Of a stretch of 64,000 nt of DNA, positions 1 through 64,000 are shown piece by piece (position 1 is the first letter of the stretch; the number at the start of each line of letters is the position of its first letter). The position numbers and the translations under genes were made by a program. The stretch covers positions 2,843,001-2,907,000 of the forward strand of contig NZ_BLPF01000001.1 in assembly GCF_011764425.1 (NCBI RefSeq). The letters run 5' to 3'. The DNA comes from Phytohabitans houttuyneae. GTDB taxonomy: Bacteria > Actinomycetota > Actinomycetes > Mycobacteriales > Micromonosporaceae. The notes below the pieces were generated by a model. That model saw only the letters and a program-made list of their open reading frames with translations, made no database searches and had not been told where the DNA came from.

Positions 1-635
1 GGGCCGAGCTTCTCCATCTCGGCCGGGTCGCCGGAGGGAAACGAGAAGATCTGCGTCACGTGCACGCCCACCACGTGTTCGGGGTCGAGGCGGCCGAGTT
101 CGGGGCTGACGAACGAGCCGCCGTCGTTGCCCACCGCGCCGTACCGGTCGTAGCCGAGCCGCCGCATCAGCTCCGCCCACGCCTTGGCGGTGCGGTAGCG
201 GTTCCAGCCCTTCTCGGTCGTGGGACCGGAGAAGCCGAAGCCGGGCAGCGACGGAATCACCACGTGGAAGTCGCGGGTCAGCGGCTCGATGGCACGGAGG
301 TACTCCACGATCGACCCCGGCCACCCGTGCGTGAGGATCAGCGGGAGCGCGTCCTCCCGCTCCGAGCGGACGTGGATGAAGTGGATGTTCTGCCCGTCGA
401 TCGTGGTGGTGAACTGCGGGTACTTGTTCAGCTCCGCCTCCCACCGGCGCCAGTCGTACCCGGTGCGCCAGTACTCGGCCAGCCGCCGCACGTACCCGAC
501 CGGCACGCCGTACTCCCAACCCGCGCCGGGGATCTCGTCCGGCCAGCGGGTGCGGTCGAGGCGGTCGCGGAGGTCGTCCAGCTCGGCCTGCGGGACGTCG
601 ATGCGGAAGGGCTTGATCTCGTTGTTCTCCGTCAT
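1..635 (-). CDS. Epoxide hydrolase (EHN + alpha/beta hydrolase), 3' end off the window
   Basis: The reverse strand from an ATG at 635 reads MTENNEIKPFRID and then an epoxide-hydrolase N-terminal (EHN) region with WRTGYDWRRWEAELN. It is followed by an alpha/beta-hydrolase core: oxyanion motif HGWPGS, GFGFSGP, and the nucleophile elbow GNDGGS with Asp as the expected nucleophile. Family members open epoxide rings by an Asp-ester mechanism in the cytoplasm. About 211 codons are visible; the C-terminal half with the acid and His lies beyond base 1. It is divergent from a WYL-type regulator whose start is 64 bases away, a common regulator/target arrangement. The substrate cannot be told from the sequence. 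Confidence 0.85.
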   Translation of the reverse strand, partial: MTENNEIKPFRIDVPQAELDDLRDRLDRTRWPDEIPGAGWEYGVPVGYVRRLAEYWRTGYDWRRWEAELNKYPQFTTTIDGQNIHFIHVRSEREDALPLILTHGWPGSIVEYLRAIEPLTRDFHVVIPSLPGFGFSGPTTEKGWNRYRTAKAWAELMRRLGYDRYGAVGNDGGSFVSPELGRLDPEHVVGVHVTQIFSFPSGDPAEMEKLG

Positions 636-698
636 GCCAATAACGCTACGGACCCTTCCGGTCAGGTCCTGTCCTAAAGGTCTGGCAAGATTTTCCTC

Positions 699-1662
699 GT
701 GCTTGAGACATCCGCGAGACTCCTGCGCCTGCTCTCGTTGCTGCAGGGCAGGCGCGACTGGTCGGGCTCCGCGCTGGCCGAGCGGCTGGAGGTGAGCGAG
801 CGCACGGTCCGCCGCGACGTCGACCGGCTCCGCGACCTCGGCTACCCCGTGCACGCCACGCGCGGCACCGACGGCGGCTACCGCCTGGGCGCCGGCGCGG
901 CCATGCCGCCGCTGCTGCTCGACGACGAAGAGGCGGTCGCCGTCGCGGTCGGCCTCCGCACGGCCGCCGGCGGCACCGTGGCGGGGATCGAGGAGACGTC
1001 GGTACGGGCACTCGCCAAGCTCGAACAGGTGCTGCCCTCCCGGCTACGCCACCGGGTGAACGCGCTGCAGTCGTACACCGTGCCCGTCCCGCCCGACCGG
1101 CCCGGCCCCACCGTCGACCCGTCGGTGCTCACGGCGCTGGCGGCCGCCTGCCGCGACGCCGAGCGGCTGCGCTTCGACTACCGGGGCACGACGGCTCCGC
1201 CACGGTCCGCTCGGTCGAGCCGCACCGCCTCGTCTCGTGGGGCCGCCGGTGGTACCTGGTGGCCTGGGATGTGGACCGGCAGGACTGGCGCACGTTCCGG
1301 GTGGACCGGATCGCCCCGCGCACCCCGACCGGCCCCCGCTTTCCCGCACGCGAGGGTCCACCGGGCGGCGCGGCCGCACACGTGGCGCGCGGCGTCTCCG
1401 CGGCCGCGTGGCGCCACACCGCCCGAGTGGTCGTGCACGCCCCGCCGAGGTGGTGGCGGAACGGATCAACCCGGCGGTGGGCGTGGTGGAGGCGCTGGAC
1501 GCGGAGACGTGCGTGCTGAACACGGGCGCCGACACCATCGCCACCCTCGCCCTCTACCTGGGCCTGCTGGAGGCGGACTTCGAGGTCACCTCGCCGCCGG
1601 AGCTTGTCGCCTACGTCCGCTCACTGTCCGAGCGCTACGCCCGCGCGGCCCGACCCTCTTAG
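699..1662 (+). CDS. HTH-WYL transcriptional regulator (YafY type), frameshifted twice
   Basis: A GTG start at 699 opens LETSARLLRLLSLLQGRRDW and a winged helix-turn-helix (ALAERLEVSERTVRRDVDRL, roughly residues 24-45). A WYL ligand-binding domain follows (RRWYLVAWDVDRQDW and FRVDRI) and a WCX-like C terminus ending ERYARAARPS. The reading frame moves twice: at the G4 run 1183-1186 (adding one G restores YRGHDGSATVRSVEPHRLVSW) and at the C4 run 1440-1443 (adding one C restores VVHAPAEVVAERINPAV). Protein similarity is continuous across both, so sequencing error is the simplest explanation. It probably regulates the divergent epoxide hydrolase; the intergenic stretch holds an imperfect GGTCAGGTCCTGTCC repeat that could be its site (inference). 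Confidence 0.85.
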
Positions 1663-1724
1663 TTGATCAGGGAGTTGGTGAGCGTGTCGTCCGGCGCGTT
1701 TCGCCTCGAGATCCCTGATCAACT
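1661..1724. terminator. Inverted repeat between convergent genes
   Basis: AGTTGATCAGGGA (1661-1673) and its exact complement (1712-1724) form a 13-bp stem around a 38-base loop. It lies where the WYL regulator and the M20 peptidase converge, and overlaps both stop codons. It may act as a bidirectional terminator, although the long loop is not typical. The TGATC-based arm resembles the arm at 41470-41532. Confidence 0.5.
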
Positions 1725-3083
1725 CGCCAGGGGACCCGCCGCGTCCGCAACGCTGCGCAGCAGCAGCGCCTCCGCTAGGCACACCCGGGCGAACTCGCCC
1801 AGGTGGAGGCTCTCGTTCGGCCCGTGCGCCTGTGCGTGCGGGTCCTCCACGCCGGTGACCAGGATCGCCGCGCCCGGAAACATCTCCTGGAACGTCGCGA
1901 TGAACGGGATCGACCCGCCCACCCCGATGTCCACCGGGTCCACGCCGTCCCACGCCGTGCGGAACGCGTCCCGCGCCGCGTCGAACATCGGGCCGGTCGC
2001 GTCGATCACGCAGGGCGCGCCGTCGTGCTCGAACGTGACCTCCACGTGCGCACCCCACGGCACGTGCTTTTCCAGGTGCGCCTTCATCGCCGCGTACGCG
2101 CTCTTGGGATCGTCACCCGGCGCGAGGCGGACGCTGAGCTTCGCCTTGGCCGACGGCGCGAGCGCGTTGGGCGCCTCGGCGGTGCGGGGCGCGTCGATGC
2201 CCAGCACCGACACGGCAGGGCGGTGCCAGATCCGCTCCGTGAGCCGTCCCGTGCCCACGAACGACACCCCGTCGAGCAGCCCCGCCTCGACGCGCAGCCG
2301 GTCTTCCGGGTAGTCGACGGGCGTCGGTCCTGCCGAGACGAGCCCGTCGACCGCGACGTCGCCCGCGTCGTCGTGGAGCGTGGCGAGCAGCTTGGCCAGC
2401 ACCGTGAGCGAGTCGGGCACCGCGCCGCCGAACATTCCACTGTGGATCGCGTGGTCGGCCGTGCGCACCTCGACGAACATGTTGACGATGCCGCGCAGCG
2501 AGGTGGTCAGCGCCGGTACGCCAATGTCCCAGTTGCCCGAGTCGGCAATCACGATGACGTCGGCGGCGAGCGCGTCGCGGTGCTCCGCGAGCAGCTGCTC
2601 CAGCGACGCCGAGCCGAACTCCTCCTCGCCCTCCACGAAGATCACGACGCCCACCGGCAGCTCGTCGCCGTACGCCCGGAGCGCCGCCACGTGCGCCATC
2701 ACGCCGGCCTTGTCGTCCGCGGCGCCCCGCCCGTAGAGGCGGCCGTCGCGCTCGACCGCCACGAACGGGTCGCTCTCCCACAGCGCGAGGTCACCCACCG
2801 GCTGCACGTCGTGGTGCGCGTAGAGGAGCACGGTCGGTGCGCCGGGCGGTGCGGGCCTGCTCCCGATCACGGCGGGCAGGCCACCGCCCGAACGCACGAT
2901 CCGCGTGTCGAGCCCACAGCCGCGCAGCAGCTCCGCCACCGCTTCGGCGGAACGCTCCACGTGGGAGTGGTCGAAGCCGTCGAACGCGATGCCGGGGATG
3001 CGGACAAGGCGCTCGAGATCGGCACGGACTCCAGGAAGCTCGCGCGTGATCGCCGCGCGCAGCTCAGGCTCGCTCAAGGTCAT
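1719..3083 (-). CDS. M20 family metallopeptidase (dipeptidase)
   Basis: The 454-residue protein has the di-zinc M20 pattern: first ligand in YAHHDVQP, shared Asp in GRGAADDKAG, catalytic Glu in EGEEEFGS, further ligands around ADSGNWD and a final His in AHGPNESLH. The dimerisation (lid) domain sits in the middle (RTADHAIHSGMFGGAVPD). Length and motifs fit cytosolic M20 dipeptidases of actinobacteria rather than ArgE or DapE, though the substrate is not certain. The ATG at 3083 is the natural start (MTLSEPELRAAI). It is convergent with the WYL regulator and reads in the same direction as the M48 protease upstream, 43 bases away. Confidence 0.9.
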   Translation of the reverse strand: MTLSEPELRAAITRELPGVRADLERLVRIPGIAFDGFDHSHVERSAEAVAELLRGCGLDTRIVRSGGGLPAVIGSRPAPPGAPTVLLYAHHDVQPVGDLALWESDPFVAVERDGRLYGRGAADDKAGVMAHVAALRAYGDELPVGVVIFVEGEEEFGSASLEQLLAEHRDALAADVIVIADSGNWDIGVPALTTSLRGIVNMFVEVRTADHAIHSGMFGGAVPDSLTVLAKLLATLHDDAGDVAVDGLVSAGPTPVDYPEDRLRVEAGLLDGVSFVGTGRLTERIWHRPAVSVLGIDAPRTAEAPNALAPSAKAKLSVRLAPGDDPKSAYAAMKAHLEKHVPWGAHVEVTFEHDGAPCVIDATGPMFDAARDAFRTAWDGVDPVDIGVGGSIPFIATFQEMFPGAAILVTGVEDPHAQAHGPNESLHLGEFARVCLAEALLLRSVADAAGPLAS

Positions 3084-3125
3084 GCCGGAAATCCTACGTC
3101 CGGCCGTGTTGTGGCCGCCTCGTGA

Positions 3126-4271
3126 TCAGGAGGCGTCGCTGCCGTTTGCCGGCGGCGGCGTGCCGTCATCCTGCCGCTGGTCACCGCGCGCCGCCCGGGC
3201 CGCCGCCTCGCCAGCCTGGTTGAACCAGGCGCGCGCCTTGCCCGCCGCCCCGCCGGCCCACTCGCCCATCTCGGTGGCACCGTCGCCGAACCGCCGCACC
3301 AGCCCGACCAGCGGGTCCTGCGTGCGCCGGAACTCCTCGCGGTACGACTCGGCCGCCGCCTTGATCTCCGTGGTCACCGAGGCTGTCGCGTCGTCCTCAC
3401 GCCGCGGGTAGTCGCCGTCGAGGATCCGCTGGTATCCACCCGAGTCGATCCACTGCCGCAGCGCCGCGGCGCGGGCCACCGGCACCGGATGGGTCGACCA
3501 GAGCGTCATGCGCAGCTTGTGGAGGCTGTCCCGCACGTCGCCGCCGCCGTCGTACTCCGACGCCTGCTCCAGGAACGCCGCCGTGTCGATCTGCGACAGG
3601 TCCCCGCCGCCCGCCATCTTCATCAGCAGCCGCAGCGAAGCGGCCGTGTCCTGGCCGGCGAGCAGCCCCGCCCGGTCGGCGGAGAGCTCGGCCTTGCGCC
3701 ACCACTCCAGCATCGCCGCGATGATCGCCCGCAGGGCGATCGACCCGATCGGCAGCCAGCTGATGCTCGTCGCCCACCGCGTGAGGATCATGAGGATCGT
3801 CTTGTAGACCGCGTGGCCGCTGCGCACGTGCCCCAGCTCGTGCCCCAGCAGCGCCCGCAGCTCGTCTTCGTCGAGCTGCTGCACGCTCGCCGTGGGCAGC
3901 ACGATGAACGGCTTGTCGAGCCCGATCGCCTGACCGTTGAGGAACGGGGACTGCTGCACGTACAGCTCGGGCAGCTCGGGAACGTCCAGCGACTGCGCCG
4001 CCTCCGTGTACCGCTGGTACACAGCCGGGTACTGCCGGTGGTCGACCCGGATCGCGCCGGCGAGATAGGAGAGGCGGAAGCCTCGCTCATTCCACATCCC
4101 GAAGAATGCCTTGACGACGTCGTCGAAGCCCCGCAGCTCCCGCAGCGCGGTCAACGCGCCCCGGTCAGCCGGGTGCTCCCAGGCCCGCGAGCTGATGCCC
4201 GTGAGCACCAACCGCCGTCGTGCCGGGGGCTCCGCCGGTGTCGCCGTCCCGCCCGCATCCTCTGACGTCAT
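3126..4271 (-). CDS. M48 family zinc metalloprotease
   Basis: A 381-residue protein with HELGH at about residues 144-148 (two zinc His and the catalytic Glu) and the third ligand Glu in KAELSADRAG. Between them lies a hydrophobic stretch (TILMILTRWATSISWLPIGS) that probably enters the membrane, as in HtpX/Ste24-type proteases. I chose ATG 4271 (MTSEDAGG) because GGGGAG lies about 5 bases upstream; a longer in-frame start at 4346 gives an unlikely leader. The C terminus is Pro/Gly/Asp-rich and low complexity. A role in membrane or cell-surface protein quality control is inferred from the family. Confidence 0.88.
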   Translation of the reverse strand: MTSEDAGGTATPAEPPARRRLVLTGISSRAWEHPADRGALTALRELRGFDDVVKAFFGMWNERGFRLSYLAGAIRVDHRQYPAVYQRYTEAAQSLDVPELPELYVQQSPFLNGQAIGLDKPFIVLPTASVQQLDEDELRALLGHELGHVRSGHAVYKTILMILTRWATSISWLPIGSIALRAIIAAMLEWWRKAELSADRAGLLAGQDTAASLRLLMKMAGGGDLSQIDTAAFLEQASEYDGGGDVRDSLHKLRMTLWSTHPVPVARAAALRQWIDSGGYQRILDGDYPRREDDATASVTTEIKAAAESYREEFRRTQDPLVGLVRRFGDGATEMGEWAGGAAGKARAWFNQAGEAAARAARGDQRQDDGTPPPANGSDAS

Positions 4272-4359
4272 CGTCGCTCCCCGGTAGGTGTGGTACCGCT
4301 CCTGCCGATGGTGCCCCAGCGTGTCCACCGCGTCCATGGCTGGCATCCCGGATATCTCC

Positions 4360-4917
4360 CTAGGTGGTCGTATCCAAGATCAAATCAGCATGGTGGGCGG
4401 TGGCGTCCGCGGCAAAGTGCGCCTCCTCGCCACGCCGCCATTTTTCGAGGTACGCCGAGAGTGTCCCGCCATCTCGGCGATCCGTGCGGCGGATCCGTTC
4501 TTCGAGCGGGGCGGTCAGGAAGATCGAAAAGGTCAGCTCCGGCCTGGCCTCCTTCCGCGCCGCCGTGACGCCCTCCAGCACCACCACGGGCGCCGGCGGC
4601 ACCTCAGTCCACTCTGGAGCAAAGTGCCCCGCCACCCAGTCGTACCGCCGGTACCGCCCGGCGCGCCCCTCGCGCAGCGGGGCCAGCACCCACTCCTCCA
4701 GCCGCGGCCAGAAGGTGACCTGGTCGTCCCACCCGTCGAGCAGGTCGTCGAGGTGCACGACCGGCGTCCCCGGTCCGATCGCGCCGGCCAGCCGCGCGGC
4801 GAACGAGGTCTTGCCCGCCCCGCTCGGCCCGTCGACCGCCACGAGCCGCGTGTCACCCAGCCGGGGTGAGCGCGCCCAAATCTCGCCCGCGATGTCCGCC
4901 AGCGCGGCCCCGCTCAC
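4360..4917 (-). CDS. Uridine kinase-like P-loop kinase
   Basis: The 185-residue product carries a Walker A motif (GPSGAGKTS, about residue 30) after RLVAVDGP and the acidic [11 protein letters not shown] segment typical of uridine kinase-like proteins. A LID-like Arg cluster follows ([12 protein letters not shown]). I start it at GTG 4917, which overlaps the cobQ stop by four bases (GTGA), so the two are translationally coupled. A phosphate acceptor cannot be read directly; uridine/cytidine or another small metabolite is possible. Because it follows cobQ tightly it may be transcribed with the cobalamin genes, without evidence of a role in that pathway. Confidence 0.75.
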
Positions 4918-6445
4918 GCCAGCACCGCGCTGATCGACGGGAGGCGCGGCGTCCCCGACTCGATGAGCCGCCACAGCGCGCCGGTGTCCAGGTGCTCCTC
5001 CACGAGGTCGCCGAGCAGGTCCAGCGTCCGCTCCCGGGCCGCCGCGAACACCGTGTCCGGCGCCACCGCGAAGCCCGACCGCCCCGCCAGCCGCGCCGCC
5101 TCGGCCAGAAACCGCCGCCGAAACTCGTCCGACTCGAAAGCACCGTGCCAGTGCGTCCCGAACACGTTGCCCGCCACAGCCCCCTCGCCCCGGCCGTCCA
5201 CGTACCGGATGAAGGGCGCGAGCCCCGGGTCGGCGCGCGAGACGTACCCGTGGTGGATCTCGTAACCCCGCACCGGCACCGACCCGAACGCCACACCCGC
5301 CGACTGGGCCAGCGTCTTGCGCGCCCCGAACGTCACCTCTACCGGCAAGAGTCCCAGCCCAGGCACGGTGCCCCGCCGGCTCTCCACCTCGTCGTGCACG
5401 AGCGCGCCGAGCATCTGGAAGCCGCCGCAGATGCCGAGCACCGGCCGCCCCGACGCCGCGTGCGCGAGCACGGCATCCGCGAGCCCCGTCTCCCGCAGCC
5501 ACGCCAGATCGTCCACTGTGGACTTCGAGCCGGGCAGCACCACCAGGTCCGCATCGGCCAGCTCAGCCGGCTCGATCGTGAGCCGCACCCGCACGCCCGG
5601 CTCGGTGGCCAGCGCCTCGGCGTCGGTCGCGTTGGAGACGCGGGGCAGCCGCACGACCGCGACCCGCAGCCACTCCCGGCCGCGCGGGGAGGCGGGGCGG
5701 CCGAGCACCCGCCCGTACGCGAGGGAGTCCTCCGCGTCCAGCCACAGGTCGAGCTGCCACGGCAACACGCCCAGCACGGGCCGCCCGGTCGCCGCCCGGA
5801 TCATCTCCAGCCCGGGCGCGAGCAGCCCCGGATCCCCCGAAACTTGTTGACCACGAACCCGGCCACCAGCGCCTGGTCGGCCGGCTCCAGCAGCGCCACC
5901 GTCCCGAACAGCGCCGCGAACACCCCACCCCGGTCGATGTCACCCACCACGATCGCCGGCAACCCCGCGCGCCGCGCCAACCCCATGTTGACGAAGTCGC
6001 CCTCGCGCAGGTTTATCTCCGCCGGACTGCCAGCACCCTCACAGACCACCACCTGGTACTCGTCTCGCAGCCCCGCCAGCGTGTCGAACACCGCCTCGGC
6101 CAGCCGCGGCCGCAAGGCCCGGTAGTTGCCCGCCGTCACCGTGTCGACCGCCTCGCCGAGCAACACCACCTGGCTCGACCTGTCGCTGCCCGGCTTGAGC
6201 AACACGGGGTTGAACCGCACGTCCGCGGCCACCCCACAAGCGGCCGCCTGCATCGCCTGCGCCCGCCCGATCTCACCCCCACGACCCGCACTGTCAACCA
6301 CGACGGCGGAGTTGTTGGACATGTTCTGCGCCTTGAAGGGCGCCACCTTGACCCCTTGCCGGTGCAGCCAGCGGCAGATGCCCGCGGTGAGGACGCTCTT
6401 GCCCGCGTCCGACGTGGTGCCGGCCACGAGCAACCCGCCGTTCAC
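4914..6445 (-). CDS. cobQ: Cobyric acid synthase CobQ, frameshifted
   Basis: CobQ amidates four side chains of adenosyl-cobyrinate a,c-diamide using glutamine and ATP. The N-terminal dethiobiotin-synthetase-like part starts [17 protein letters not shown] and includes [10 protein letters not shown] and [13 protein letters not shown]. The C-terminal class I glutamine amidotransferase has [10 protein letters not shown] (nucleophile Cys) and GYEIHHGY. The frame breaks at the C5 run 5834-5838 on the plus strand; one more base turns KFRGIRG into [15 protein letters not shown] and joins the halves. Start taken as GTG 6445 because upstream sequence is repeat-derived. Downstream is the coupled kinase, upstream cobD, so this is a cobalamin biosynthesis segment. 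No cobalamin riboswitch was found nearby. Confidence 0.9.
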
Positions 6446-6522
6446 GCCACGCCCCAGGCTCGCCGCGCGACGACCGATCCGCCGCTGCCGCTCGTCCCGC
6501 TCATGCCGCCCCCTGCCCACGT

Positions 6523-6756
6523 CGGGCGACCAACTCGCCGCTCGCGCCGCGCCCCCGCGCGATGGGCGGCCCGCCATCCAAACCGCGCCAAGTCGAACGC
6601 CGCGCGATGACCGACCTGCCACTCATGCCGCACCCCGCCCGCGGCGGGCGACCAACTCGCCGCTCGTGCCGCCCCGCATGCGGCGGGCGATGACCGGTCC
6701 CGCCGCTCATGTCGCGCCCTGCTCCCGGCGGGCGACCAACTCGCTGCTCGCGCCGC
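6523..6756. repeat. Three degenerate repeats between cobQ and cobD
   Basis: A unit containing CGGGCGACCAACTCGC occurs at about 6523-6550, 6643-6670 and 6729-6756, with one or two substitutions between copies. Spacings are 120 and 86 bases. A second shared block reading roughly CGCTCATGCCGC precedes each copy. Each core can fold as a small hairpin (GGCGA-CCAAC-TCGCC). The third copy overlaps the 3' end of cobD, encoding its last residues (SELVARREQGAT), so the array looks like repeated duplication of the cobD tail. Confidence 0.7.
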
Positions 6757-7735
6757 GTCCCGTGCGGGCCGATCGACCGTTACGGCGCGCACCGCGCGTG
6801 GCCAGGCCCACCGCCGCCGCGACCCCGGCCGCCAGGGCTGTTGCGGCCATGCCGACCGTGCCGGACAGGCGCGCCGCACGGCGGATGTCCAGCGCCGCCG
6901 GCCGCGGCCCGTCACCCAGAAATGGACGCGTCTCCGACCGTCCGAAGTAGACGTTGCGGCCACCGAGCCGGACGCCGAGCGCACCAGCCATCGCCGACTC
7001 GCAGTGGCCGGCGTTGGGGCTGGGGTGGTCGGCACCGTCCCGCCGCCAGACCCGCAGCGTCTCCGCCCGCTCCCCGTGCACCACCGGCGTGGCGGCCACC
7101 GTCAGCGCGGCGGTCAGCCGGGACGGCAGGAGGTTGAGCACATCGTCGAGCCGCGCGGCCGCCGTGCCAAACCTCGCGTAGCGCGCCGACCTGTGCCCCA
7201 CCATCGCGTCGAGCGTGTTGACCGCGCGGTAGCCGACCAGCCCGGGCAGCCCGGCGACCGCACCCCAGAAGAGCGGCGCCACGACCGCGTCGGACGTGTT
7301 CTCCGCGACCGACTCCACGGTCGCGCGGGCCAGCTCCGGCTCGTCGAGCGCCGCCGGATCCCGCCCGCAGAGGTGGCTGAGACGGTCGCGGGCCGCGGGC
7401 AGATCCGCGCGCTCCAGCGCGCCCGCCATGTGGCCGGCTTCCCGCCGCAACGTACGCGCGCCCAGCACCGCCCACGTGCCGGCCGCCACGAGCGCCGCAC
7501 GCGCCAACGGCCGCCGCCGCGTGGCCACACTCGCCGCCACCGCCGCCGCGACCGGCACCCCCACCGCGACCGCCGTGAACACCGCACCCGCCGCCCGGTC
7601 CGGCCGGTAGAGACGCCGCTCGAGCGCGGTCGCCGCCCGCCCGAACCCGGCCACCGGATGAAAGCGCCGCGGGTCTCCCACCAGCGCGTCGACGGCGAAC
7701 CCGGCGAGCAGGCCCGCCGCATTGGCCAGGCTCAT
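6707..7735 (-). CDS. cobD: Cobalamin biosynthesis protein CobD/CbiB
   Basis: A 342-residue integral membrane protein that condenses cobyric acid with an aminopropanol moiety to give (adenosyl)cobinamide. Recognisable stretches are GDPRRFHPVAGFG near the N terminus, SVAENTSDAVVAPLFW in the middle, RAVNTLDAMVGHRS and PSPNAGHCESAMAGALGV. Several hydrophobic helices are present at about residues 50-95 and 285-310. The last 30 residues (GARRNGRSARTGRG onward) are low complexity and coincide with a DNA repeat, so the true end may once have been shorter. Start ATG 7735 (MSLANAAGL) fits the family. It sits upstream of cobQ on the same strand. Confidence 0.9.
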   Translation of the reverse strand: MSLANAAGLLAGFAVDALVGDPRRFHPVAGFGRAATALERRLYRPDRAAGAVFTAVAVGVPVAAAVAASVATRRRPLARAALVAAGTWAVLGARTLRREAGHMAGALERADLPAARDRLSHLCGRDPAALDEPELARATVESVAENTSDAVVAPLFWGAVAGLPGLVGYRAVNTLDAMVGHRSARYARFGTAAARLDDVLNLLPSRLTAALTVAATPVVHGERAETLRVWRRDGADHPSPNAGHCESAMAGALGVRLGGRNVYFGRSETRPFLGDGPRPAALDIRRAARLSGTVGMAATALAAGVAAAVGLATRGARRNGRSARTGRGASSELVARREQGAT

Positions 7736-7887
7736 CCGGCCCCGACTCCCGGTCGCATGACCTCACCTCCTCACGCAGCCTAGGGCCTCTCCGGACCCCG
7801 CATCCGGGCCACCTGCCGCACCGCCACCTCGGCCTCTGGCTCCGGGACCCGCCGCACTCACCGACCGGCCCAGGCTCACACGTGCCA

Positions 7888-8098
7888 CACCCACGAATGC
7901 CCACCGCATTCACCGACGCGGCCCAACCCCCGCGACCTCGCCGCACCTCGAGCCCGGCCAGGCCCGCACCCACCGATGCCCACCGCGCTCAGCAACGCAG
8001 CCCAACTCGCGGCCCACCCGCACCCGCCCCGGCCAGGCCGGCAACTGACGAACCCACCGCACTCACCGCCCTCACCGCACTCACCGATGAGGCCCAAC
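7888..8098. repeat. Degenerate ~80-bp tandem repeat upstream of cobD
   Basis: A block reading CACCCACGAATGCCCACCGC and ending GGCCCAAC lies at 7888-7927 and recurs with a few changes at 7967-8006, 79 bases later. A third, more altered copy ends at 8098. The bases between copies are also alike (GCCCGGCCAGGCC at about 7952 and 8029). Copies are diverged, so this is an old array rather than a recent expansion. No coding function is apparent. Confidence 0.6.
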
Positions 8099-8395
8099 CC
8101 CACGGCCCACCGCCAGGCCTTGGTCCATACCTGCCGCGCCCACCGACGCAGCCCGCCACGTCCGCCGCCTCGGCGAGCCCGCACCCGGCCCAATCCGGCC
8201 CGTGAAATGCCGCACGCACCCCGGCCGGCTCACCCCGCGAGCCCGCCGCACTCACCGTCTCGGCAGCGCATCCGCCCGGGCCGGCCCACGACCTGCCGCA
8301 GCGACGCCCGGCCGGCCGCCCCCGCGGTCCGCTAACCAGTCGACGCAGCGCGCGGCCGGCGAGCGGCCGCCGGGTGATGACGGGGACAAACAGAG

Positions 8396-8431
8396 GCCCG
8401 CCGGGACCGCGCAGGGTGGGTCCCGGCGGGC
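8396..8431. terminator. Perfect 13-bp hairpin downstream of ssb
   Basis: GCCCGCCGGGACC (8396-8408) pairs with its exact complement (8419-8431) around a 10-base loop. It is the most distal strong hairpin after the ssb stop and probably helps end that minus-strand transcript. Confidence 0.6.
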
Positions 8432-8432
8432 A

Positions 8433-8472
8433 CCCGTCTCGCTCGGGCGGGCTGGTTTCCGCGCGAGACGGG
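8433..8472. terminator. 10-bp hairpin downstream of ssb
   Basis: CCCGTCTCGC (8433-8442) and GCGAGACGGG (8463-8472) pair perfectly. It directly follows the hairpin at 8396-8431 and precedes an imperfect hairpin at 8477-8512 (GCGAGG/CCTCGC with an internal TCGGT/ACCGA helix). Confidence 0.5.
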
Positions 8473-8524
8473 CGGTGCGAGGTCGTCGGTGAGGCGGACC
8501 GACCGGCCTCGCTGGTCCTGTTGA

Positions 8525-8566
8525 CCGGCGGTGGCCCTCCTCGGGAGGCACGAGGGCCACCGCCGG
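8525..8566. terminator. Perfect 15-bp hairpin, main ssb terminator candidate
   Basis: CCGGCGGTGGCCCTC (8525-8539) pairs with 8552-8566 without mismatch around a 12-base loop. It lies about 90 bases after the ssb stop codon. There is no T-run, as is usual in actinobacterial terminators. Confidence 0.65.
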
Positions 8567-8654
8567 CGGCGTCCGGGCCTGGGGCAGGCCCTGACACCCA
8601 CCCGCCCTTCGGGCAGCTCGTCGCCAGCCGAACCCGCGGGCGGGCGTCTCCTCC

Positions 8655-9518
8655 CTAGGCGGGCACCGGCGTGCGGCTCCTGCCGCGGCGACCGCGTGTC
8701 GAGCCGGCGGCGGGCGTGTCCGACCCCGCGCCGCTGTCCGGGTCGGGCAGGCCGGTCCCCGTGCGGGGCACGCCCCGGTCCGGCTCGGCGCCGTCGCCGG
8801 GCAGCATGTCGGCGCTCCCGCCGCCGGCCGGCGAGTCGGTGCTCTCCTCCGCCTCGTCCAGGTCGTCCGCGTCGTCGTCGGTGTCGTCCTCGGCGTCGGA
8901 CGGGTCCGCCGCCGCGTAGGCCGGCACGAACGAGTCGAGGTCGTCGAAGTCGCGGCCACCGCGCATCGCGGCCAGCGGGTCGAACGCCGAGGCGGACGAG
9001 GCCGGCACGGCGCCGAAGTCCGGATCCGGGATGTCGTCGAACGGGTGGTCACCGAGCCGGGTGGGCACCTCGCCCTCCGGCACCGGCTCCGTCGCCTCGC
9101 CGCGCACGCGGCTCTCCGCCTCGTCGTCCTCCACCGAGCTGGTGCCCACCGCGGGGCGGGTGCGGGCGAACCGGGCACGACCGCGGGACAGGTCGTGGCC
9201 CACGGCCACGGCCTCCATCTCGTACGTCACGCGGGCGTTTCCCTCGGTGTCGCTCCAGTCGCGGGTGAACAGGCGGCCGATCACGACCACCGGGTCGCCC
9301 ACCATCACGCTCGACGCCACACCCTCGGCGAGCCTGCGCCAGCAGCTCACCCGGACACGCAGGCTGTTGCCGTCGATCCACCTCCCCGACTCGCGGTCGA
9401 GGCGGCGCGCGGTCGAGGCGACCCTGAAGTTGGCCACCAAGATGCCGCTTTGGCTGGTGCGCCGCCACTCGGGCGCCGTAAGAACATTTCCGATAATCGT
9501 GAGATAAGTGTCAAACAT
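8655..9518 (-). CDS. Single-stranded DNA-binding protein, SSB paralogue
   Basis: The 287-residue product begins MFDTYLTIIGNVLTAPEWRR and has an OB fold over residues 1-110 (ILVANFRVAST, SLRVRVSCWRRLAEGVASSV, GDPVVVIGRLFTRDW). A long tail follows, first with PFDDIPDPDF and then an acidic, Asp/Glu-rich linker, but it ends in a basic GRRGRSRTPVPA. The canonical SSB acidic DDDIPF tip that recruits repair proteins is therefore not at the C terminus. This suggests an accessory SSB rather than the replicative one. ATG 9518 is preceded by AGGGGAGA. Gene context (cobalamin genes, hydrolase) gives no further clue. Confidence 0.85.
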   Translation of the reverse strand: MFDTYLTIIGNVLTAPEWRRTSQSGILVANFRVASTARRLDRESGRWIDGNSLRVRVSCWRRLAEGVASSVMVGDPVVVIGRLFTRDWSDTEGNARVTYEMEAVAVGHDLSRGRARFARTRPAVGTSSVEDDEAESRVRGEATEPVPEGEVPTRLGDHPFDDIPDPDFGAVPASSASAFDPLAAMRGGRDFDDLDSFVPAYAAADPSDAEDDTDDDADDLDEAEESTDSPAGGGSADMLPGDGAEPDRGVPRTGTGLPDPDSGAGSDTPAAGSTRGRRGRSRTPVPA

Positions 9519-9619
9519 CGCGTCTCCCCTACAGGGGTCCGAAGGGCTTGTGGTGCGAGTCGACTCGTTCGAAAGCGTGGGCCTCACGGGACGGGCCGCG
9601 CCACCGCGCGATCCCCGCC

Positions 9620-9647
9620 TGTGGATGGCCGCCCACCCTGTGGATAA
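9620..9647. other. DnaA-box-like pair between ssb and the hydrolase
   Basis: TGTGGATAA at 9639-9647 is an exact reverse complement of the TTATCCACA DnaA box, and TGTGGATGG at 9620-9628 differs at one or two positions. They lie in the 183-base divergent region between ssb and the alpha/beta hydrolase. Two sites are too few for an origin; DnaA titration, regulation or chance are all possible. Confidence 0.35.
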
Positions 9648-9701
9648 CGCCCTGATCAAGCGTGGATGTGCTAGCCACGACCATGGCGTACCGTTCCCGA
9701 A

Positions 9702-10703
9702 ATGGAGGACGGCGTGGTGGTGGACGTGCTCGGCGAGCCGTACCGGAGCAGGGTCATCGAGCTCGGCCACGACGAAGAGGGACCGGTCGTCGCGACCCTG
9801 GTCTCCCGCCGCGCCCAAGCGCCCACCGGGCGCGCGGTGCTGTACGTGCACGGGTTCGTCGACTACTTCTTCCAGACCCACCTGGCCGACTTCTACACCG
9901 ACCGCGGCTGGGACTTCTACGCGCTCGACCTGCGCAAGTACGGGCGCAGCCTCCTGCCCCACCAGACGCCCAACTTCTGCCGCACCCTCACCGAGTACTA
10001 CCCCGAGCTCGACGCCGCCGCGCGAATCATCCGGGACGAGGACGGCCACGACACGCTGCTCGTCAACGGCCACTCCACCGGCGGCCTGATCATCTCGCTG
10101 TGGGCCCACGACCGCCGCGACAAGGCGCTGGTCGACGGCCTCTTCCTCAACAGCCCGTTCTTCGATTTCAACGCCCGCTGGTTGATGCGCAGACCCGTCG
10201 CGGCCGCCGTCGCGCGCGTCGGCCGCACGCGACCGCGGCGCATCGTGCCACTCGCCCTTTCCGCCGTGTACGGCGAGACGATCCACACCGAGCAGCGCGG
10301 CGAGTGGACCTACGACCTGGCGTGGAAGCCGCTCGTCGGATTTCCGGTACGGGCCGGGTGGCTCGGTGCGATTCGCGAGGCGCAGCGACGGCTGCGTGCC
10401 GGCCTGGCCATCCCGGCGCCGGTGCTACTGGCCTGTTCGGCACGGAGCTTCCGCGGCTCCACCTGGCACGAGGCGGCCGCCCTCGCCGACGCGGTACTCG
10501 ACGTGGAGCACATGGTGCGGTGGGCGCCCGGCCTCGGCCCGCACGTCACGGTGGTACGCATCGACGGCGGCATGCACGACCTCACGCTCTCCGGGCCGGC
10601 GGTGCGGGCGCGCGTGTTCGACGAGTTGGAGCGCTGGATGGGCGCATACGTCGAGCGTCCCTTGGAGATCGACGAGGTCGGCCGCGCCGCCGACACCGCC
10701 TGA
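9702..10703 (+). CDS. Alpha/beta hydrolase (serine lipase / S33-like)
   Basis: A 333-residue cytoplasmic protein with an alpha/beta-hydrolase fold: VLYVHGFVDYFFQ (oxyanion region), DFYALDLRKYGRS, the nucleophile elbow NGHSTGG with Ser, and a C-terminal catalytic His in DGGMHDLTLSG. The layout matches monoacylglycerol lipase-like or S33 hydrolases. No signal peptide is seen. Start ATG 9702 (MEDGVVVDVLGEPYRS). It is followed by a weak hairpin (CACCGGC 10734-10740 with GCCGGTG 10753-10759) and then tRNA-Arg. The natural substrate is unknown. Confidence 0.85.
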   Translation: MEDGVVVDVLGEPYRSRVIELGHDEEGPVVATLVSRRAQAPTGRAVLYVHGFVDYFFQTHLADFYTDRGWDFYALDLRKYGRSLLPHQTPNFCRTLTEYYPELDAAARIIRDEDGHDTLLVNGHSTGGLIISLWAHDRRDKALVDGLFLNSPFFDFNARWLMRRPVAAAVARVGRTRPRRIVPLALSAVYGETIHTEQRGEWTYDLAWKPLVGFPVRAGWLGAIREAQRRLRAGLAIPAPVLLACSARSFRGSTWHEAAALADAVLDVEHMVRWAPGLGPHVTVVRIDGGMHDLTLSGPAVRARVFDELERWMGAYVERPLEIDEVGRAADTA

Positions 10704-10821
10704 GGGTCGGCTGTGCATTGCCTGAGGGTCCGACACCGGCATCGGCCGTAAAGCCGGTGCTCGTCAGCCGCGCACCTGGAAACCTAGTATGTGCTGGCCA
10801 GTGTTGCCGTCATGGCGCCGT

Positions 10822-10894
10822 GCGCTCGTAGCTCAGCGGATAGAGCAGCTGCCTTCTAAGCAGTTGGTCGCAGGTTCGAATCCTGCCGAGCGCG
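10822..10894 (+). tRNA. tRNA-Arg (TCT)
   Basis: A complete cloverleaf: acceptor stem GCGCTCG (10822-10828) with CGAGCGC (10887-10893) and discriminator G; D stem GCTC/GAGC; anticodon loop CTTCTAA giving anticodon TCT, which reads AGA; and a T arm GCAGG-TTCGAAT-CCTGC. CCA is not encoded. AGA is a rare codon in such GC-rich genomes. Confidence 0.97.
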
Positions 10895-10937
10895 CATCCA
10901 AGCTAATCCGAAACAGATTCACGTTTGATGGTGTTCC

Positions 10938-11741
10938 TTGCGCGTCGCAACCGCGAGCCGGCCGGCCGACCCGGCCGCGCCCAACGAAGACTGGGCGTTC
11001 GCCAGCCAGCATCTCACAGTAGTCCTCGACGGACAGACCGCACGCACCGCGACCGGCTGCGGGCACGGCGTCTCCTGGTACACGGCGACCCTCGGCGCGG
11101 CCATCGCCGCCCTCGCGGCCGACCCCGACCTGCCCCTCGGCGCCGCACTTGCCCGGGCGATCGAGCTGACGGCGGCCCGGCATCCGGCGTGTGACCTGGG
11201 ACATCCGGCGACGCCCTCGGCCACCGTGGCGGTCGTCCGGCTCGGGCAACGCACGGTCGAGTACCTGGTCCTCGGCGACACCACCGTCCTCATGGACACC
11301 ACCGGCGGCCTGCGGGTGGTCACCGACAGCCGGATCGAGGCCGCCGCCACCGCGGAACGCCGCGCGGCCGACCGCCACCCCATCGGCTCGCCGCAGAAGC
11401 GGGCCGCCCTCCTGCGCATGAAGCACGCGGAGCTGGCGCTGCGCAACCGCCCGGACGGCTTCTGGGTCGCCGCCGCGGACCCGGCCGCCGCCGGTCACGC
11501 GATCACCGGCGAGGAGCCCCGCGACGGCCTACGGCGGCTGGCGGTGCTGTCCGACGGGGCGGCGCGGATCGTGGCGCCGTTCGCGCGGCTGGACTGGGCG
11601 GGCGTGCTCGACCTGCTGGAGTCGCACGGTCCGGAAGGGCTGATCGAGCGGGTACGCGCCGTGGAGGCCGGCGACCCTGCCGGCGCCCGATGGCCCCGCA
11701 ACAAGGCAAGCGACGACGCGACCGCCGTCTACGTGTCGTGA
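10938..11741 (+). CDS. PP2C-like protein phosphatase domain protein
   Basis: About 267 residues with a divergent PP2C layout: RPADPAAPNEDWAF (N-terminal acidic metal motif region), VVLDGQTA, GCGHGVSWYTATLGAAI, ATPSATVAVVRL, LGDTTVLM, VLSDGAARIV and a final NKASDDATAVYVS with the DDA motif. PP2C enzymes remove phosphate from Ser/Thr using Mg/Mn. Some metal-binding Asp are replaced (GQTA where GxG is usual), so activity is uncertain. The only in-frame start after an upstream stop is TTG 10938, 43 bases after the tRNA; a start error is possible. It overlaps a small convergent membrane ORF at the 3' end. Confidence 0.65.
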   Translation: MRVATASRPADPAAPNEDWAFASQHLTVVLDGQTARTATGCGHGVSWYTATLGAAIAALAADPDLPLGAALARAIELTAARHPACDLGHPATPSATVAVVRLGQRTVEYLVLGDTTVLMDTTGGLRVVTDSRIEAAATAERRAADRHPIGSPQKRAALLRMKHAELALRNRPDGFWVAAADPAAAGHAITGEEPRDGLRRLAVLSDGAARIVAPFARLDWAGVLDLLESHGPEGLIERVRAVEAGDPAGARWPRNKASDDATAVYVS

Positions 11742-11854
11742 GAGCGCCCACCGCGGCGCCGCCACCACATCAGCCCCAGCGCCAGCGCCACCCCGGCGGT
11801 GGCCCACAGGCAGCACGAGGCGGCGATCAGGATTCCGGCGAACTCCCACTCCAC
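11729..11854 (-). CDS. Possible small single-span membrane protein
   Basis: A 41-codon frame from GTG 11854 reads VEWEFAGILIAASCCLWATA, then GVALALGLMWWRRRGGRSHDT. It has one strong hydrophobic helix followed by a basic cluster, the pattern of a small N-out/C-in membrane protein. The Shine-Dalgarno is weak. The end overlaps the PP2C-like gene by 13 bases on the other strand, and it diverges from the GNAT gene. Not recognised; conservation in relatives would decide whether it is real. Confidence 0.35.
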   Translation of the reverse strand: MEWEFAGILIAASCCLWATAGVALALGLMWWRRRGGRSHDT

Positions 11855-11925
11855 CCGCGCCAGCCTGCCAGGTGCGGCGAGTAACCGATTTGCCGGACGG
11901 CGGGGTGCCAGCCACGATCGGTGGC

Positions 11926-12741
11926 GTGATCGAACAGCTCACCGTTGACGACCTGGACGCCTGCCTCGACCTCGCACAGGATCGGGACTGGCCGCCGGAG
12001 CGGCACAAGTGGCGCCTGCTGTTCGACATCGGCACCGTGTACGGGATCCGCGACGCCGCCGGCCGCGTCATCGCCACCACGGTCCTGACCAGCTACCAGG
12101 GCGGCCTGGCCGCGATCAGCATGGTGCTCGTCGCCAAGGATCACGAGCGGCAAGGGCTCGGCCGCGCGCTGATGGTGCACGCGATCGGCGAGGCCGGCGC
12201 CGCGACGGTCGTGCTCAACGCCACGGAGTACGGGCGCCCGCTCTACGAACGCCTCGGCTTCGTCAGCGTCGGGAGCACGTTCACGCACGTCGGGCACTTC
12301 ACCGGCCCCGGCGGGCACGCCTCCCGGCCGGCCACGCCGGACGACCTGGACGCGATCCACCGCCTCGACACGGAGGTCAACGGCGCGGACCGGGCGATCC
12401 TCATCGACCGCCTGTCCGGCTTCGCGGCGCAGGTGCGCACCGTCGAGGGCAAGGCAGGCATCACGGGGTACGCCGCCGCCTGGCCAAACCACGGCAACAC
12501 CGTGATCGGGCCGGTGATGGCCGGCTCTGTCGCGGAGGCCCGCGCTCTGATCGCCGACGTGGCGGCCGGTGTGGACGGTCCGGTCCGCCTCGACCTCGAC
12601 GGCCGGCACCCGGAGCTGCACGCGTGGGCCGTGAAACGCGGGCTGGAGCTGCGCACCTCGACCGCGGTCATGGCGCGCGGCGGGCCGCTGCCAGGTGACC
12701 GCGGAAGGTGGTTCGTCCCGATGATGCAAGCACTGGGCTGA
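11926..12741 (+). CDS. GNAT family N-acetyltransferase with C-terminal Acetyltransf_18-like domain
   Basis: A 271-residue protein. The N-terminal GNAT domain has the acetyl-CoA loop in KDHERQGLGRALM (R/Q-x-x-G-x-G/A), then VVLNATEYGRPLYERLGF. From about residue 130 a second domain follows (RPATPDDLDAIHRLDTEVNGADR to GGPLPGDRGRWFVPMMQALG), as in two-domain YitH-like acetyltransferases. I take GTG 11926 (VIEQLTVDDLDACLDLA) as the start; a longer frame from 11872 adds an unlikely leader. The acceptor is unknown. Confidence 0.8.
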   Translation: MIEQLTVDDLDACLDLAQDRDWPPERHKWRLLFDIGTVYGIRDAAGRVIATTVLTSYQGGLAAISMVLVAKDHERQGLGRALMVHAIGEAGAATVVLNATEYGRPLYERLGFVSVGSTFTHVGHFTGPGGHASRPATPDDLDAIHRLDTEVNGADRAILIDRLSGFAAQVRTVEGKAGITGYAAAWPNHGNTVIGPVMAGSVAEARALIADVAAGVDGPVRLDLDGRHPELHAWAVKRGLELRTSTAVMARGGPLPGDRGRWFVPMMQALG

Positions 12742-12809
12742 AGTCCTTGACAGCAGGTACCCGCGCGCCGACCCTTTGTGATGACAACCCTCTATATAGG
12801 AGGTCGCGG

Positions 12810-13151
12810 GTGGCCAAGGAGAAGTTCGAGCTCGTGTTCCTCGCCGGCGGCTTGCTGCTCGACGTGCTGGCCAACCGCCTGCGCCGCGACCCGGCGACGC
12901 CCCGCGAGGCGGTGGGCGCCGCGATGTTCACGCTGGATCAGACCTTCGAGGAGCGCCGCGGCCACCTTGTCGACCCGCGTGGCGTGTCCGACCAGATCGA
13001 CGTGATCAAGGCCGAGCTCTGCTCCGACAAGCCGCACAAGCTGGTCCTGGAGGCATACCTCGACGAGTTGAGCGGCCGCGCCGGCGCGGACGCCGAGCTC
13101 AGTGAGGCGGTGGCTCGCCTCCGCGAGGCCGTGCGCCGCTGGCAAAGCTAG
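12810..13151 (+). CDS. Hypothetical protein with strong ribosome site
   Basis: A 113-residue protein beginning VAKEKFELVFLAGGLLLDVL, where the GTG at 12810 is preceded by a near-perfect AGGAGG at 12798-12803. It is rich in Leu, Ala and charged residues with predicted helices throughout and no membrane span or known motif. I do not recognise the family. It overlaps the 3' end of the convergent MocR regulator by 53 bases. Confidence 0.7.
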   Translation: MAKEKFELVFLAGGLLLDVLANRLRRDPATPREAVGAAMFTLDQTFEERRGHLVDPRGVSDQIDVIKAELCSDKPHKLVLEAYLDELSGRAGADAELSEAVARLREAVRRWQS

Positions 13152-14547
13152 CCCGGAGGCGGCGCAGCCCTTCACCGATCCGTTCGGTGCCGATCGCGCC
13201 GTACCCGATCACCAGCCCTTCCCGCTCCGGCTCGCCGAGGTGGTAGTCGCTCAGCGCCTGCACACCCACGCCGCTGGAGCGGGCGGCGGCCACGACCGGT
13301 TCAAGCTCCACTGTGGAGAGCGCGCACAGGTGCAGGCCCGCCGCGGAGGGCACCACCCGCAGCCACGGCGCGAAGTCCCGTTCCAGCGCGGCGACGATCC
13401 GGGCGTGCCGCTCGGCGTACTGCCGGTTTGCCTTGCGCACGTGCCGCGCCAGGAGCCCTTCGTCGATAAAGCGGGCCAGCGCCGCCTGCGTGGGCAGGTC
13501 GCCGTGCCAGTCGGTGAGCAGCTTGGCGTGCGCGAGCGCGGGTTGCAGCGAGGCCGGCGCGACGAGAAAGCCGAGGCGCAGCATGGGCAGGAGCGTCTTG
13601 CTGAACGAGCCGACGTACACCACCCGCCCGCTGCGGTCCAGGCTCTGCAGCGGCTCCAGCGGCCGGTCCTCGAAGCGAAACTCGCTGTCGTAGTCGTCTT
13701 CGATCACGAGCGCGTCCCGCCGCTCGGCCCAGGCCAGCAGCGCCGCGCGCCGGGCGAGCGAGAGCGGGGTACCCATCGGAAACTGATGTGACGGCGTGAC
13801 GTAGACGAGCCGGGCGGCGGCCGGGATCGCGGCCACGTCGATGCCCTCGCCGTCCACCGGCACGCCGATGACGCGCGCGCCGAGCGACTGGAAGAGCAGT
13901 CGGGCGGGCCAGTAGCCGGGCTCCTCCACCGCGACCGTGGTTCCCGGCTCGACGAGCACCCGCCCGATCAGGTCGAGTGCCTGCTGCGCCCCGTGCGTGA
14001 CCAGCACGTCGTCCGCGCTGGCCCGCACCGACCGGGCCACACCGATGTGGCGGGCGATAGCGGCGCGCAGGCCGGCGTGGCCGCGCGGGTCGCCGTACGT
14101 GGCCGAGCGCACCGTGGACGCGCGCAGCTCGCGGGCGACAAGCCGCCGCCAGGTCTCGATCGGGAAGAAGCGGCCGTCCGGCACGCCGACCGCGAAGTCG
14201 TACTCCACGGTGGACTCCCTGACCGCGGGCACCGCCAGCGTGCGCCAGACCGGCCTCGGCAGCACTGTCGAGCCGGACGGCGCGGCCCGTGAGCGGAGGC
14301 GGCCGAGCGGCTCGGTCGACACGTACGTGCCGTCGCCCACCTTGCTGACCAGGAAGCCCTCGGCGGTCAGCCGCTCGTACGCCACGGCGACCGTGTTGCG
14401 GGAGACCTCCAGCCGCTGCGCGAGATCACGGGTGGGCGGCAGCCGCTCCCCCGAGCGCAGGCGTCCGTCCAGGATCGCGTCCAGCAGCTGGCGGTAGATG
14501 CCGGCCGCAAGGTCACGACGCCCGGTCAGGCTGACGTGGATGTCCAT
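13099..14547 (-). CDS. MocR/PdxR-family regulator (GntR HTH + aminotransferase-like domain)
   Basis: The 482-residue protein starts MDIHVSLTGRRDLAAGIYRQ at ATG 14547. A GntR winged helix covers about residues 14-75 (ERLPPTRDLAQRLEVSRNTV). A type I aminotransferase-like domain follows, with VEEPGYWPAR, EDDYDSEFRF and GSFSKTLLPMLRLGF, where Lys is the expected PLP attachment site. MocR proteins sense PLP or an external aldimine and control vitamin B6, GABA or taurine genes. None of those genes is adjacent, so the target is open. Upstream is the LacI-operator region of the sugar operon, which is divergent. Confidence 0.9.
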   Translation of the reverse strand: MDIHVSLTGRRDLAAGIYRQLLDAILDGRLRSGERLPPTRDLAQRLEVSRNTVAVAYERLTAEGFLVSKVGDGTYVSTEPLGRLRSRAAPSGSTVLPRPVWRTLAVPAVRESTVEYDFAVGVPDGRFFPIETWRRLVARELRASTVRSATYGDPRGHAGLRAAIARHIGVARSVRASADDVLVTHGAQQALDLIGRVLVEPGTTVAVEEPGYWPARLLFQSLGARVIGVPVDGEGIDVAAIPAAARLVYVTPSHQFPMGTPLSLARRAALLAWAERRDALVIEDDYDSEFRFEDRPLEPLQSLDRSGRVVYVGSFSKTLLPMLRLGFLVAPASLQPALAHAKLLTDWHGDLPTQAALARFIDEGLLARHVRKANRQYAERHARIVAALERDFAPWLRVVPSAAGLHLCALSTVELEPVVAAARSSGVGVQALSDYHLGEPEREGLVIGYGAIGTERIGEGLRRLRASFASGARPRGGEPPPH

Positions 14548-14578
14548 TGCCCGCAGCCTAGCTGAACCGGCGACAGCC

Positions 14579-14594
14579 GTGGGAGCGCTCTCAC
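14579..14594. promoter_or_regulatory. LacI-family operator O1 (CebR-box-like)
   Basis: GTGGGAGCGCTCTCAC is one mismatch from a perfect 16-bp palindrome with a central CpG. Its core differs at one base from TGGGAGCGCTCCCA, the CebR box described in Streptomyces. Confidence 0.8.
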
Positions 14595-14623
14595 AAATGC
14601 ACAGGGAATCGTTCCGTAACATC

Positions 14624-14639
14624 TTGAGAGCGCTCTCTT
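14624..14639. promoter_or_regulatory. LacI-family operator O2, overlapping the -35 region
   Basis: The core GAGAGCGCTCTC (14626-14637) is a perfect palindrome. It abuts TTGACA at 14638-14643, a consensus -35 element; the best -10 at 17-bp spacing is a weak AACCCT (14661-14666). Binding here would block polymerase. Confidence 0.8.
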
Positions 14640-14672
14640 GACAAGCGCGTTACCAAGCACAACCCTGCACGT

Positions 14673-14688
14673 GTGAGAGCGCTCTCAC
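14673..14688. promoter_or_regulatory. LacI-family operator O3, near the transcription start
   Basis: GTGAGAGCGCTCTCAC is a perfect 16-bp palindrome about 26 bases before the cebE-like start codon. Together with O1 and O2 (centres about 45 and 49 bases apart) it could support cooperative or looped repression by the LacI protein at 17900. Confidence 0.85.
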
Positions 14689-14713
14689 TGAGCGCGGCGC
14701 GAGAGGGGCACCC

Positions 14714-16027
14714 ATGCATGTCAACTCCCGCGGTCGCCGTATTGCGGCCGTGGCAGTCGCCGTCACTACGGCGACTTTGCTGGCCGCCTGCGGCGGCGAC
14801 GATGGAGACAGCGGTAGCGGAGACGGACCGATCACGCTGACGGTCGACGTCTTCGGGCAGTTCGGATATGACGACCTCTACAAGCAGTACGAGGCGAGCC
14901 ACCCCAACGTGAAGATCGTCGAGCGGGGCACCGGCAGCAACCTCGACGAGTACTCGCCGAAGCTCACCCAGTGGCTCGCGGCCGGCAAGGGCGCCGGCGA
15001 CATCGTGGCGATCGAGGAGGGCCTGCTCGTCGAGTACAAGGCCAACCCCGGCAACTTCGTCAACCTGCTCGACCACGGCGCGGGCGAGCTGAAGAGCAAC
15101 TTCATGGAGTGGAAGTGGAGCCAGGGCCTCACGCCGGACGGTAAGCAGCTGGTCGGCCTCGGCACCGACGTCGGTGGCATGGCGATGTGCTACCGCAAGG
15201 ACCTGTTCGAGAAGGCGGGCCTGCCGACCGACCGCGAAGAGGTCTCGAAGCTCTGGCCCACCTGGCAGGACTACATCAAGGTCGGCGAGCAGTTCAAGGC
15301 GAAGAACACCGGCGCGGCGTTCCTCGACGCGGCCACCAACACGTTCAACACGATCGTGCTCCAGGAGGGTGGCGCCACCGGCGGCTACCACTACTACGAC
15401 ACGAGCAACAACCTCGTGGTGGACAGCAACCCGGCCGTGAAGAAGGCCTGGGACACCACGATGGACATCATCGACTCGGGCCTGTCCGGCAAGTACCAGG
15501 CCTGGTCCGACGACTGGGTGGCCGCGTTCAAGCAGGCCAAGTTCGCCACCATCGCCTGCCCCGCCTGGATGACCGGCGTCATCGAGGGCAACGCGGGCGC
15601 GGGCGCCTCCGGCAAGTGGGACATCGCCACCGTCCCCGGTAACGGCGGCAACTGGGGCGGTTCGTTCCTCGCCGTGCCCAAGCAGAGCAAGCACCAGGCC
15701 GAGGCGATCGAGCTGGCCAAGTTCCTGACCAGCGTGCAGGGCCAGATCGGCGCGTTCAAGGCGAAGGGCCCGCTGCCCTCCTCGCCGCAGGCGCTGGACG
15801 ACCCGGCGATCACCGGCGCGACAAGCGCGTACTTCAGTGGCGCGCCCACCGGCAAGATCTTCGGCGCCGGCGCCAAGAGCCTCAAGCCGGTCTACATGGG
15901 ACCGAAGAACCAGGCGGTGCGGACGGAGGTAGAAAACGCGGTGCGCACGGTCGAGCTCGGTCAACGCAGTCCCACAGACGGCTGGACCGATGCCGTGAAC
16001 AACGCGAAGAAGGCGGCTGACAAATGA
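14714..16027 (+). CDS. Sugar ABC transporter substrate-binding lipoprotein (CebE-like)
   Basis: A 437-residue lipoprotein: basic N terminus, hydrophobic helix and lipobox LLAAC (Cys about residue 26), then an Asp/Gly/Ser linker and a family 1 extracellular solute-binding fold (TLTVDVFGQFGYDDLYKQYE, YRKDLFEKAGLP, GSFLAVPKQSKHQAEAIELAKFL). It captures an oligosaccharide outside the membrane for the two permeases that follow. The CebR-like operators and LacI gene suggest cellobiose or cello-oligosaccharides, which is inference. ATG 14714 follows AGAGGGG. No ATPase is encoded in the operon, so a shared one such as MsiK would be needed. Confidence 0.88.
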   Translation: MHVNSRGRRIAAVAVAVTTATLLAACGGDDGDSGSGDGPITLTVDVFGQFGYDDLYKQYEASHPNVKIVERGTGSNLDEYSPKLTQWLAAGKGAGDIVAIEEGLLVEYKANPGNFVNLLDHGAGELKSNFMEWKWSQGLTPDGKQLVGLGTDVGGMAMCYRKDLFEKAGLPTDREEVSKLWPTWQDYIKVGEQFKAKNTGAAFLDAATNTFNTIVLQEGGATGGYHYYDTSNNLVVDSNPAVKKAWDTTMDIIDSGLSGKYQAWSDDWVAAFKQAKFATIACPAWMTGVIEGNAGAGASGKWDIATVPGNGGNWGGSFLAVPKQSKHQAEAIELAKFLTSVQGQIGAFKAKGPLPSSPQALDDPAITGATSAYFSGAPTGKIFGAGAKSLKPVYMGPKNQAVRTEVENAVRTVELGQRSPTDGWTDAVNNAKKAADK

Positions 16028-16092
16028 GCGCGAGGAGTGAGGGAGCGCTAGCGACCGAGCCCCGCAGTCGCGAAGAGGGACAGGCTCAGTAA
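16024..16092 (+). other. 22-codon intercistronic frame coupled to both neighbours
   Basis: ATG 16024 overlaps the binding-protein stop (ATGA) and the frame reads MSARSEGALATEPRSREE then GQAQ, ending at a TAA directly followed by the permease GTG at 16093. As far as I recall, similar sequences rich in GAGCGCGAGGAGTGAG occur between genes in Micromonosporaceae, so it may be a dispersed repeat rather than a gene. It could pass ribosomes from one cistron to the next. Confidence 0.4.
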
Positions 16093-17070
16093 GTGGCCAC
16101 CAGCCTCGAACTCCGCACCCAGCCCGGGACGCCGGTCAAGCACCGGCGTCCCGGGCCACCCCGGCGGCCGCGGTTGAGCCACGTCGACGTGAAGTACTCG
16201 CCGTACCTGTACATCGCGCCGTTCTTCGTGCTCTTCGCGGTGTTCGGCGCGTACCCGCTCGTGTACACGTTCTGGGTCTCGCTGCACGAGTGGGACCTGC
16301 TCGCGCAGGAGCACCCCTTCGTTGGGCTGGCGAACTACAGCGCGTTGATGAGCGACAGCGACTTCTGGAACTCGGTGTACAACACGCTCGGGATCTTCGT
16401 GATCTCGACGGTGCCGCAGCTGCTGCTCGCGCTCTGGCTGGCCAACCTGCTCAACCGCCAGCTCCGCGCGCGCACGTTCTTCCGGATGGGTGTGCTGATC
16501 CCCAACATCACCTCGACGGCGGCCGTTGCCATCGTCTTCGGGCAGCTCTTCAGCCGCGACTTCGGCCTGATCAACTGGGCTCTCGGCCTCGTCGGCGTCG
16601 GCCCGATCGACTGGAACGCCAGCAAGCTGGGCTCCTGGATCGCCATCTCCACGATGGTCGACTGGCGGTGGACCGGGTACAACGCGCTCATCTTCCTGGC
16701 CGCGATGCAGGCGATACCGCGCGACCTCTACGAGTCCGCCTCCATCGACGGCGCGCGGCCGGCACGGCAGTTCTGGTCGATCACCGTGCCGATGCTGCGA
16801 CCGACGATCATCTTCTGCGTCATCATCTCCACGATCGGCGGCCTCCAGCTCTTCACCGAGCCCCTGCTGTTCAACTCCGGCACCAACTCGATCCGCGGCG
16901 GCCCGCTGCGCGAGTCGCAAACCATGACGATGTACATGTTCGAGAACGCGTTCGCCCCCAACTACAACTTCGGGTACGGCGCCGCGGTCGCCTGGATGCT
17001 GTTCGCCCTCATCGTCGTCGTGGCCATCGTCAACGTACTGATCATCCGAAGGGCGGCCCGGTCATCATGA
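16093..17070 (+). CDS. Sugar ABC transporter permease (CebF-like)
   Basis: A 325-residue membrane protein with about six helices. The first begins at YLYIAPFFVLFAVFGAYPLV, and the EAA loop that contacts the ATPase reads ESASIDGARPARQFW. The N-terminal 25 residues are basic and Pro-rich, likely cytoplasmic. It pairs with the second permease, whose ATG overlaps this stop (ATGA at 17067-17070). Start GTG 16093 sits immediately after a TAA. The substrate is inferred from the operon. Confidence 0.9.
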   Translation: MATSLELRTQPGTPVKHRRPGPPRRPRLSHVDVKYSPYLYIAPFFVLFAVFGAYPLVYTFWVSLHEWDLLAQEHPFVGLANYSALMSDSDFWNSVYNTLGIFVISTVPQLLLALWLANLLNRQLRARTFFRMGVLIPNITSTAAVAIVFGQLFSRDFGLINWALGLVGVGPIDWNASKLGSWIAISTMVDWRWTGYNALIFLAAMQAIPRDLYESASIDGARPARQFWSITVPMLRPTIIFCVIISTIGGLQLFTEPLLFNSGTNSIRGGPLRESQTMTMYMFENAFAPNYNFGYGAAVAWMLFALIVVVAIVNVLIIRRAARSS

Positions 17071-17903
17071 GTGGCGGTCTGTGGAAGGGCACGCGGCTCA
17101 CCTACGTCGCCCTCTTGCTCGCCGGCGTGATGTCGGTGTTCCCGATCTACTGGATGTTCGTGGTGGCCACTCGCTCCAGTGACGCGATGGGACAGGTACC
17201 GCCGCCGATCACCCCCGGCGGCAACCTGCCCGGCAACCTGGACCGGCTCTTCGCCAATGCTGACGCCCGCTTCATCACCGGCATGATCAACTCGGCGATC
17301 GTCGCCGGCTGCGTCACGGTGAGCGTGGTGTTCTTCTCGTCGCTGGCCGGGTTCGCCTTCGCCAAGCTCCGCTTCCGCGGTTCCAACGCGCTGCTGCTCG
17401 TCATCATCGCGACGATGATGGTGCCCACGCAGCTCGGCGTCATCCCGCTGTACATGCTGATGACCGACCTCGGCTGGAACGACCGCCTGCAGGCCGTGAT
17501 CGTGCCGGGGCTGGTCACCGGCTTCGGGGTCTTCATGATGCGGCAGTACGCGAGCCAGGCCGTCTCGAACGAGCTGATCGAGGCGGCGCGGGTGGACGGC
17601 TGCAGCACGTTCCGCGTCTTCCGCAGCGTGGTGGCGCCCGCGCTACGGCCGGCCGCCGCGGTGCTCGGCCTCCTCACGTTCATGACCACCTGGAACGACT
17701 TCCTGTGGCCCTACGCCGTGCTCAACGACCCGGAGAACCCGACCGTCCAGCTCTCCCTGCGCGCGCTGTCCAACGGCTACTACCAGGACATGTCGCAGGT
17801 CTTCACCGGTACCGCCATCGCCACGCTGCCGCTGCTCGTGGTCTTCATCATCTTCGGACGCCAGATCATCGGGGGGATCATGGAAGGCGCGGTCAAGGCG
17901 TGA
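17067..17903 (+). CDS. Sugar ABC transporter permease (CebG-like)
   Basis: A 278-residue MalG/CebG-type permease with helices at LTYVALLLAGVMSVFPIYWM, FAFAKLRFRGSNALLLVII and LPLLVVFIIFGRQII, and an EAA loop IEAARVDGCSTFRVF. ATG 17067 overlaps the preceding stop. The stop at 17903 overlaps the GTG of the LacI gene (GTGA), so regulator and transporter form one coupled operon. Confidence 0.9.
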   Translation: MSGGLWKGTRLTYVALLLAGVMSVFPIYWMFVVATRSSDAMGQVPPPITPGGNLPGNLDRLFANADARFITGMINSAIVAGCVTVSVVFFSSLAGFAFAKLRFRGSNALLLVIIATMMVPTQLGVIPLYMLMTDLGWNDRLQAVIVPGLVTGFGVFMMRQYASQAVSNELIEAARVDGCSTFRVFRSVVAPALRPAAAVLGLLTFMTTWNDFLWPYAVLNDPENPTVQLSLRALSNGYYQDMSQVFTGTAIATLPLLVVFIIFGRQIIGGIMEGAVKA

Positions 17904-18909
17904 CATCCGCACGCGAGCGGCCGACGCTGGAGGAGGTGGCGCGCCGCGCGGGCGTCTCACGCGCCACCGTCTCCCGCGTGGTAAACGGCTCCACCACGGT
18001 CGCCCTGCCCATCCAGGAAGCCGTCCGCCGGGCGGTGCGCGAGCTGGGCTACGTGCCCAACCTCGCCGCCCGGACGCTGGTCACCCAACGGACGGACTCA
18101 ATAGCACTGGTGCTCCCGGAGACCGCCACCCGCGTCTTCTCCGACGATCCCCTCTTCCCCGGCATCGTGCGCGGCGTCAGCCAGGAGCTGGAGGCGGCGG
18201 ACCGCCAGCTGGTGCTCATGATGGCCGGCTCCGCGGCGAGCCATGACCGCATCGAGCGGTACGCGATGGGCCGCCACGTCGACGGTGTCATGTTCGCCTC
18301 GATGCACGGCATGGACCCGCTGCCGGGCGCGCTGGCCAGGATCGGCATGCCCTCGGTGTGCAGCGGCCGCCCGCTCGGCCGCGCCGCGGTGCCCTATGTG
18401 GACATCGACCACCTGGCGGGCGTGGCCAGCGCCGTCCGGCACCTGCTCGACGCCGGACGCCAGCGCATCGCCACCATCGCCGGCCCACAGGACATGGTCG
18501 CCGGCATCGAACGCCTGGCCGGCTACCGCGACGCGCTGCGCGGCTCGGACCGCCGATCGATCGTCGCGGTGGGCGACTTCACCAGGGAGTCCGGCGCCGT
18601 CGCGATGCGCCACCTGCTCGACGACGACCCCAAGCTGGACGCGGTGTTCGTCGCCTCGGACCTGATGGCCGACGGCGCGCTGCGCACCCTCCGCGAGGCG
18701 GGCCGCAGGGTGCCGGACGACGTCGCGGTGATCGGCTTCGACGACGCCGAGTTCGCCAGCTACACGGACCCCCGCTCACCACGGTGCGCCAGCCGATCAT
18801 CGAGATCGGCCGCGAGATGGTGCGGCTCCTCCTGCGACTCGCCGAAGGTGAACCGGTCGAAAACGCCCTCATCCTGCCGACGCACCTGGTGGTCCGGGAC
18901 AGCGCATGA
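17900..18909 (+). CDS. LacI-family repressor of the sugar operon (CebR-like), frameshifted
   Basis: About 336 residues. The HTH reads PTLEEVARRAGVSRATVSRV, followed by the hinge helix region, and a periplasmic-binding-like effector domain (SIALVLPETATRVFSDDPLF, DGVMFASMHGM, VAVIGFDDAEFASYTDP). The frame breaks at the C5 run 18769-18773; adding one C gives DPPLTTVRQPIIEIGREMV and a normal end LPTHLVVRDSA. It most likely binds the three palindromes at 14579-14688 and releases on sugar binding, by analogy with Streptomyces CebR. Start GTG 17900 is coupled to the upstream permease. Confidence 0.87.
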
Positions 18910-18942
18910 GGACGCCGCCGGGCCCGAGCCCGGCGGCGTCCT
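18909..18942. terminator. 15-bp hairpin ending the sugar operon
   Basis: AGGACGCCGCCGGGC (18909-18923) pairs perfectly with 18928-18942 around a CCGA tetraloop. It begins at the last base of the LacI stop codon and stands between that gene and a convergent one. Confidence 0.85.
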
Positions 18943-18960
18943 GTTCACGAGGATCCGGTA

Positions 18961-19860
18961 TCAGCAGGTTGGCGTCGTACTGCAGAGGCGGCCCGCCGCC
19001 GCGACGACGATGGCGCGGGCCTGGCTTTCGGTCGCACCGGTGTGGATTCGCAGGCGTGCCTCGACGTCACCCTGCCGCACGACCGCGTGGAACTGGACGG
19101 CTCCGTTCAGGTTTTCCCTGATCAGAACCGCGCCGTCGCCGGCGAAGTCGGTGCCGACCACGGTCAGGGTGGCCCGGCGGTTCGGGTCGCCCATGATGTC
19201 GACGGTGGTGCAGCTCGGCAGGACCTCGCGCAGGTCGTCGATGTGCCGAGCGGCCCACGTCGGCGCGTACCGGCTCACCTGTTCGAGGACGTACCGGTCG
19301 TCGTCGCGGCTGACGTTACGCTTGCGGTTGGCCACCCGGTGGTCGTCCGCGGTGGTGTAGTCGCCCTGCCCGCAGTAGCTCATCATCATCGCGATCGAAC
19401 CGTGGTCGTCTCCCTCCTGCGCGTCGGAGGCGCTGTACCCGGAGCCGACGTCCGCCGGCCGAAGCATGGCGGCCGTGGGGATCGCCGTCGGCGCGGCGGG
19501 TTCGCCGGTCGACCGGCGAGGACCGCTCGGCGGCGTCGCAGGTGGGGAGCTGGCCGGTGGAACGGTGGACGGCGGAGGGACGGTCGTGGTGGGGTCCGGC
19601 AGCGTCGGTGGTACCGCCGGCGCGCTTGGTTCCGCGGGCGTGGAAGTGGTGGCGACGTCCGGTGCCGGCACCGGACCGGACAGCGCCCAAGCGGACCCCA
19701 CACCGATACCCGCCACGGTCACGACGACCAGCCCGGTGACGGCGATACGCCGGACCACGCGACGGCGTTCACCACGACGACGAATCTCTGACGGCATCTG
19801 GAAACTCACCTCTCTGGTGGAGTGGATGAGAGGCGCCAGGCGCTGGCTGAGGTCAGGCAT
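18961..19860 (-). CDS. Membrane-anchored extracytoplasmic protein paired with ECF sigma (anti-sigma-like)
   Basis: About 299 residues with a short cytoplasmic N terminus (MPDLSQRLAPLIHSTREVSF), a basic stretch, one membrane helix (RIAVTGLVVVTVAGIGVGSAW), a Thr/Pro-rich linker and an extracytoplasmic domain with three Cys (MMSYCGQGD, LPSCTTVD, LCSTTPTC). ATG 19860 overlaps the sigma factor stop by eight bases, so they are coupled; a longer start at 19878 is possible. The position suggests an anti-sigma or sensor role, but no zinc anti-sigma motif (HxxxCxxC) is present, so this is inference. Confidence 0.6.
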   Translation of the reverse strand: MPDLSQRLAPLIHSTREVSFQMPSEIRRRGERRRVVRRIAVTGLVVVTVAGIGVGSAWALSGPVPAPDVATTSTPAEPSAPAVPPTLPDPTTTVPPPSTVPPASSPPATPPSGPRRSTGEPAAPTAIPTAAMLRPADVGSGYSASDAQEGDDHGSIAMMMSYCGQGDYTTADDHRVANRKRNVSRDDDRYVLEQVSRYAPTWAARHIDDLREVLPSCTTVDIMGDPNRRATLTVVGTDFAGDGAVLIRENLNGAVQFHAVVRQGDVEARLRIHTGATESQARAIVVAAAGRLCSTTPTC

Positions 19861-20350
19861 GGTCCGGCTCCTCGACATCGACGCTCAGCAGGGCGGACAG
19901 CGCGCCTCGGCCACGCGACAGCCGGGCCTTCACCGTGCCTTCGGCGACGCCGGTCTCCCGAGCCACCTGCTCGACCGTCAGCCCCATCAGGTGGTGCAGC
20001 ACGATGGCGACCCGCTGAGGTTCGGGGATCTGCCGGAGCGCCGCTGTGATGGCGACAAGGTCCTCGGTGGGCCCTGGAGTCGAGTCGACAAGACCGTGCC
20101 GCCGGTGGGCGATCCTGCGCGACAGCGCCTTGCGCCACCGGTTCGTCGCCAACCTCCGTGCGACGATCCGCACCCATGACTCTGGACTGTCATAGGTGCG
20201 GACCTTCGCCCAGCGCTCCCACGCCCTCGCGTACGCGTCCTGGGTAACGTCCTGCGCTTCGGCGAGATCGCCGGTCAGCGCGTAGAGGTACGCACAGACC
20301 CGCCCCCGGGTGCTCCGGTAGAACTCGTCGAAGTCCTCAGCGTCCAGCAC
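19853..20350 (-). CDS. ECF RNA polymerase sigma factor, SigE-family
   Basis: The 165-residue protein has region 2 (FDEFYRSTRGRVCAYLYALT, DVTQDAYARAWERW) and region 4 (ALRQIPEPQRVAIVLHHLMG, VEQVARETGVAEGTVKARLS). It belongs to the compact actinobacterial SigE-type ECF group. I chose GTG 20350 because GGGGAGGG lies about six bases upstream; GTG 20386 would add 12 residues. It directs transcription of an extracytoplasmic-stress regulon and is co-transcribed with the membrane protein downstream. Confidence 0.88.
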   Translation of the reverse strand: MLDAEDFDEFYRSTRGRVCAYLYALTGDLAEAQDVTQDAYARAWERWAKVRTYDSPESWVRIVARRLATNRWRKALSRRIAHRRHGLVDSTPGPTEDLVAITAALRQIPEPQRVAIVLHHLMGLTVEQVARETGVAEGTVKARLSRGRGALSALLSVDVEEPDHA

Positions 20351-20439
20351 TGAGCCCTCCCCGTGAAACGCGCATACGTCAGACACCGGTGAGCCACGGG
20401 GAGGGTTGCGTATGACGTCGGGGAGTCGGGACGGTTACC

Positions 20440-21861
20440 TCAGCTGGCGGGCTCCTCCTCGACCGGGAGGATGACCGTGAATTCGGTCTTGCCGGGCTCG
20501 CTCTTCACGCGGATGTCGCCGTGGTGTTTGTTGACCACGATGCGGTACGAGATGTCCAAGCCCAGCCCGGTCCCTTCGCCCACCGGCTTCGTGGTGAAGA
20601 AGGGTTCGAAGATGCGCGGCCGGATGTCCGGGGCGATGCCCACGCCCGTGTCGCCGACCGTCACCGCCACCTGGTCGCCGTCGCGCTCGGTGCGGATCGT
20701 CAGCGTGCCCCGCTCGCCCATCGCGCCAAGCGCGTTGTCGATCAGGTTGGTCCAGACCTGGTTGAGCTCGGCCGGGTAGCAGGGGATCTCGGGCAGGGTG
20801 ACGTCGTACTCCTTTACGACCGTCACGTCCGGCGAGATCTTCGCGGTCATCATGACCAGCGTCGAGTCGAGCAGCTTATGCACGTCGACCACCTGGTGCG
20901 GGGCGCGGTCCAGCTGCGAGTACTGCTTGGCGGCACCGACCAGCGCCGAGATGCGGCCGACCGACTCGTCGATCTCGCCCATGAGCAGCTCGGTCTCGAT
21001 CGTGTATGTCAGCCAGCTCACCGCCGACTGCAGGTCGCTCGGGTCGACCGCTTCGGCGATCAGGTCGAGCCATGCCACGTTGGCGTCGCCGGCGACGAGG
21101 GTGGCGGCGTGGTCGTACTCGAAGCCGGGCGAGAGGTTGCGCTCCTGGAGCCAGTCGACCACCTCGTCCTCGGCGTCGCTCGACTCCAGCGCGGTGAGCT
21201 TCGGGGCGTTGGCCGCGCGCTTGACCGCCGCCTCCTGGAGCTCCACGAGACGGTGCAGCTGCTTGACGTTGATCTTGCCCTCGGCGATCATCGCGAGCTT
21301 GTGGCGCATGCCGGCGACCTTGTCGCGCAGGGTGGCGGTGGCACGCACGGCCGCGGACGCCGGGTTGTTGAGCTCGTGGGTGAGGCCGGCCGAGAGCGAG
21401 CCGAGGGCGATGAGCCGCTCCCGCTCGCTGACCGCGCTCTGCATCCGCTTCTGGCCCCAGAAGAGGCCTTCCATCAGGTGCATGGCCATCGGAAACCAGC
21501 TGCGCAGCGTCGGGCCGAACTGGTCGGCCGGCAGCTCCAGCACCTTCACCGGCGTGATGGCGACCATCGAGTTGGGGTACTTCTGGTCGACCTGGCCACC
21601 CAGAAACGCCTGGGTCGCGCCGGCGTACACCCCGAGCTGGTCGGTGCGGGTGACCTCGATCTCCTGCCCGTGCACGGTCCGGGTCAGCGTGATCGCGCCC
21701 TCCAGCAGCACGACGAAGCAGGTGGCCGGCTCACCCTCCGAGTACACGCGGCTGGTCGCCTCGTACTCGACCACGGTGCCGTGGTCCTGCACCCACTGCA
21801 GCTTCTCCTCATCGAGCGCCTCGAAGAGAAACAGCTTGCGAAGGTCGTCCTTCGAGATCAT
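20440..21861 (-). CDS. Histidine kinase with N-terminal cyclic-nucleotide-binding domain
   Basis: A 473-residue soluble kinase. Residues 1-125 form a cNMP-binding-like domain (LFLFEALDEEKLQWVQDHGT, YSEGEPATCFVVLLEGAITL). The H-box is GSLSAGLTHELNNPAS with His162, and the HATPase domain contains NQVWTNLIDNA, GDTGVGI, FEPFFTTK and GEGTGLGL. No membrane segment is visible, so it senses a cytoplasmic signal. ATG 21861 overlaps the stop of the upstream response-regulator flavoprotein by four bases and has GGAGG before it. The two proteins probably signal to each other. Confidence 0.9.
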   Translation of the reverse strand: MISKDDLRKLFLFEALDEEKLQWVQDHGTVVEYEATSRVYSEGEPATCFVVLLEGAITLTRTVHGQEIEVTRTDQLGVYAGATQAFLGGQVDQKYPNSMVAITPVKVLELPADQFGPTLRSWFPMAMHLMEGLFWGQKRMQSAVSERERLIALGSLSAGLTHELNNPASAAVRATATLRDKVAGMRHKLAMIAEGKINVKQLHRLVELQEAAVKRAANAPKLTALESSDAEDEVVDWLQERNLSPGFEYDHAATLVAGDANVAWLDLIAEAVDPSDLQSAVSWLTYTIETELLMGEIDESVGRISALVGAAKQYSQLDRAPHQVVDVHKLLDSTLVMMTAKISPDVTVVKEYDVTLPEIPCYPAELNQVWTNLIDNALGAMGERGTLTIRTERDGDQVAVTVGDTGVGIAPDIRPRIFEPFFTTKPVGEGTGLGLDISYRIVVNKHHGDIRVKSEPGKTEFTVILPVEEEPAS

Positions 21862-23515
21862 TGCGCCTCCAGGTACCTGTGCACGAGCGTGACCGCCATC
21901 GCGCCCTCGCCCACCGCGGACGCCACCCGCTTGACCGAGTTGGCCCGCACGTCGCCGGCGGCGAAGACGCCGGAGACGCTCGTCTCCAAGTGGTACGGGT
22001 CGCGGTCGAGCCGCCACCCCTTGGGCCTCTTGCCGCCGACGACCAGATCGGGGCCGGTCACCACGAAGCCCTGCGTGTCCCGCTCCACCAGGCCGTCGAG
22101 CCAGCTGGTGTGCGGCTCGGCGCCGATGAAGACGAACAGCCACGAAGCGTCGACATCCCGCGCCTGCCCCGTCGCCCGGTCGCGCAGCGTCAGCCCTTCA
22201 AGGTGCTCGGTGCCGTGCCCGGCGGTCACCTCGGTCATGGTGTGCACCTGGATCCGCGGGATGCTCTCGATCTGCTCGATCAGGTACGCGGACATCGACT
22301 GGGCGAGGTTTTCGCCGCGCACGACGAGGTGCACGCGCGAGGCGTACCGCGAGAAGTAGACCGCCGCCTGCCCGGCCGAGTTGGCGCCGCCGACGATGTA
22401 GACGTCCGAGCCCGAGCAGGACGGCGCCTCGGTGGCCGCGCTGCCGTAGAAGACGCCGCGACCGGTGAGCTCGGCGAGGCCGGGGACGTCGAGCGTCCGG
22501 TACGACACGCCGGTCGCCAGGATCACCGTGTGCGCCACGATCTGCGGCCCCCGGCGCACGTGAGCACCCGGGCGGAGCCCTTCACGTCGAGGCAGGTGAC
22601 GTCCTGCGCGGTGAGCAGCTCGGCGCCGAAGCGCTGTGCCTGGCGGCGGGCCCGATCGGTCAGCTGCGCGCCCGACACCCCGTCCGGAAAGCCCAGGTAG
22701 TTTTCGATCCGGCTGCTCTGGCCGGCCTGCCCGCCGGTGGCCCGCCGCTCGACGAGGATCGTGCGCAGGCCCTCCGACGCGCCGTACACGGCGGCGCCGA
22801 GACCGCCCGGGCCCGCGCCGACCACCGCCAGGTCGTAGAACTCGGCCGCCGGGGTGGTGGTGAGCCCCACGTGGGCGGCCACCTCGGCCTCCGACGGCCG
22901 CACAAGCGTCTTTCCGTCGGGCGTGATGACGAGCGGTATGTCCGACTCGCTCGCGCCGGACGCCTTCAGCAGCCGCTGGCCTTCCGGCTCCTCCGTGAGG
23001 TACCACCGGTAGGGCACCATGTTGCGGGCCAGGAAGTCGCGGATCTCGAACGACTCGGCCGACCACCGGTGGCCCACCACGCGGGTGTCGGCCTCGGGCG
23101 ACGCGGGCGTTGCCTGCCACTGGTCCAGCAGCGAGTCGAGCACCGGATAGAGCTTCTCCTCCGGCGGGTGCCAGGGCTTGAGCAGGTAGTGGTCGACGTC
23201 GACAAGGTTGATCGCGTCGATCGCCGCCTCCGTGTCCGCGTACGCCGTCAGCAGCACGCGCCGGGCCAGCGGGAAGAGGTCCATGGCGGCTTCGAGAAAC
23301 TGGATGCCGTTCATCTGGGGCATCCGGTAGTCGGCGAGCAGGACCGCCACCTGCTCACCGCGCAGCTTTATCTCCTTGAGCGCATCCAGCGCCTCGGCTC
23401 CTGAACTGGCCCGCACGACGCGGTAGTCCTGACCGTAGCGGCGCCGCACATCGCGCGCGACGGCCCGGGAGACTGACGGGTCGTCGTCAACCGTCACGAT
23501 CGCTGGGTTGGCCAT
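21858..23515 (-). CDS. Response regulator fused to thioredoxin-reductase-like flavoprotein, frameshifted
   Basis: About 552 residues in three parts. Residues 1-130 are a receiver domain (VTVDDDPS, phospho-acceptor Asp62 in LLADYRMP, Lys113 in LLKPW). Residues 145-220 resemble a glutaredoxin/thioredoxin fold without Cys pairs. From 228 an FAD/NAD(P)H oxidoreductase begins (LAVVGAGPGGLGAA, IENYLGFPDG, ILATGV, YIVGGANSAGQAAV, GVFAAGDVRANSVKRVASAV). The usual CxxC of thioredoxin reductase is not there: the region reads GSAATEAPSCSGSD with one Cys. The frame breaks at the C5 run 22548-22552 (plus strand); one added base joins AGG to PQIVAHTVILATGV. ATGA-coupled to the kinase. Confidence 0.88.
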
Positions 23516-23533
23516 TGCCCAATCAAAGCACGC

Positions 23534-24019
23534 TCAGGCGGAGCGCCGCTCCTGGCGGACCTGGTCCCACCTGCCCAGAAGCTCACCCACCGCATCCTGC
23601 ATGAACAGGAAGAAGTCCCGCATCTCGGCAAGGCGCTCCCCGGCGGGCGATGTGGGGTCGCCCACCGCGTCGACGCCCTCCTGCACGACGTCCGCGACCC
23701 GCTTGTACGCGCCACCCCTCTGCTGGCTCGCCAGGTACCACGCCTGGTTCGGCAGGCGGTAGCGGTCGCTGCGCGAGCCGGGCACCGGCTCCCGGACGAC
23801 CATCCCGATCTGTACCAGATAGCGCACCGCGCCCGAGATCGCCGCCGGGCTGACGCCCAGCCGCTCGCCGATCTGGCCGGCGGTGAGTGCGCCGTCGTCA
23901 GCGACCGTGAGCGCGCCGAGGACGCGGGCGGGCATCCGGGGAAAGCCAAGATCGTTCATGGTCATCGCGAAGTGCTCCACGAAGCGGCTAACCGACTGCT
24001 CGTCCCGCTGTTGTTCCAT
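23534..24019 (-). CDS. GbsR/MarR-family transcriptional regulator
   Basis: A 161-residue winged-helix protein: MEQQRDEQSVSRFVEHFAMT, then MPARVLGALTVADDGALTAG and QIGERLGVSPAAISGAVRYL with the recognition helix, a wing rich in basic residues (EPVPGSRSDRYRL), and a C-terminal dimerisation helix pair. ATG 24019 follows a GGTGG site. It lies downstream of an ABC exporter operon on the same strand, separated by a strong hairpin, and probably binds the 20-bp palindrome before the ATPase gene at 26644-26663. Confidence 0.85.
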   Translation of the reverse strand: MEQQRDEQSVSRFVEHFAMTMNDLGFPRMPARVLGALTVADDGALTAGQIGERLGVSPAAISGAVRYLVQIGMVVREPVPGSRSDRYRLPNQAWYLASQQRGGAYKRVADVVQEGVDAVGDPTSPAGERLAEMRDFFLFMQDAVGELLGRWDQVRQERRSA

Positions 24020-24042
24020 GGTCACCACCTTCGTGTCGTGCC

Positions 24043-24069
24043 GTGGCGGCGCCCCGAGGGCGCCGCCAC
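24043..24069. terminator. 12-bp GC hairpin between ABC permease and regulator
   Basis: GTGGCGGCGCCC (24043-24054) pairs exactly with 24058-24069 around a CGA triloop. It sits just after the permease stop and ahead of the MarR-type gene on the minus strand, so it may attenuate rather than fully stop transcription into the regulator. Confidence 0.75.
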
Positions 24070-24074
24070 GCGTT

Positions 24075-25705
24075 CTAGAGCGAAAGGTCCCGCCGCCGGA
24101 AGAGTGCCAGGCCGGCACCCCGAACGCCAACGCGACCGCGGTGAGGGCGATCAGCGGGCCCGCCGTCGCGCTCACCGCCGGGACAGCCGGAACGTGGGTG
24201 AAGGGCGAGATGTCGCGTACCGCCTGCGGCAGGCCCAGCAGCTCGCCGAGCTGGCCGACGATCAGGCTGACCGCGAAGGCGGCCCAGGCAAGCCCGACGG
24301 CGAGCCTGGGCAGCAGCCCGAACGCGGCGACCGCGAAGCCGGCCAGGATCAGCGCGGCCGGCAGCTGTACCAGCGCCGCGCCGGTCATCTCGACCACCTT
24401 GCCGCCGGCGTCGCTGCCGGTGAGCCCGGCCACCAGCCCGGTGGACACGCCCGCGACGAGCAGCAGCGCCGCCGCGCCCGCCACGGCCACCGCGAGGTGG
24501 CTGGCCAGCCAGGTCACCCGCCCGGTGCCGGTGGCGAGGACCGCCTCGGCGGGGCCACCGGCCTCCTCGGCGCGGGGGCGCATCAGAGCCTGTACGACGT
24601 ACGCGGCGGCCATCGCGCCATAGATCGCCATCATCGCGGCGAAGAACGCGTCGATCAGGTCGGCACTGCTCCCGCCGGCCAGCTTGGTGATCGTGTCCGC
24701 CGTGCCCTGGTTTTCGCCGAGCGCGTCCTCGACGGTCTGACTCAGCGATCCGACGGCCGCGCCGTACGCCGCCATTGCCACACCCCAGCCCAGCAGCGTG
24801 CCGCGCTGCAGCCGCCACGCGAGACCGATCGGGCTGAGCAGGGCCGCTGCAGCCTTGGCCGGGCCGCGGCGCGCCGGGATCATTCCCATGCCCACGTCGC
24901 GCCGCACGGTCAGCGCGAACGCCACCCCGACGCTCAGCACGAACGTCACCAGCGGCAGAGCGAGCACCCACCAGCGGTCGCCCTCGAACTGGCGCATCTC
25001 GGTGACCCAGCCGATCGGCGAGAGCCAGGTGGGCCACGCGCTCACCACCGTGTACCCGTCGGGCTGCTTGTCGCCGAGCGCGTCGCCGAGTCCCCGTACC
25101 ACATAGGCGACGCCGACCACCGCGGCGGCGATGCCGTTTGCGGCGCGTGAGGTCTGGGTGATCTGCGCGGCGATGGCCGCGACGCCTGCGAATACAAGGC
25201 CCACCGCGGCGATGCCGGCGCCGGCTCCGATCGACCCGGCGGCCGGCTGGTCGTACCCGATCAGCGCGAGCGCGATCAGGGCGCCGAGCACCACGTTGGC
25301 GCCGGCGACGACGATCAGCGCCGCGGTGAGCCCGGCGTGCCGGCCGACGACGGTCGCGCCGACCATCTCGGAGCGGCCGGTCTCCTCGTTCTGCCGGGTG
25401 TGCCGCACGACCGCGAGCGTGCTCATGAGGCCGGCGAGCACCGCCACGTAGGTGAGGAACGAGAACATGATCATCGCGCCCTCGCTCGCGCCCGTGGGGG
25501 CGGTGCGGAGCACGAGCAGCGCGGGGCTCTCGACGGCGCTGCGCAGGATCTCGACGCGGTCGGCCTCGGTCGGGTACCGGTCCCGCACCGAGGCCACCAC
25601 GATCGGCACGAAGATCGCGGTCCCCAGGATCCACAGTGGAAGCTGGATCCGGTCCCGCCGGATCGCCAGCCGCACGAGGCGGGCGGTCCCCGTGAATTCG
25701 GACAT
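24075..25705 (-). CDS. ABC exporter permease, frameshifted near the 3' end
   Basis: About 543 residues starting [20 protein letters not shown] at ATG 25705, which overlaps the ATPase stop by one base. It has roughly twelve hydrophobic segments in two halves (first GAMIMFSFLTYVAVLAGLMS, later AAYVVQALMRPRAEEAGGPA as a cytoplasmic loop), the layout of two-fold ABC-2 type exporter permeases. At the C4 run 24118-24121 the frame slips; one added base gives ALAFGGAGLALFRRRDLSL and a TAG at 24075-24077, the usual ending for this family. Without it the frame would fuse into the downstream regulator. Likely role: drug or small-molecule export. Confidence 0.87.
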
Positions 25706-26625
25706 CAGACCGTCGCCTCCGCCTTGACGCCGTTCCCCCGCAGCTCGTCGCCGTAGTGCCGCATGAACAGCTCCTCCAGCGAGGGCGGCGCGCTGCTCAG
25801 CGTCCGCACCTCGAAGCGGGTCAGGTACCGCAGCAGATGGTCCAGCTCGTGACTGTCCACATCGAACTTCGCGCGGCTGCCGTCGACCTTTGCGTCGTGC
25901 ACGCCGGCCTGCTCCTCGAGCCCGGTGATCGGGTGGGAGGTCTCCACCGAGATCGACGTACGCGTCAGGTGGCGCAGCTGGGCCAGCGTGCCCGCCTCCA
26001 CCGTCTTGCCCTGCCGGATGATGCTCACCCGGTCGCAGAGCGCCTCCACCTCGGAGAAGATGTGGCTCGACAGCAGGACCGTGCGCCCCTCCCGCTTCAC
26101 GTCGCGCACGCACTCCTGGAAGACCGCCTCCATCAGCGGGTCGAGGCCCGAGGTCGGCTCGTCGAGGATGTAGAGCTCCACGTCGGACGCGAACGCGGCG
26201 ACGACGGCCACCTTCTGCCGGTTGCCCTTGGAGTACGTGCGGGCCTTCTTGCTCGGGTCGAGCTGGAAACGCTCGATCAGGTCGGCGCGGCGGCGCTTGT
26301 CCAGCCCGCCCCGCAGGGCGCCGAAGAGGTCGATCGCCTCCCCGCCGGTCAGGTTCGGCCACAGGTTGACGTCGCCGGGCACGTACGCGAGGCGGCGGTG
26401 CAGCTGCACCGCGTCCCGCCACGGGTGGCCGCCGAGCAGGCTCACGTCGCCGGCGTCGGCGCGGAGCAGGCCGAGCAGCACCCGGATGGTCGTGGACTTT
26501 CCGGCGCCGTTCGGGCCCAGAAAGCCATGCACCTCACCGGTGTCGACGGACAGGTCGAGCCCGTCCAGCGCGCGGGTCTGGCCGAAGGTTTTCACCAGGC
26601 CAGCGACCGAGATCGCAGATGTCAT
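25705..26625 (-). CDS. ABC transporter ATP-binding protein
   Basis: A 306-residue ATPase of the multidrug-export type. Walker [10 protein letters not shown] (about residue 38), Q-loop near [12 protein letters not shown], a signature [10 protein letters not shown] (SKGNR in place of the usual LSGGQ), Walker [13 protein letters not shown], and switch His in [13 protein letters not shown]-terminal regulatory extension follows residue 220. It powers the permease encoded immediately downstream. ATG 26625 lies 19 bases after a perfect palindromic operator. Confidence 0.93.
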
Positions 26626-26643
26626 ACGGCTGACGCTACGCTC

Positions 26644-26663
26644 GTTTCACAAATTTGTGAAAC
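26644..26663. promoter_or_regulatory. Perfect 20-bp palindrome, operator of the ABC exporter operon
   Basis: GTTTCACAAATTTGTGAAAC is its own reverse complement and stands out as AT-rich in a GC-rich genome. It ends 18 bases upstream of the ATPase start. A MarR/GbsR-type regulator closes the operon and is the natural ligand, so autorepression is inferred. Confidence 0.8.
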
Positions 26664-26709
26664 GTCAGAAGCGTATGAATCGCGTCAAGAAGAGTGACCG
26701 CCGCCACTG

Positions 26710-28044
26710 TCAGAACTGGGCGTCGACCACCTCTCCCAGGCCGGACGCGACAAGCTCGTCGCGGATCAGTGCCGCGTCCCCCTCGACGACCACGGTGAGC
26801 CCCGCGGGGTTCAGGTGCTTGGCGGCCGCGGCGGAGACCGTGGCCTCGTCGGCGGCGAGGATGGCCGCGCGCAGGCTCGCGTGGTAGTCGTCCGGCAGGT
26901 CGTGCACCACGAGCGTGGCCAGCGCGCCCGCGATCGCACCCGGCGTCTGCAGCTCGACCGACAGTTGGCCGGCACGCCACGACCGGGCCACCGCCAGCTC
27001 CTCCTCGGTGACGCCCTCGGCCGCCGTACGCGAGATCTCCCCCACCGTGTCGACCAGTGCGGGCACGGTCACGGCTGTCTGCACGCCCGAGCCGACCAGC
27101 AGCCGGCCGAAGCGCCTGGACTGGCCGAACTCGCCGCGGATGCCGTACGTGTACCCGCGCACCTCGCGGATCAGATGGTTGAGCCGGGACGTGAACGCCC
27201 CGCCCAGCACCGTGGCGGCCAGCGTCATCGACACGTGGTCCGGGTGCGCGCGGTGCGGTGCCGCGTGCCCCAGCCGCAGCGTCGACTGCACCGAGCCGGG
27301 CCGGTCGACGATCACGAGCCGGCGGGCGGAGCGCGGCTCGATCGGCAGTGGCCCGCCCGCCGACTCGACCGGCTCACCCGCCCCGGCGAAGACCGTCGCG
27401 CCGAGCGCGCCGAGGTCGACGGTGGTCAGGTCGCCCGCGACAAGCAGCGTGCCCCGCTGACCGAACCAGGTCCGGTGGTACCCCACCACGTCGTCCACGC
27501 TCACGCCGGCGACCGAGTCGGGATCGCCCGAGAGCGGGCGCCCGTGCCGCTTGTCGCGCCCGAAGATGTCCGCGCGCAGCGCGGCATCGGCACGCGGCCC
27601 GGGGTCGGCCCAGTCCATGCGCAGCGCGGTGGCCTCGTCGTCGCGCACCCGGGCCACGTCGGCGGGTTCGAGGCGCGGGGTGCGGGCCGCCTCGGCGAGC
27701 AGCGCCACCGCCTCGGGCAGCCGGTCGACCGGCGCCTGCACGCCGACCCGGAACGAGTCCCAGTCCACCGAGGTGAACAGCTCCGCGCCCAGGCTCTCCA
27801 GCGCGAGCGCGTAGGCGGCCGCGTCCCGCTTGGTGGTGCCCTCTTCCAGCGCCTTGGCGACCACGGCCGCCAGCCCCTCGCTCCCGGCCGACTCGCGGCC
27901 AGCGCCCGCGTCCAGCAGCAGGGTCGCGATGGCCAGGGCCTGGCCGGGCAGGTGGGCCGCGACGACGCCGTCGCGGCGGACGACCTCGGGGAAGTGGTAC
28001 GGCCGGGCCGCGCCCGGTCCGGGACGATCAGCCACGAGACTCAT
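26710..28044 (-). CDS. M16 family peptidase-like protein, non-catalytic partner
   Basis: A 444-residue M16-fold protein starting MSLVADRPGPGAARPYHFPE. Where the catalytic partner has HLFEH, this protein reads ESAGSEGLAAVVAKALEEGT, so the zinc motif HxxEH is missing. The C-terminal half keeps the M16 substrate-clamp sequence (LNHLIREVRGYTYGIRGEFG). In bacterial M16B pairs one subunit carries the zinc site and the other supplies the Arg/Tyr clamp, and this gene fits the latter. ATG 28044 overlaps the upstream stop by four bases. Confidence 0.88.
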   Translation of the reverse strand: MSLVADRPGPGAARPYHFPEVVRRDGVVAAHLPGQALAIATLLLDAGAGRESAGSEGLAAVVAKALEEGTTKRDAAAYALALESLGAELFTSVDWDSFRVGVQAPVDRLPEAVALLAEAARTPRLEPADVARVRDDEATALRMDWADPGPRADAALRADIFGRDKRHGRPLSGDPDSVAGVSVDDVVGYHRTWFGQRGTLLVAGDLTTVDLGALGATVFAGAGEPVESAGGPLPIEPRSARRLVIVDRPGSVQSTLRLGHAAPHRAHPDHVSMTLAATVLGGAFTSRLNHLIREVRGYTYGIRGEFGQSRRFGRLLVGSGVQTAVTVPALVDTVGEISRTAAEGVTEEELAVARSWRAGQLSVELQTPGAIAGALATLVVHDLPDDYHASLRAAILAADEATVSAAAAKHLNPAGLTVVVEGDAALIRDELVASGLGEVVDAQF

Positions 28045-29330
28045 GCGGACTTCTCCTCGGGGAGGTAGGTGAGCGTGACGCGGGTCTCCGGGCGCAGCTC
28101 GGTGGCGGCCTGCACCACCTCGTCGCGCGTGATCGACTGCCAGGCGGGCAGCCGCTCCGCCACGCGGGCCGGGTCGCCGAACTGTGTTGCGTAGCGGCTC
28201 AGCGCGTCCGCCCGACCCGCCACTGTGGACAGCAACCGCCACCACGAGGTGGTCAGCAGCGCCTTGGCCCGGTCCAGCTCCTCCTGCTCGATCCCACCGG
28301 CCAGGCCGTCGACGACCTCGACGAGCCCGGCTTCCAGGTCAGCCGCGGCCACCCCGTCCCGGGCGGTCGCGGTCACGATCAGCGGCGCCGGCGCGTGTGC
28401 CAGGTCCACGCCGTACGCCGAGACGAAGTCCGGCTGCGCCAGGCGCGCGCCGTCGGCGAGCCGCTGGTACAGGCGGCTGCCCCGGCCGGTGCCGAGGATC
28501 GCGGCGAGCACGGTCACCGCGTCGTACCCCCGCGAGCCGAACGGGTGGGTGCGGTGCGAGAGGTAGACCCGCGGTGCGGGGACGTCACCGACCACGTCGT
28601 CGCGCATCGGCCCGGAGGGCGGCGCGGGGTTGGTGCCGTCCGGCGCCGGCGGGATGTCCGGGCGGGCCGGCAGGCCACCGAAGTACTTCTCGGCGAGCGC
28701 GAACACGTCTTCCGCAGCCGCGTCGCCGGCCACCGACAGCACCGCGTTGTTCGGCGCGTAGTACGTCGTGTGGAACGCCGCGAACGTGGGCAGGTCGGCC
28801 GCGTTTAGATCCTCCATCGAGCCGATCGTCGCGTGGTGGTACGGGTGCCCGGGCGGGTAGAGCAGCGGCAGCAGGCGCAGCCACGCGTCGCCGTACGGCA
28901 CGTTGTCGTACCGCTGGCGCCGCTCGTTCTTGACCACCTCGCGCTGGTTGTCCAGCGTCTCCTGGGTCAGCGCCGGCACGAGCCCGCCCATGCGGTCCGC
29001 CTCGAGCCACAGCGCCAGCTCCAGGTGCTCGGCCGGCAAGGTCTCGAAGTAGTTGGTGCGGTCCTGGCTGGTCGTCGCGTTGAGTGAGCCGCCCGCGCCC
29101 TGGATCAGTCGCATGTGCTCGGTCTTCGCCACGTGCTCGGACCCCTCGAACATCAGGTGCTCGAAGAGGTGCGCGAACCCGGCCTGGCCGTCCGGCTCGT
29201 GCCGCGAGCCCACGTCGTACCAGATGTTGACGGCCACCACCGGGGCCGTGCGATCCTCGCTGACGACGACGCGCAGGCCGTTGTCGAGGCGGGCGGTTTC
29301 GATGGGCCACGGGTAGCCGGTCGGCGACAT
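28041..29330 (-). CDS. M16 family zinc metallopeptidase, catalytic subunit
   Basis: A 429-residue peptidase beginning MSPTGYPWPIETARLDNGLR. The inverted zinc motif is HLFEHLMFEGS (about residues 57-67) with the downstream Glu in EVVKNERRQRY. Related proteins degrade peptides as M16B heterodimers or act like processing peptidases. It is coupled (ATGA) to the inactive partner gene downstream, so the two likely form a clam-shell heterodimer. It is divergent from the metallophosphoesterase gene 84 bases away. Confidence 0.92.
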   Translation of the reverse strand: MSPTGYPWPIETARLDNGLRVVVSEDRTAPVVAVNIWYDVGSRHEPDGQAGFAHLFEHLMFEGSEHVAKTEHMRLIQGAGGSLNATTSQDRTNYFETLPAEHLELALWLEADRMGGLVPALTQETLDNQREVVKNERRQRYDNVPYGDAWLRLLPLLYPPGHPYHHATIGSMEDLNAADLPTFAAFHTTYYAPNNAVLSVAGDAAAEDVFALAEKYFGGLPARPDIPPAPDGTNPAPPSGPMRDDVVGDVPAPRVYLSHRTHPFGSRGYDAVTVLAAILGTGRGSRLYQRLADGARLAQPDFVSAYGVDLAHAPAPLIVTATARDGVAAADLEAGLVEVVDGLAGGIEQEELDRAKALLTTSWWRLLSTVAGRADALSRYATQFGDPARVAERLPAWQSITRDEVVQAATELRPETRVTLTYLPEEKSA

Positions 29331-29414
29331 GCGCTCGACGGTAGCGGATCTATCGCTGTCCGCATGCAACGGTCCCTCGACGGTGGCCGGGCGGCCGCGA
29401 AGCATACTCGGGAC

Positions 29415-30941
29415 ATGCTGTGTGAGCCGTACCTGCTCGACCCGACCCCGGACGGCGTGCACGTCGTCTGGCACACCGAGGCGCCCGGCTCCCACCACGC
29501 GGTGCTCGTCGGCCCGGCCGTCGCCGGCATGACCGAGGAGCGGGCCCGCGCGGCCGCCACCGGCACGCCGGGCGAGGGCGAGGGATGGCGCCGCTTCACC
29601 GCCGGCACCACCGAGCTGTCCCGCACCCGGGAGGACCAGGAGTCTTCGGTACCGGGCCGGGTGTACCCGATCGTCACGCGCCGCCCGGTCCACCGCCACC
29701 TGGCCACCGTCACCGGGCTGGCCGCCGGGCGGACGCCGTACCGGGTGGTCTCCGGCGGCACCGTCACGCAGGCGTACACGCTCGCGCCCGCGCCGCCGCC
29801 GGACCGGCCGGTGCGGCTGCTGCTCACCAGCGACCACCAGCTCAAGCCGATGGTCCCGGCCAACCTGGCGAAGGTGGCCGAGACCGCGGGCGTGACCTTC
29901 GACGGGGTGCTGATGGCCGGCGACATGGTGAACGCGCCGGACCGGGCCAGCGAGTGGTTCGACACCACCGCGGAGCCGCCGTTCTTCCGCACGTTCGAGC
30001 GGATCCTCGCGCACTCGCCGATCTACCCCGCGATCGGCAACCACGAGGTGATGGGGCGCTGGTCCGACACGGCGACGCTGGACGCGCAGTTCAACGACCC
30101 GCAGCCGGGCGACTGGAACATCACCACATACCAGGAGATGTTCCCCTACCCGCGCAGCGAGTCCGGCGGCCAGCGCTGGTGGTCCCGCACGATCGGCGAC
30201 GTGCACGTGATCTGCCTCTTCGCCACGCAGGTGTGGCGCACACCGCACCCGGAGGGGCGGGGCAAGTTCCAGGAGGCGCTCGAAGACGTCGACTGCCCCG
30301 AGCGGTGGGGCCACGGACAGTTCATCTTCGAGCCGATCAAGCGCGGCTCCAGGCAGTTCGCCTTCCTGGAAGGCGAGCTCGCGTCGCCGGCCGCCCGCGC
30401 GGCGCGCTACCGCGTGGTGATGTTCCACCACCCGAGCCATGGCCTGGGCAGCCACTCGGTGCCGCCCTACACCGACCCGGTCCGGGTGGTCGGCACCAAG
30501 TCCATCCGGTACGAGTACCCGCTCGCCGACGACTACATCCTGCGCGACGTGGAGCCGCTGCTCTCCGCGGCCGGTGTCCATCTTGTCCTCAATGGACACT
30601 CTCACGTGTGGAACCGCTTCCGGAACGCGGCCGGCGTCAACTGGCTGGAGACGTCCAATGTGGGCAACAGCTACGGCGCGTACGACGTGACCTCGGGCAT
30701 GACCCGCTGGTACCCGCCGGGCTACGTGCTTCAGGGCGACCCGGGTGGCCTGCAGCCGATCGTGCCGACGGTCGCGCCGTACGTGCGCTCCGACGGCGTG
30801 CCGCTGCCGTTCGTGGCGAGCAACGAGATCACCGTCTTTTCGCTGCTCGATTCGGCCGCGGGCGTCGTGCGGTCGTACCGCCACGACACCCGCCAACCGG
30901 CGTCACCGGCCGTGCTGTTCGACGAGTTCTCCCTCACCTGA
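29415..30941 (+). CDS. Calcineurin-like metallophosphoesterase
   Basis: A 508-residue protein with an N-terminal fibronectin-like or purple-acid-phosphatase-like region (WHTEAPGSHHAVLVG, ATVTGLAAGRTPYRVV) and a metallophosphoesterase core: LLTSDHQLK, LMAGDMVN, AIGNHEVMG, VVMFHHPSHG and LNGHSHVWN. These provide the Asp/His/Asn ligands for two metals. ATG 29415 (MLCEPYLLDPTPDGVHVV) is used; there is no signal peptide, so it acts in the cytoplasm unless exported another way. The substrate is not evident. Confidence 0.87.
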   Translation: MLCEPYLLDPTPDGVHVVWHTEAPGSHHAVLVGPAVAGMTEERARAAATGTPGEGEGWRRFTAGTTELSRTREDQESSVPGRVYPIVTRRPVHRHLATVTGLAAGRTPYRVVSGGTVTQAYTLAPAPPPDRPVRLLLTSDHQLKPMVPANLAKVAETAGVTFDGVLMAGDMVNAPDRASEWFDTTAEPPFFRTFERILAHSPIYPAIGNHEVMGRWSDTATLDAQFNDPQPGDWNITTYQEMFPYPRSESGGQRWWSRTIGDVHVICLFATQVWRTPHPEGRGKFQEALEDVDCPERWGHGQFIFEPIKRGSRQFAFLEGELASPAARAARYRVVMFHHPSHGLGSHSVPPYTDPVRVVGTKSIRYEYPLADDYILRDVEPLLSAAGVHLVLNGHSHVWNRFRNAAGVNWLETSNVGNSYGAYDVTSGMTRWYPPGYVLQGDPGGLQPIVPTVAPYVRSDGVPLPFVASNEITVFSLLDSAAGVVRSYRHDTRQPASPAVLFDEFSLT

Positions 30942-31034
30942 ACGGCCCACACCTCGCCGGTGATCCCGCCCACCCGATCACGCCGGTGCGCAAGCGGTCC
31001 GTAGGGGTTTCAGGAATGGGATATGATGCCGAGC

Positions 31035-31094
31035 GTGACCCGATGGTATGCGTGCTTTAGTTGGCCGGCGCTGGCGCCGGCGACTGAGGCATGA
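31035..31094 (+). CDS. Aromatic-rich leader peptide of the DAHP synthase attenuator
   Basis: The frame encodes VTRWYACFSWPALAPATEA with Trp, Tyr, Phe and Trp within seven codons. A TATGAT -10-like hexamer at 31022-31027 lies seven bases before GTG 31035, so the message may be leaderless; in-frame ATGs at 31023 and 31026 are alternatives giving MMPSVTRWYAC. The stop at 31092 is followed by palindromic sequence and a terminator hairpin at 31132, then DAHP synthase at 31233. Ribosome stalling at aromatic codons when charged tRNAs are scarce would favour read-through, as in trp attenuation. Confidence 0.75.
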   Translation: MTRWYACFSWPALAPATEA

Positions 31095-31131
31095 GCGCAT
31101 GACCTAGGTCACCACCCGCCAGAGCCGGCAC

Positions 31132-31156
31132 AAGGGCAGGAGAAACTCCTGCCCTT
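31132..31156 (+). terminator. Attenuator terminator upstream of DAHP synthase
   Basis: AAGGGCAGGAG (31132-31142) pairs perfectly with 31146-31156 around an AAA loop and is followed by TCGCG. It lies 38 bases after the leader-peptide stop and 77 bases before the aroF-like GTG. Competing GCCGGC segments at about 31065-31081 and 31124-31129 could form the alternative structure. Confidence 0.8.
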
Positions 31157-31232
31157 TCGCGCGTAACAACGACGCAGAGCCGGCTTCGGCCCCGGGACGC
31201 CGGCCCCGGGGTGGCTGGCGGAAGGACTTCCA

Positions 31233-32288
31233 GTGACTCTCCCGAGCGTGCAGCGGGTAAGTGACCAGCGGATCGACAAGGTCGTCCCGCTGGTGTCGCC
31301 CGCACTTCTACACCATGAGCTGCCCCTAGATGATGATCTCTCGGCTGCGGTGGTCGATGGTCGGCGTGCCGTCGCCCGCGTCCTGGACCGGGAGGACGAC
31401 CGCCTGATGGTCGTCGTCGGCCCGTGTTCGGTGCACGACCCCGTGGCCGCCCTCGAGTACGCGGACCGCCTCGCCGAGACAGCGGAGCGGCTTTCCGACG
31501 ACCTGCTCATCGTGATGCGGGTCTACTTTGAAAAGCCCCGCTCGACCGTCGGCTGGAAGGGGCTCATCAACGACCCCGGCCTGGACGGCTCCGGCGACGT
31601 CAACACCGGCCTGCGCACCGCGCGCTCGCTGCTGCTGCAGGTGTTGCGCAAGGGACTGCCGGTGGGCTGTGAGTTCCTCGACCCGATCACGCCGCAGTAC
31701 ATCGCCGACACCGTCTCGTGGGGCGCGATCGGCGCCCGCACCGTCGAGAGCCAGGTGCACCGCCAGCTCGCCTCCGGCCTCTCCATGCCGATCGGGATGA
31801 AAAACCGGCCGGACGGGGCGATCTCCACGGCCGTCGACGCGATCAAGGCCGCGGCGGTGCCGCACGTGTTTCCCGGCATCGACGTGTCCGGTACACCGGC
31901 GATCCTGCACACCCGCGGCAACGCCGACTGCCACCTCGTGCTGCGCGGCGGGCGGGGCGGCCCGAACTACGGCGCCGAGGATGTGGCCGGCGCACTCGGC
32001 CTGCTCCGCGCGGCCGGGCTGCCGGAGCGGCTGATCGTTGACGCCAGCCACGACAACAGCGGCAAGGACCACACCCGCCAGCCGATCGTGGCGCAGGACG
32101 TCTCCGCGCAGCTGGCCGCCGGCCAGCGCGGTATCGCCGGCGTCATGCTCGAGTCGTTCCTGGAGCCGGGACGCCAGGACCTCGACCCCACGCGCCCGCT
32201 CGCGTACGGCAAGTCGATCACCGACGCCTGCATGGGCTGGGACACCACCGTTCAGGTGCTGGAAGGGCTGGCGTCCGCCCACCGCTGA
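31233..32288 (+). CDS. 3-deoxy-7-phosphoheptulonate synthase, class I (DAHP synthase)
   Basis: A 351-residue enzyme that joins phosphoenolpyruvate and erythrose 4-phosphate at the entry of the shikimate pathway. Class I (AroFGH) motifs are VVVGPCSVHDP, RVYFEKPRSTVGWKG, IGARTVESQVHR, IGMKNRPDG and DASHDNSGKDH. GTG 31233 (VTLPSVQRVSDQRIDKVVPL) follows AAGGA. An N-terminal extension of about 60 residues is where feedback regulation by aromatic amino acids is set in this class. Expression looks controlled by the aromatic leader peptide and terminator directly upstream. Confidence 0.95.
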   Translation: MTLPSVQRVSDQRIDKVVPLVSPALLHHELPLDDDLSAAVVDGRRAVARVLDREDDRLMVVVGPCSVHDPVAALEYADRLAETAERLSDDLLIVMRVYFEKPRSTVGWKGLINDPGLDGSGDVNTGLRTARSLLLQVLRKGLPVGCEFLDPITPQYIADTVSWGAIGARTVESQVHRQLASGLSMPIGMKNRPDGAISTAVDAIKAAAVPHVFPGIDVSGTPAILHTRGNADCHLVLRGGRGGPNYGAEDVAGALGLLRAAGLPERLIVDASHDNSGKDHTRQPIVAQDVSAQLAAGQRGIAGVMLESFLEPGRQDLDPTRPLAYGKSITDACMGWDTTVQVLEGLASAHR

Positions 32289-32297
32289 CGACTTCGC

Positions 32298-32331
32298 GAC
32301 CTTGCACCCCGTGGCCGCGGGGTGCAAGGTC
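32298..32331. terminator. 13-bp bidirectional terminator hairpin
   Basis: GACCTTGCACCCC (32298-32310) pairs exactly with 32319-32331 around eight bases. It separates DAHP synthase from the convergent GlsB-type gene and can serve both. Confidence 0.85.
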
Positions 32332-32337
32332 AGTGCG

Positions 32338-32616
32338 TCAGGCCGTTTTGCGGCGCCCGCTCGAGCCCATGACCCGGGCCGCCAGGTAGACGAACAGCAC
32401 CGCGAGCGCGATCTGGATGGCGTGCCGGATCCAGTCGATGCCCTTGGTGTCGCCGACGCCCAGCCAGTCCGCGATCACGCCGCCGAGCAGCGCCGCCGCG
32501 ATACCGACGCCGATCGTGACCCACACGGAAATGTTCTGCCTGCCGGGCAGCAGCAGCCGGCCCAGCATGCCGACGATGGCGCCACCGATGATGGCCCAGA
32601 GAATCGTTCCGATCAT
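32338..32616 (-). CDS. GlsB/YeaQ/YmgE family small membrane protein
   Basis: A 92-residue protein with the family pattern IGTILWAIIGGAIVGMLGRL, then VTIGVGIAAALLGGVIADWL and a third helix AIQIALAVLFVYLAARVM, followed by a basic tail SSGRRKTA. Glycine-rich helices of this type mark the transglycosylase-associated/GlsB stress family, whose biochemical role is unknown. ATG 32616; no clear Shine-Dalgarno. Confidence 0.88.
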   Translation of the reverse strand: MIGTILWAIIGGAIVGMLGRLLLPGRQNISVWVTIGVGIAAALLGGVIADWLGVGDTKGIDWIRHAIQIALAVLFVYLAARVMGSSGRRKTA

Positions 32617-32745
32617 GTGGGGAGCGTATGACCGGTGCTCACCTGAAAAGTGTGGTTTGCCAGGAAAGCCCGGACCACTCGTGAAAGTGCTGTGAAGATC
32701 CGTATCAACTGCAACCCCGGCCTCACCTCTGGACGTCTTGGAGGC

Positions 32746-35139
32746 GTGACCGAACCACTGCTGCGCCTCTCGGCCGGGCGTGCTGCCGGCCGGCGCCGCC
32801 GCCACGCGCTCGTCAACCTGGCGTCGCTGACGCTCTGCGGCCTCCTGGCCGGCCTTGTCGTGGCCGCTGCGATGTTTCCCGCGCTGGCCGCCTCGGGCCT
32901 GGCCGCAAAAGCCGGCGCCGAGTCGTTCGAGGCACTCCCGAGCGAGCTCACGACCACCCGGGCGCCGCAGGCGACAGAGGTGTACGCCGCAGACGGCAAA
33001 ACGCTCATCTCGCGCTTCTTCGACGAAAACCGGCACGACGTCACGTTCGCGCAGATCGCCGAGCCGATGCGGGAAGCGATGATCGCCGCCGAGGACCACA
33101 ACTTCTACGTGCACAAGGGCGTCGACGCCAAGGGCATCGCGCGCGCCGCGCTCAACAACAGCGCTGGCGGGTCACAGCAGGGCGCGTCCACGCTCACCAT
33201 GCAGTTCGTCCGCATGTCGGTCACGTACACCGCACCCACCCACGCCGACGCCGTCAAGGCCGGCGAGGACACCACCGCCCGCAAGGTCCGGGAGGCGCGG
33301 CTGGCGCTCCAGGCGGAGAAGAAGTTCACCAAAGACGAGATCCTGACCAGGTACCTCAACCTCGCCCCGTTCGGTCACAACACGTACGGCGTCTACGCGG
33401 CGAGCCAGCTCTACTTCGGCAAGGCGCCGAAGGACCTCACGATCGCCGAAGCCGCCCTGCTCGCCGCGCTGGTGCGGTCGCCCACCTTCTACGACCCGCT
33501 CGACCCGAAGGGGAAGACCCGGGCGCTGGAGCGCCGCGACTGGGTGATCGGCCAGATGGTCGAGATCAAGGCGATCACCCCCGCCGAGGGCGAGGCGGCG
33601 AAGAAGCAGAAGCTCGTCGTCAAGGGCAAGCGCCCGCCGAACGGCTGCATGGTCACCAAGCCCAACGACTGGGGCTTCTTCTGCGACTACTTCCGGCGCT
33701 GGTGGCTTGAGCAGGAGGCGTTCGGCGCCACCCAGTACGACCGGGAGCGGCGACTGAACGGCGGCGGCTACCGCGTCGTGACCACGCTGGACCCGAAGGC
33801 GCAGAAGAAGGCGCGGGACAACGTGGAGGAGCAGCTCAAGACCGGCAGCAAGCACGCGCTGATGGTCGCCGCGGTCGAGCCGGGCACCGGCCGGGTGCGC
33901 GCGCTCGCCACCAACCGCGTGTTCAAGCTCGACAACTCCGCGAACAAGCCCTCGTCCAACCCGAAGAAGTCGGGCCAGCGCGGCACGTACCCGAACACCA
34001 CGAACCCGCTGCTGACCGGCGGCAGCGGCTACCAGGCCGGTTCGACCTTCAAGATCTTTACGCTCGTCGCCGCGCTCGAGAAGGGCTACCCGCTGGCCTA
34101 CGCGATCAACGCGCCGCAGCGCTACCAGTCCAAGTACCACGGCGCCACCGGCAAGTCGGCCTGCCCCGGTACCGACCGCTGGTGCCCGGGCAACAGCAGC
34201 GCGAGCCTCGCCGGCATGCACAACGCCTGGACCGGCTTCGGCAAGTCCGTCAACACCTACTTCGTACCCCTGGAGGAGCTCGCCGGCGCGGCCAACACCG
34301 TGGCGGCGGCCAAGAAGCTGGGCATCCGCTTCCTGAACGAGGACGACGCCGCGATGGCCAACGACAAGGAACAGGCCGACGGGTGGGGTTCGTTCACGCT
34401 CGGCGTCTCCGGTACCACGCCGCTCGACCTGGCCAACGCGTACGCGACGCTCGCCGCGGACGGCAAGCACTGCGAGCCGATACCGGTACAGGAGATCAAG
34501 GACATCGACGGCAAGAAGCTTGATGTCGCCAACCCCCGCTGCGACCAGGCGATCGACCGTGACGTGGCACGGGCCGCGATCGACGCCGCGCGGTGCCCGG
34601 TCGGCGACCAGTCGGCGTTCGGCGAGTGCCACGGCTCCACCTCGGCGGCGGCGCGCTCGGCCATCGGTCACCCGATCGCGGGCAAGACAGGTACCACGGA
34701 CAGCAAGCGCACCGCGTCGCTGGTCGTCACCACGCGGTCGATGGCGGTCGCCGGCATCCTGGCCGACCCGGACTGGCCGGAGACGACCGCGACAATGAGC
34801 CACGACATCGTCAACCCCGCCGTGTACGAAACGCTCGCCGACATCATGCGGGGCAAGCAGAAGCAGAGCTTCCCGCGGCCGAGCGAGAAGCTGGCGTACG
34901 GCGTCCAGCGCTCGATCCCGGACGTCACCTGCCAGCCTGTCGCGGCAGCAACGTCCACTTTGGAGAGTCAAGGATTCCGGGTAGAGGTAAACCCCGAGCC
35001 GGTCGGGTCGGCATGCCCGGCCGGCTCGGTCGCCCGGACCGAGCCAGCGGGCCGCACGGTCGACGGCGGACTTGTGGTACTCCGCACCAGCAACGGGATT
35101 GCCGGCTCCCCTCCCACCGCGTCGCCTCCCACGCGGTAG
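32746..35139 (+). CDS. Bifunctional penicillin-binding protein (transglycosylase/transpeptidase) with PASTA domain
   Basis: About 797 residues: basic N terminus, membrane anchor (LTLCGLLAGLVVAAAMFPAL), GT51 glycosyltransferase (AAEDHNFYVHKGVD with catalytic Glu, GASTLTMQF, RKVREARLALQAE, LNLAPFGHNTYGV), then a transpeptidase with SxxK in GSTFKIFT, SxN in SVNTYF and KTGTT. One PASTA domain ends the protein (IPDVTCQPVAAATSTLESQG). It polymerises and crosslinks peptidoglycan outside the membrane. The start is uncertain: GTG 32746 has GGAGG only one base away, and GTG 32692 would add 18 residues. Confidence 0.93.
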   Translation: MTEPLLRLSAGRAAGRRRRHALVNLASLTLCGLLAGLVVAAAMFPALAASGLAAKAGAESFEALPSELTTTRAPQATEVYAADGKTLISRFFDENRHDVTFAQIAEPMREAMIAAEDHNFYVHKGVDAKGIARAALNNSAGGSQQGASTLTMQFVRMSVTYTAPTHADAVKAGEDTTARKVREARLALQAEKKFTKDEILTRYLNLAPFGHNTYGVYAASQLYFGKAPKDLTIAEAALLAALVRSPTFYDPLDPKGKTRALERRDWVIGQMVEIKAITPAEGEAAKKQKLVVKGKRPPNGCMVTKPNDWGFFCDYFRRWWLEQEAFGATQYDRERRLNGGGYRVVTTLDPKAQKKARDNVEEQLKTGSKHALMVAAVEPGTGRVRALATNRVFKLDNSANKPSSNPKKSGQRGTYPNTTNPLLTGGSGYQAGSTFKIFTLVAALEKGYPLAYAINAPQRYQSKYHGATGKSACPGTDRWCPGNSSASLAGMHNAWTGFGKSVNTYFVPLEELAGAANTVAAAKKLGIRFLNEDDAAMANDKEQADGWGSFTLGVSGTTPLDLANAYATLAADGKHCEPIPVQEIKDIDGKKLDVANPRCDQAIDRDVARAAIDAARCPVGDQSAFGECHGSTSAAARSAIGHPIAGKTGTTDSKRTASLVVTTRSMAVAGILADPDWPETTATMSHDIVNPAVYETLADIMRGKQKQSFPRPSEKLAYGVQRSIPDVTCQPVAAATSTLESQGFRVEVNPEPVGSACPAGSVARTEPAGRTVDGGLVVLRTSNGIAGSPPTASPPTR

Positions 35140-35179
35140 GCCGGTCCGCGCGGGCACTCGGGGACCCGCCGGACCGGCC
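35139..35179. terminator. Hairpin after the PBP gene
   Basis: GGCCGGTCCG (35139-35148) pairs with CGGACCGGCC (35170-35179), with further CGGG/CCCG pairing inside. It starts directly at the PBP stop codon. Confidence 0.65.
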
Positions 35180-35197
35180 GCAAAGCCGGCACGCAAA

Positions 35198-35232
35198 AGC
35201 GCCGCCCGGTGGAATGGCCACCGGGCGGCGCT
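35198..35232. terminator. 15-bp terminator between PBP and DUF6158-like gene
   Basis: AGCGCCGCCCGGTGG (35198-35212) pairs perfectly with 35218-35232 around AATGG. An AAAA run precedes it on the plus strand, giving UUUU after the hairpin for minus-strand transcripts. Confidence 0.8.
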
Positions 35233-35415
35233 AGGCGTCGGTGTGCAGGTCGCCTCTCGGCGAGTGGCACGACGCGGCTCCAGCCGAACGGTATTCCGCG
35301 AAGGCAATTGGGTGAGGCCCGGGGACACTGGACACACCGACAGTCATCTCAACGGCGCACCCCCGGTAAGTGTTCCGGGCGTACGAGTGGCCCGCGCCAC
35401 ACTCGGGGGCGGCCG

Positions 35416-35664
35416 TCAGTCGCGCAGGCGGTTGGGGTCGACCTCGCGCCCGGGATAGCGGGTGAGGTACTCCGTCTCCAGCTCGGCAGTGCGCCGCAGG
35501 TGGTTGGCCAAGGCGGCGTCCGAGCCGTGCCGCAGCGTGTCCAGCCTGGTCCGGTGCAGGCTGGCCACTTCCCGGAAGAGGTCTTCGTCGGTGAGCTCGG
35601 CCGGGTCGACTCCGGTGTCGAGGTCCGCCGCCGAGGCGTCGGCAAACTGTGCTGGTCCGCTCAT
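35416..35664 (-). CDS. Small conserved protein, DUF6158-like
   Basis: An 82-residue acidic protein: MSGPAQFADASAADLDTGVD, then PAELTDEDLFREVASLHRTR, LDTLRHGSDAALANHLRRTA and ELETEYLTRYPGREVDPNRL. The two predicted helices with HRTR and HGSDxAL match small actinobacterial proteins that I recall as DUF6158; function unknown. ATG 35664 is preceded by GGTGGGGGA. It diverges from the membrane protein gene starting 59 bases away. Confidence 0.75.
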   Translation of the reverse strand: MSGPAQFADASAADLDTGVDPAELTDEDLFREVASLHRTRLDTLRHGSDAALANHLRRTAELETEYLTRYPGREVDPNRLRD

Positions 35665-35722
35665 GTCCCCCACCGTTGCCCGGACCGGAGCCGCCCAAAC
35701 CCCCACCGGTACCCTCGGGCGT

Positions 35723-36127
35723 ATGAAGCGGCTGTGGACACCGGCGTGGATCGCACGCCATGTGCTCGCGGTCGCGCTGGTGGGCGGCTTCCTCGCGCTC
35801 GGCTGGTGGCAGATCAGCCGGGCCGCCGGTGGCAACACGCTCAGCTGGGCGTACGCGTTCGAGTGGCCGCTGTTCGCCGCGTTCGTGGTGTTCATCTGGG
35901 TGCGCGAGGTGCGCCTGGCGCTTCGCGACACGCCCGAGGCACCGGTCTCGCCGGCCCCGGCCGGCACGCAGGCCACGTCCGCGACCGGCTTCCGGCGCCC
36001 GGTGCGCACCGCCCGACGCCCCGTGGGGTACGACGACGGAGGCGACCCGGAGCTCGTCGCGTACAACCGCTATCTGGCGTGGCTCAACGAAAACCCGAAT
36101 GCCCGCCCGGCCGACTACCCGGGCTGA
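35723..36127 (+). CDS. Two-span membrane protein of unknown function
   Basis: A 134-residue protein with two helices (IARHVLAVALVGGFLALGWW and WPLFAAFVVFIWVREVRLAL) followed by a Pro/Ala-rich and then polar tail (VGYDDGGDPELVAYNRYLAW, LNENPNARPADYPG). The arrangement directly before a DUF3817 gene is common in actinobacteria as far as I recall. No catalytic motif is visible. Confidence 0.75.
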   Translation: MKRLWTPAWIARHVLAVALVGGFLALGWWQISRAAGGNTLSWAYAFEWPLFAAFVVFIWVREVRLALRDTPEAPVSPAPAGTQATSATGFRRPVRTARRPVGYDDGGDPELVAYNRYLAWLNENPNARPADYPG

Positions 36128-36161
36128 CCGGCATCGGGTTGGACAAAGGAGAGTAGAAACC

Positions 36162-36472
36162 GTGGGGGAGCCCTGCAGCGCTACCGCGCGATCGCCTACA
36201 TCGTGGGTGTGGTGTTGATCCTGCTCGTCGTGATCGGCATGCCGCTGAAGTACATCTGGGACGAGCCGGTCGTGGTCGAGACCATCGGACCGGCACACGG
36301 CTTCCTGTACATGGTCTATCTCGTCGCCGTCTTCGACCTGTTCCGCCGCACGCGCTTCGGGCTGCGCCGCATGCTGCTGGTGATGCTCGCCGGGACGATC
36401 CCGTTCGTGTCCTTCTACGCCGAGCGGGCCGTGACCCGCTGGGTGCGCGAGCCGGCTCCGGTCAACGCCTGA
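36162..36472 (+). CDS. DUF3817 family membrane protein, frameshifted at the start
   Basis: After one added base in the G5 run 36164-36168 the frame from GTG 36162 reads MGGALQRYRAIAYIVGVVLI, the standard DUF3817 opening (GAL-RYR-x-AY-x-x-G). It continues through MPLKYIWDEPVV, GPAHGFLYMVYLVAVFDLFR and MLLVMLAGTIPFVSFYAER. Three membrane helices, about 103 residues, function unknown. AAAGGAG lies about 11 bases before the GTG. As written, the only unbroken start would be GTG 36203, which loses the conserved N terminus. Confidence 0.82.
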
Positions 36473-36653
36473 GGGCGCCGTCGCGCAGCGCCGCGCAGAA
36501 GGCCCTCCAGGCTGTCGCGGTGACCTCGATGAACGGCCCGTCCGGCGACGCAGAGTTACGGATCGCGACATGGGCCTCGCCAAAGGCCACCTCGACACAG
36601 TTCTGCGATTCGCACTGCATGCTCTTACGCCAGTTCGTCGGTCCATCCGCCAC
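36462..36653 (-). CDS. DUF397 protein (first copy)
   Basis: A 63-residue protein matching DUF397: NWRKSMQCESQNCVEVAFGE, HVAIRNSASPDGPFIEVTAT, AWRAFCAALRDGAL. DUF397 proteins are usually partners of XRE/DUF5753 regulators in actinobacteria, where some influence development. GTG 36653 is chosen after GGAGGGG about 15 bases and AGG about 8 bases upstream. Its end overlaps the DUF3817 end by 11 bases on the other strand. Confidence 0.82.
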   Translation of the reverse strand: MADGPTNWRKSMQCESQNCVEVAFGEAHVAIRNSASPDGPFIEVTATAWRAFCAALRDGALRR

Positions 36654-36834
36654 GGCAAACCTGCCCCTCCGCGGGCTGGTACGCGCCGGCCATGACGGCA
36701 CCGCCCCGCACTCGCGCTGCTATCAAATGTTTCATGCCGAGGCATCCACAGAAAGGAGGGCGTACATGAATGAATGACCTCCTCGCCGCTACCAATGTGC
36801 CACAGGCTGTCACGGCGATCGTGAACAACAAAAG

Positions 36835-36857
36835 AGGGCATCCGATTCGGATGCCCT
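36835..36857 (-). terminator. Terminator after the second DUF397 gene
   Basis: AGGGCATCCGA (36835-36845) pairs with 36847-36857. On the minus strand the hairpin is followed by CTTTTGTTGTTC, one of the few terminators here with a U-rich tail. Confidence 0.8.
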
Positions 36858-36907
36858 TACAGGGAGCGCAGGAGAGTCCCCGGGCGGAGAGACCCGGGGA
36901 ACAGGAC

Positions 36908-37108
36908 CTACGGAAGGTCGAACTGACCTGCACGAACGCCGCTGATGAACGCCGCCCACACCGGGCGGTCGAAAGCCAGCTGTGCGTCCGGGACCGCGCT
37001 GTTGCGAATAGCGACCTCGCCGGTGCGCTTGGCTACCTCGACGCAGTTGTGCGTCTCGCAGCGAGCGCTCTTCCGCCACACATCGGTGACGGAATGTGTC
37101 TGGGTCAT
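36908..37108 (-). CDS. DUF397 protein (second copy)
   Basis: A 66-residue protein: MTQTHSVTDVWRKSARCETH, NCVEVAKRTGEVAIRNSAVP and WAAFISGVRAGQFDLP, a clear DUF397. ATG 37108 follows AGGAG. It stands divergent from the two XRE-DUF5753 genes at 37446 and 38351, so each DUF397 may pair with one XRE protein. Confidence 0.87.
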   Translation of the reverse strand: MTQTHSVTDVWRKSARCETHNCVEVAKRTGEVAIRNSAVPDAQLAFDRPVWAAFISGVRAGQFDLP

Positions 37109-37445
37109 CCGGTGCTCCTCTTAAGCAGCCGCAATCGTCGCGGCAGAGCGCCGTGACGCCACACTGTAGCGCATGAAGAGCGGACTCATGTGCCCAAACC
37201 GCCGCACTTACGGCCGAGTCGACCAAGCCGGTCGCGCACGAAAGCGGGCACCTTTGACGGATGCTCGGCCACCGGGTCGCAATGCTGGAAAAGCTAGCAG
37301 GGCCGGTGTAGCCTTCACAAGACTAGCTAAATGGCAGGTCGCGTCTAGCCAGGTGGCATTCTGCACAGATCATTTCTGCACGGACGGGTCTACTGCACGG
37401 TGACATCGTGGGGCGCGTGACGCGCGCAGCCGGGGAGGGTCGCCG
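37109..37445. promoter_or_regulatory. Divergent control region of the DUF397/XRE module
   Basis: 337 bases without a gene. It is lower in GC than its surroundings and holds CTAG-containing elements GCTAGC (37293-37298), ACTAGCT (37322-37328) and TCTAGCC (37344-37350), plus a direct repeat of TTCTGCAC at 37359-37366 and 37374-37381. CTAG is rare in GC-rich actinobacterial DNA, so three in 60 bases suggests binding sites for the XRE proteins. Confidence 0.45.
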
Positions 37446-38318
37446 ATGACGACGGTGCACGGGCCTACTGTCGGCCGGCGCCGGCTACGGTCCGCGCTGC
37501 GCCGGGCGAGAGACGCCGCCGGGTTGACCCAAGAGCAGGTGGCAGCGGCGATGGACTGGTCGCTGTCAAAGCTGATCCGGATCGAGGCCGGCTCGGTCTC
37601 AATCTCCACCAACGACGTCAAGGCATTGCTCGGCCACTACAGAATGACCGACCAGCAGCAGGTCAGTGAGATGGTCGAGCTGGCCCGGGTCTCCAGGCGC
37701 CGCGCCTGGTGGTCGCAGTACAAAGACGCCCTCCCCAGCGCTTACGCGTCGTACATCGGGCTGGAGACGGAGGCGTCGAAGCTCTCGTTCTTCCAGCCGT
37801 CCGGCATCCCCGGTCTGCTACAGACCGACTCCTACGCTCGGGCTGCGGTCACTGCGGCCTCGACCACCATCGGCGACACGATGGACGCGGCGCAGATAGA
37901 GGTGCGGCACGCGATCCGCATGCGGCGGCAGAAAGAGGTGCTCGACCGCACCGACCGGCCAGACATCGACGTCGTTCTTGACGAGGCCGCGCTGCATCGG
38001 CAGACCGGCGGCCCAGAGGTGCTGCGGGAGCAGCTGTTGCACCTCGCGGATGTATGCCGGATGCCCCGCGTGACGATTCATGTCCTTCCGTTCACAGTCG
38101 GCGACTACGCTCCGCAAGGCCCCTTCGTGATACTCCGGTTCCCCGACGATGACGACAGTGACGTCGTCTACCTGGAAGGCGTGCTGGCGCAAGACGTGAT
38201 CGACCGCCCTGCGGATGTGGCAGTTTACGGACAAACGTTCGAGCGAATGCGCGAGATGTCTCTCAACCCTCACGAGTCCCTCGCAAAGATCACGAAGGTT
38301 GCCGGCCAGCTCGGCTGA
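37446..38318 (+). CDS. XRE-family regulator with DUF5753 (first paralogue)
   Basis: A 290-residue protein. The helix-turn-helix spans about residues 15-70 (ALRRARDAAGLTQEQVAAAM, WSLSKLIRIEAGSVSIS). The C-terminal DUF5753 domain runs from about 95 (YIGLETEASKLSFFQPSGIP, LLQTDSYARAA, RQKEVLDRTDRPDIDVVLDE, VTIHVLPFTVG). ATG 37446 follows GGGGAGGG. The genes most like this control development or antibiotic regulons in Streptomyces together with DUF397 proteins. Confidence 0.9.
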   Translation: MTTVHGPTVGRRRLRSALRRARDAAGLTQEQVAAAMDWSLSKLIRIEAGSVSISTNDVKALLGHYRMTDQQQVSEMVELARVSRRRAWWSQYKDALPSAYASYIGLETEASKLSFFQPSGIPGLLQTDSYARAAVTAASTTIGDTMDAAQIEVRHAIRMRRQKEVLDRTDRPDIDVVLDEAALHRQTGGPEVLREQLLHLADVCRMPRVTIHVLPFTVGDYAPQGPFVILRFPDDDDSDVVYLEGVLAQDVIDRPADVAVYGQTFERMREMSLNPHESLAKITKVAGQLG

Positions 38319-38350
38319 CCGGCGGCGCACAACAACGCAGGAGCGTCGGC

Positions 38351-39202
38351 ATGACTGCGACATATGGGCCCACCGTTGGTCGGCGACGGTTGCGGTCCGC
38401 ATTGCGCACCGCGCGTGAGGCGGCGGGCTTCACGCAGGATCAGGTTGCCCAGGAGATGGACTGGTCGCTGTCGAAGATCATCCGCATCGAGTCCGGGGCC
38501 GTGGGCGTGTCGCCCATCGACGCGCGCGCCCTCCTCCGGCTGTACGGGGTGACTGACAAGCCCCGCATCGACGAGCTCGTCGGCCTCGCCCGCTCCTCCC
38601 GGGCCCGCCGCTGGTGGTCGTCCTACTCCAGCGCGCTCCCCGCTCCGTACACGGCGTACATCGGGCTGGAGGCGGAGACCTCGTCGGTGCTCTGCTACAC
38701 GCCCACCAAGCTGCCCGCGCTCTTCCAGACAAAGGCTTACGCGGCGAAGGCCGTCCGCCGCGGCCAGGCCGGCACCGATGAGCAGAGCCAGGTCGAGGTG
38801 CGGTTGGCCCGCCAGCGCGAGGTGCTGGGCAAGGAGGATCCGCCGCATATCACCGCCGTGATCGACGAGGCGGTGGTGCAACGCATCGCCAGCGACCCGC
38901 GGACCAAGCGGGAGCAGTTGGAGCGGCTGGTCTCGCTCTGCGGCGAGCCCAACATCACGATCCAGGTGCTGCCGTTCGCCGCCGGCGTCGACGGCTTCCC
39001 CAACCCGTTCGCGATCCTGGAGTTTCCCGATCCGAGCGACGACGCCGTGATGTACCTGGAAAACGGCCTCGGCGACGACGTGGTCGACCAGCCCGACCTG
39101 GTCCGGCCGTACCGGCACGAGTTTGAGCGGCTGCGCGAGATGGCGCTGAGCCCGGCCGAGACCCGGGACATGATCAAACGGATCGTGGGCGAGCTCGACT
39201 GA
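38351..39202 (+). CDS. XRE-family regulator with DUF5753 (second paralogue)
   Basis: A 283-residue paralogue of the preceding gene, sharing GPTVGRRRLRSALR, QDQVAQEMDWSLSKIIRIES and FERLREMALSP. The DNA-binding part is almost the same while the effector half is more diverged (SSVLCYTPTKLPALFQTKAY), consistent with tandem duplication followed by change of the sensing half. ATG 38351 follows AGGAG, 32 bases after the first gene. Confidence 0.9.
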   Translation: MTATYGPTVGRRRLRSALRTAREAAGFTQDQVAQEMDWSLSKIIRIESGAVGVSPIDARALLRLYGVTDKPRIDELVGLARSSRARRWWSSYSSALPAPYTAYIGLEAETSSVLCYTPTKLPALFQTKAYAAKAVRRGQAGTDEQSQVEVRLARQREVLGKEDPPHITAVIDEAVVQRIASDPRTKREQLERLVSLCGEPNITIQVLPFAAGVDGFPNPFAILEFPDPSDDAVMYLENGLGDDVVDQPDLVRPYRHEFERLREMALSPAETRDMIKRIVGELD

Positions 39203-39305
39203 GCCCGCCCACGATCGGTGTGGCCCCCGGCCCCACCGCGCCCCTGGTCCGTCCGTTGACTCCGCTTTGCCGCGCGGCGGTCCGACCCGGGGACGAAGTA
39301 TTCGG

Positions 39306-39851
39306 TTATCGGCGCATGCGCCAGATGTTCATCGAAACCAGTGGCTCGGCCAGCCCGCCGAGCCGGTAGGCCTCCTGCGCCCGGAGCAGGGCTCGGGTGA
39401 CCTGCCCGTACTGCCGCTCCTCGTCGCTGCTGAACAGCAGCACCGTCATCCCGCGGAACTCACCCCAGAGCTCGAAGGCCCGCGGCCGCAGGCGGTGGCC
39501 GATCGTCGCCACGAGGAAAGGAACGAACGCCACCGCCGTGAGCGCCAGATAGGTCTGCGCACTCAGGTGGTTGAGCTCGGTGGTCATGCCGAGCGTGATC
39601 CCGATGGTGGCCAGCACGATCGCGGTCACCGTCACCGACCGCACGGTGAGCTGATGTGCCGGGCCTCGGGCCGTGTGCAGGTGGTGCAGCTCGCCTACCG
39701 GAAACCGGCGCCCGCCCACTACGAACCAGTCACGCGTCACCAGGATGCCGGGCCGCTGGTAGAGCGGGGCAGGTGGTTTCGGGGTTGTTACGTCTACCGG
39801 CGTTACGGGCTGTGCTGCTGGTGACCGCGCGGGGTAGCGAGTAGTCTGCAC
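39306..39851 (-). CDS. Membrane protein, DUF6232-like
   Basis: A 181-residue protein with a Pro-rich N terminus (TPVDVTTPKPPAPLYQRPG), a beta-rich element ILVTRDWFVVGGRRFPVGEL, then two membrane helices (VTVTAIVLATIGITLGMTTE and TYLALTAVAFVPFLVATIGH) and a soluble tail with FSSDEERQYGQVTRALLRAQ. The order fits the DUF6232 family, of unknown function. GTG 39851 follows GTAGGAGG. Confidence 0.65.
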   Translation of the reverse strand: MQTTRYPARSPAAQPVTPVDVTTPKPPAPLYQRPGILVTRDWFVVGGRRFPVGELHHLHTARGPAHQLTVRSVTVTAIVLATIGITLGMTTELNHLSAQTYLALTAVAFVPFLVATIGHRLRPRAFELWGEFRGMTVLLFSSDEERQYGQVTRALLRAQEAYRLGGLAEPLVSMNIWRMRR

Positions 39852-40334
39852 TTCAATGCCTCCTACGGCTCGTGAGGCGGGCTGGTGTGGTGGTTCTTGA
39901 GATCGGCACCTGGTGGCAGCCAGGTGCCGATCGTCTTTCTCGCTCCGTGCCGCTAGATCCTCAAAGCCGCTCAGCAACTTCAAGGGCCCTGATAGCCATT
40001 GTGCGAGATGCCATCTAGTCGAGGGAAGGGGTGCAATCAGCCACCTGGCAGATCGGAAGGGGTCTCCTAGCCGTACCGCGCCAGTTTCAGGCCCGCATGT
40101 CCGGTTTGTCGCCCCCTTCGCCCACCCAACGCGCACACCGACAAATCGCCCGTCACCCATATGGCCGACGAGTCCGCGTGGACGACCTAATCACTTAGAG
40201 TGACTCGGACATTCGACTTATTGGCGGGCGTGAGCCACAAGTCACCCTCTCACCACTTTCGCCCGACCGGCCTCGACGCTAGGTTGGAGCCGCTGGTCCG
40301 GTCGTCAGCCACTCCCCGGGTGGCGCCGGTCTCG
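39852..40334. other. Intergenic stretch before the c-di-AMP riboswitch
   Basis: About 480 bases without a convincing gene. It holds a strong hairpin at 39901-39932, a small palindrome TCACT-TAG-AGTGA around 40190-40205, and AT-richer sequence at 40195-40225 that may be the promoter of the riboswitch transcript. Open frames on either strand lack family features. Confidence 0.5.
39901..39932. terminator. 13-bp hairpin upstream of the DUF6232-like gene
   Basis: GATCGGCACCTGG (39901-39913) pairs exactly with 39920-39932 around TGGCAG, followed on the plus strand by GTCTTTCTCG. Confidence 0.6.
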
Positions 40335-40490
40335 TGCCGCCGAATCGCACGACGATCACACTCCGTCAGCGAGTCGGGGACCCACCTATGCACTGGGGTG
40401 AATCCGCGGCCGCCTTCGGCGGTGCGGTAGGGCGATCTTCCCGTCCGAATCCGACAGCTAACCCGGTAGGCGGCGTTGGGGAAGAAGGGT
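40335..40490 (+). promoter_or_regulatory. c-di-AMP riboswitch (ydaO/yuaA type)
   Basis: Conserved blocks of the ydaO aptamer occur in order: GGGGACCCA (40376-40384), GGGGTGAATCC (40395-40405), a variable GC hairpin GCCGCCTTCGGCGG, GGTAGGGCGATCTTCCC, and the hallmark CCGAATCCGACAGCTAACC (40445-40463) followed by GGTAGGCGGCGTTGGGGAAG. It ends about 10 bases before the NlpC/P60 start. In actinobacteria this riboswitch turns off cell-wall hydrolase genes when c-di-AMP is high. Confidence 0.93.
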
Positions 40491-40497
40491 TCACCGT

Positions 40498-41454
40498 TTG
40501 TCTTCCGCGCGGAAGCTGCTCCGCGCCCTCGTGCTGGTCGGCCTGGGCATCGGGCTGACCGTTCCGGCCACGGCCGCGCAGGCCGAGCCGTCACCGAGCG
40601 AGCTCACGGAGCAGATCAACAAGGCGTCGACCGAGCTTGAGAAGGTCGTCGAGTCGTACAACAAGCTCAACGAGCAGCTCAAACAGACCAAGGCCGCCTC
40701 CGCCGCGCTCAGCGCGAAGATGGGCCCGCTGGAGGCACAGCTCGCCAAGGCGGACGCCGAGGTGGGTGCGATGGCCGCGGTGGCGTACCGGACGGGTCAG
40801 GCGGGCACGGCGAGCGCGCTGCTGGAAGGCAGCGGGCCACTGGCCGACCGGCTCGGCATGCTCGACCAGCTCGCCCGCGACCGCAAGCGGCAGGTTGAGG
40901 GCTTTACCGCGGCCGAGCGCCAGTACACCGAGCAGAAGGCGAAGCTCGACGCCACCCAGGCGAAGCAGACCGCGCAGCTGAAGGAGCTCGCGGCCGGTAA
41001 GAAGAAGATCGAGGCCGACCTCGACAAGCTGTACAAGATGCGCGAAGAGGCGTACGGCTCGGCCACCACGTCCAGCGGCGGTTACACCGGGACGATCCCG
41101 TCGATCTCCGGTAAGGCCGGCGTCGCGGTGCGGTTCGCGTACAACGCGATCGGCACGCCCTACGTGTGGGCGGCCGAGGGGCCGAACGGGTACGACTGCT
41201 CAGGGCTCACGCTCGCGGCGTGGCGGGCGGCTGGAAAGTCGTTGCCGCACAACGCCGCGATGCAGTGGGACGTGGTCGCGCACATCGGCCGGGGCTCGCT
41301 CCAGCCGGGCGACCTCGTCTTCTACAGCGGCCTCGGACACGTCGCCATCTACGTGGGCAGCGGCAAGGTGATCCACGCGCCACAGGCCGGCGACAGCGTC
41401 AAACTGTCCTCAGTGGACATGATGAGCCCGTACGGCTACGGCAGGGTGCGCTAA
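40498..41454 (+). CDS. Secreted NlpC/P60 peptidoglycan endopeptidase
   Basis: A 318-residue secreted protein. Signal peptide SARKLLRALVLVGLGIGLTV ends near AQAEP. A long coiled coil follows (ELTEQINKASTELEKVVESY to KKIEADLDKLYKM). The C-terminal NlpC/P60 domain has the catalytic Cys in YDCSGLTLAAW, His in GLGHVAIYVG and the third polar residue in VIHAPQAGD. It cleaves stem peptides of peptidoglycan. The start is TTG 40498 behind GAAGAAGGG. Expression should respond to c-di-AMP through the riboswitch directly upstream. Confidence 0.93.
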   Translation: MSSARKLLRALVLVGLGIGLTVPATAAQAEPSPSELTEQINKASTELEKVVESYNKLNEQLKQTKAASAALSAKMGPLEAQLAKADAEVGAMAAVAYRTGQAGTASALLEGSGPLADRLGMLDQLARDRKRQVEGFTAAERQYTEQKAKLDATQAKQTAQLKELAAGKKKIEADLDKLYKMREEAYGSATTSSGGYTGTIPSISGKAGVAVRFAYNAIGTPYVWAAEGPNGYDCSGLTLAAWRAAGKSLPHNAAMQWDVVAHIGRGSLQPGDLVFYSGLGHVAIYVGSGKVIHAPQAGDSVKLSSVDMMSPYGYGRVR

Positions 41455-41469
41455 GAAATCTTCAACATC

Positions 41470-41532
41470 GCCGATCAAGGGCGGCGGACGGCGGGTCTTT
41501 CGCGGACGCGCTGACCGCCGCCCTTGATCGGC
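41470..41532. terminator. 18-bp inverted repeat after the NlpC/P60 gene
   Basis: GCCGATCAAGGGCGGCGG (41470-41487) pairs exactly with 41515-41532 around 27 bases. A further partial TGATCGGCGG copy follows at about 41544. The TGATC-bearing arm resembles that at 1661-1724. Confidence 0.7.
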
Positions 41533-41601
41533 GCTGAAGTCCCTGATCGGCGGCACTATCGACCGGCGCGAAGTGTCGTACCGCGGGTTCACCGTCGAGG
41601 C

Positions 41602-42516
41602 ATGACCGAAACCGTCCTGGCGGCCACCGAGCCGTTCTCGTTCGACATGTCCCTGCGCGCCCTCGCCGCGTTCGCGCCCTGCGCCGGCGGTCACACGATC
41701 GCCGGCGGTCGCGTGCGCAAGGCGTTCCTGCTCGGCACCGAGGCGGTCGTGGCCGACGTCGGCCCGGCGGGCGGGGGCCCGGGGGTCGCGCTCACCCTCC
41801 ACGCCGACCGCCATCTCTTACCCGGCGAGCGCGCCGCGGTGCACCGGGCCGTCGCGCGATGGCTCGGCCTCGACGACGACCTCGCCGCCTTCCTCGATGT
41901 CGCCGGGCGCGACCCCGCGATGGCCACGCTGCTGCGCGCCGCGCACGGCCTGCACCAGGTGCGCTTCTCCTCGCTCGCCGAGGGCGCGGTCTACTTCGCG
42001 CTGGTCCAGCGGAGCACCCAGTGGTTCGCGGCGGCCCGCAAGCGCCGTCTGGCGGCCGCGTTCGGCCCGTCCCTGACGGTCGACGGGGTCGAGCACGTCG
42101 CGTTCCCGTCGCTCGCCATGGTGGCCGAGCGGGACGACGCGGAGCTGATCCGATTCGCGGGCAACAGGCTGCGCGCCCGCCGGCTGCGCGAGGTGGTGGA
42201 AGGCGTGGCCGCGCTCGACGAGGAGTGGCTGCACACCGGGCCCTACGAGGAGGTGCGCAAGGCATTGCTCGGCGTGGCCGGCGTCGGCCCGTTCACCGCG
42301 CACGCCCTGCTTCTGCGGGTGCTCGGCCGCCCCGACGGCGTCCCGCTCGGGATGGCCCAGCTCGAAGACGCCGCCCGCGCGGTCTATGGCGATCCCCCGC
42401 CCAGCCCGGCCGAGCTGCGCGAGGCGTACGGGCCGTCGATCGGCTGGTGGGCCTATTACGTCCGCACCGCCCGTTCCTGGCAGCCCGACGACGCGGAGAT
42501 CGCCGTCGCCGCATAG
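41602..42516 (+). CDS. AlkA-like DNA-3-methyladenine glycosylase
   Basis: A 304-residue HhH-GPD protein. The helix-hairpin-helix reads LLGVAGVGPFTAHALLLRVL. In AlkA the catalytic Asp follows shortly after (LPDDYLIK), whereas here the segment reads GRPDGVPLGMAQLEDA, so the Asp does not seem to be in place. The N-terminal half resembles the AlkA N domain and contains a QRSTQWFAAARKRRLAAAFG segment. It may be a divergent glycosylase or a non-catalytic relative. ATG 41602 (MTETVLAATEPFSFD) is chosen; GAGG is close. Confidence 0.75.
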   Translation: MTETVLAATEPFSFDMSLRALAAFAPCAGGHTIAGGRVRKAFLLGTEAVVADVGPAGGGPGVALTLHADRHLLPGERAAVHRAVARWLGLDDDLAAFLDVAGRDPAMATLLRAAHGLHQVRFSSLAEGAVYFALVQRSTQWFAAARKRRLAAAFGPSLTVDGVEHVAFPSLAMVAERDDAELIRFAGNRLRARRLREVVEGVAALDEEWLHTGPYEEVRKALLGVAGVGPFTAHALLLRVLGRPDGVPLGMAQLEDAARAVYGDPPPSPAELREAYGPSIGWWAYYVRTARSWQPDDAEIAVAA

Positions 42517-42625
42517 GCCTGCTTCGAATCCGCGCCGGGCCAGACGACGGCCAGCGTCCGGACAGGCGAGTGGCCGGGGTCCGAATCGGACGCCGGCCAC
42601 TCGTGGGGCTGATGTGGGGGGTGTG

Positions 42626-43627
42626 TCAGGCGGCCTGCAGGCCCTCGGCCCGAGCCAGCTCGCGGAGCCGGCCCAGTGCCTGGATCTCCAGCTGGCGGAT
42701 CCGCTCGCGGGAGAGGGAAAAGCGCGAAGCGACCTCGGTGAGCGAGTGCTCGCGCCCGTCCTCCAGGCCGTAGCGGGCCCGCATGATGCCGGCCGACCGG
42801 TCGTCGAGGTGGTTGAGCAGGCCCTCGATCCGCTGGCGCTCGAGGGCGGTCAGCACAACCTCCTCGGGCGACGGCGCGTCGCTGTCGGCCACGAGGTCAC
42901 CGAGGTTGGTGTCGCCGTCGTCGCCGACCGGCGTGTCCAGCGACACGGTGTCCTGTGACCAGCGCACCAGCTCGTGCACCCGCTCCACCGGCACGCCCAG
43001 CGCGACCGCGATCTGCTCCGGCTCCGGGTCGGAGCCGAGCTCGCGGGTCAGCTGGCGAGCCACGTTTCGCATCCGGTTGACGTCTTCGACCAGGTGCACC
43101 GGCAGGCGCACGGTGCGCTCCTGCTGGGCGATCGCCCGGCTGATGGCCTGGCGGATCCACCACGTGGCGTACGTCGAAAACTTGAAACCGCGCTCGTAGT
43201 CGAACTTTTCCACGGCGCGCACCAGGCCGGTGTTGCCCTCCTGGATCAGGTCGAGCATCGGCATGCCGGACCGCACGTAGCGGCGGGCGATCGACACGAC
43301 CAGACGGAGGTTGGCCCGGATGAAGAGATCCTTGGCGCGCTCGCCCTCGAAGACGAGCCGCTCCAGCTCTTCACGCCCGACGCCCTTCGGGATCTCGCCC
43401 TCGTCGAGCAGGTGCTCGGCGTACAGCCCGGCCTCGATGGCCTTGGAGAGATCGACCTCGGTGGCGGCGTCGAGCAGTGGCGTGCGGGAGATCTCGTGTA
43501 GGTAGACGCCGACCAGGTCGCGCTCCTCGGCGACCTCGTCGGTGCGCATCACCACATTGCTTTCCACGTTGCTCACGATCCCCTCGTTCGCCCCTGTTGC
43601 TCTCTTGCCTGCGGTCCCCACGTTCAT
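42626..43627 (-). CDS. Group 2 sigma-70 factor (HrdA/SigB-like)
   Basis: A 333-residue sigma factor with regions 1.2 ([20 protein letters not shown]), 2 ([40 protein letters not shown]), 3 ([20 protein letters not shown]) and 4 ([39 protein letters not shown]). It lacks the long N-terminal region 1.1 of principal sigma factors, so it is a non-essential group 2 factor recognising similar promoters. ATG 43627 follows GGGGGAGGG. Confidence 0.93.
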
Positions 43628-44040
43628 CAGCCCTCCCCCGTAACTTCCGCTATCCCCCGCGGTGCTGACACCTACACAACAGATGAGACGCGTAAGGGAT
43701 TCCATCTGCTGAGTCGAAAGTGTCACGAATGCCTGAGTACTAGCTGAGAGCGCGGTGCATAGTTGCTGTGCACTGCCCTCATCAGGGCGTTCGGGGTCCG
43801 ACCCGGTGGCGGAATGCGCGGCCTCTGCGCATACTTCGCCCGAATAATGACAACATCTGGACTCCACACCGCACAGCGATCCGGGTCACTACCTGTCTGC
43901 GATCCTCGTCACTTCACAGTACGCACGTACGCCGTTGACGGTTCACTGTCGGATCTAGGATTACCCGCGTCACATCGGCGCTAACGGGAAGCCGGCGGGA
44001 TCCGCCTCACAGCCCGTCCCGACCCTCTCGAACGGGCCGC
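43628..44040. other. Intergenic region upstream of the group 2 sigma factor
   Basis: 413 bases with no convincing gene. It contains the minus-strand promoter for the sigma gene, not assignable by eye, a small hairpin GTGCATAGTTGCTGTGCAC at about 43755-43775, and AT-richer sequence to 43980. An open frame at 43763-43984 lacks a ribosome site and homology-like features. Confidence 0.5.
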
Positions 44041-44961
44041 TTAGAGCAGGGCGAGCGCGCCGCGCACCTGACCCGCCGAGCTTGCCAGGGCGGTGCGCGC
44101 CTCGGCCACGCTCGCACCTGAGACGAGCGCCACTAAAGCCACCTTCAGGTCGCCGTCGGCGTCGGCGAGCGCGCGGCGGCACGCCTCCTCGCCGTGCCCG
44201 GTGGCCTCCTCCAGGATCGAGATCATCCGGCCGCGCAGCTTCGCGTTTGTGGCGACCATGTCGATCATCAGGTTGGAGTAGACGCGGCCCAACCGCACCA
44301 TCACCGCGGTGGAGAAGGCGTTCAGCACGAGCTTCTGCGCGGTCGCCGCCTTCATCCGGGTGGAGCCGGTCACCACCTCCGGCCCGGTGTCCACGCCGAT
44401 GAAGACGTCCACCTCGGCGGCCGCCACCGCGCCCGGGTCGGCGGAGATCAGCACCGTGCCGGCGCTCACCGCGCGGGAGGAGCGCAGGGCACCCAGCACG
44501 TACGGCGTGCGCCCGCTCGCGGCAAGCCCCACGACGAGGTCGCCGGCGCGTACACACTCGGCGGCCTCCTGCGCACCGCCGCTTTCGTCGTCCTCGGCGT
44601 CCTCGACCGGCCGGAAGACCGCGTCGGTACCGCCGGCGAGGTGGGCGCAGAACCAGTCCGCGGGTGAGTTGAACGTCGGCGGCAGCTCGGCCACGTCGAG
44701 TACGCCGAGGCGCCCGGACGTACCCGCGCCGAAGTAGTGCACCCGCTGCCCGGATCGGATCGCGGCGACCGCGAGGTCGACCGCGGCGGCGATCTCGTCG
44801 AGGACCGCGGCCACCGCCGTCGGCACGGTGCGGTCCGCGTCGTTGATGACCCGCACGACGTCGCGGGTGGACATGAGGTCCAGTTCGACGCTGTCCGGGT
44901 TGCGGCGCTCGGTCGGCGACCCGACCCGGACGACCGCGCGCCCGTCCGCCTCCGCCGTCAC
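44041..44961 (-). CDS. murQ: N-acetylmuramic acid 6-phosphate etherase MurQ
   Basis: A 306-residue SIS-domain enzyme that cleaves the lactyl ether of MurNAc-6-P to GlcNAc-6-P during cell-wall recycling. Family signatures are TERRNPDSVELDLMSTRDVV, YFGAGTSGRLGVLDVAELPPTF (active-site Glu), VGLAASGRTPYVLGAL, EVVTGSTRMKAATAQKLVLN and VYSNLMIDMVATNAKL. GTG 44961 overlaps the stop of the upstream RpiR regulator (GTGA). The pair forms a compact cell-wall recycling unit; no PTS transporter is nearby. Confidence 0.95.
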   Translation of the reverse strand: MTAEADGRAVVRVGSPTERRNPDSVELDLMSTRDVVRVINDADRTVPTAVAAVLDEIAAAVDLAVAAIRSGQRVHYFGAGTSGRLGVLDVAELPPTFNSPADWFCAHLAGGTDAVFRPVEDAEDDESGGAQEAAECVRAGDLVVGLAASGRTPYVLGALRSSRAVSAGTVLISADPGAVAAAEVDVFIGVDTGPEVVTGSTRMKAATAQKLVLNAFSTAVMVRLGRVYSNLMIDMVATNAKLRGRMISILEEATGHGEEACRRALADADGDLKVALVALVSGASVAEARTALASSAGQVRGALALL

Positions 44962-45872
44962 CGGGACCGCCGGGCCGAGCCCACGCGGTGGGTCTGCACG
45001 GCCTCGGCGGTGACCTCCAGCGCGCGCCGGGCCTTGGCCCGGTTGCGAGCGGCGACGCCGACGAAGAGGCAGTCGACAACGGTCAGCTGGGCCAGACGGC
45101 TGGCCATCGCACCTGAGCGGTACGTGGTCTCGCGCGCCGCCGTGGTGAGCACGAAGTCGGCCACCTCGGTGATCGGGGATCTGGGGAAGTTTGTCAGCGC
45201 GACGGTCGTGGCACCGCGCGACTGAGCCTGCTGGAGCACCTCGATCACGTCGGAGGTGGTGCCGGAGTGCGAGATGCCGACGGCCACGTCGCCCTTACCG
45301 AGCAGGGCGGCCGAGGTGAGCGCGACGTGCACGTCCGGCCAGTAGAAGGCGGTGCGCCCGATGCGGTGCAGCTTCTGCTGAAAGTCGGAGGCCACGAAAC
45401 CGCTCGCCGCTGCGCCGTAGATGTCCACCCGGCCGGCACCGTTGATCGCGTCGACCACCTGCTCGCAGACGGCGGGGTCGAGCTGCTCGGCGGTCTCCTC
45501 CACCGCGCGCGCGTCGTTGAACGCGATCGTCGCGATGATCTGCGCCATGTCGGCACCGGGCGGGATGTCGCCGCCCAGCACCCGCGCGTCCGGCGGCTCG
45601 ACCCGGCGGGCCGCCTCGGCGGCGAGCCGGATGCGAAGCTGCGGGTAGCCCTCCATGCCGACCGAGCGGCAGAAGCGGATCACGGTGGCCTCGGAGGTCT
45701 CCGCGGCGGTGGCGAGGTCGGTGATGGTGCGCCGCGCGGCGTCGGCCGGGTCGGCCACGACGAGGCGCGCAACGCGTTGCTCAGCGGGCGACAGCGACGG
45801 CAGCAGGCCACTGATGTGCACGATCAGCCCGCTCGACTCGTGGGTCGCGGAAACCTTCGTCGTTTTCGCCAC
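44958..45872 (-). CDS. RpiR/MurR-family regulator of murQ
   Basis: A 304-residue regulator: N-terminal HTH_6 (LPSLSPAEQRVARLVVADPA, ETSEATVIRFCRSVGMEGYP) and a C-terminal SIS domain (VDIYGAAASGFVASDFQQKL, GDVAVGISHSGTTSDVIEVL) that binds a phosphosugar, presumably MurNAc-6-P. GTG 45872 is the start. It is coupled to murQ and likely represses its own operon through TGAAA-N5-TTTCA in the -10 region. Confidence 0.92.
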   Translation of the reverse strand: MAKTTKVSATHESSGLIVHISGLLPSLSPAEQRVARLVVADPADAARRTITDLATAAETSEATVIRFCRSVGMEGYPQLRIRLAAEAARRVEPPDARVLGGDIPPGADMAQIIATIAFNDARAVEETAEQLDPAVCEQVVDAINGAGRVDIYGAAASGFVASDFQQKLHRIGRTAFYWPDVHVALTSAALLGKGDVAVGISHSGTTSDVIEVLQQAQSRGATTVALTNFPRSPITEVADFVLTTAARETTYRSGAMASRLAQLTVVDCLFVGVAARNRAKARRALEVTAEAVQTHRVGSARRSR

Positions 45873-45875
45873 GGA

Positions 45876-45890
45876 TGAAACTTACTTTCA
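45876..45890. promoter_or_regulatory. RpiR-type operator TGAAA-N5-TTTCA
   Basis: The 15-bp site has perfect 5-base arms and lies 3 bases upstream of the RpiR start. On the minus strand TTGACG (45903-45908) with an 18-base spacer to TAAGTT gives a promoter whose -10 overlaps this site. RpiR proteins usually bind GAAA/TTTC repeats, so autoregulation is likely. Confidence 0.65.
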
Positions 45891-46044
45891 GAGAGGCGGG
45901 ACCGTCAACCGTGACCTCGGTATCTGCGACGGTACGCCGCACAGCTCGCCGTCGGGCTCGGCTTTGACCGGCCGAGCGTGCCATTCTGCACGCCCGTTCG
46001 GTCCGTCGGCACGGGCCGGGACGGTGGGGATATACGGTCTGGGC

Positions 46045-46724
46045 ATGGCGGATCGCACCGTTTTCATCACTGGTGGCACGGGTGGTCTGGGCGGTGCCGT
46101 CACAGCCGCCTTCGTGGCCGCGGGTTGGCGCACCGTCGCGACCGCGCGCAAAGACCCGCCCGACGGCGGCGGGGCCACCTACGTCACGGCCGACCTCACC
46201 GACCCGGCGGCCGTCGAGGCGGCGGTCGCGACCGCGGTGGCCGACTGGGCGGCACCACTGCGGGCGGTGATCAACCTCGTGGGTGGGTACGCGGCGGCCG
46301 GGCTCGTGCACGAGACGCCGATCGAGGACTTCGAGCAGATGCTGGCGCTCAACCTGCGCCCCACCTACCTCGTCACCCAGGCCGCGCTGCCCCACCTTGT
46401 CGAGGCCGGCGGCGGCTCGGTGGTCTGCGTCTCCTCCCGCGCCGCGCTTTCCCCTTTCCCGGCGCCGCGGGCTACGTCACGGCGAAGGCGGCGGTGCTGG
46501 CGTTCGCCGGCGCGGTGGCAGTGGAGTACAAGGCCAAGGGCGTGCGCTGCAACACCGTCGTGCCGAGCGTCATCGACACCCCGACCAACCGCGCCGCCCA
46601 GCCGGACGCGGACACCTCACGGTGGGTACCGCCGGAGGACATCGCCACCGTGATCCGCTTCCTGGCCGGCGAGGAGTCCGCACCCACCAGCGGCGCGACG
46701 ATCCCGGTCTACGGCCGGGCGTAG
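46045..46724 (+). CDS. Short-chain dehydrogenase/reductase, frameshifted
   Basis: About 227 residues, classical SDR: cofactor motif TGGTGGLGGAV, NLVGGYAA, catalytic Ser region VVCVSSRAAL, and YxxxK in AGYVTAKAAVLAF. The frame breaks at the C4 run 46451-46454; one added C gives SPFPGAAGYVTAK. It ends SGATIPVYGRA as usual for the family. ATG 46045 reads MADRTVFITGG. Reaction unknown (NAD(P)-dependent oxidoreductase). Its end overlaps the convergent kinase gene by 16 bases. Confidence 0.88.
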
Positions 46725-47365
46725 GCCGGGTCGGCCAGCGCGCCGAGGTGCTCGAGGATCCGGGCGGTCACCTCGTCAGGCGTGCCGTTTGCGTCGACAA
46801 CCACGAAAGAGCCGAATTCCGGCAGTGACCGGTACGCGGCTGTCGACGTGGAAAGGAACTCCTCGCTTTCGTGGTCTTCGGCCCGCAGGTCGATGCGGCG
46901 CACCGCCTCGGCGGGGTCGACGGCGAGGAAGAAGGTCACGTCCGGCCGGGGAAACAGCGAGTAGGCCCGCCGGGCGAACCACTCCGCCCACCGGCTGCCG
47001 GCGTGCGCGCGGATGCTCGCGTACTGGCAGACGGCGTACCTGTCCATGACCGCGACGTGGCCGCTGAGGCGGGAGCGGAGCAGTGCGCGGGCGATGGCGA
47101 GCCAGCGCAGGATCGACTCGACGAGCAGGAGGCCGGACCGTCCGAGCAGCCGCTGGGCGTCGTTGCCACGGCCGAGGCGCCTGGCCAGCCGGCCGAACCA
47201 GCGACGGCCGCCGGCATTCTGCCAGTACGTAGCGGGAAGGCCCGTTTCGGTCAGAGCCGACGCCAATCGGTGGGCTTGGGTGGTTTTGCCAGAGCCGTCT
47301 ACGCCCACCAGCGCGACGACCCGTGGCCGCCCGGTCACAGCAGGCCGAACTCTGGAGTAGATCAC
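46709..47365 (-). CDS. Thymidylate kinase-like protein
   Basis: A 218-residue P-loop kinase with Walker A LVGVDGSGKTT, a TMP-kinase DRY motif in AVMDRYAVCQYASI, and FFLAVDPAEAVRRIDLRAED (lid region). It is similar in size to dTMP kinases but more diverged, as in many actinobacterial second copies that may phosphorylate other nucleotides or sugars. The start is GTG 47365 with a weak ribosome site; a later start at VVALVGVDG is possible. Confidence 0.78.
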   Translation of the reverse strand: MIYSRVRPAVTGRPRVVALVGVDGSGKTTQAHRLASALTETGLPATYWQNAGGRRWFGRLARRLGRGNDAQRLLGRSGLLLVESILRWLAIARALLRSRLSGHVAVMDRYAVCQYASIRAHAGSRWAEWFARRAYSLFPRPDVTFFLAVDPAEAVRRIDLRAEDHESEEFLSTSTAAYRSLPEFGSFVVVDANGTPDEVTARILEHLGALADPAYARP

Positions 47366-47525
47366 GGTGTTCCACGGTACTCGGGCTGCACAACATCGTA
47401 CTTTCGGCTAGATTTCCCTGAACCGTTTGGTCTAAGGTGAGATAGCTGATCGGTTAGCCCGTCGTGGATGATCGGGCAGCACGAATGAGAACACGCGTCC
47501 GGAAACAGGTGCAGGGAGGATCACC

Positions 47526-48338
47526 ATGACCGCGACACACGTGCACCAGACGAAGAGCAGTACTTCCCTGGACGAGCGCCAGGAAACCGATAACGCGGCG
47601 GACATGCTGGCCGCGATGGCCTCACTTCCGATGCACCACCCGTCCCGGGCAAAGGTGCGCGACCAGGTCATCGAGTCCTGGCTTCCGCTGGCACAGCACC
47701 TCGCCAACCGCTTCGCGGGGCGCGGGGAGCCGATCGAGGATCTGGTGCAGACGGCAACCGTCGGACTGATCAAGGCGGTGGACAAGTTCGACCCCGAGCG
47801 CGGCGTCGAGTTCGCGGCGTACGCGATTCCCACCATCATCGGTGAGATCAAGCGCCACTTCCGTGACCGCACGTGGGACATCCGGGTGCCCCGCCGCCTC
47901 CAGGAGCTGCGGCTGAGCATCTCCGAGGCGACGAGCACGCTGCTGCAGACGCTCGGCCGCTCGCCGACGGTCGCCGACATCGCTGCCCACATCGGGATCA
48001 GCGAGGAAGAGGTGCTGGAAGGGCTGGAAGGCGCCCGGGCGTACAACGCCGTGTCGCTGTCCATGCCGACCAGCGACGGCGACCGCGCCACCGAGCTGGG
48101 CGACATGCTCGGCTCCGAGGACAGCGAGTTCGAGCTCGCCGAGCTGCGCGTCGCGCTCGGCCCGGCACTCGCCGCACTCGACCAGCGCGAGCAGAAGATC
48201 CTCACGCTGCGGTTCTACGGCAACATGACCCAGTCGCAGATCGCCGACCAGATCGGCGTTTCCCAGATGCACGTGTCCCGGCTGCTCGCCCGGGCACTGG
48301 CCAAGCTACGCGGTCACCTCGGCGAGGACGCCGCCTAA
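47526..48338 (+). CDS. SigB/SigF/SigG-family RNA polymerase sigma factor
   Basis: A 270-residue factor with regions 2 (ESWLPLAQHLANRFAGRGEP, DLVQTATVGLIKAVDKFDPE, AYAIPTIIGEIKRHFRDRTW), 3 (RVPRRLQELRLSISEATSTL) and 4 (QREQKILTLRFYGNMTQSQI, GVSQMHVSRLLARALAKL). This group controls general stress or sporulation in actinobacteria and is normally held by an anti-sigma factor; none is adjacent. ATG 47526 follows GGGAGGATCACC. Confidence 0.92.
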   Translation: MTATHVHQTKSSTSLDERQETDNAADMLAAMASLPMHHPSRAKVRDQVIESWLPLAQHLANRFAGRGEPIEDLVQTATVGLIKAVDKFDPERGVEFAAYAIPTIIGEIKRHFRDRTWDIRVPRRLQELRLSISEATSTLLQTLGRSPTVADIAAHIGISEEEVLEGLEGARAYNAVSLSMPTSDGDRATELGDMLGSEDSEFELAELRVALGPALAALDQREQKILTLRFYGNMTQSQIADQIGVSQMHVSRLLARALAKLRGHLGEDAA

Positions 48339-48395
48339 GGGCGCTCGCCATCCCACAGACGCTCGGCGGCGGTTCGCCGCGCGAGCGAACCACCC

Positions 48396-48454
48396 GCACG
48401 GACGGACCGGTGTGCCTCTACGAAGGGGCAGAGGTCACACCGGTCCGTCCGTGC
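48396..48454. terminator. Very long hairpin (19 + 5 bp) after the SigF-like gene
   Basis: GCACGGACGGACCGGTGTG (48396-48414) is an exact complement of 48436-48454; inside, CCTCT pairs with AGAGG (48415-48419 and 48430-48434) with one bulged T. One of the strongest hairpins in the window, between the sigma gene and the NTase operon. Confidence 0.8.
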
Positions 48455-48542
48455 GCGTGTTCCCCGGCAGTGGCGTGTCAATCGACGGCCGCCCGGGTAT
48501 CTGTTCTTCCTTCCCCCGAGCGAACAACCCCGAGGAGCCTTC

Positions 48543-49088
48543 ATGGGAGTGGATGACGGACTGCTGATCACACTCAAGCGCGTTGCCGCCACCCTCAAAC
48601 AGGCAGAGATTCCGTTCGCGCTCGGCGGCAGCTTCGCCGTCTACGCGCACGGCGGCCACTCCGGCGACCACGACGTCGACTTCCTCATCCGCGAGGAGGA
48701 CGTGGAACGTGCGCTGGAAGCGTTGGTGGCGACCGGTTTCCGGGCCGAACGGCCGCCGGAGGACTGGTTGGTGAAGGTCTACGACGAGGACCGGATGGTC
48801 GACCTCATCCACCATCCACTTGACACCCCGGTGACCGTGGACACGCTCGCCGACACCGTCCCCCGGGTCGTCGACGCGATCGTCATGCCCTGCCTGACCG
48901 CCACCCAGCTGATGATCCACAAACTGCTGAGCTTCACCGAGCACTACTGCGACTTCACCCGCGGCCTGCCGCTGGCCCGGTCCCTGCGCGAGCAGATCGA
49001 CTGGGACCGGGTGCGCAAGGACACCGCGGAGTCGCCGTACGCCGAGGCGTTCCTTTTGCTGCTCGAACGCCTGGAGGTGGTTTCATGA
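48543..49088 (+). CDS. Nucleotidyltransferase-fold protein
   Basis: A 181-residue protein with a minimal nucleotidyltransferase motif: FALGGSFAVYAHGGHSGDHD, then VDFLI, giving the GGS and paired Asp (DxD) pattern of polymerase-beta-like enzymes. The remainder (LTATQLMIHKLLSFTEHYCD) is helical. It resembles AbiEii-type or aminoglycoside-type NTases, but the target is unknown. ATG 48543 follows GAGGAG. It begins a three-gene operon with four-base overlaps. Confidence 0.75.
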   Translation: MGVDDGLLITLKRVAATLKQAEIPFALGGSFAVYAHGGHSGDHDVDFLIREEDVERALEALVATGFRAERPPEDWLVKVYDEDRMVDLIHHPLDTPVTVDTLADTVPRVVDAIVMPCLTATQLMIHKLLSFTEHYCDFTRGLPLARSLREQIDWDRVRKDTAESPYAEAFLLLLERLEVVS

Positions 49089-49330
49089 TCGACGAGTACG
49101 TGGAAGCGGCGGTGCAACGGCTGCTGACCGAGCACGCCGGCCTCGCCGAACAGGGCATCACGGTGGCCCGCCGGGAGCGCACGATGGTCCTCTGCGGTGA
49201 GGTGGAGAGCCCCGCCCGCCGGGACGAGATCGTGCGGCTGGTCGAGGAAAACTTCCCTGACGTACCGCTCTGGGTCGACATCGGCATCACCCGCGCGAAC
49301 CCGCCGAGCGAGCCGGAGGACCTGCTGTGA
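49085..49330 (+). CDS. BON-like small protein
   Basis: An 81-residue protein: MIDEYVEAAVQRLLTEHAGL, then AEQGITVARRERTMVLCGEV, ESPARRDEIVRLVEENFPDV and PLWVDIGITR. The pattern of helix, beta hairpin with V-x-L-x-G-x-V, helix, beta strand matches a single BON domain, but without signal peptide. ATG 49085 overlaps the NTase stop and its own stop overlaps the next start. Confidence 0.65.
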   Translation: MIDEYVEAAVQRLLTEHAGLAEQGITVARRERTMVLCGEVESPARRDEIVRLVEENFPDVPLWVDIGITRANPPSEPEDLL

Positions 49331-50060
49331 TCGATGTCAACGACCCGCCGATCCGCATCGCGGCGGTGGGCGACGTCCACATGGACCAGGACGTGCTCGG
49401 CCGCTTCCGGCCCGCGCTGGAGCAGCTGCCCGAGCACGCCGACGTGCTGCTGCTCGCCGGCGACCTGACCCGCCACGGCACCGAGTCCGAGGCGCGGTGC
49501 GTGGCACAGGAGTTCGGCAACCTGGGCGTACCCGTTGTCGCCGTGCTCGGCAACCACGACTACCACTGCGACCAGGTGGACAAGGTCGTCGACGTGCTCA
49601 CAAACGAGGGCGGCATCACCGTCCTCGAAGGAGACAGCACGGTGCTGGACACGCCCGCCTGCCGGCTGGGTGTGGCCGGGGCGAAGGGGTTCGGCGGCGG
49701 GTTCGCGGGGCGGTGCGCCAGCGAGTTCGGCGAGCCGGAGATGAAGGCGTTCGTGCGTACGACGAGCGTCGTGGCCGAGAAGCTCGGAGCGGCGCTGCGC
49801 GACCTCGACTGTGACGTTCGGGTGGCGCTGACGCACTACGCGCCGATACCCGACACGCTGGCCGGCGAGCCGCCCGAGATCTACCCGTTCCTCGGCTCGT
49901 ACCTGCTTGGCCAGGCCATCGACTCGGCCCCACCGCGCTGGCCGTGCACGGACACGCGCACGCGGGCAGCGAGCGGGGAGCCACGCCGGGGGGCGTCCGC
50001 GTGCGGAACGTGGCCCATCCGGTCATCAAGCAGGCGTACAGCGTCTTCCGGCTGGGCTGA
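49327..50060 (+). CDS. Metallophosphoesterase, frameshifted
   Basis: About 244 residues with all calcineurin-like motifs: AVGDVHMD, LLAGDLTRHG, VLGNHDYH, LTHYAPIP and, after repair, VHGHAHAG. The break is at the C4 run 49928-49931; one added C restores APTALAVHGHAHAGSERGAT and an end at TGA 50058-50060 (AYSVFRLG). Start GTG 49327 overlaps the BON-like stop (GTGA). It may act on a nucleotide or phosphoester linked to the NTase in the same operon (inference). Confidence 0.85.
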
Positions 50061-50102
50061 GAGCAGGTTTCCGCTGGCGAGCGTGGGGGTACCTCACAAC
50101 AC

Positions 50103-50246
50103 ATGGAATTTCTTCTGTGGATTCTCGCAGTCGTGCTCGTGGTCGCCGGCGTCCTGGCGCTCTTCCGCCGGCAGGTCCTGTGGGGCATCGTCCTCATCAT
50201 CATCGGGCTGCTTGTGGGCCCGGGTGGCGTCAGCATCTTCACGTAA
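50103..50246 (+). CDS. GPGG-motif small membrane protein
   Basis: A 47-residue protein: MEFLLWILAVVLVVAGVLAL, FRRQVLWGIVLIIIGLLVGP and GGVSIFT. Two helices flank a basic FRRQ turn and it ends with GPGG, the mark of the GPGG-motif small membrane protein family in actinobacteria. ATG 50103, TAA 50244-50246. No function is known. Confidence 0.8.
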   Translation: MEFLLWILAVVLVVAGVLALFRRQVLWGIVLIIIGLLVGPGGVSIFT

Positions 50247-50286
50247 ACCGGCCCGGTGCTTCGCACCCCTAACCCCTGCGTTTCCG

Positions 50287-50340
50287 AGCGATCTGGGCGA
50301 CTTGCGGCTACCCCAACGGCCGTAAGTCGCCCAGATCTCT
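50287..50340. terminator. 22-bp near-perfect hairpin
   Basis: The arm 50287-50308 (core GATCTGGGCGACTT) pairs with 50319-50340 with one mismatch and one G-T pair, around TACCCCAACG. It separates the GPGG gene from the MHYT gene. Confidence 0.75.
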
Positions 50341-50358
50341 GTAAGGAGCGCACAACCT

Positions 50359-51264
50359 GTGCGTGAATCCAGCCCACCGCGTGCCTCAATCACTGCCGTG
50401 GCTGAGATCCATCACCTGACGTACGGCGCCATGAACCCGGTGGTCGCGTACCTGATCGCCTTTGTCGGCTCGCTGCTCGGCCTGGTCTGCACGACCCGCG
50501 CCCGGGCCGCCCGCCACCGCCGGCGGCGTACCCGCTGGCTCGTCCTCGCCGCCATCACGATCGGCGGAGCCGCGATCTGGCTCATGCACTTCACCGCGAT
50601 GTTCGGCTTCGACGTACCGGACAGCCCTGTCCGGTACAGCCCCTCGCTCACCGTCGCCAGCCTCGTCGTCGCGGTCGTTACCGTCGGCGCCGGCCTCTTC
50701 ATCGTCGGGCGCGGCGAGGCCACGGGCGGCCGCATCATCCTGGGCGGCCTCCTCACCGGAGCCGGCGCCGTCGCGATGCACTACACCGGCATGGCCGCGG
50801 TCCGGGTGGCCGGGCGCATCGAGTACGACGGCGCGCTGGTCGGCGCCTCCACCCTCATCGCCGTCGCGGGCGCCACGGCGGCACTCTGGCTCGTCGTCGC
50901 GGTGCGCGGCTGGCGCGCGGTCATCGCCGGCGCGTTCACGCTGGGCATCGCCGTGTGCGGCATGCACTACACGGGCATGGCGGCGATGCGGGTACGGCTC
51001 TGGGCACCGGGTGAGACCCGTGTCGAAGGGCTCAGCCCGTCTCTGCTGATCGTGCCGATCACGGTGCTTGCCGCGGTCACGCTGATCGGTGTGGCGTTCA
51101 GCGCGCTGCAGGCGATGACCGAAGAGGAGTTCGCCGACGACCGGTGGCCGGCCTCTCGCGCGGCCGGGCGGTCCGCGCCGCTCGACCCGCACGGGCGCCC
51201 CTGGTCGGTGCGCGCCGTGCGGGCCATCGACGGTCCCTCTAACAGCGCGGGACGCTCGGTATGA
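50359..51264 (+). CDS. MHYT-domain membrane sensor protein
   Basis: A 301-residue protein with seven hydrophobic helices and three conserved motifs, LMHFTAMFGF, AMHYTGMAAVRV and GMHYTGMAAMRV, which define the MHYT sensor domain thought to bind copper and sense O2, CO or NO. No enzymatic output domain follows; the C-terminal 50 residues are hydrophilic. Start GTG 50359 follows AAGGAG; GTG 50398 is an alternative. Its end overlaps the convergent peptidase gene by 26 bases. Confidence 0.9.
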   Translation: MRESSPPRASITAVAEIHHLTYGAMNPVVAYLIAFVGSLLGLVCTTRARAARHRRRRTRWLVLAAITIGGAAIWLMHFTAMFGFDVPDSPVRYSPSLTVASLVVAVVTVGAGLFIVGRGEATGGRIILGGLLTGAGAVAMHYTGMAAVRVAGRIEYDGALVGASTLIAVAGATAALWLVVAVRGWRAVIAGAFTLGIAVCGMHYTGMAAMRVRLWAPGETRVEGLSPSLLIVPITVLAAVTLIGVAFSALQAMTEEEFADDRWPASRAAGRSAPLDPHGRPWSVRAVRAIDGPSNSAGRSV

Positions 51265-52018
51265 AGCCGTCGTAGCCGGTGTACACGTACGCGTCGGAGA
51301 CGAAGCGGCCGGTGCCGATGCGGTCCCAGATGTTGCTCGTGCCGTACGTGCCGGTGACCGACGTGCCGGTCGTCTGGCAGTGGATGGTGACGGTGGCGCC
51401 GTCGGCGACGGTGCCGACCGCGCTGTAGCCGGTGCCGGGTCCTGACCGCACGGTCAGCGGCGAGCCGGCCGTGTTGACCGTGCCGGACCCGGTGTTGCTG
51501 CCGGAGCAGGCGTTGTCGCTCGTGTACGTCCTGGTGCCCCAGTAGAGGGCGAGCCCGCCGTTGAACCGGACCTGGATGTCGGCACCGTTCAGGCGCTGCT
51601 CGTAGTGCAGGTGCGGACCGGTCGAGCCGCCCGTGGTGCCGACGTAGCCGATGACCCTGCCGTAACCGACCGTCTGTCCAACAGAGACGTTGAACCCGCT
51701 GAGGTGCGCGTAGTACGTGGTGTAGCCGCTGCCGTGGTTGATGCGCACGTACTTGCCGTAGCTCGTGTCGCCGAGGTCGGTGACCCGGTCCACGGTGCCG
51801 GGCGCGCTGGCGACGACGGGGTCGCCGGCGTCGTCCGTGCGGTTGAAGTCGACCGCGTTCGCCGGGCTGTGGTTGGTGCGGGTCTGGCCGGACCACGACT
51901 GTCCACAGGGGAATGGAACCTTGAACGTCGGTGCCGCCTGCGCCGGACCCGGCGCCACGATGATGACGGCGGCCGCGGTGGCGGTCACGGCGAGCAGCCG
52001 GAGCACGCGTCGAGCCAT
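51239..52018 (-). CDS. Secreted M23 peptidase with C-terminal SH3-like domain
   Basis: A 259-residue exported protein. Signal peptide MARRVLRLLAVTATAAAVII ends near AQAAPTF. The M23 (LytM) domain has zinc ligands in TNHSPANAVDFNR and the HxH motif in STGPHLHYEQ, and cuts peptide crosslinks. An SH3b-type wall-binding domain follows (SPLTVRSGPGTGYSAVGTVA to NIWDRIGTGRFVSDAYVYTG). ATG 52018 follows AGGAGG. Confidence 0.92.
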   Translation of the reverse strand: MARRVLRLLAVTATAAAVIIVAPGPAQAAPTFKVPFPCGQSWSGQTRTNHSPANAVDFNRTDDAGDPVVASAPGTVDRVTDLGDTSYGKYVRINHGSGYTTYYAHLSGFNVSVGQTVGYGRVIGYVGTTGGSTGPHLHYEQRLNGADIQVRFNGGLALYWGTRTYTSDNACSGSNTGSGTVNTAGSPLTVRSGPGTGYSAVGTVADGATVTIHCQTTGTSVTGTYGTSNIWDRIGTGRFVSDAYVYTGYDGFIPSVPRC

Positions 52019-52131
52019 CGAAGTCCTCCTGTGTCGGAAACCTTCCTGCTTGGGCGGCAGTTTGACAGAAAGCTTCATCCAACGGAAGGCAGGCCGACGG
52101 AAATTGGCGTGATCCGGTATACCTGGATCAC

Positions 52132-52843
52132 ATGGCCTCCCCCGCGTACCTCGCGACCATGCCGCTGCACGCGATCACCGAGGTCTACGGGAGGACGGCC
52201 TGCGGCAGCGGTTCGCCCTGGAGGTGGCCCGCTTTCCCGTGCCGGACCGGGAGCGGCTCGAGGAGGCGCTGGAGCTCGCCGCGCGGTTGCATCGGGACGA
52301 CCGCCGGGTCCGCGAGCCGTACCTCAACCACCTGCTCCGGGTCGCGATCCGGATCATGTCGCACTACGGGGTCGACGACGTCGACGTGATCGTGGCGGCG
52401 CTGCTGCACGACGCGGTCGAGGACCACCCCGACGAGCTGGGCGGCGACACCGAGGCGGCGCTCGCCGAGCTGGCCAAGCTCTTCAACCGGCGGATCGCCG
52501 ACCTGGTGCGCTCGGTGACCAACCCGGCGTACGACCCGGATCGCGACCGCCACGAGCAGTACCGGACACACGTGGCCGAGAGCCTCGACCGCGACCCGTG
52601 GGCCCGGGTGATCAAGGTTTCCGACTTCACGGACAACGGCGTGGGCGTCATACACACCACCGGGCCGAAGGTGCACAGCTCAGCGACCAAGTACCGGCCG
52701 CTCGTGCCGGTCTTCCGCGAGCTGGTCGCCCGCGCGGACACGCCCCTCTCGGCCCCGCGAAGGCCCACATCATGGATCAGCTCGACCTCGCCGAGAGCCG
52801 GTTCGCCGCCATCCTCGACGGTCCGCAGACCGGCGAGGCCTGA
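52132..52843 (+). CDS. HD-domain hydrolase (RelA/SpoT-type HD), frameshifted twice
   Basis: About 237 residues. ATG 52132 starts MASPAYLATMPLHAITEVYG. After one G added at 52189-52191 it continues EDGLRQRFALEVARFPVPDR; the HD core reads YLNHLLRVAIRIMSHYGVDD and VAALLHDAVEDHPDEL, with later VIKVSDFTDNGVGVI. A second slip at the C4 run 52753-52756 is repaired to LSAPAKAHIMDQLDLAESRF. It resembles the metal-dependent (p)ppGpp hydrolase half of RelA/SpoT but has no synthetase, so it may be a small alarmone hydrolase-like protein. Confidence 0.8.
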
Positions 52844-52962
52844 CGGTCGGGCGCCGGGCCATCCGGGCCGGCAGCGGGGTGCCACGAGCAGCTCCTGGAA
52901 GCGCTCCCGACGTTTCCTAATCGTTACGGCTTCTTTGCCGGAGAGCCTGGACGGAATGATCG

Positions 52963-52976
52963 TGCAAGCGCTTACA
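52963..52976. promoter_or_regulatory. LacI-family operator of the alpha-glucoside operon
   Basis: TGCAAGCGCTTACA is one mismatch from a 14-bp palindrome with a central CpG and lies 70 bases before the binding-protein start. The LacI regulator at 56547 is the likely ligand. Confidence 0.75.
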
Positions 52977-53045
52977 TGTGTAGACGCCCCAAGTCGGGAC
53001 CGGCACGTGAGCCAACGCACCGTGCCGGCGAGGAAGGAGGACGGC

Positions 53046-54389
53046 ATGGCGGTCTTTCCAAGACGACGCCAAGCCATCGTGATCGCCACCGTGGTCGGGC
53101 TGGCGCTCAGCGCCGCCGCGTGCGGGGACGGCGACGACAGCGGAAGTGGCAACGAAAGCTCGGCGGAGTGCTCCGCCTTCGAAAAGTACAGCGGTAACGA
53201 CGGCAAGAAGGTCACTATCTACGCGTCCATCCGGGACACGGAGGCCGACCTGCTGGAGCAGTCCTGGAAGCCGTTCACCGACTGCACCGGCATCGAGATC
53301 GACTATGAAGGCAGCGGCGAGTTCGAGGCGCAGCTGCAGGTCCGCGTGGACGGCGGCAACGCGCCGGACATCGCTTTCATCCCGCAGCCCGGCCTGCTGG
53401 CGACGTTCGCCAACGCCGGCAAGCTCAAGGCCGCTCCGGCCGACACCAAGGCGTCGGCGGAGGCCAACTACCCGGCTGACTGGCTGAAGTACAGCACCGT
53501 CGGCGGCACGTTCTACGGTGCGCCGCTCGGCTCCAACGTGAAGTCCTTCGTGTGGTACTCGCCGAAGACCTTCCAGGAGAAGGGCTACGCGATCCCCAAG
53601 ACCTGGGACGAGCTGATCGCGCTCAGCGACAAGATCGCCGGTACCGGCGAAAAGCCCTGGTGCGCGGGTATCGAGTCCGGTGACGCCACCGGCTGGCCGG
53701 CCACCGACTGGCTCGAGGACATCATGCTCCGCGACCAGTCGCCCGAGGTCTACGACCAGTGGGTGACCCACCAGATCCCGTTCAACGACCCGAAGGTCGC
53801 CGCCGCGCTCGACCGGGCCGGCACGATCCTCAAGAACGACAAGTACGTCAACGCCGGGTTCGGCCCCGTGAAGAGCATCTCCACGACGGCCTTCCAGGAG
53901 GCCGGCCTGCCGATCCTTGAAAACAAGTGCTACCTGCACCGCCAGGCGTCCTTCTACGCCAACCAGTGGCCGCAGGGCACGAAGGTGGCCGAGGACGGCG
54001 ACGTGTTCGCCTTCTACTTCCCGGCCGTCGACCCCTCCAAGGGCGAGCCGGTGCTCGCGGCCGGTGAGTTCACCGTCGCGTTCGCCGACCGTCCCGAGGT
54101 CCAGGCCGTGCAGAACTACCTGGCCACGCCCGAGTACGCCAACGCCCGGGCCAAGCTCGGCAACTGGGTCTCGGGTAACCGGGGCGCGGACATCAACAAC
54201 TTCACCAACCCGATCGACAAGCTGTCGGTCCAGATCCTCCAGGACCAGAGCAAGGTGCTCCGCTTCGACGGCTCCGACCTGATGCCGTCGGCCGTCGGCG
54301 CCGGCACCCTGTGGAAGGCCATGGTCGACTGGATCAACGGTAAGGACACCGCCAGCACGCTCTCGGGCGTCGAGAGCTCCTGGAAGTAA
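53046..54389 (+). CDS. Alpha-glucoside-type ABC transporter substrate-binding lipoprotein
   Basis: A 447-residue lipoprotein with signal VIATVVGLALSAAACGDGDD (lipobox Cys near residue 26). The mature part is a family 1 solute-binding protein: VTIYASIRDTEADLLEQSWK, GGNAPDIAFIPQPGLLATFA, GWPATDWLEDIMLRDQSPEV and ADINNFTNPIDKLSVQILQD. It resembles AglE-like proteins for alpha-glucosides, and the GH13 glucosidase in the same cluster supports this (inference). ATG 53046 follows GGAAGGAGG. Confidence 0.88.
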   Translation: MAVFPRRRQAIVIATVVGLALSAAACGDGDDSGSGNESSAECSAFEKYSGNDGKKVTIYASIRDTEADLLEQSWKPFTDCTGIEIDYEGSGEFEAQLQVRVDGGNAPDIAFIPQPGLLATFANAGKLKAAPADTKASAEANYPADWLKYSTVGGTFYGAPLGSNVKSFVWYSPKTFQEKGYAIPKTWDELIALSDKIAGTGEKPWCAGIESGDATGWPATDWLEDIMLRDQSPEVYDQWVTHQIPFNDPKVAAALDRAGTILKNDKYVNAGFGPVKSISTTAFQEAGLPILENKCYLHRQASFYANQWPQGTKVAEDGDVFAFYFPAVDPSKGEPVLAAGEFTVAFADRPEVQAVQNYLATPEYANARAKLGNWVSGNRGADINNFTNPIDKLSVQILQDQSKVLRFDGSDLMPSAVGAGTLWKAMVDWINGKDTASTLSGVESSWK

Positions 54390-54396
54390 CGCATAG

Positions 54397-54437
54397 ACGG
54401 CCGGCCCTGACCCTCTCACCAAGGGGTCGGGCCGGCC
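54397..54437 (+). terminator. Intercistronic hairpin after the binding-protein gene
   Basis: CGGCCGGCCC (54397-54406) pairs with 54428-54437 and GACCC with GGGTC inside, one bulged T. Such structures between binding protein and permease genes usually protect the upstream message, keeping the binding protein in excess. Confidence 0.65.
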
Positions 54438-54456
54438 GATCCCCTCGGGAGGGCGG

Positions 54457-55507
54457 ATGGAATTCGCGGACATTTCCCCAAAGCTCACCGTGCTGGTGTA
54501 CGGCCTCGTCGCGTTCGCGGTGGTCGTCGGTGGGCTTCTGCTTCTGCTCGACGTCGTACCCACCTACTTCGCCCGGCGGCGTGAGCGCCAGCTCATCGCG
54601 GTCGCGGCGGGCGAGGCGCCGGCCCCACCCCGGGCCGACTGCGCAAGCCCCGCGAGTTCGGGTACGCGTTCTTCTTCCTCCTCCCGGTCATCGTGCTGCT
54701 GCTGATCGGGCTGGTGGTACCGGTGGTCCGCACCCTCCTGCTGTCGTTGAAGAACGGCAACAGCTCTGAGTGGGTGGGCCTGGACAACTACGGCTGGCTG
54801 TTCAGCAACGGCGACATCCTCAACGTGCTCTGGAACAGCCTGCTCTGGGTGGTCCTGGTGCCGCTGGTGGCGACCTCGGTCGGCCTGCTCTACGCCGTGA
54901 TGGTCGACAAGGCCCGCCTCGAGTCGGTGGCCAAGTCGCTGATCTTCCTGCCGATGGCCATCTCGTTCGTCGGCGCGAGCATCATCTGGCGGTTCGTGTA
55001 CGCGTACCGCGGCGAGGAGCAGGACCAGATCGGTCTGCTCAACCAGATCGTCGTGTGGCTGGGCGGCACGCCGCAGCAGTGGCTGCTCGAGTCCCCCTCA
55101 ACACGCTGCTGCTGATCGTGGTCATGGTCTGGATCCAGGCCGGGTTCGCGATGGTGATCCTGTCGGCGGCGATCAAGGCCATCCCGGGTGACATCGTCGA
55201 GGCCGCCCGCTTGGACGGGGTCACCGCGTGGCAGATGTTCTGGCGGATCACGCTGCCGAGCATCCGGCCCGCGCTGATCGTGGTGATCGTGGCCATCACT
55301 GTGGCGACGATGAAGATCTTCGACATCGTCCGCACGATGACCAACGGCAACTACGACACCAACGTGATCGCGCTCGAGATGTACAACCAGGCGTTCCGCT
55401 ACCAGGAGACCGGACAGGGGTCGGCGCTGGCCGTGTTCCTCTTCATCCTGGTCATCCCGATCGTCATCTTCCAGATCCGCAACCTCCGCCGGCAGCGGGA
55501 GGGCTGA
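54457..55507 (+). CDS. Sugar ABC transporter permease (AglF-like), frameshifted twice
   Basis: About 350 residues. ATG 54457 after GGGAGGGCGG reads MEFADISPKLTVLVYGLVAF (extra N-terminal helix). A slip near the C4 runs 54623-54631 is repaired to GRLRKPREFGYAFFFLLPVI; the second at the C5 run 55094-55098 to ESPLNTLLLIVVMVWIQAG. The EAA loop VEAARLDGVTAWQMF lies near the end and the protein stops RNLRRQREG. Eight helices, as in AglF/MalF-type subunits. Confidence 0.86.
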
Positions 55508-55508
55508 C

Positions 55509-56471
55509 ATGGCTACCACAACTCCCGTACTTCCGTCCGCCACGGCGGAGCCGGCACCCAAGACCGTCGCCGGCCGGGTGCGCAAGCGGCTCAACACCCG
55601 TACCGCCACGGTGGTGTCGGTGCTCATCGCGCTGCTCTGGACCGTGCCGACCTTCGGCCTGTTCATCTCGTCGCTGCGCCCCGAGGACCAGATCAAGACC
55701 ACCGGCTGGTGGACGTTCTTCAGCGACCCGCAGCTGACGCTCGAAAACTACAACGAAGTCCTCTTCGGACAGTCGGCCTCCTCCGGCCAGCTGGCCAACT
55801 ACTTCGTCAACTCGCTCGTCATCACGATCCCGTCGGTGCTCTTCCCGGTGGCGTTCGCCGCGATGGCGGCGTACGCGCTGTCCTGGATCCAGTTCCGCGG
55901 GCGCGAGTGGGTCTACATCGGAATCTTCGCGCTGCAGATCGTGCCGCTGCAGATGGCGCTCGTGCCGCTGCTCAGCTTCTTCTCCCGCGGCGTCTCGATC
56001 GGCGGCATCACGCTGATGCCGGCGTGGCAGCTCGAAGACGAGCAGAAGTTCATCCAGGTGTGGTTCGCGCACACCTGTTTCGCCCTGCCGTTCGCCGTGT
56101 TCCTGCTGCACAACTTCGTGTCGCAGCTGCCCAGCGAGCTCATGGAGGCGGCGCGGGTCGACGGGGCCAGCCACCCGAAGATCTTCCGCACCATCGTGCT
56201 GCCGCTGATCACCCCGGCGCTGGCATCGCTGACCATCTTCCAGTTCCTGTGGGTCTGGAACGACCTGCTCGTCGCGCTCATCTTCGCGGGCGGTGGGGAT
56301 GAAACAGCCCCGCTGACGGTACGGCTGGCAGAGCTGGCCGGTACCCGCGGCAACGAGTGGCAACGGCTGACGTCCGGCGCGTTCGTGTCGATCGTCATCC
56401 CGCTGATCGTGTTCCTGTCCCTCCAGCGGTACTTCGTCCGGGGTCTCCTCACCGGCAGCGTCAAGGGCTGA
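55509..56471 (+). CDS. Sugar ABC transporter permease (AglG-like)
   Basis: A 320-residue MalG-type permease: TATVVSVLIALLWTVPTFGL (first helix), SLRPEDQIKTTGWW, IGIFALQIVPLQMALVPLLS, EAA loop MEAARVDGASHPKIF and end RYFVRGLLTGSVKG. ATG 55509 lies one base after the preceding stop, with GGGAGG upstream. Forms the membrane pore with the previous subunit. No ATPase is present in the operon. Confidence 0.92.
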   Translation: MATTTPVLPSATAEPAPKTVAGRVRKRLNTRTATVVSVLIALLWTVPTFGLFISSLRPEDQIKTTGWWTFFSDPQLTLENYNEVLFGQSASSGQLANYFVNSLVITIPSVLFPVAFAAMAAYALSWIQFRGREWVYIGIFALQIVPLQMALVPLLSFFSRGVSIGGITLMPAWQLEDEQKFIQVWFAHTCFALPFAVFLLHNFVSQLPSELMEAARVDGASHPKIFRTIVLPLITPALASLTIFQFLWVWNDLLVALIFAGGGDETAPLTVRLAELAGTRGNEWQRLTSGAFVSIVIPLIVFLSLQRYFVRGLLTGSVKG

Positions 56472-56546
56472 TACGCCGTACGCGGGGTGGCGGCTCGGCC
56501 GCTGCGAGCCGCCCACCCGCCGCGATCACCCACGAGGAGGGCACGC

Positions 56547-59153
<2,607 letters not shown>

Positions 59154-59176
<23 letters not shown>

Positions 59177-60572
59177 CCGGATCGCTCCGCTCGGCGCGGG
59201 CCTCCAGCAACTCGTGTACGGCGGCGATGTCCGCCGGCGAGGTGCGGGAGGCCCGCCAGTACATCAGCCCGGTGGGGACGAAGAAGAGCTGGAAGGCCGC
59301 GAGCCCGACCGCGTAGTTGAGCGGCGGCGGGAGCGGCGCCTGCAGCCCCCGGAAGACGACGCCGGCCAGGCCGTTGCCGATCGCGCGGCCCACGCCGTTG
59401 GTGAGGTTGCCGAGGCTGTACACGGTGCCGCGGTGCTCGGGCGGGTTGACGTCCGCGATCAGGGCGAACCAGTTCGGCGAGTTGGCCGACGTGAGGGCGA
59501 GCGCGACAAGCGCGGTGAGGAGGCTCAGCCCCACCGTCGGCTCGGTCACCACGCTGGCGAGTACGGCCCGGACCACCGCGCCGGCGCCGGCGCCGTCCGG
59601 CACGTCGATGCGGATCGGCACGAAGAAGAGCACGAGGTACAGGGGTACCGCCGCGAGGATGCCGACGGCGGCCACCATCGCCCGCCCACCCGGGTTTCGC
59701 CGCTGCACCCGGTCGCCGATCAGCCCGCCGACGATGGAGAACCCGGCGCCGAGCTGGAACAGCGTGGCGAAGATGCTGCCGACCACGATCGCCGTGTCCT
59801 CGCTGTACCCCTGCGTCTCGGCGCGCTCCCGGAAGAGCACCGGCAGCCACACCAGCGAGCCGAACGCCACCTGAGCGGTCAGGCCCTGCAGCACCAGCCA
59901 GAAGTTTGTCCGGCGGCGCAGGATGCCGGGCAGGTCGTCGCGGCTGATCCGGTAGTCGTACTCCCCGCCGTGCGCGATCACCTCGGACAGCTCGGCGTCG
60001 CTCTGGCCGCGCCGCACGTCGTACGTGAACACGTACGCCACGGTGGCGGCGACCCCGACCACCGTGAGCACCAGGAACGGCGCCCGCCAGTCGCTGCGCC
60101 CGAGCAGCCCGCCCAGCAGCGTGCCGGCCAGTGTGCCGATCCCCTGCGAGAGCCCCCAGAAGCTCATCACCAGCCCGCGCCGGCGCGGTGAGATGAGGTC
60201 GCTGACCACCGAGAAGCCGACCGAGGCGACCGCGCCGAGCCCGATCGCGGCGAGGATCTGCGCCGCGAAGAAGGCGGCGTAGCTGCCGCTCAACGCCGTG
60301 CCGCCGGTGCCCGCCGCCCACACCAGCGTGCCGGTCATCAGCAGCGGCTTGCGGTGGTGCCGGTCGCCCGTGTACGCCCACGCGACCGCGGCGACGGCGG
60401 CGGCGAGGAACGTGATCGCGGTGACGAGGCCGATCGCGCTCTCGGCCACCCCGAACGAGTCGCTGATGCTCCCGTAGAGCGGTGGCACGAGCCCGATCGC
60501 GACGTTGTCGAGCGAGGCGAGCACGACGAAGACGGCGACACTGTAGATCCGGTGCCCCCGCCCGCCCCTCAT
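59154..60572 (-). CDS. MFS transporter
   Basis: A 472-residue twelve-helix major facilitator: IYSVAVFVVLASLDNVAIGL (TM1), loop motif WAYTGDRHHRKPLL (GDRxxRKP, motif A), ISPRRRGLVMSFWGLSQGIG, GGLIGDRVQRRNPGGRAM in the second half, and VNPPEHRGTVYSLGNLTNGV. I start at ATG 60572 (MRGGRGHR); a longer in-frame upstream region is low complexity. The ligand is unknown. It follows the ATPase-nuclease gene on the same strand by 10 bases. Confidence 0.88.
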
Positions 60573-60582
60573 GACCGGCACA

Positions 60583-61965
60583 TCAGGACGGCTCTTCCAG
60601 CACGTCCGCCGGCCCGAAGACGCGGACGTCGGGGTGGCCCCGCAGCGCCTCGCTGGCCTCGCCGCGCGACCAGAAGGCGTAGGCCGTGCCGTCACCGCTG
60701 GGCAGGTAGGTCGCCTTTCGCCGCAGCTCGGCCAGGTCGCGCTCGGTCAGCGGCTTGGCCTGCCACCGGCTCTCGCCGATGAGCACCGGCTCCTGGCCAC
60801 GCAGCGCCAGCACGTCGATCTCCGCCGTCTCGTCCCGCCACCACCGGCCGACGACCGCGTCCGGCGGCAGCTCGCCGGCGGCGACCATGCGCCGGGCGTG
60901 ATCCCGGGCGGCCGCCTCGAAGACCTTGCCCACGTGGGTCTGCCACCGCCCGGCGTTGCGGCGGCGCACCGCCTCGCCCTGGCCACCCTCGACGAGGTCG
61001 GCGTCGTCGCGCAGCACCGCGAACCAGTACGCGAGGTAGTCGTCGGCGATCTCGTACATCGGGTCGGGTGAGCCGCGGTCTCCGATCGCCCGCACCACCC
61101 GCACGTAGCCGGCGCGCCGCAGCCGGTCGAGCGTGTAGTCGATGCGCTGCTGGGCGCGGCCGGCGATCCGGGACCGCCGGCGGGCGCCGCCGGCCATCGC
61201 GGTGAGCACCCGCTCGTATCCACCGCGCCAGTCGAGGTCCTCGGAGAGGATGTCCGGCGCGTCGCGCAGGAGCAGCGCTCCCGGCGTGAACGCGAGCTCG
61301 GTGAGGTTTTCCGCCACGCCGCGCTCCGCCGACCAGCGCCCGAGGTGCAGTGGGTAGCCACCGCATGCCGCATACGCCTCGATGAAGTCCGCCGGAGCCA
61401 GGTCGGGCTGGAACGCACGCGCCTCGGCCAGCGAGAACGGATCCATCCGGCGCTCGACCGAGGCCCTGCGGTGAAGGCCGCCGTGCGGGCCGAGCATCTC
61501 CTCCATGGCCGCGACCGCCGAGCCGGAGAGCACGAGCATCAGGCGCTGGTCGCGGACGCGATTTTCCCAAACGGCCGAGACCACGTCGGCGAAGTCGGAC
61601 CGCCCGCTGGTCAGCCGCGGCGCCTCGTCGATGACGAGCAGCAGTGGCTCCCGGTCGGCCAGCCGGACCGTGAACCGGAGTGCCGCCTCCCAGTCGGCGA
61701 AGGACTCCGGCACCAGGTCGCGCACGTCCTCGCCGAGCTGCTCGCGGACCCGCTCGACGAAGCGGCGCAGCTGGCGATCCTCGCTGTCCTGGCGCGTGGC
61801 GGTGAAGTAGACCGCGCGCTTGCCCTCGGCGAAGTGGGTGAGCAGGAAGGTCTTGCCCACCCGCCGGCGGCCCCAGAGGACCACGAGCTGAGGGCTCCCC
61901 TCGGCGGCCCGCTCCCAGGCGCCGGCCAGCTCGCGCAGCTCGCGGCGGCGCCCGACCACATCCAC
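60583..61965 (-). CDS. STAND/AAA-type ATPase with C-terminal DUF234/PD-(D/E)XK-like domain
   Basis: A 460-residue protein. Walker A is LWGRRRVGKTF (about residues 30-40), Walker B LLLVIDEAPR, sensor region LMLVLSGSAVAAMEEM. After a winged-helix segment (GYERVLTAMAGGARRRSRIA) comes a nuclease-like fold GRWWRDETAEIDVLALRGQE with VLIGESRW, matching the D...ExK-type arrangement with Glu-Ser-Arg in place of ExK. This family is patchily spread in archaea and actinobacteria and suspected to be mobile or defence-related. GTG 61965; palindromes lie upstream. Confidence 0.85.
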   Translation of the reverse strand: MDVVGRRRELRELAGAWERAAEGSPQLVVLWGRRRVGKTFLLTHFAEGKRAVYFTATRQDSEDRQLRRFVERVREQLGEDVRDLVPESFADWEAALRFTVRLADREPLLLVIDEAPRLTSGRSDFADVVSAVWENRVRDQRLMLVLSGSAVAAMEEMLGPHGGLHRRASVERRMDPFSLAEARAFQPDLAPADFIEAYAACGGYPLHLGRWSAERGVAENLTELAFTPGALLLRDAPDILSEDLDWRGGYERVLTAMAGGARRRSRIAGRAQQRIDYTLDRLRRAGYVRVVRAIGDRGSPDPMYEIADDYLAYWFAVLRDDADLVEGGQGEAVRRRNAGRWQTHVGKVFEAAARDHARRMVAAGELPPDAVVGRWWRDETAEIDVLALRGQEPVLIGESRWQAKPLTERDLAELRRKATYLPSGDGTAYAFWSRGEASEALRGHPDVRVFGPADVLEEPS

Positions 61966-61977
61966 AGCGTCACGGTA

Positions 61978-62009
61978 CTACAAACCATTTGTAGTACAAA
62001 CTGTTTGTA
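61978..62009. promoter_or_regulatory. Overlapping TACAAA/TTTGTA palindromes
   Basis: CTACAAA-CCA-TTTGTAG (61978-61994) and TACAAAC-T-GTTTGTA (61995-62009) are perfect inverted repeats, and their junction TTTGTA-G-TACAAA (61988-62000) is a third. They sit 12 bases before the ATPase-nuclease GTG and are conspicuously AT-rich. They look like a double operator, although no regulator gene is adjacent. Confidence 0.75.
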
Positions 62010-62018
62010 GTAGGCAGT

Positions 62019-64000
62019 CTACGTATCAGCTCGGCTGGTCACGATCAGGCCGAGCTCTTCGGCGCGCTCCCAGACCGGGCGCATCGCGGCGTCCGGGTCG
62101 CGGTGGAAGACGCTGGCCCGCAGCCGGACGAAGACGCAGTTGCCGACGCGCTCCAGGATGGCCTGGCGGCGCAGGTCGTGGGCGAACGCCTCGGCACCGT
62201 GGTAGCTGTCGCCGTCGCACTCGACGGCCAGGCGGCGGCCGTCCGGCGTGGCGATCATGAAGTCGACCTTGAAGTTGCCGATCCGGAACTGGGGCACGGC
62301 CCGCAGCCCGGCGGCGGTCAGCCGGCGGTGCACGGCGCGCTGGAAGTCGGTCACCGGCTCGCCGCCCACCTCCGGCGGCGCGGGCGGGCGCTGCGCGTAC
62401 GCGAGCAGCGCGGCGCGGGCGTCGTCGGGGTGCAGGTCGGCGAGCGTGACCGAGTGGAACAGCCACAGCTGGTCGCGCGCACGCGAGGCGGCGACGTTGA
62501 TGCGGCGGTGGAAGTCGCGCTTGGTGAACGCGCCGATCGCGCCGTCGGCCGAGGAGACCACCATCGAGGCGAGCACCACGTCGCGCTCGTCGCCCTGGAA
62601 CGTGTACGGGTCGCCGACGCGCAGCTCGCGCCGCTCCAGCTCGTCCGGGCCGATCTCCTCGCGGAGCCGGTGCTGCAGGTACGCCGCCTGCCCGCTGCCG
62701 GAGAGCAGGCTGACCACGCCGAGCGTGCGCCCCGCGTAGGAGGGATCGGCCACGATCGCGGCGACCCGGGCGACGAGCGCCTCGGCCTCGGCGATGTTGA
62801 CCTCGCCGTACTCGGGAGGGTGACCCGCTTGCCGTCCGCCACGTGCTCGGCCACGAGCGAGCGGTCAAGGCCGCTGCGGGCGGCGCGGAGCGGCTGGATC
62901 TTGCCGTCGTAGTAGGCGCCGCTGGAGAAGCCGATGATCTCGGGAACGCTGCGGAAGTGCTCGGTGAGCAGGATGCGCTGCGGCGAGCGGCGCACCGCGT
63001 GGTCGTAGAGGCTGCTCTCGGTGTCGAAGTGCTCCGCCGAGGGCACGCCCGCGGGGTGCAGGTGCGCGGCGACAAGCGCGTTGACCCGGTCGGTGGGCAC
63101 GCCGACGAGCTGCGGCCCGATCTGCTGGTCGTCGCCGACCACGACCGCGCGCCGGGCGAGCGTGAGGACCGGGAGCGCGAAGAGGTCGGCCTGTGACGCC
63201 TCGTCAACGATCACCACGTCGAAGATCGGCGGGTGGCCGGGGAACTGCTCCAGCGCCCGGTCGATCGACATGATCCAGACCGGCACGGCGGTGACCGCCT
63301 CGGACATCGCCCGCTGGGCGGCCGCCTGCCAGTGCGCGGCGCTCTTGCCGGTGCCCTTTCCGATCTTGCGGAGCGCGGCGGTCCAGTCGGCGAGGGCCGC
63401 CTTGCGCCGGTCGTCGAGGGCGAGCGCGACCTCCAGCCAGGCCGAGGTGACCACCAGGTCGGCGGTGAGGCGGCGGATCTGGTCGCGGGCCCGCTCCAGC
63501 CGCCGGCCCAGGTCGGCGCCGTCGACGTCGCCGACCACCTCGTCGAACCAGGTCTGCGCCTGCCGCCACTGCCACGCCCGCAGCGCCGCGGCGCCGTCGA
63601 AGTCAGCGGAACCGGCATCGATCGCGGCGGCCCACTGCGGAGCGACCGTGGCGAGGCGGGCGTGCAGGGCGGCGTACCGCGTGGCGTCCGGCCGCAGCGT
63701 CCACAGTCGACGGATCTCGGTGAGCGTGGCGTCCCAGCCGGCGAGGTCGTCGCGATCCCAGGCCGCGGCGAGCGCCTGTAGCTGCGGCGACTCGGACGCG
63801 AAGCGGCGCAGCCAGCCGGCCATCGCGCCCCGCTCGCCCTCGAGCCGGTCGGCGAGGAACACGTTGCCGGCCGCCTCGACCGCGCCGGCCAGCTCGGCGA
63901 TCTGCCGCGCGTCGACGTCGCGGGGGCAGCGTGGGAAGACGGTGACGAGCGTGGCGTGCAGCTCCGGCCAGCGGTGACTCTCCCACTCCAGCGCCGCCAC
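62019..64000 (-). CDS. SF1 helicase with C-terminal MTES_1575-like nuclease, partial and frameshifted
   Basis: About 660 codons are visible; the start lies beyond base 64000. DNA2/NAM7-type SF1 motifs are VVIVDEASQADLFALPVL (II), VVVGDDQQIGPQLV (III), LTEHFRSVPEII (IV), YTFQGDERDVVLASMV (V) and NVAASRARDQLWLFHSV (VI); motif I is off the window. A PD-(D/E)XK domain ends it: NFKVDFMIATPDGRRLAVEC then DGDSYH, FAHDLRRQAILERVGNCVFV. The frame slips at the G3 run 62814-62816; one added base restores LPEYGEVNIAEAEALVAR. Architectures like this occur in defence islands. Confidence 0.85.

Follow-up and report, generated by a model that had tools for sequence, protein, structure and literature searches.

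The class I DAHP synthase gene (aroFGH type) of Phytohabitans houttuyneae, at 31233-32288 on the plus strand with a GTG start at 31233, is preceded by a short open reading frame (ORF) rich in aromatic codons. Among 168 actinobacterial class I DAHP synthase genes, 136 have a leaderless-type aromatic leader of this kind in front of them, compared with 1 of 3360 dinucleotide shuffles, and the observation is thus real and not due to chance. Its best reading, which we hold to be probable, is ribosome-mediated attenuation that senses Trp, Tyr and Phe, with DAHP synthase as the putatively controlled gene.

The window is the 64-kb stretch of DNA that was analysed. Read directly from its sequence, the GTG at 31035-31037 opens a 19-codon frame, MTRWYACFSWPALAPATEA, which is closed by the TGA at 31092-31094 (ORF 31035-31094, plus strand) and holds the aromatic codons W4 TGG, Y5 TAT, F8 TTT and W10 TGG. 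A −10 element, TATGAT (31022-31027, plus strand), is found 7 nt upstream of the leader GTG, and the distance from this GTG to the DAHP synthase start is 198 nt. We re-read the coordinates and letters that the first-pass annotation had given for TATGAT, the frame, the hairpin and the DAHP synthase start, and all were correct. No other short ORF of leaderless type that holds three or more aromatics occurs on either strand of the window, and the pattern of the leader, with up to one mismatch allowed, occurs a single time in the 11.3-Mb genome, where no second copy was found. The region 31030-31240 folds with a z-score of −6.47, and none of 200 shuffles folds equally well. A scan of 30500-31700 against Rfam gave six matches below the gathering threshold (E 0.086-6), none of them over 31035-31232; the leader itself matches no Rfam model, be it of a riboswitch, a T-box or a leader for Trp or Phe.

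To delimit the occurrence of the leader, we collected class I DAHP synthase loci from 6 of 6 genomes of the genus, 269 of 300 of the family and 79 of 394 of the class, while from the search of named genomes the best 80 of the loci listed were taken. The scan demanded TANNNT at 6-8 nt from an ATG or GTG, a frame 8-40 codons long and three or more aromatics among codons 2-14; it covered 60 nt of the gene start in the real loci, and the shuffles were made without those 60 nt. Loci L209, L211, L215, L218 and L226 had no anchor, and L087 and L152-L156 were left out of the scan. The count becomes 136 of 169 with the Gryllotalpicola locus L073, which is actinobacterial and has no leader; since the loci are akin to one another, 168 is not a count of independent events. 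Leaders are present, among other taxa, in Micromonospora, Paractinoplanes, Catellatospora, Kribbella, Pseudonocardia, Amycolatopsis, Rhodococcus, Nocardia, Williamsia, Tsukamurella, Gordonia, Dietzia, mycobacteria, Glycomyces, Isoptericola and one Streptomyces, so that the three-aromatic leader peptide first noticed before DAHP synthase in the window is borne out and kept beyond Micromonosporaceae. Wherever a leader was found the relatives' leaders carry aromatic codons, which the scan itself required, and 32 of the 168 actinobacterial loci gave none. These 32 comprise all 23 loci of one family (f19) together with L010 (Nocardiopsis), L012, L024, L117, L177, L183, L192, L213 and L222.

We also built a covariance model (R1) from 24 Micromonosporaceae leaders, with L147 left out because of an insertion. 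It matched 67 of 121 family genomes at E ≤ 0.01. From genomes whose leaders were outside the training set we fetched 18 of the matches with E < 1e-4, of which one (L242) is apparently the same stretch as the already counted L013, and two weak matches. All 18 strong matches that were fetched precede class I DAHP synthase, and 14 of them show a leaderless aromatic ORF in the same scan, while the two weak ones (E 0.002 and 0.005) have neither DAHP synthase behind them nor an aromatic ORF. The leader of L232 (MACRESRWFGWPACG...) contains Trp and Phe but no Tyr, and is a naturally occurring case for asking which amino acid is decisive.

The first-pass annotation had placed a leaderless transcript start at GTG 31035. 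When ORFs were chosen without any promoter criterion (three aromatics, a TAT or TTT codon and the most downstream start), again 136 of 168 loci had one. Of these 136 ORFs, 108 have TANNNT at 6-7 nt from the start codon (88 at 7 nt and 20 at 6 nt), and each other spacing up to 24 nt is found in at most 8 ORFs; a Shine-Dalgarno-like site occurs upstream of just 1 of the 136. This spacing and the near absence of Shine-Dalgarno sites are as a leaderless start predicts, which supports the proposed position and suggests that the leader ORF is probably read from the first base of its messenger.

The composition of the leaders points to all three aromatic amino acids. The scan demanded three aromatics of any kind; Trp, Tyr and Phe are all present in codons 2-14 of 107 of the 120 distinct leader ORFs (11 are without Trp and 2 without Phe). 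The order of the aromatics varies between clades, with YRWF, WYACF, FYWF, YWRF and YFWF among them. Tyr and Phe are written with TAT (131 codons, against 6 TAC) and TTT (124, against 14 TTC), that is, with TAT or TTT in 255 of 275 cases, whereas 71 neighbouring DAHP synthase genes have, over their first 300 codons, no TAT, 293 TAC, 6 TTT and 344 TTC, with TAC or TTC in 637 of 643. General AT-richness does not explain this bias, because the other degenerate leader codons mostly end in G or C (569 of 758, compared with 17 of 233 Tyr/Phe codons). UAU and UUU are read by wobble.

All 72 leaders compared from Micromonosporaceae share Phe8, Pro11 and Ala12, while position 7 is Cys instead of Trp in 4 and position 5 is Phe instead of Tyr in 6. 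The third codon encodes Arg in 59 of the 72, with an entropy of 1.83 bits at the third base compared with 0.67 and 0.71 bits at the first two (L147, which has an insertion, was left out of the codon entropies). Past codon 12, a conserved CCGGYGNC is read in two frames, by 43 and 29 of 73 Micromonosporaceae (in one it was not found), indicating that the tail of the leader is conserved as RNA and its head as codons. The change of Trp7 to Cys (TGG to TGC) is found in four of the six genus members; Trp4 and Trp10 are present in the window. The window's own Cys7 change (31055) is matched by a G at 31089, in the other arm of the ORF hairpin.

The RNA segments S1, S2, S3, T, S4, S5, S6 and S7 were defined on MAFFT alignments, and their pairings were examined with a cognate-swap test, in which the duplex energy of a locus' own two segments is compared with that of partners taken from other species. 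The loci were reduced to 85%-identity clusters in three groups (20 clusters of Micromonosporaceae, 32 of other loci with T and 14 of loci without T); the permutations leave relatedness in, for which the unsupported pairings act as controls. All coordinates are on the plus strand. The 5′ end of the predicted messenger, GTGACC (31035-31040), can pair with GGTCAC (31107-31112) in the stop region, forming P0, which beats swapped partners in all groups (p 0.0004, 0.0002 and 0.026). S1 (GCCGGCGCTGGCG, 31064-31076) starts in codon 10 and spans Pro11-Ala12, and S2 (GCCGGCGAC, 31076-31084), read in two frames among relatives, is the 3′ arm of the S1:S2 hairpin, whose swap values are weakly supportive (p 0.018, 0.015 and 0.085). 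S3 (CCGCCAGAGCCGGC, 31116-31129) has either S1 or S4 as its partner, and S4 (GCCGGCT, 31179-31185) either S3 or S6. S1:S3 gave p values of 0.0008, 0.0002 and 0.014, and S3:S4 of 0.0008, 0.0002 and 0.71, both segments of the latter hardly varying in the third group. Further downstream are the S5 hairpin (31190-31211), between S4 and S6, S6 (GGCTGGC, 31213-31219), immediately 5′ of the Shine-Dalgarno GGAAGGA (31220-31226), and S7 (CTTCCAG, 31227-31233), a possible pairing partner of the S6 region at the ribosome-binding site. With "no duplex" energies set to zero, S5 gave p 0.0008 and S6:S7 gave p 0.0098, 0.0072 and 0.0002. The S2:GUCACC stem reached p 0.0014, and S4:S6 is supported only outside Micromonosporaceae (p 0.985 in that family, 0.0004 and 0.0022 outside). 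Pairing of S1 with S4 (p 0.18, 0.78 and 0.41), of S2 with S4 (p 0.58) and of S1 with the 3′ arm of T (p 0.98) was unsupported by the test, and S2:S3 failed in two of the three groups (p 0.89 and 0.26), with a nominal value in the third (0.044). The power of the test is low in Micromonosporaceae, where the cores of S2, S3 and S4 hardly vary. Pairing of the tail of T with the Shine-Dalgarno sequence came first in the helix scan of this family, but was judged a pyrimidine/purine artefact (swap p 0.064).

The swap test thus supports the competing helices S1:S3, S3:S4 and P0. S1:S3 and S3:S4 are mutually exclusive, and P0 and S1:S3 cross, by their coordinates. In 70 Micromonosporaceae, forcing S1:S3 costs a mean of 2.3 kcal/mol relative to the S3:S4 fold; the difference is at most 5 kcal/mol in 45 of them, and the S1:S3 fold is the lower one in 24, while in the window itself it is 9.6 kcal/mol higher. 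In an RNAalifold consensus built from 24 representatives, the Trp7-Phe8 codons lengthen the S1:S2 hairpin. The alternative GCCGGC helix of the first-pass annotation is upheld in part: cognate S1:S3 and S3:S4 beat swapped ones and the cores do change in other families (GGCTCC/GGAGCC), but all 24 Micromonosporaceae representatives have identical GCCGGC cores, which so cannot covary in that family.

In the proposed mechanism, the messenger would start at GTG 31035 and the ribosome would load at its very 5′ end. By reading codons 4-10 it would test the supply of charged tRNA-Trp, tRNA-Tyr and tRNA-Phe, and the rare codons UAU and UUU, for which the bias is observed, should sharpen this test for Tyr and Phe. 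If one of the three were short, the ribosome would stall with the 5′ end and the hairpins' first arm beneath it; if none were short, it would pass S1 and S2 and reach the stop codon. The ribosome position would set whether S3 pairs upstream, with S1 or S2, or downstream, with S4. As its output, the switch may act on read-through of T, on access to the ribosome-binding site by way of S4, S6 and S7, or on both. Pathway logic and the Corynebacterium glutamicum precedent suggest that starvation would raise DAHP synthase, and the leader may in this way read the total aromatic status. Against this mechanism, the S1:S3 helix starts a median of 4 nt past the first base of the last aromatic codon, and stalls at Tyr5 and at Phe8 would hence not mask it equally. 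The cost of S1:S3 in the window, the 32 loci that gave no leader and, as set out below, the missing partner of the 5′ arm of T and the unchanged access to the Shine-Dalgarno sequence also weigh against it.

Between S3 and S4 lies T (31132-31156), a perfect 11-bp hairpin resembling an intrinsic terminator, with the arms AAGGGCAGGAG (31132-31142) and CTCCTGCCCTT (31146-31156) and the loop AAA. Its T run is short in the window (TTT at 31155-31157, two of them inside the stem, followed by CGCG). Among leader shuffles, a perfect hairpin with at least three T nearby reached at least 9 bp in 0 of 1000 and at least 8 bp in 4 of 1000. We sought T separately, since hairpin picking often took S4-S5-S6 instead. 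The perfect hairpin would suit a classical trp-type transcription attenuator, in which T ends transcription unless stalling lets an antiterminator form, a possibility that we regard as rather unlikely. The cognate arms of T beat swapped ones in both groups that have it (p 0.0002 in each), and a perfect stem of at least 6 bp with at least three T at its end is found in 61 of 73 Micromonosporaceae. The same criterion, however, holds for only 26 of 47 other T-type loci and for 0 of 16 loci, picked by eye and then checked by the hairpin-plus-T criterion, which keep the leader without T and have a direct S3:S4 hairpin (GAGCCGG...CCGGCTC) in 16 of 16. In addition, the 5′ arm of T pairs with neither S1 (p 0.43 and 0.54) nor S2 (p 0.26 and 0.18) better than swapped partners do, and with no upstream partner the classical antiterminator is missing; the initial view of the 11-bp hairpin as a terminator switched by an antiterminator was not sustained. 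The motif GGCAG/CTGCC in the stem (5′ arm, 31135-31139) recurs in many families, beyond what a hairpin alone needs.

Control at translation, in which the relay S1-S3-S4-S6-S7 would open or close the DAHP synthase ribosome-binding site and T would be a spacer or a constant partial terminator, appears rather unlikely. It would draw on the swap values of S1:S3, S3:S4 and S6:S7, and of S4:S6 outside Micromonosporaceae, and the parity of the relay gives an open site when the ribosome is stalled. Against it stand the lack of support for S4:S6 within Micromonosporaceae, the unfavourable S1:S3 fold of the window and the accessibility of the Shine-Dalgarno sequence, for which equilibrium folding with the ribosome on the last aromatic codon or on the stop gave no consistent change. 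The mean unpaired fraction, free versus stalled, was 0.59 versus 0.56 in 73 Micromonosporaceae and 0.46 versus 0.46 in 63 others, and pairing of this sequence is alike in the S1:S3 and S3:S4 folds (0.43 and 0.47). Another explanation is that the conserved peptide itself arrests the ribosome and senses free aromatic amino acid via the nascent chain, and not through hungry codons. Arg3 and Pro11-Ala12 are indeed kept besides the aromatics in Micromonosporaceae (59 and 72 of 72), but the Pro-Ala codons belong to S1, the aromatic order varies between clades, the RNA past codon 12 is kept in two reading frames and the rare-codon bias points to decoding, which makes arrest by the peptide improbable. 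That the leader is a chance ORF within a GC-rich palindromic region, for which the five copies of GCCGGC in 31022-31235 (at 31064, 31076, 31124, 31179 and 31199) might speak, is next to impossible, given its frequency in the real loci relative to shuffles and the 18 strong covariance-model matches fetched, every one of which precedes the same gene.

Attenuation by a ribosome that decodes the aromatic codons also has relatives among described systems. In C. glutamicum, aroF is preceded by a leader peptide (PMC4046766, PMC3890552), with Phe-Tyr-Phe as given in the available part of PMC4046766, and the leader of the window is therefore a variant of a known arrangement. Both place an aromatic-codon leader peptide before an actinobacterial DAHP synthase gene, and ribosome stalling is reported there for the aroR leader of the aroF operon. 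As far as the descriptions at hand go, aroR has Phe-Tyr-Phe, with no Trp mentioned, and a Phe response, whereas the window has Trp, Tyr and Phe, the rare UAU and UUU and competing helices. The aroR leader is said, citing Neshat et al. 2014, to respond to limitation of Phe and not of Tyr (PMC11802643, in the portion available), which argues against three-way sensing. In the accessible text on Streptomyces lividans, eight leader peptides (trp, leu, ilv and others) are described, most of them transcribed leaderless and none before DAHP synthase (PMC8079986). In these and in the ilvB leader of C. diphtheriae, the transcript begins at the leader start codon, as predicted for the window, while their amino acids and genes are other than the window's (PMC8079986, PMC5784534; both as partly available). 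In Acholeplasma, the uORFC-13-1 motif upstream of aroF likewise places Phe codons in a short ORF that precedes a DAHP synthase gene, but the excerpt describes a ribosome-binding site, another phylum, Phe only and a terminator adjoining the motif (PMC8632094). The LEU element upstream of actinobacterial leuA also combines a leader peptide with alternative RNA folds, including a pseudoknot, comparable with the crossing of P0 and S1:S3; there, the Leu codons pair with the Shine-Dalgarno sequence (PMC1262725, available sections). The same 2005 survey, in those sections, found that Phe and Tyr operons of the actinobacteria sequenced by that time had no conserved RNA structures upstream, and the present leader adds to it. 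Our literature search, which covered titles and abstract openings, returned no aromatic leader in Micromonosporaceae and no three-aromatic DAHP synthase leader. The study of Wolf et al. 2017 reportedly concerns Actinoplanes. The multivalent ilv attenuators of enterobacteria use a single leader to read several related amino acids; they resemble the present case in this respect and differ in being specific for branched-chain amino acids and in having a classical antiterminator.

We also scanned non-actinobacterial loci for an ATG ORF with at least six aromatics in codons 2-21 upstream of class I DAHP synthase. Such an ORF is found at 17 of 49 loci (17 of 50 if the misplaced L073 is included), compared with 22 of 2000 shuffles, and these 17 loci suggest that pooled aromatic leaders at DAHP synthase extend beyond the clade of the window. 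Trp, Tyr and Phe are all present in 13 of the 17, with TTT:TTC at 51:17 and TAT:TAC at 21:22; examples are FYFYFFWY in Burkholderia and kin and FYFWYYGF in Xanthomonas. We tentatively propose, as a generalization that is rather less likely than its absence, that leaders pooling all three aromatics govern the first enzyme of aromatic synthesis across bacterial phyla, and that the actinobacterial ones are leaderless, rely for amplification almost wholly on the wobble codons UAU and UUU and act via a relay of GCCGGC-type segments and not a terminator/antiterminator pair. On the reading as a three-way attenuator, the joint supply of Trp, Tyr and Phe would be signalled by a single short element at the committed shikimate step of many actinobacteria. 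That the leaders write Tyr and Phe nearly always with UAU and UUU, while the neighbouring genes avoid both, makes the choice of slow synonymous codons by an attenuator directly testable, and a start at the 5′ end of the messenger would make ribosome loading part of the switch. The non-actinobacterial loci with an aromatic-rich ATG ORF include L032, L037, L046, L053, L057, L058, L062, L067, L070, L078 and others, from Burkholderia and kin, Xanthomonas, Devosia, Hyphomicrobiales and an Anaerolineae MAG.

The assignment of the downstream gene to class I DAHP synthase is based on PF00793 (E 3.9e-88) and TIGR00034 (E 4.6e-140), and its best solved chains are Phe-sensitive DAHP synthases. Its Shine-Dalgarno sequence is 6 nt from the GTG, and the gene upstream of the leader encodes a calcineurin-like phosphoesterase. 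The same genome has class II DAHP synthase matches at two places, with no leader of this type within 700 nt upstream of them. The second of these matches (L153, L154; G000:C1:565026-566156) is split in two pieces, each in a 417-aa open frame.
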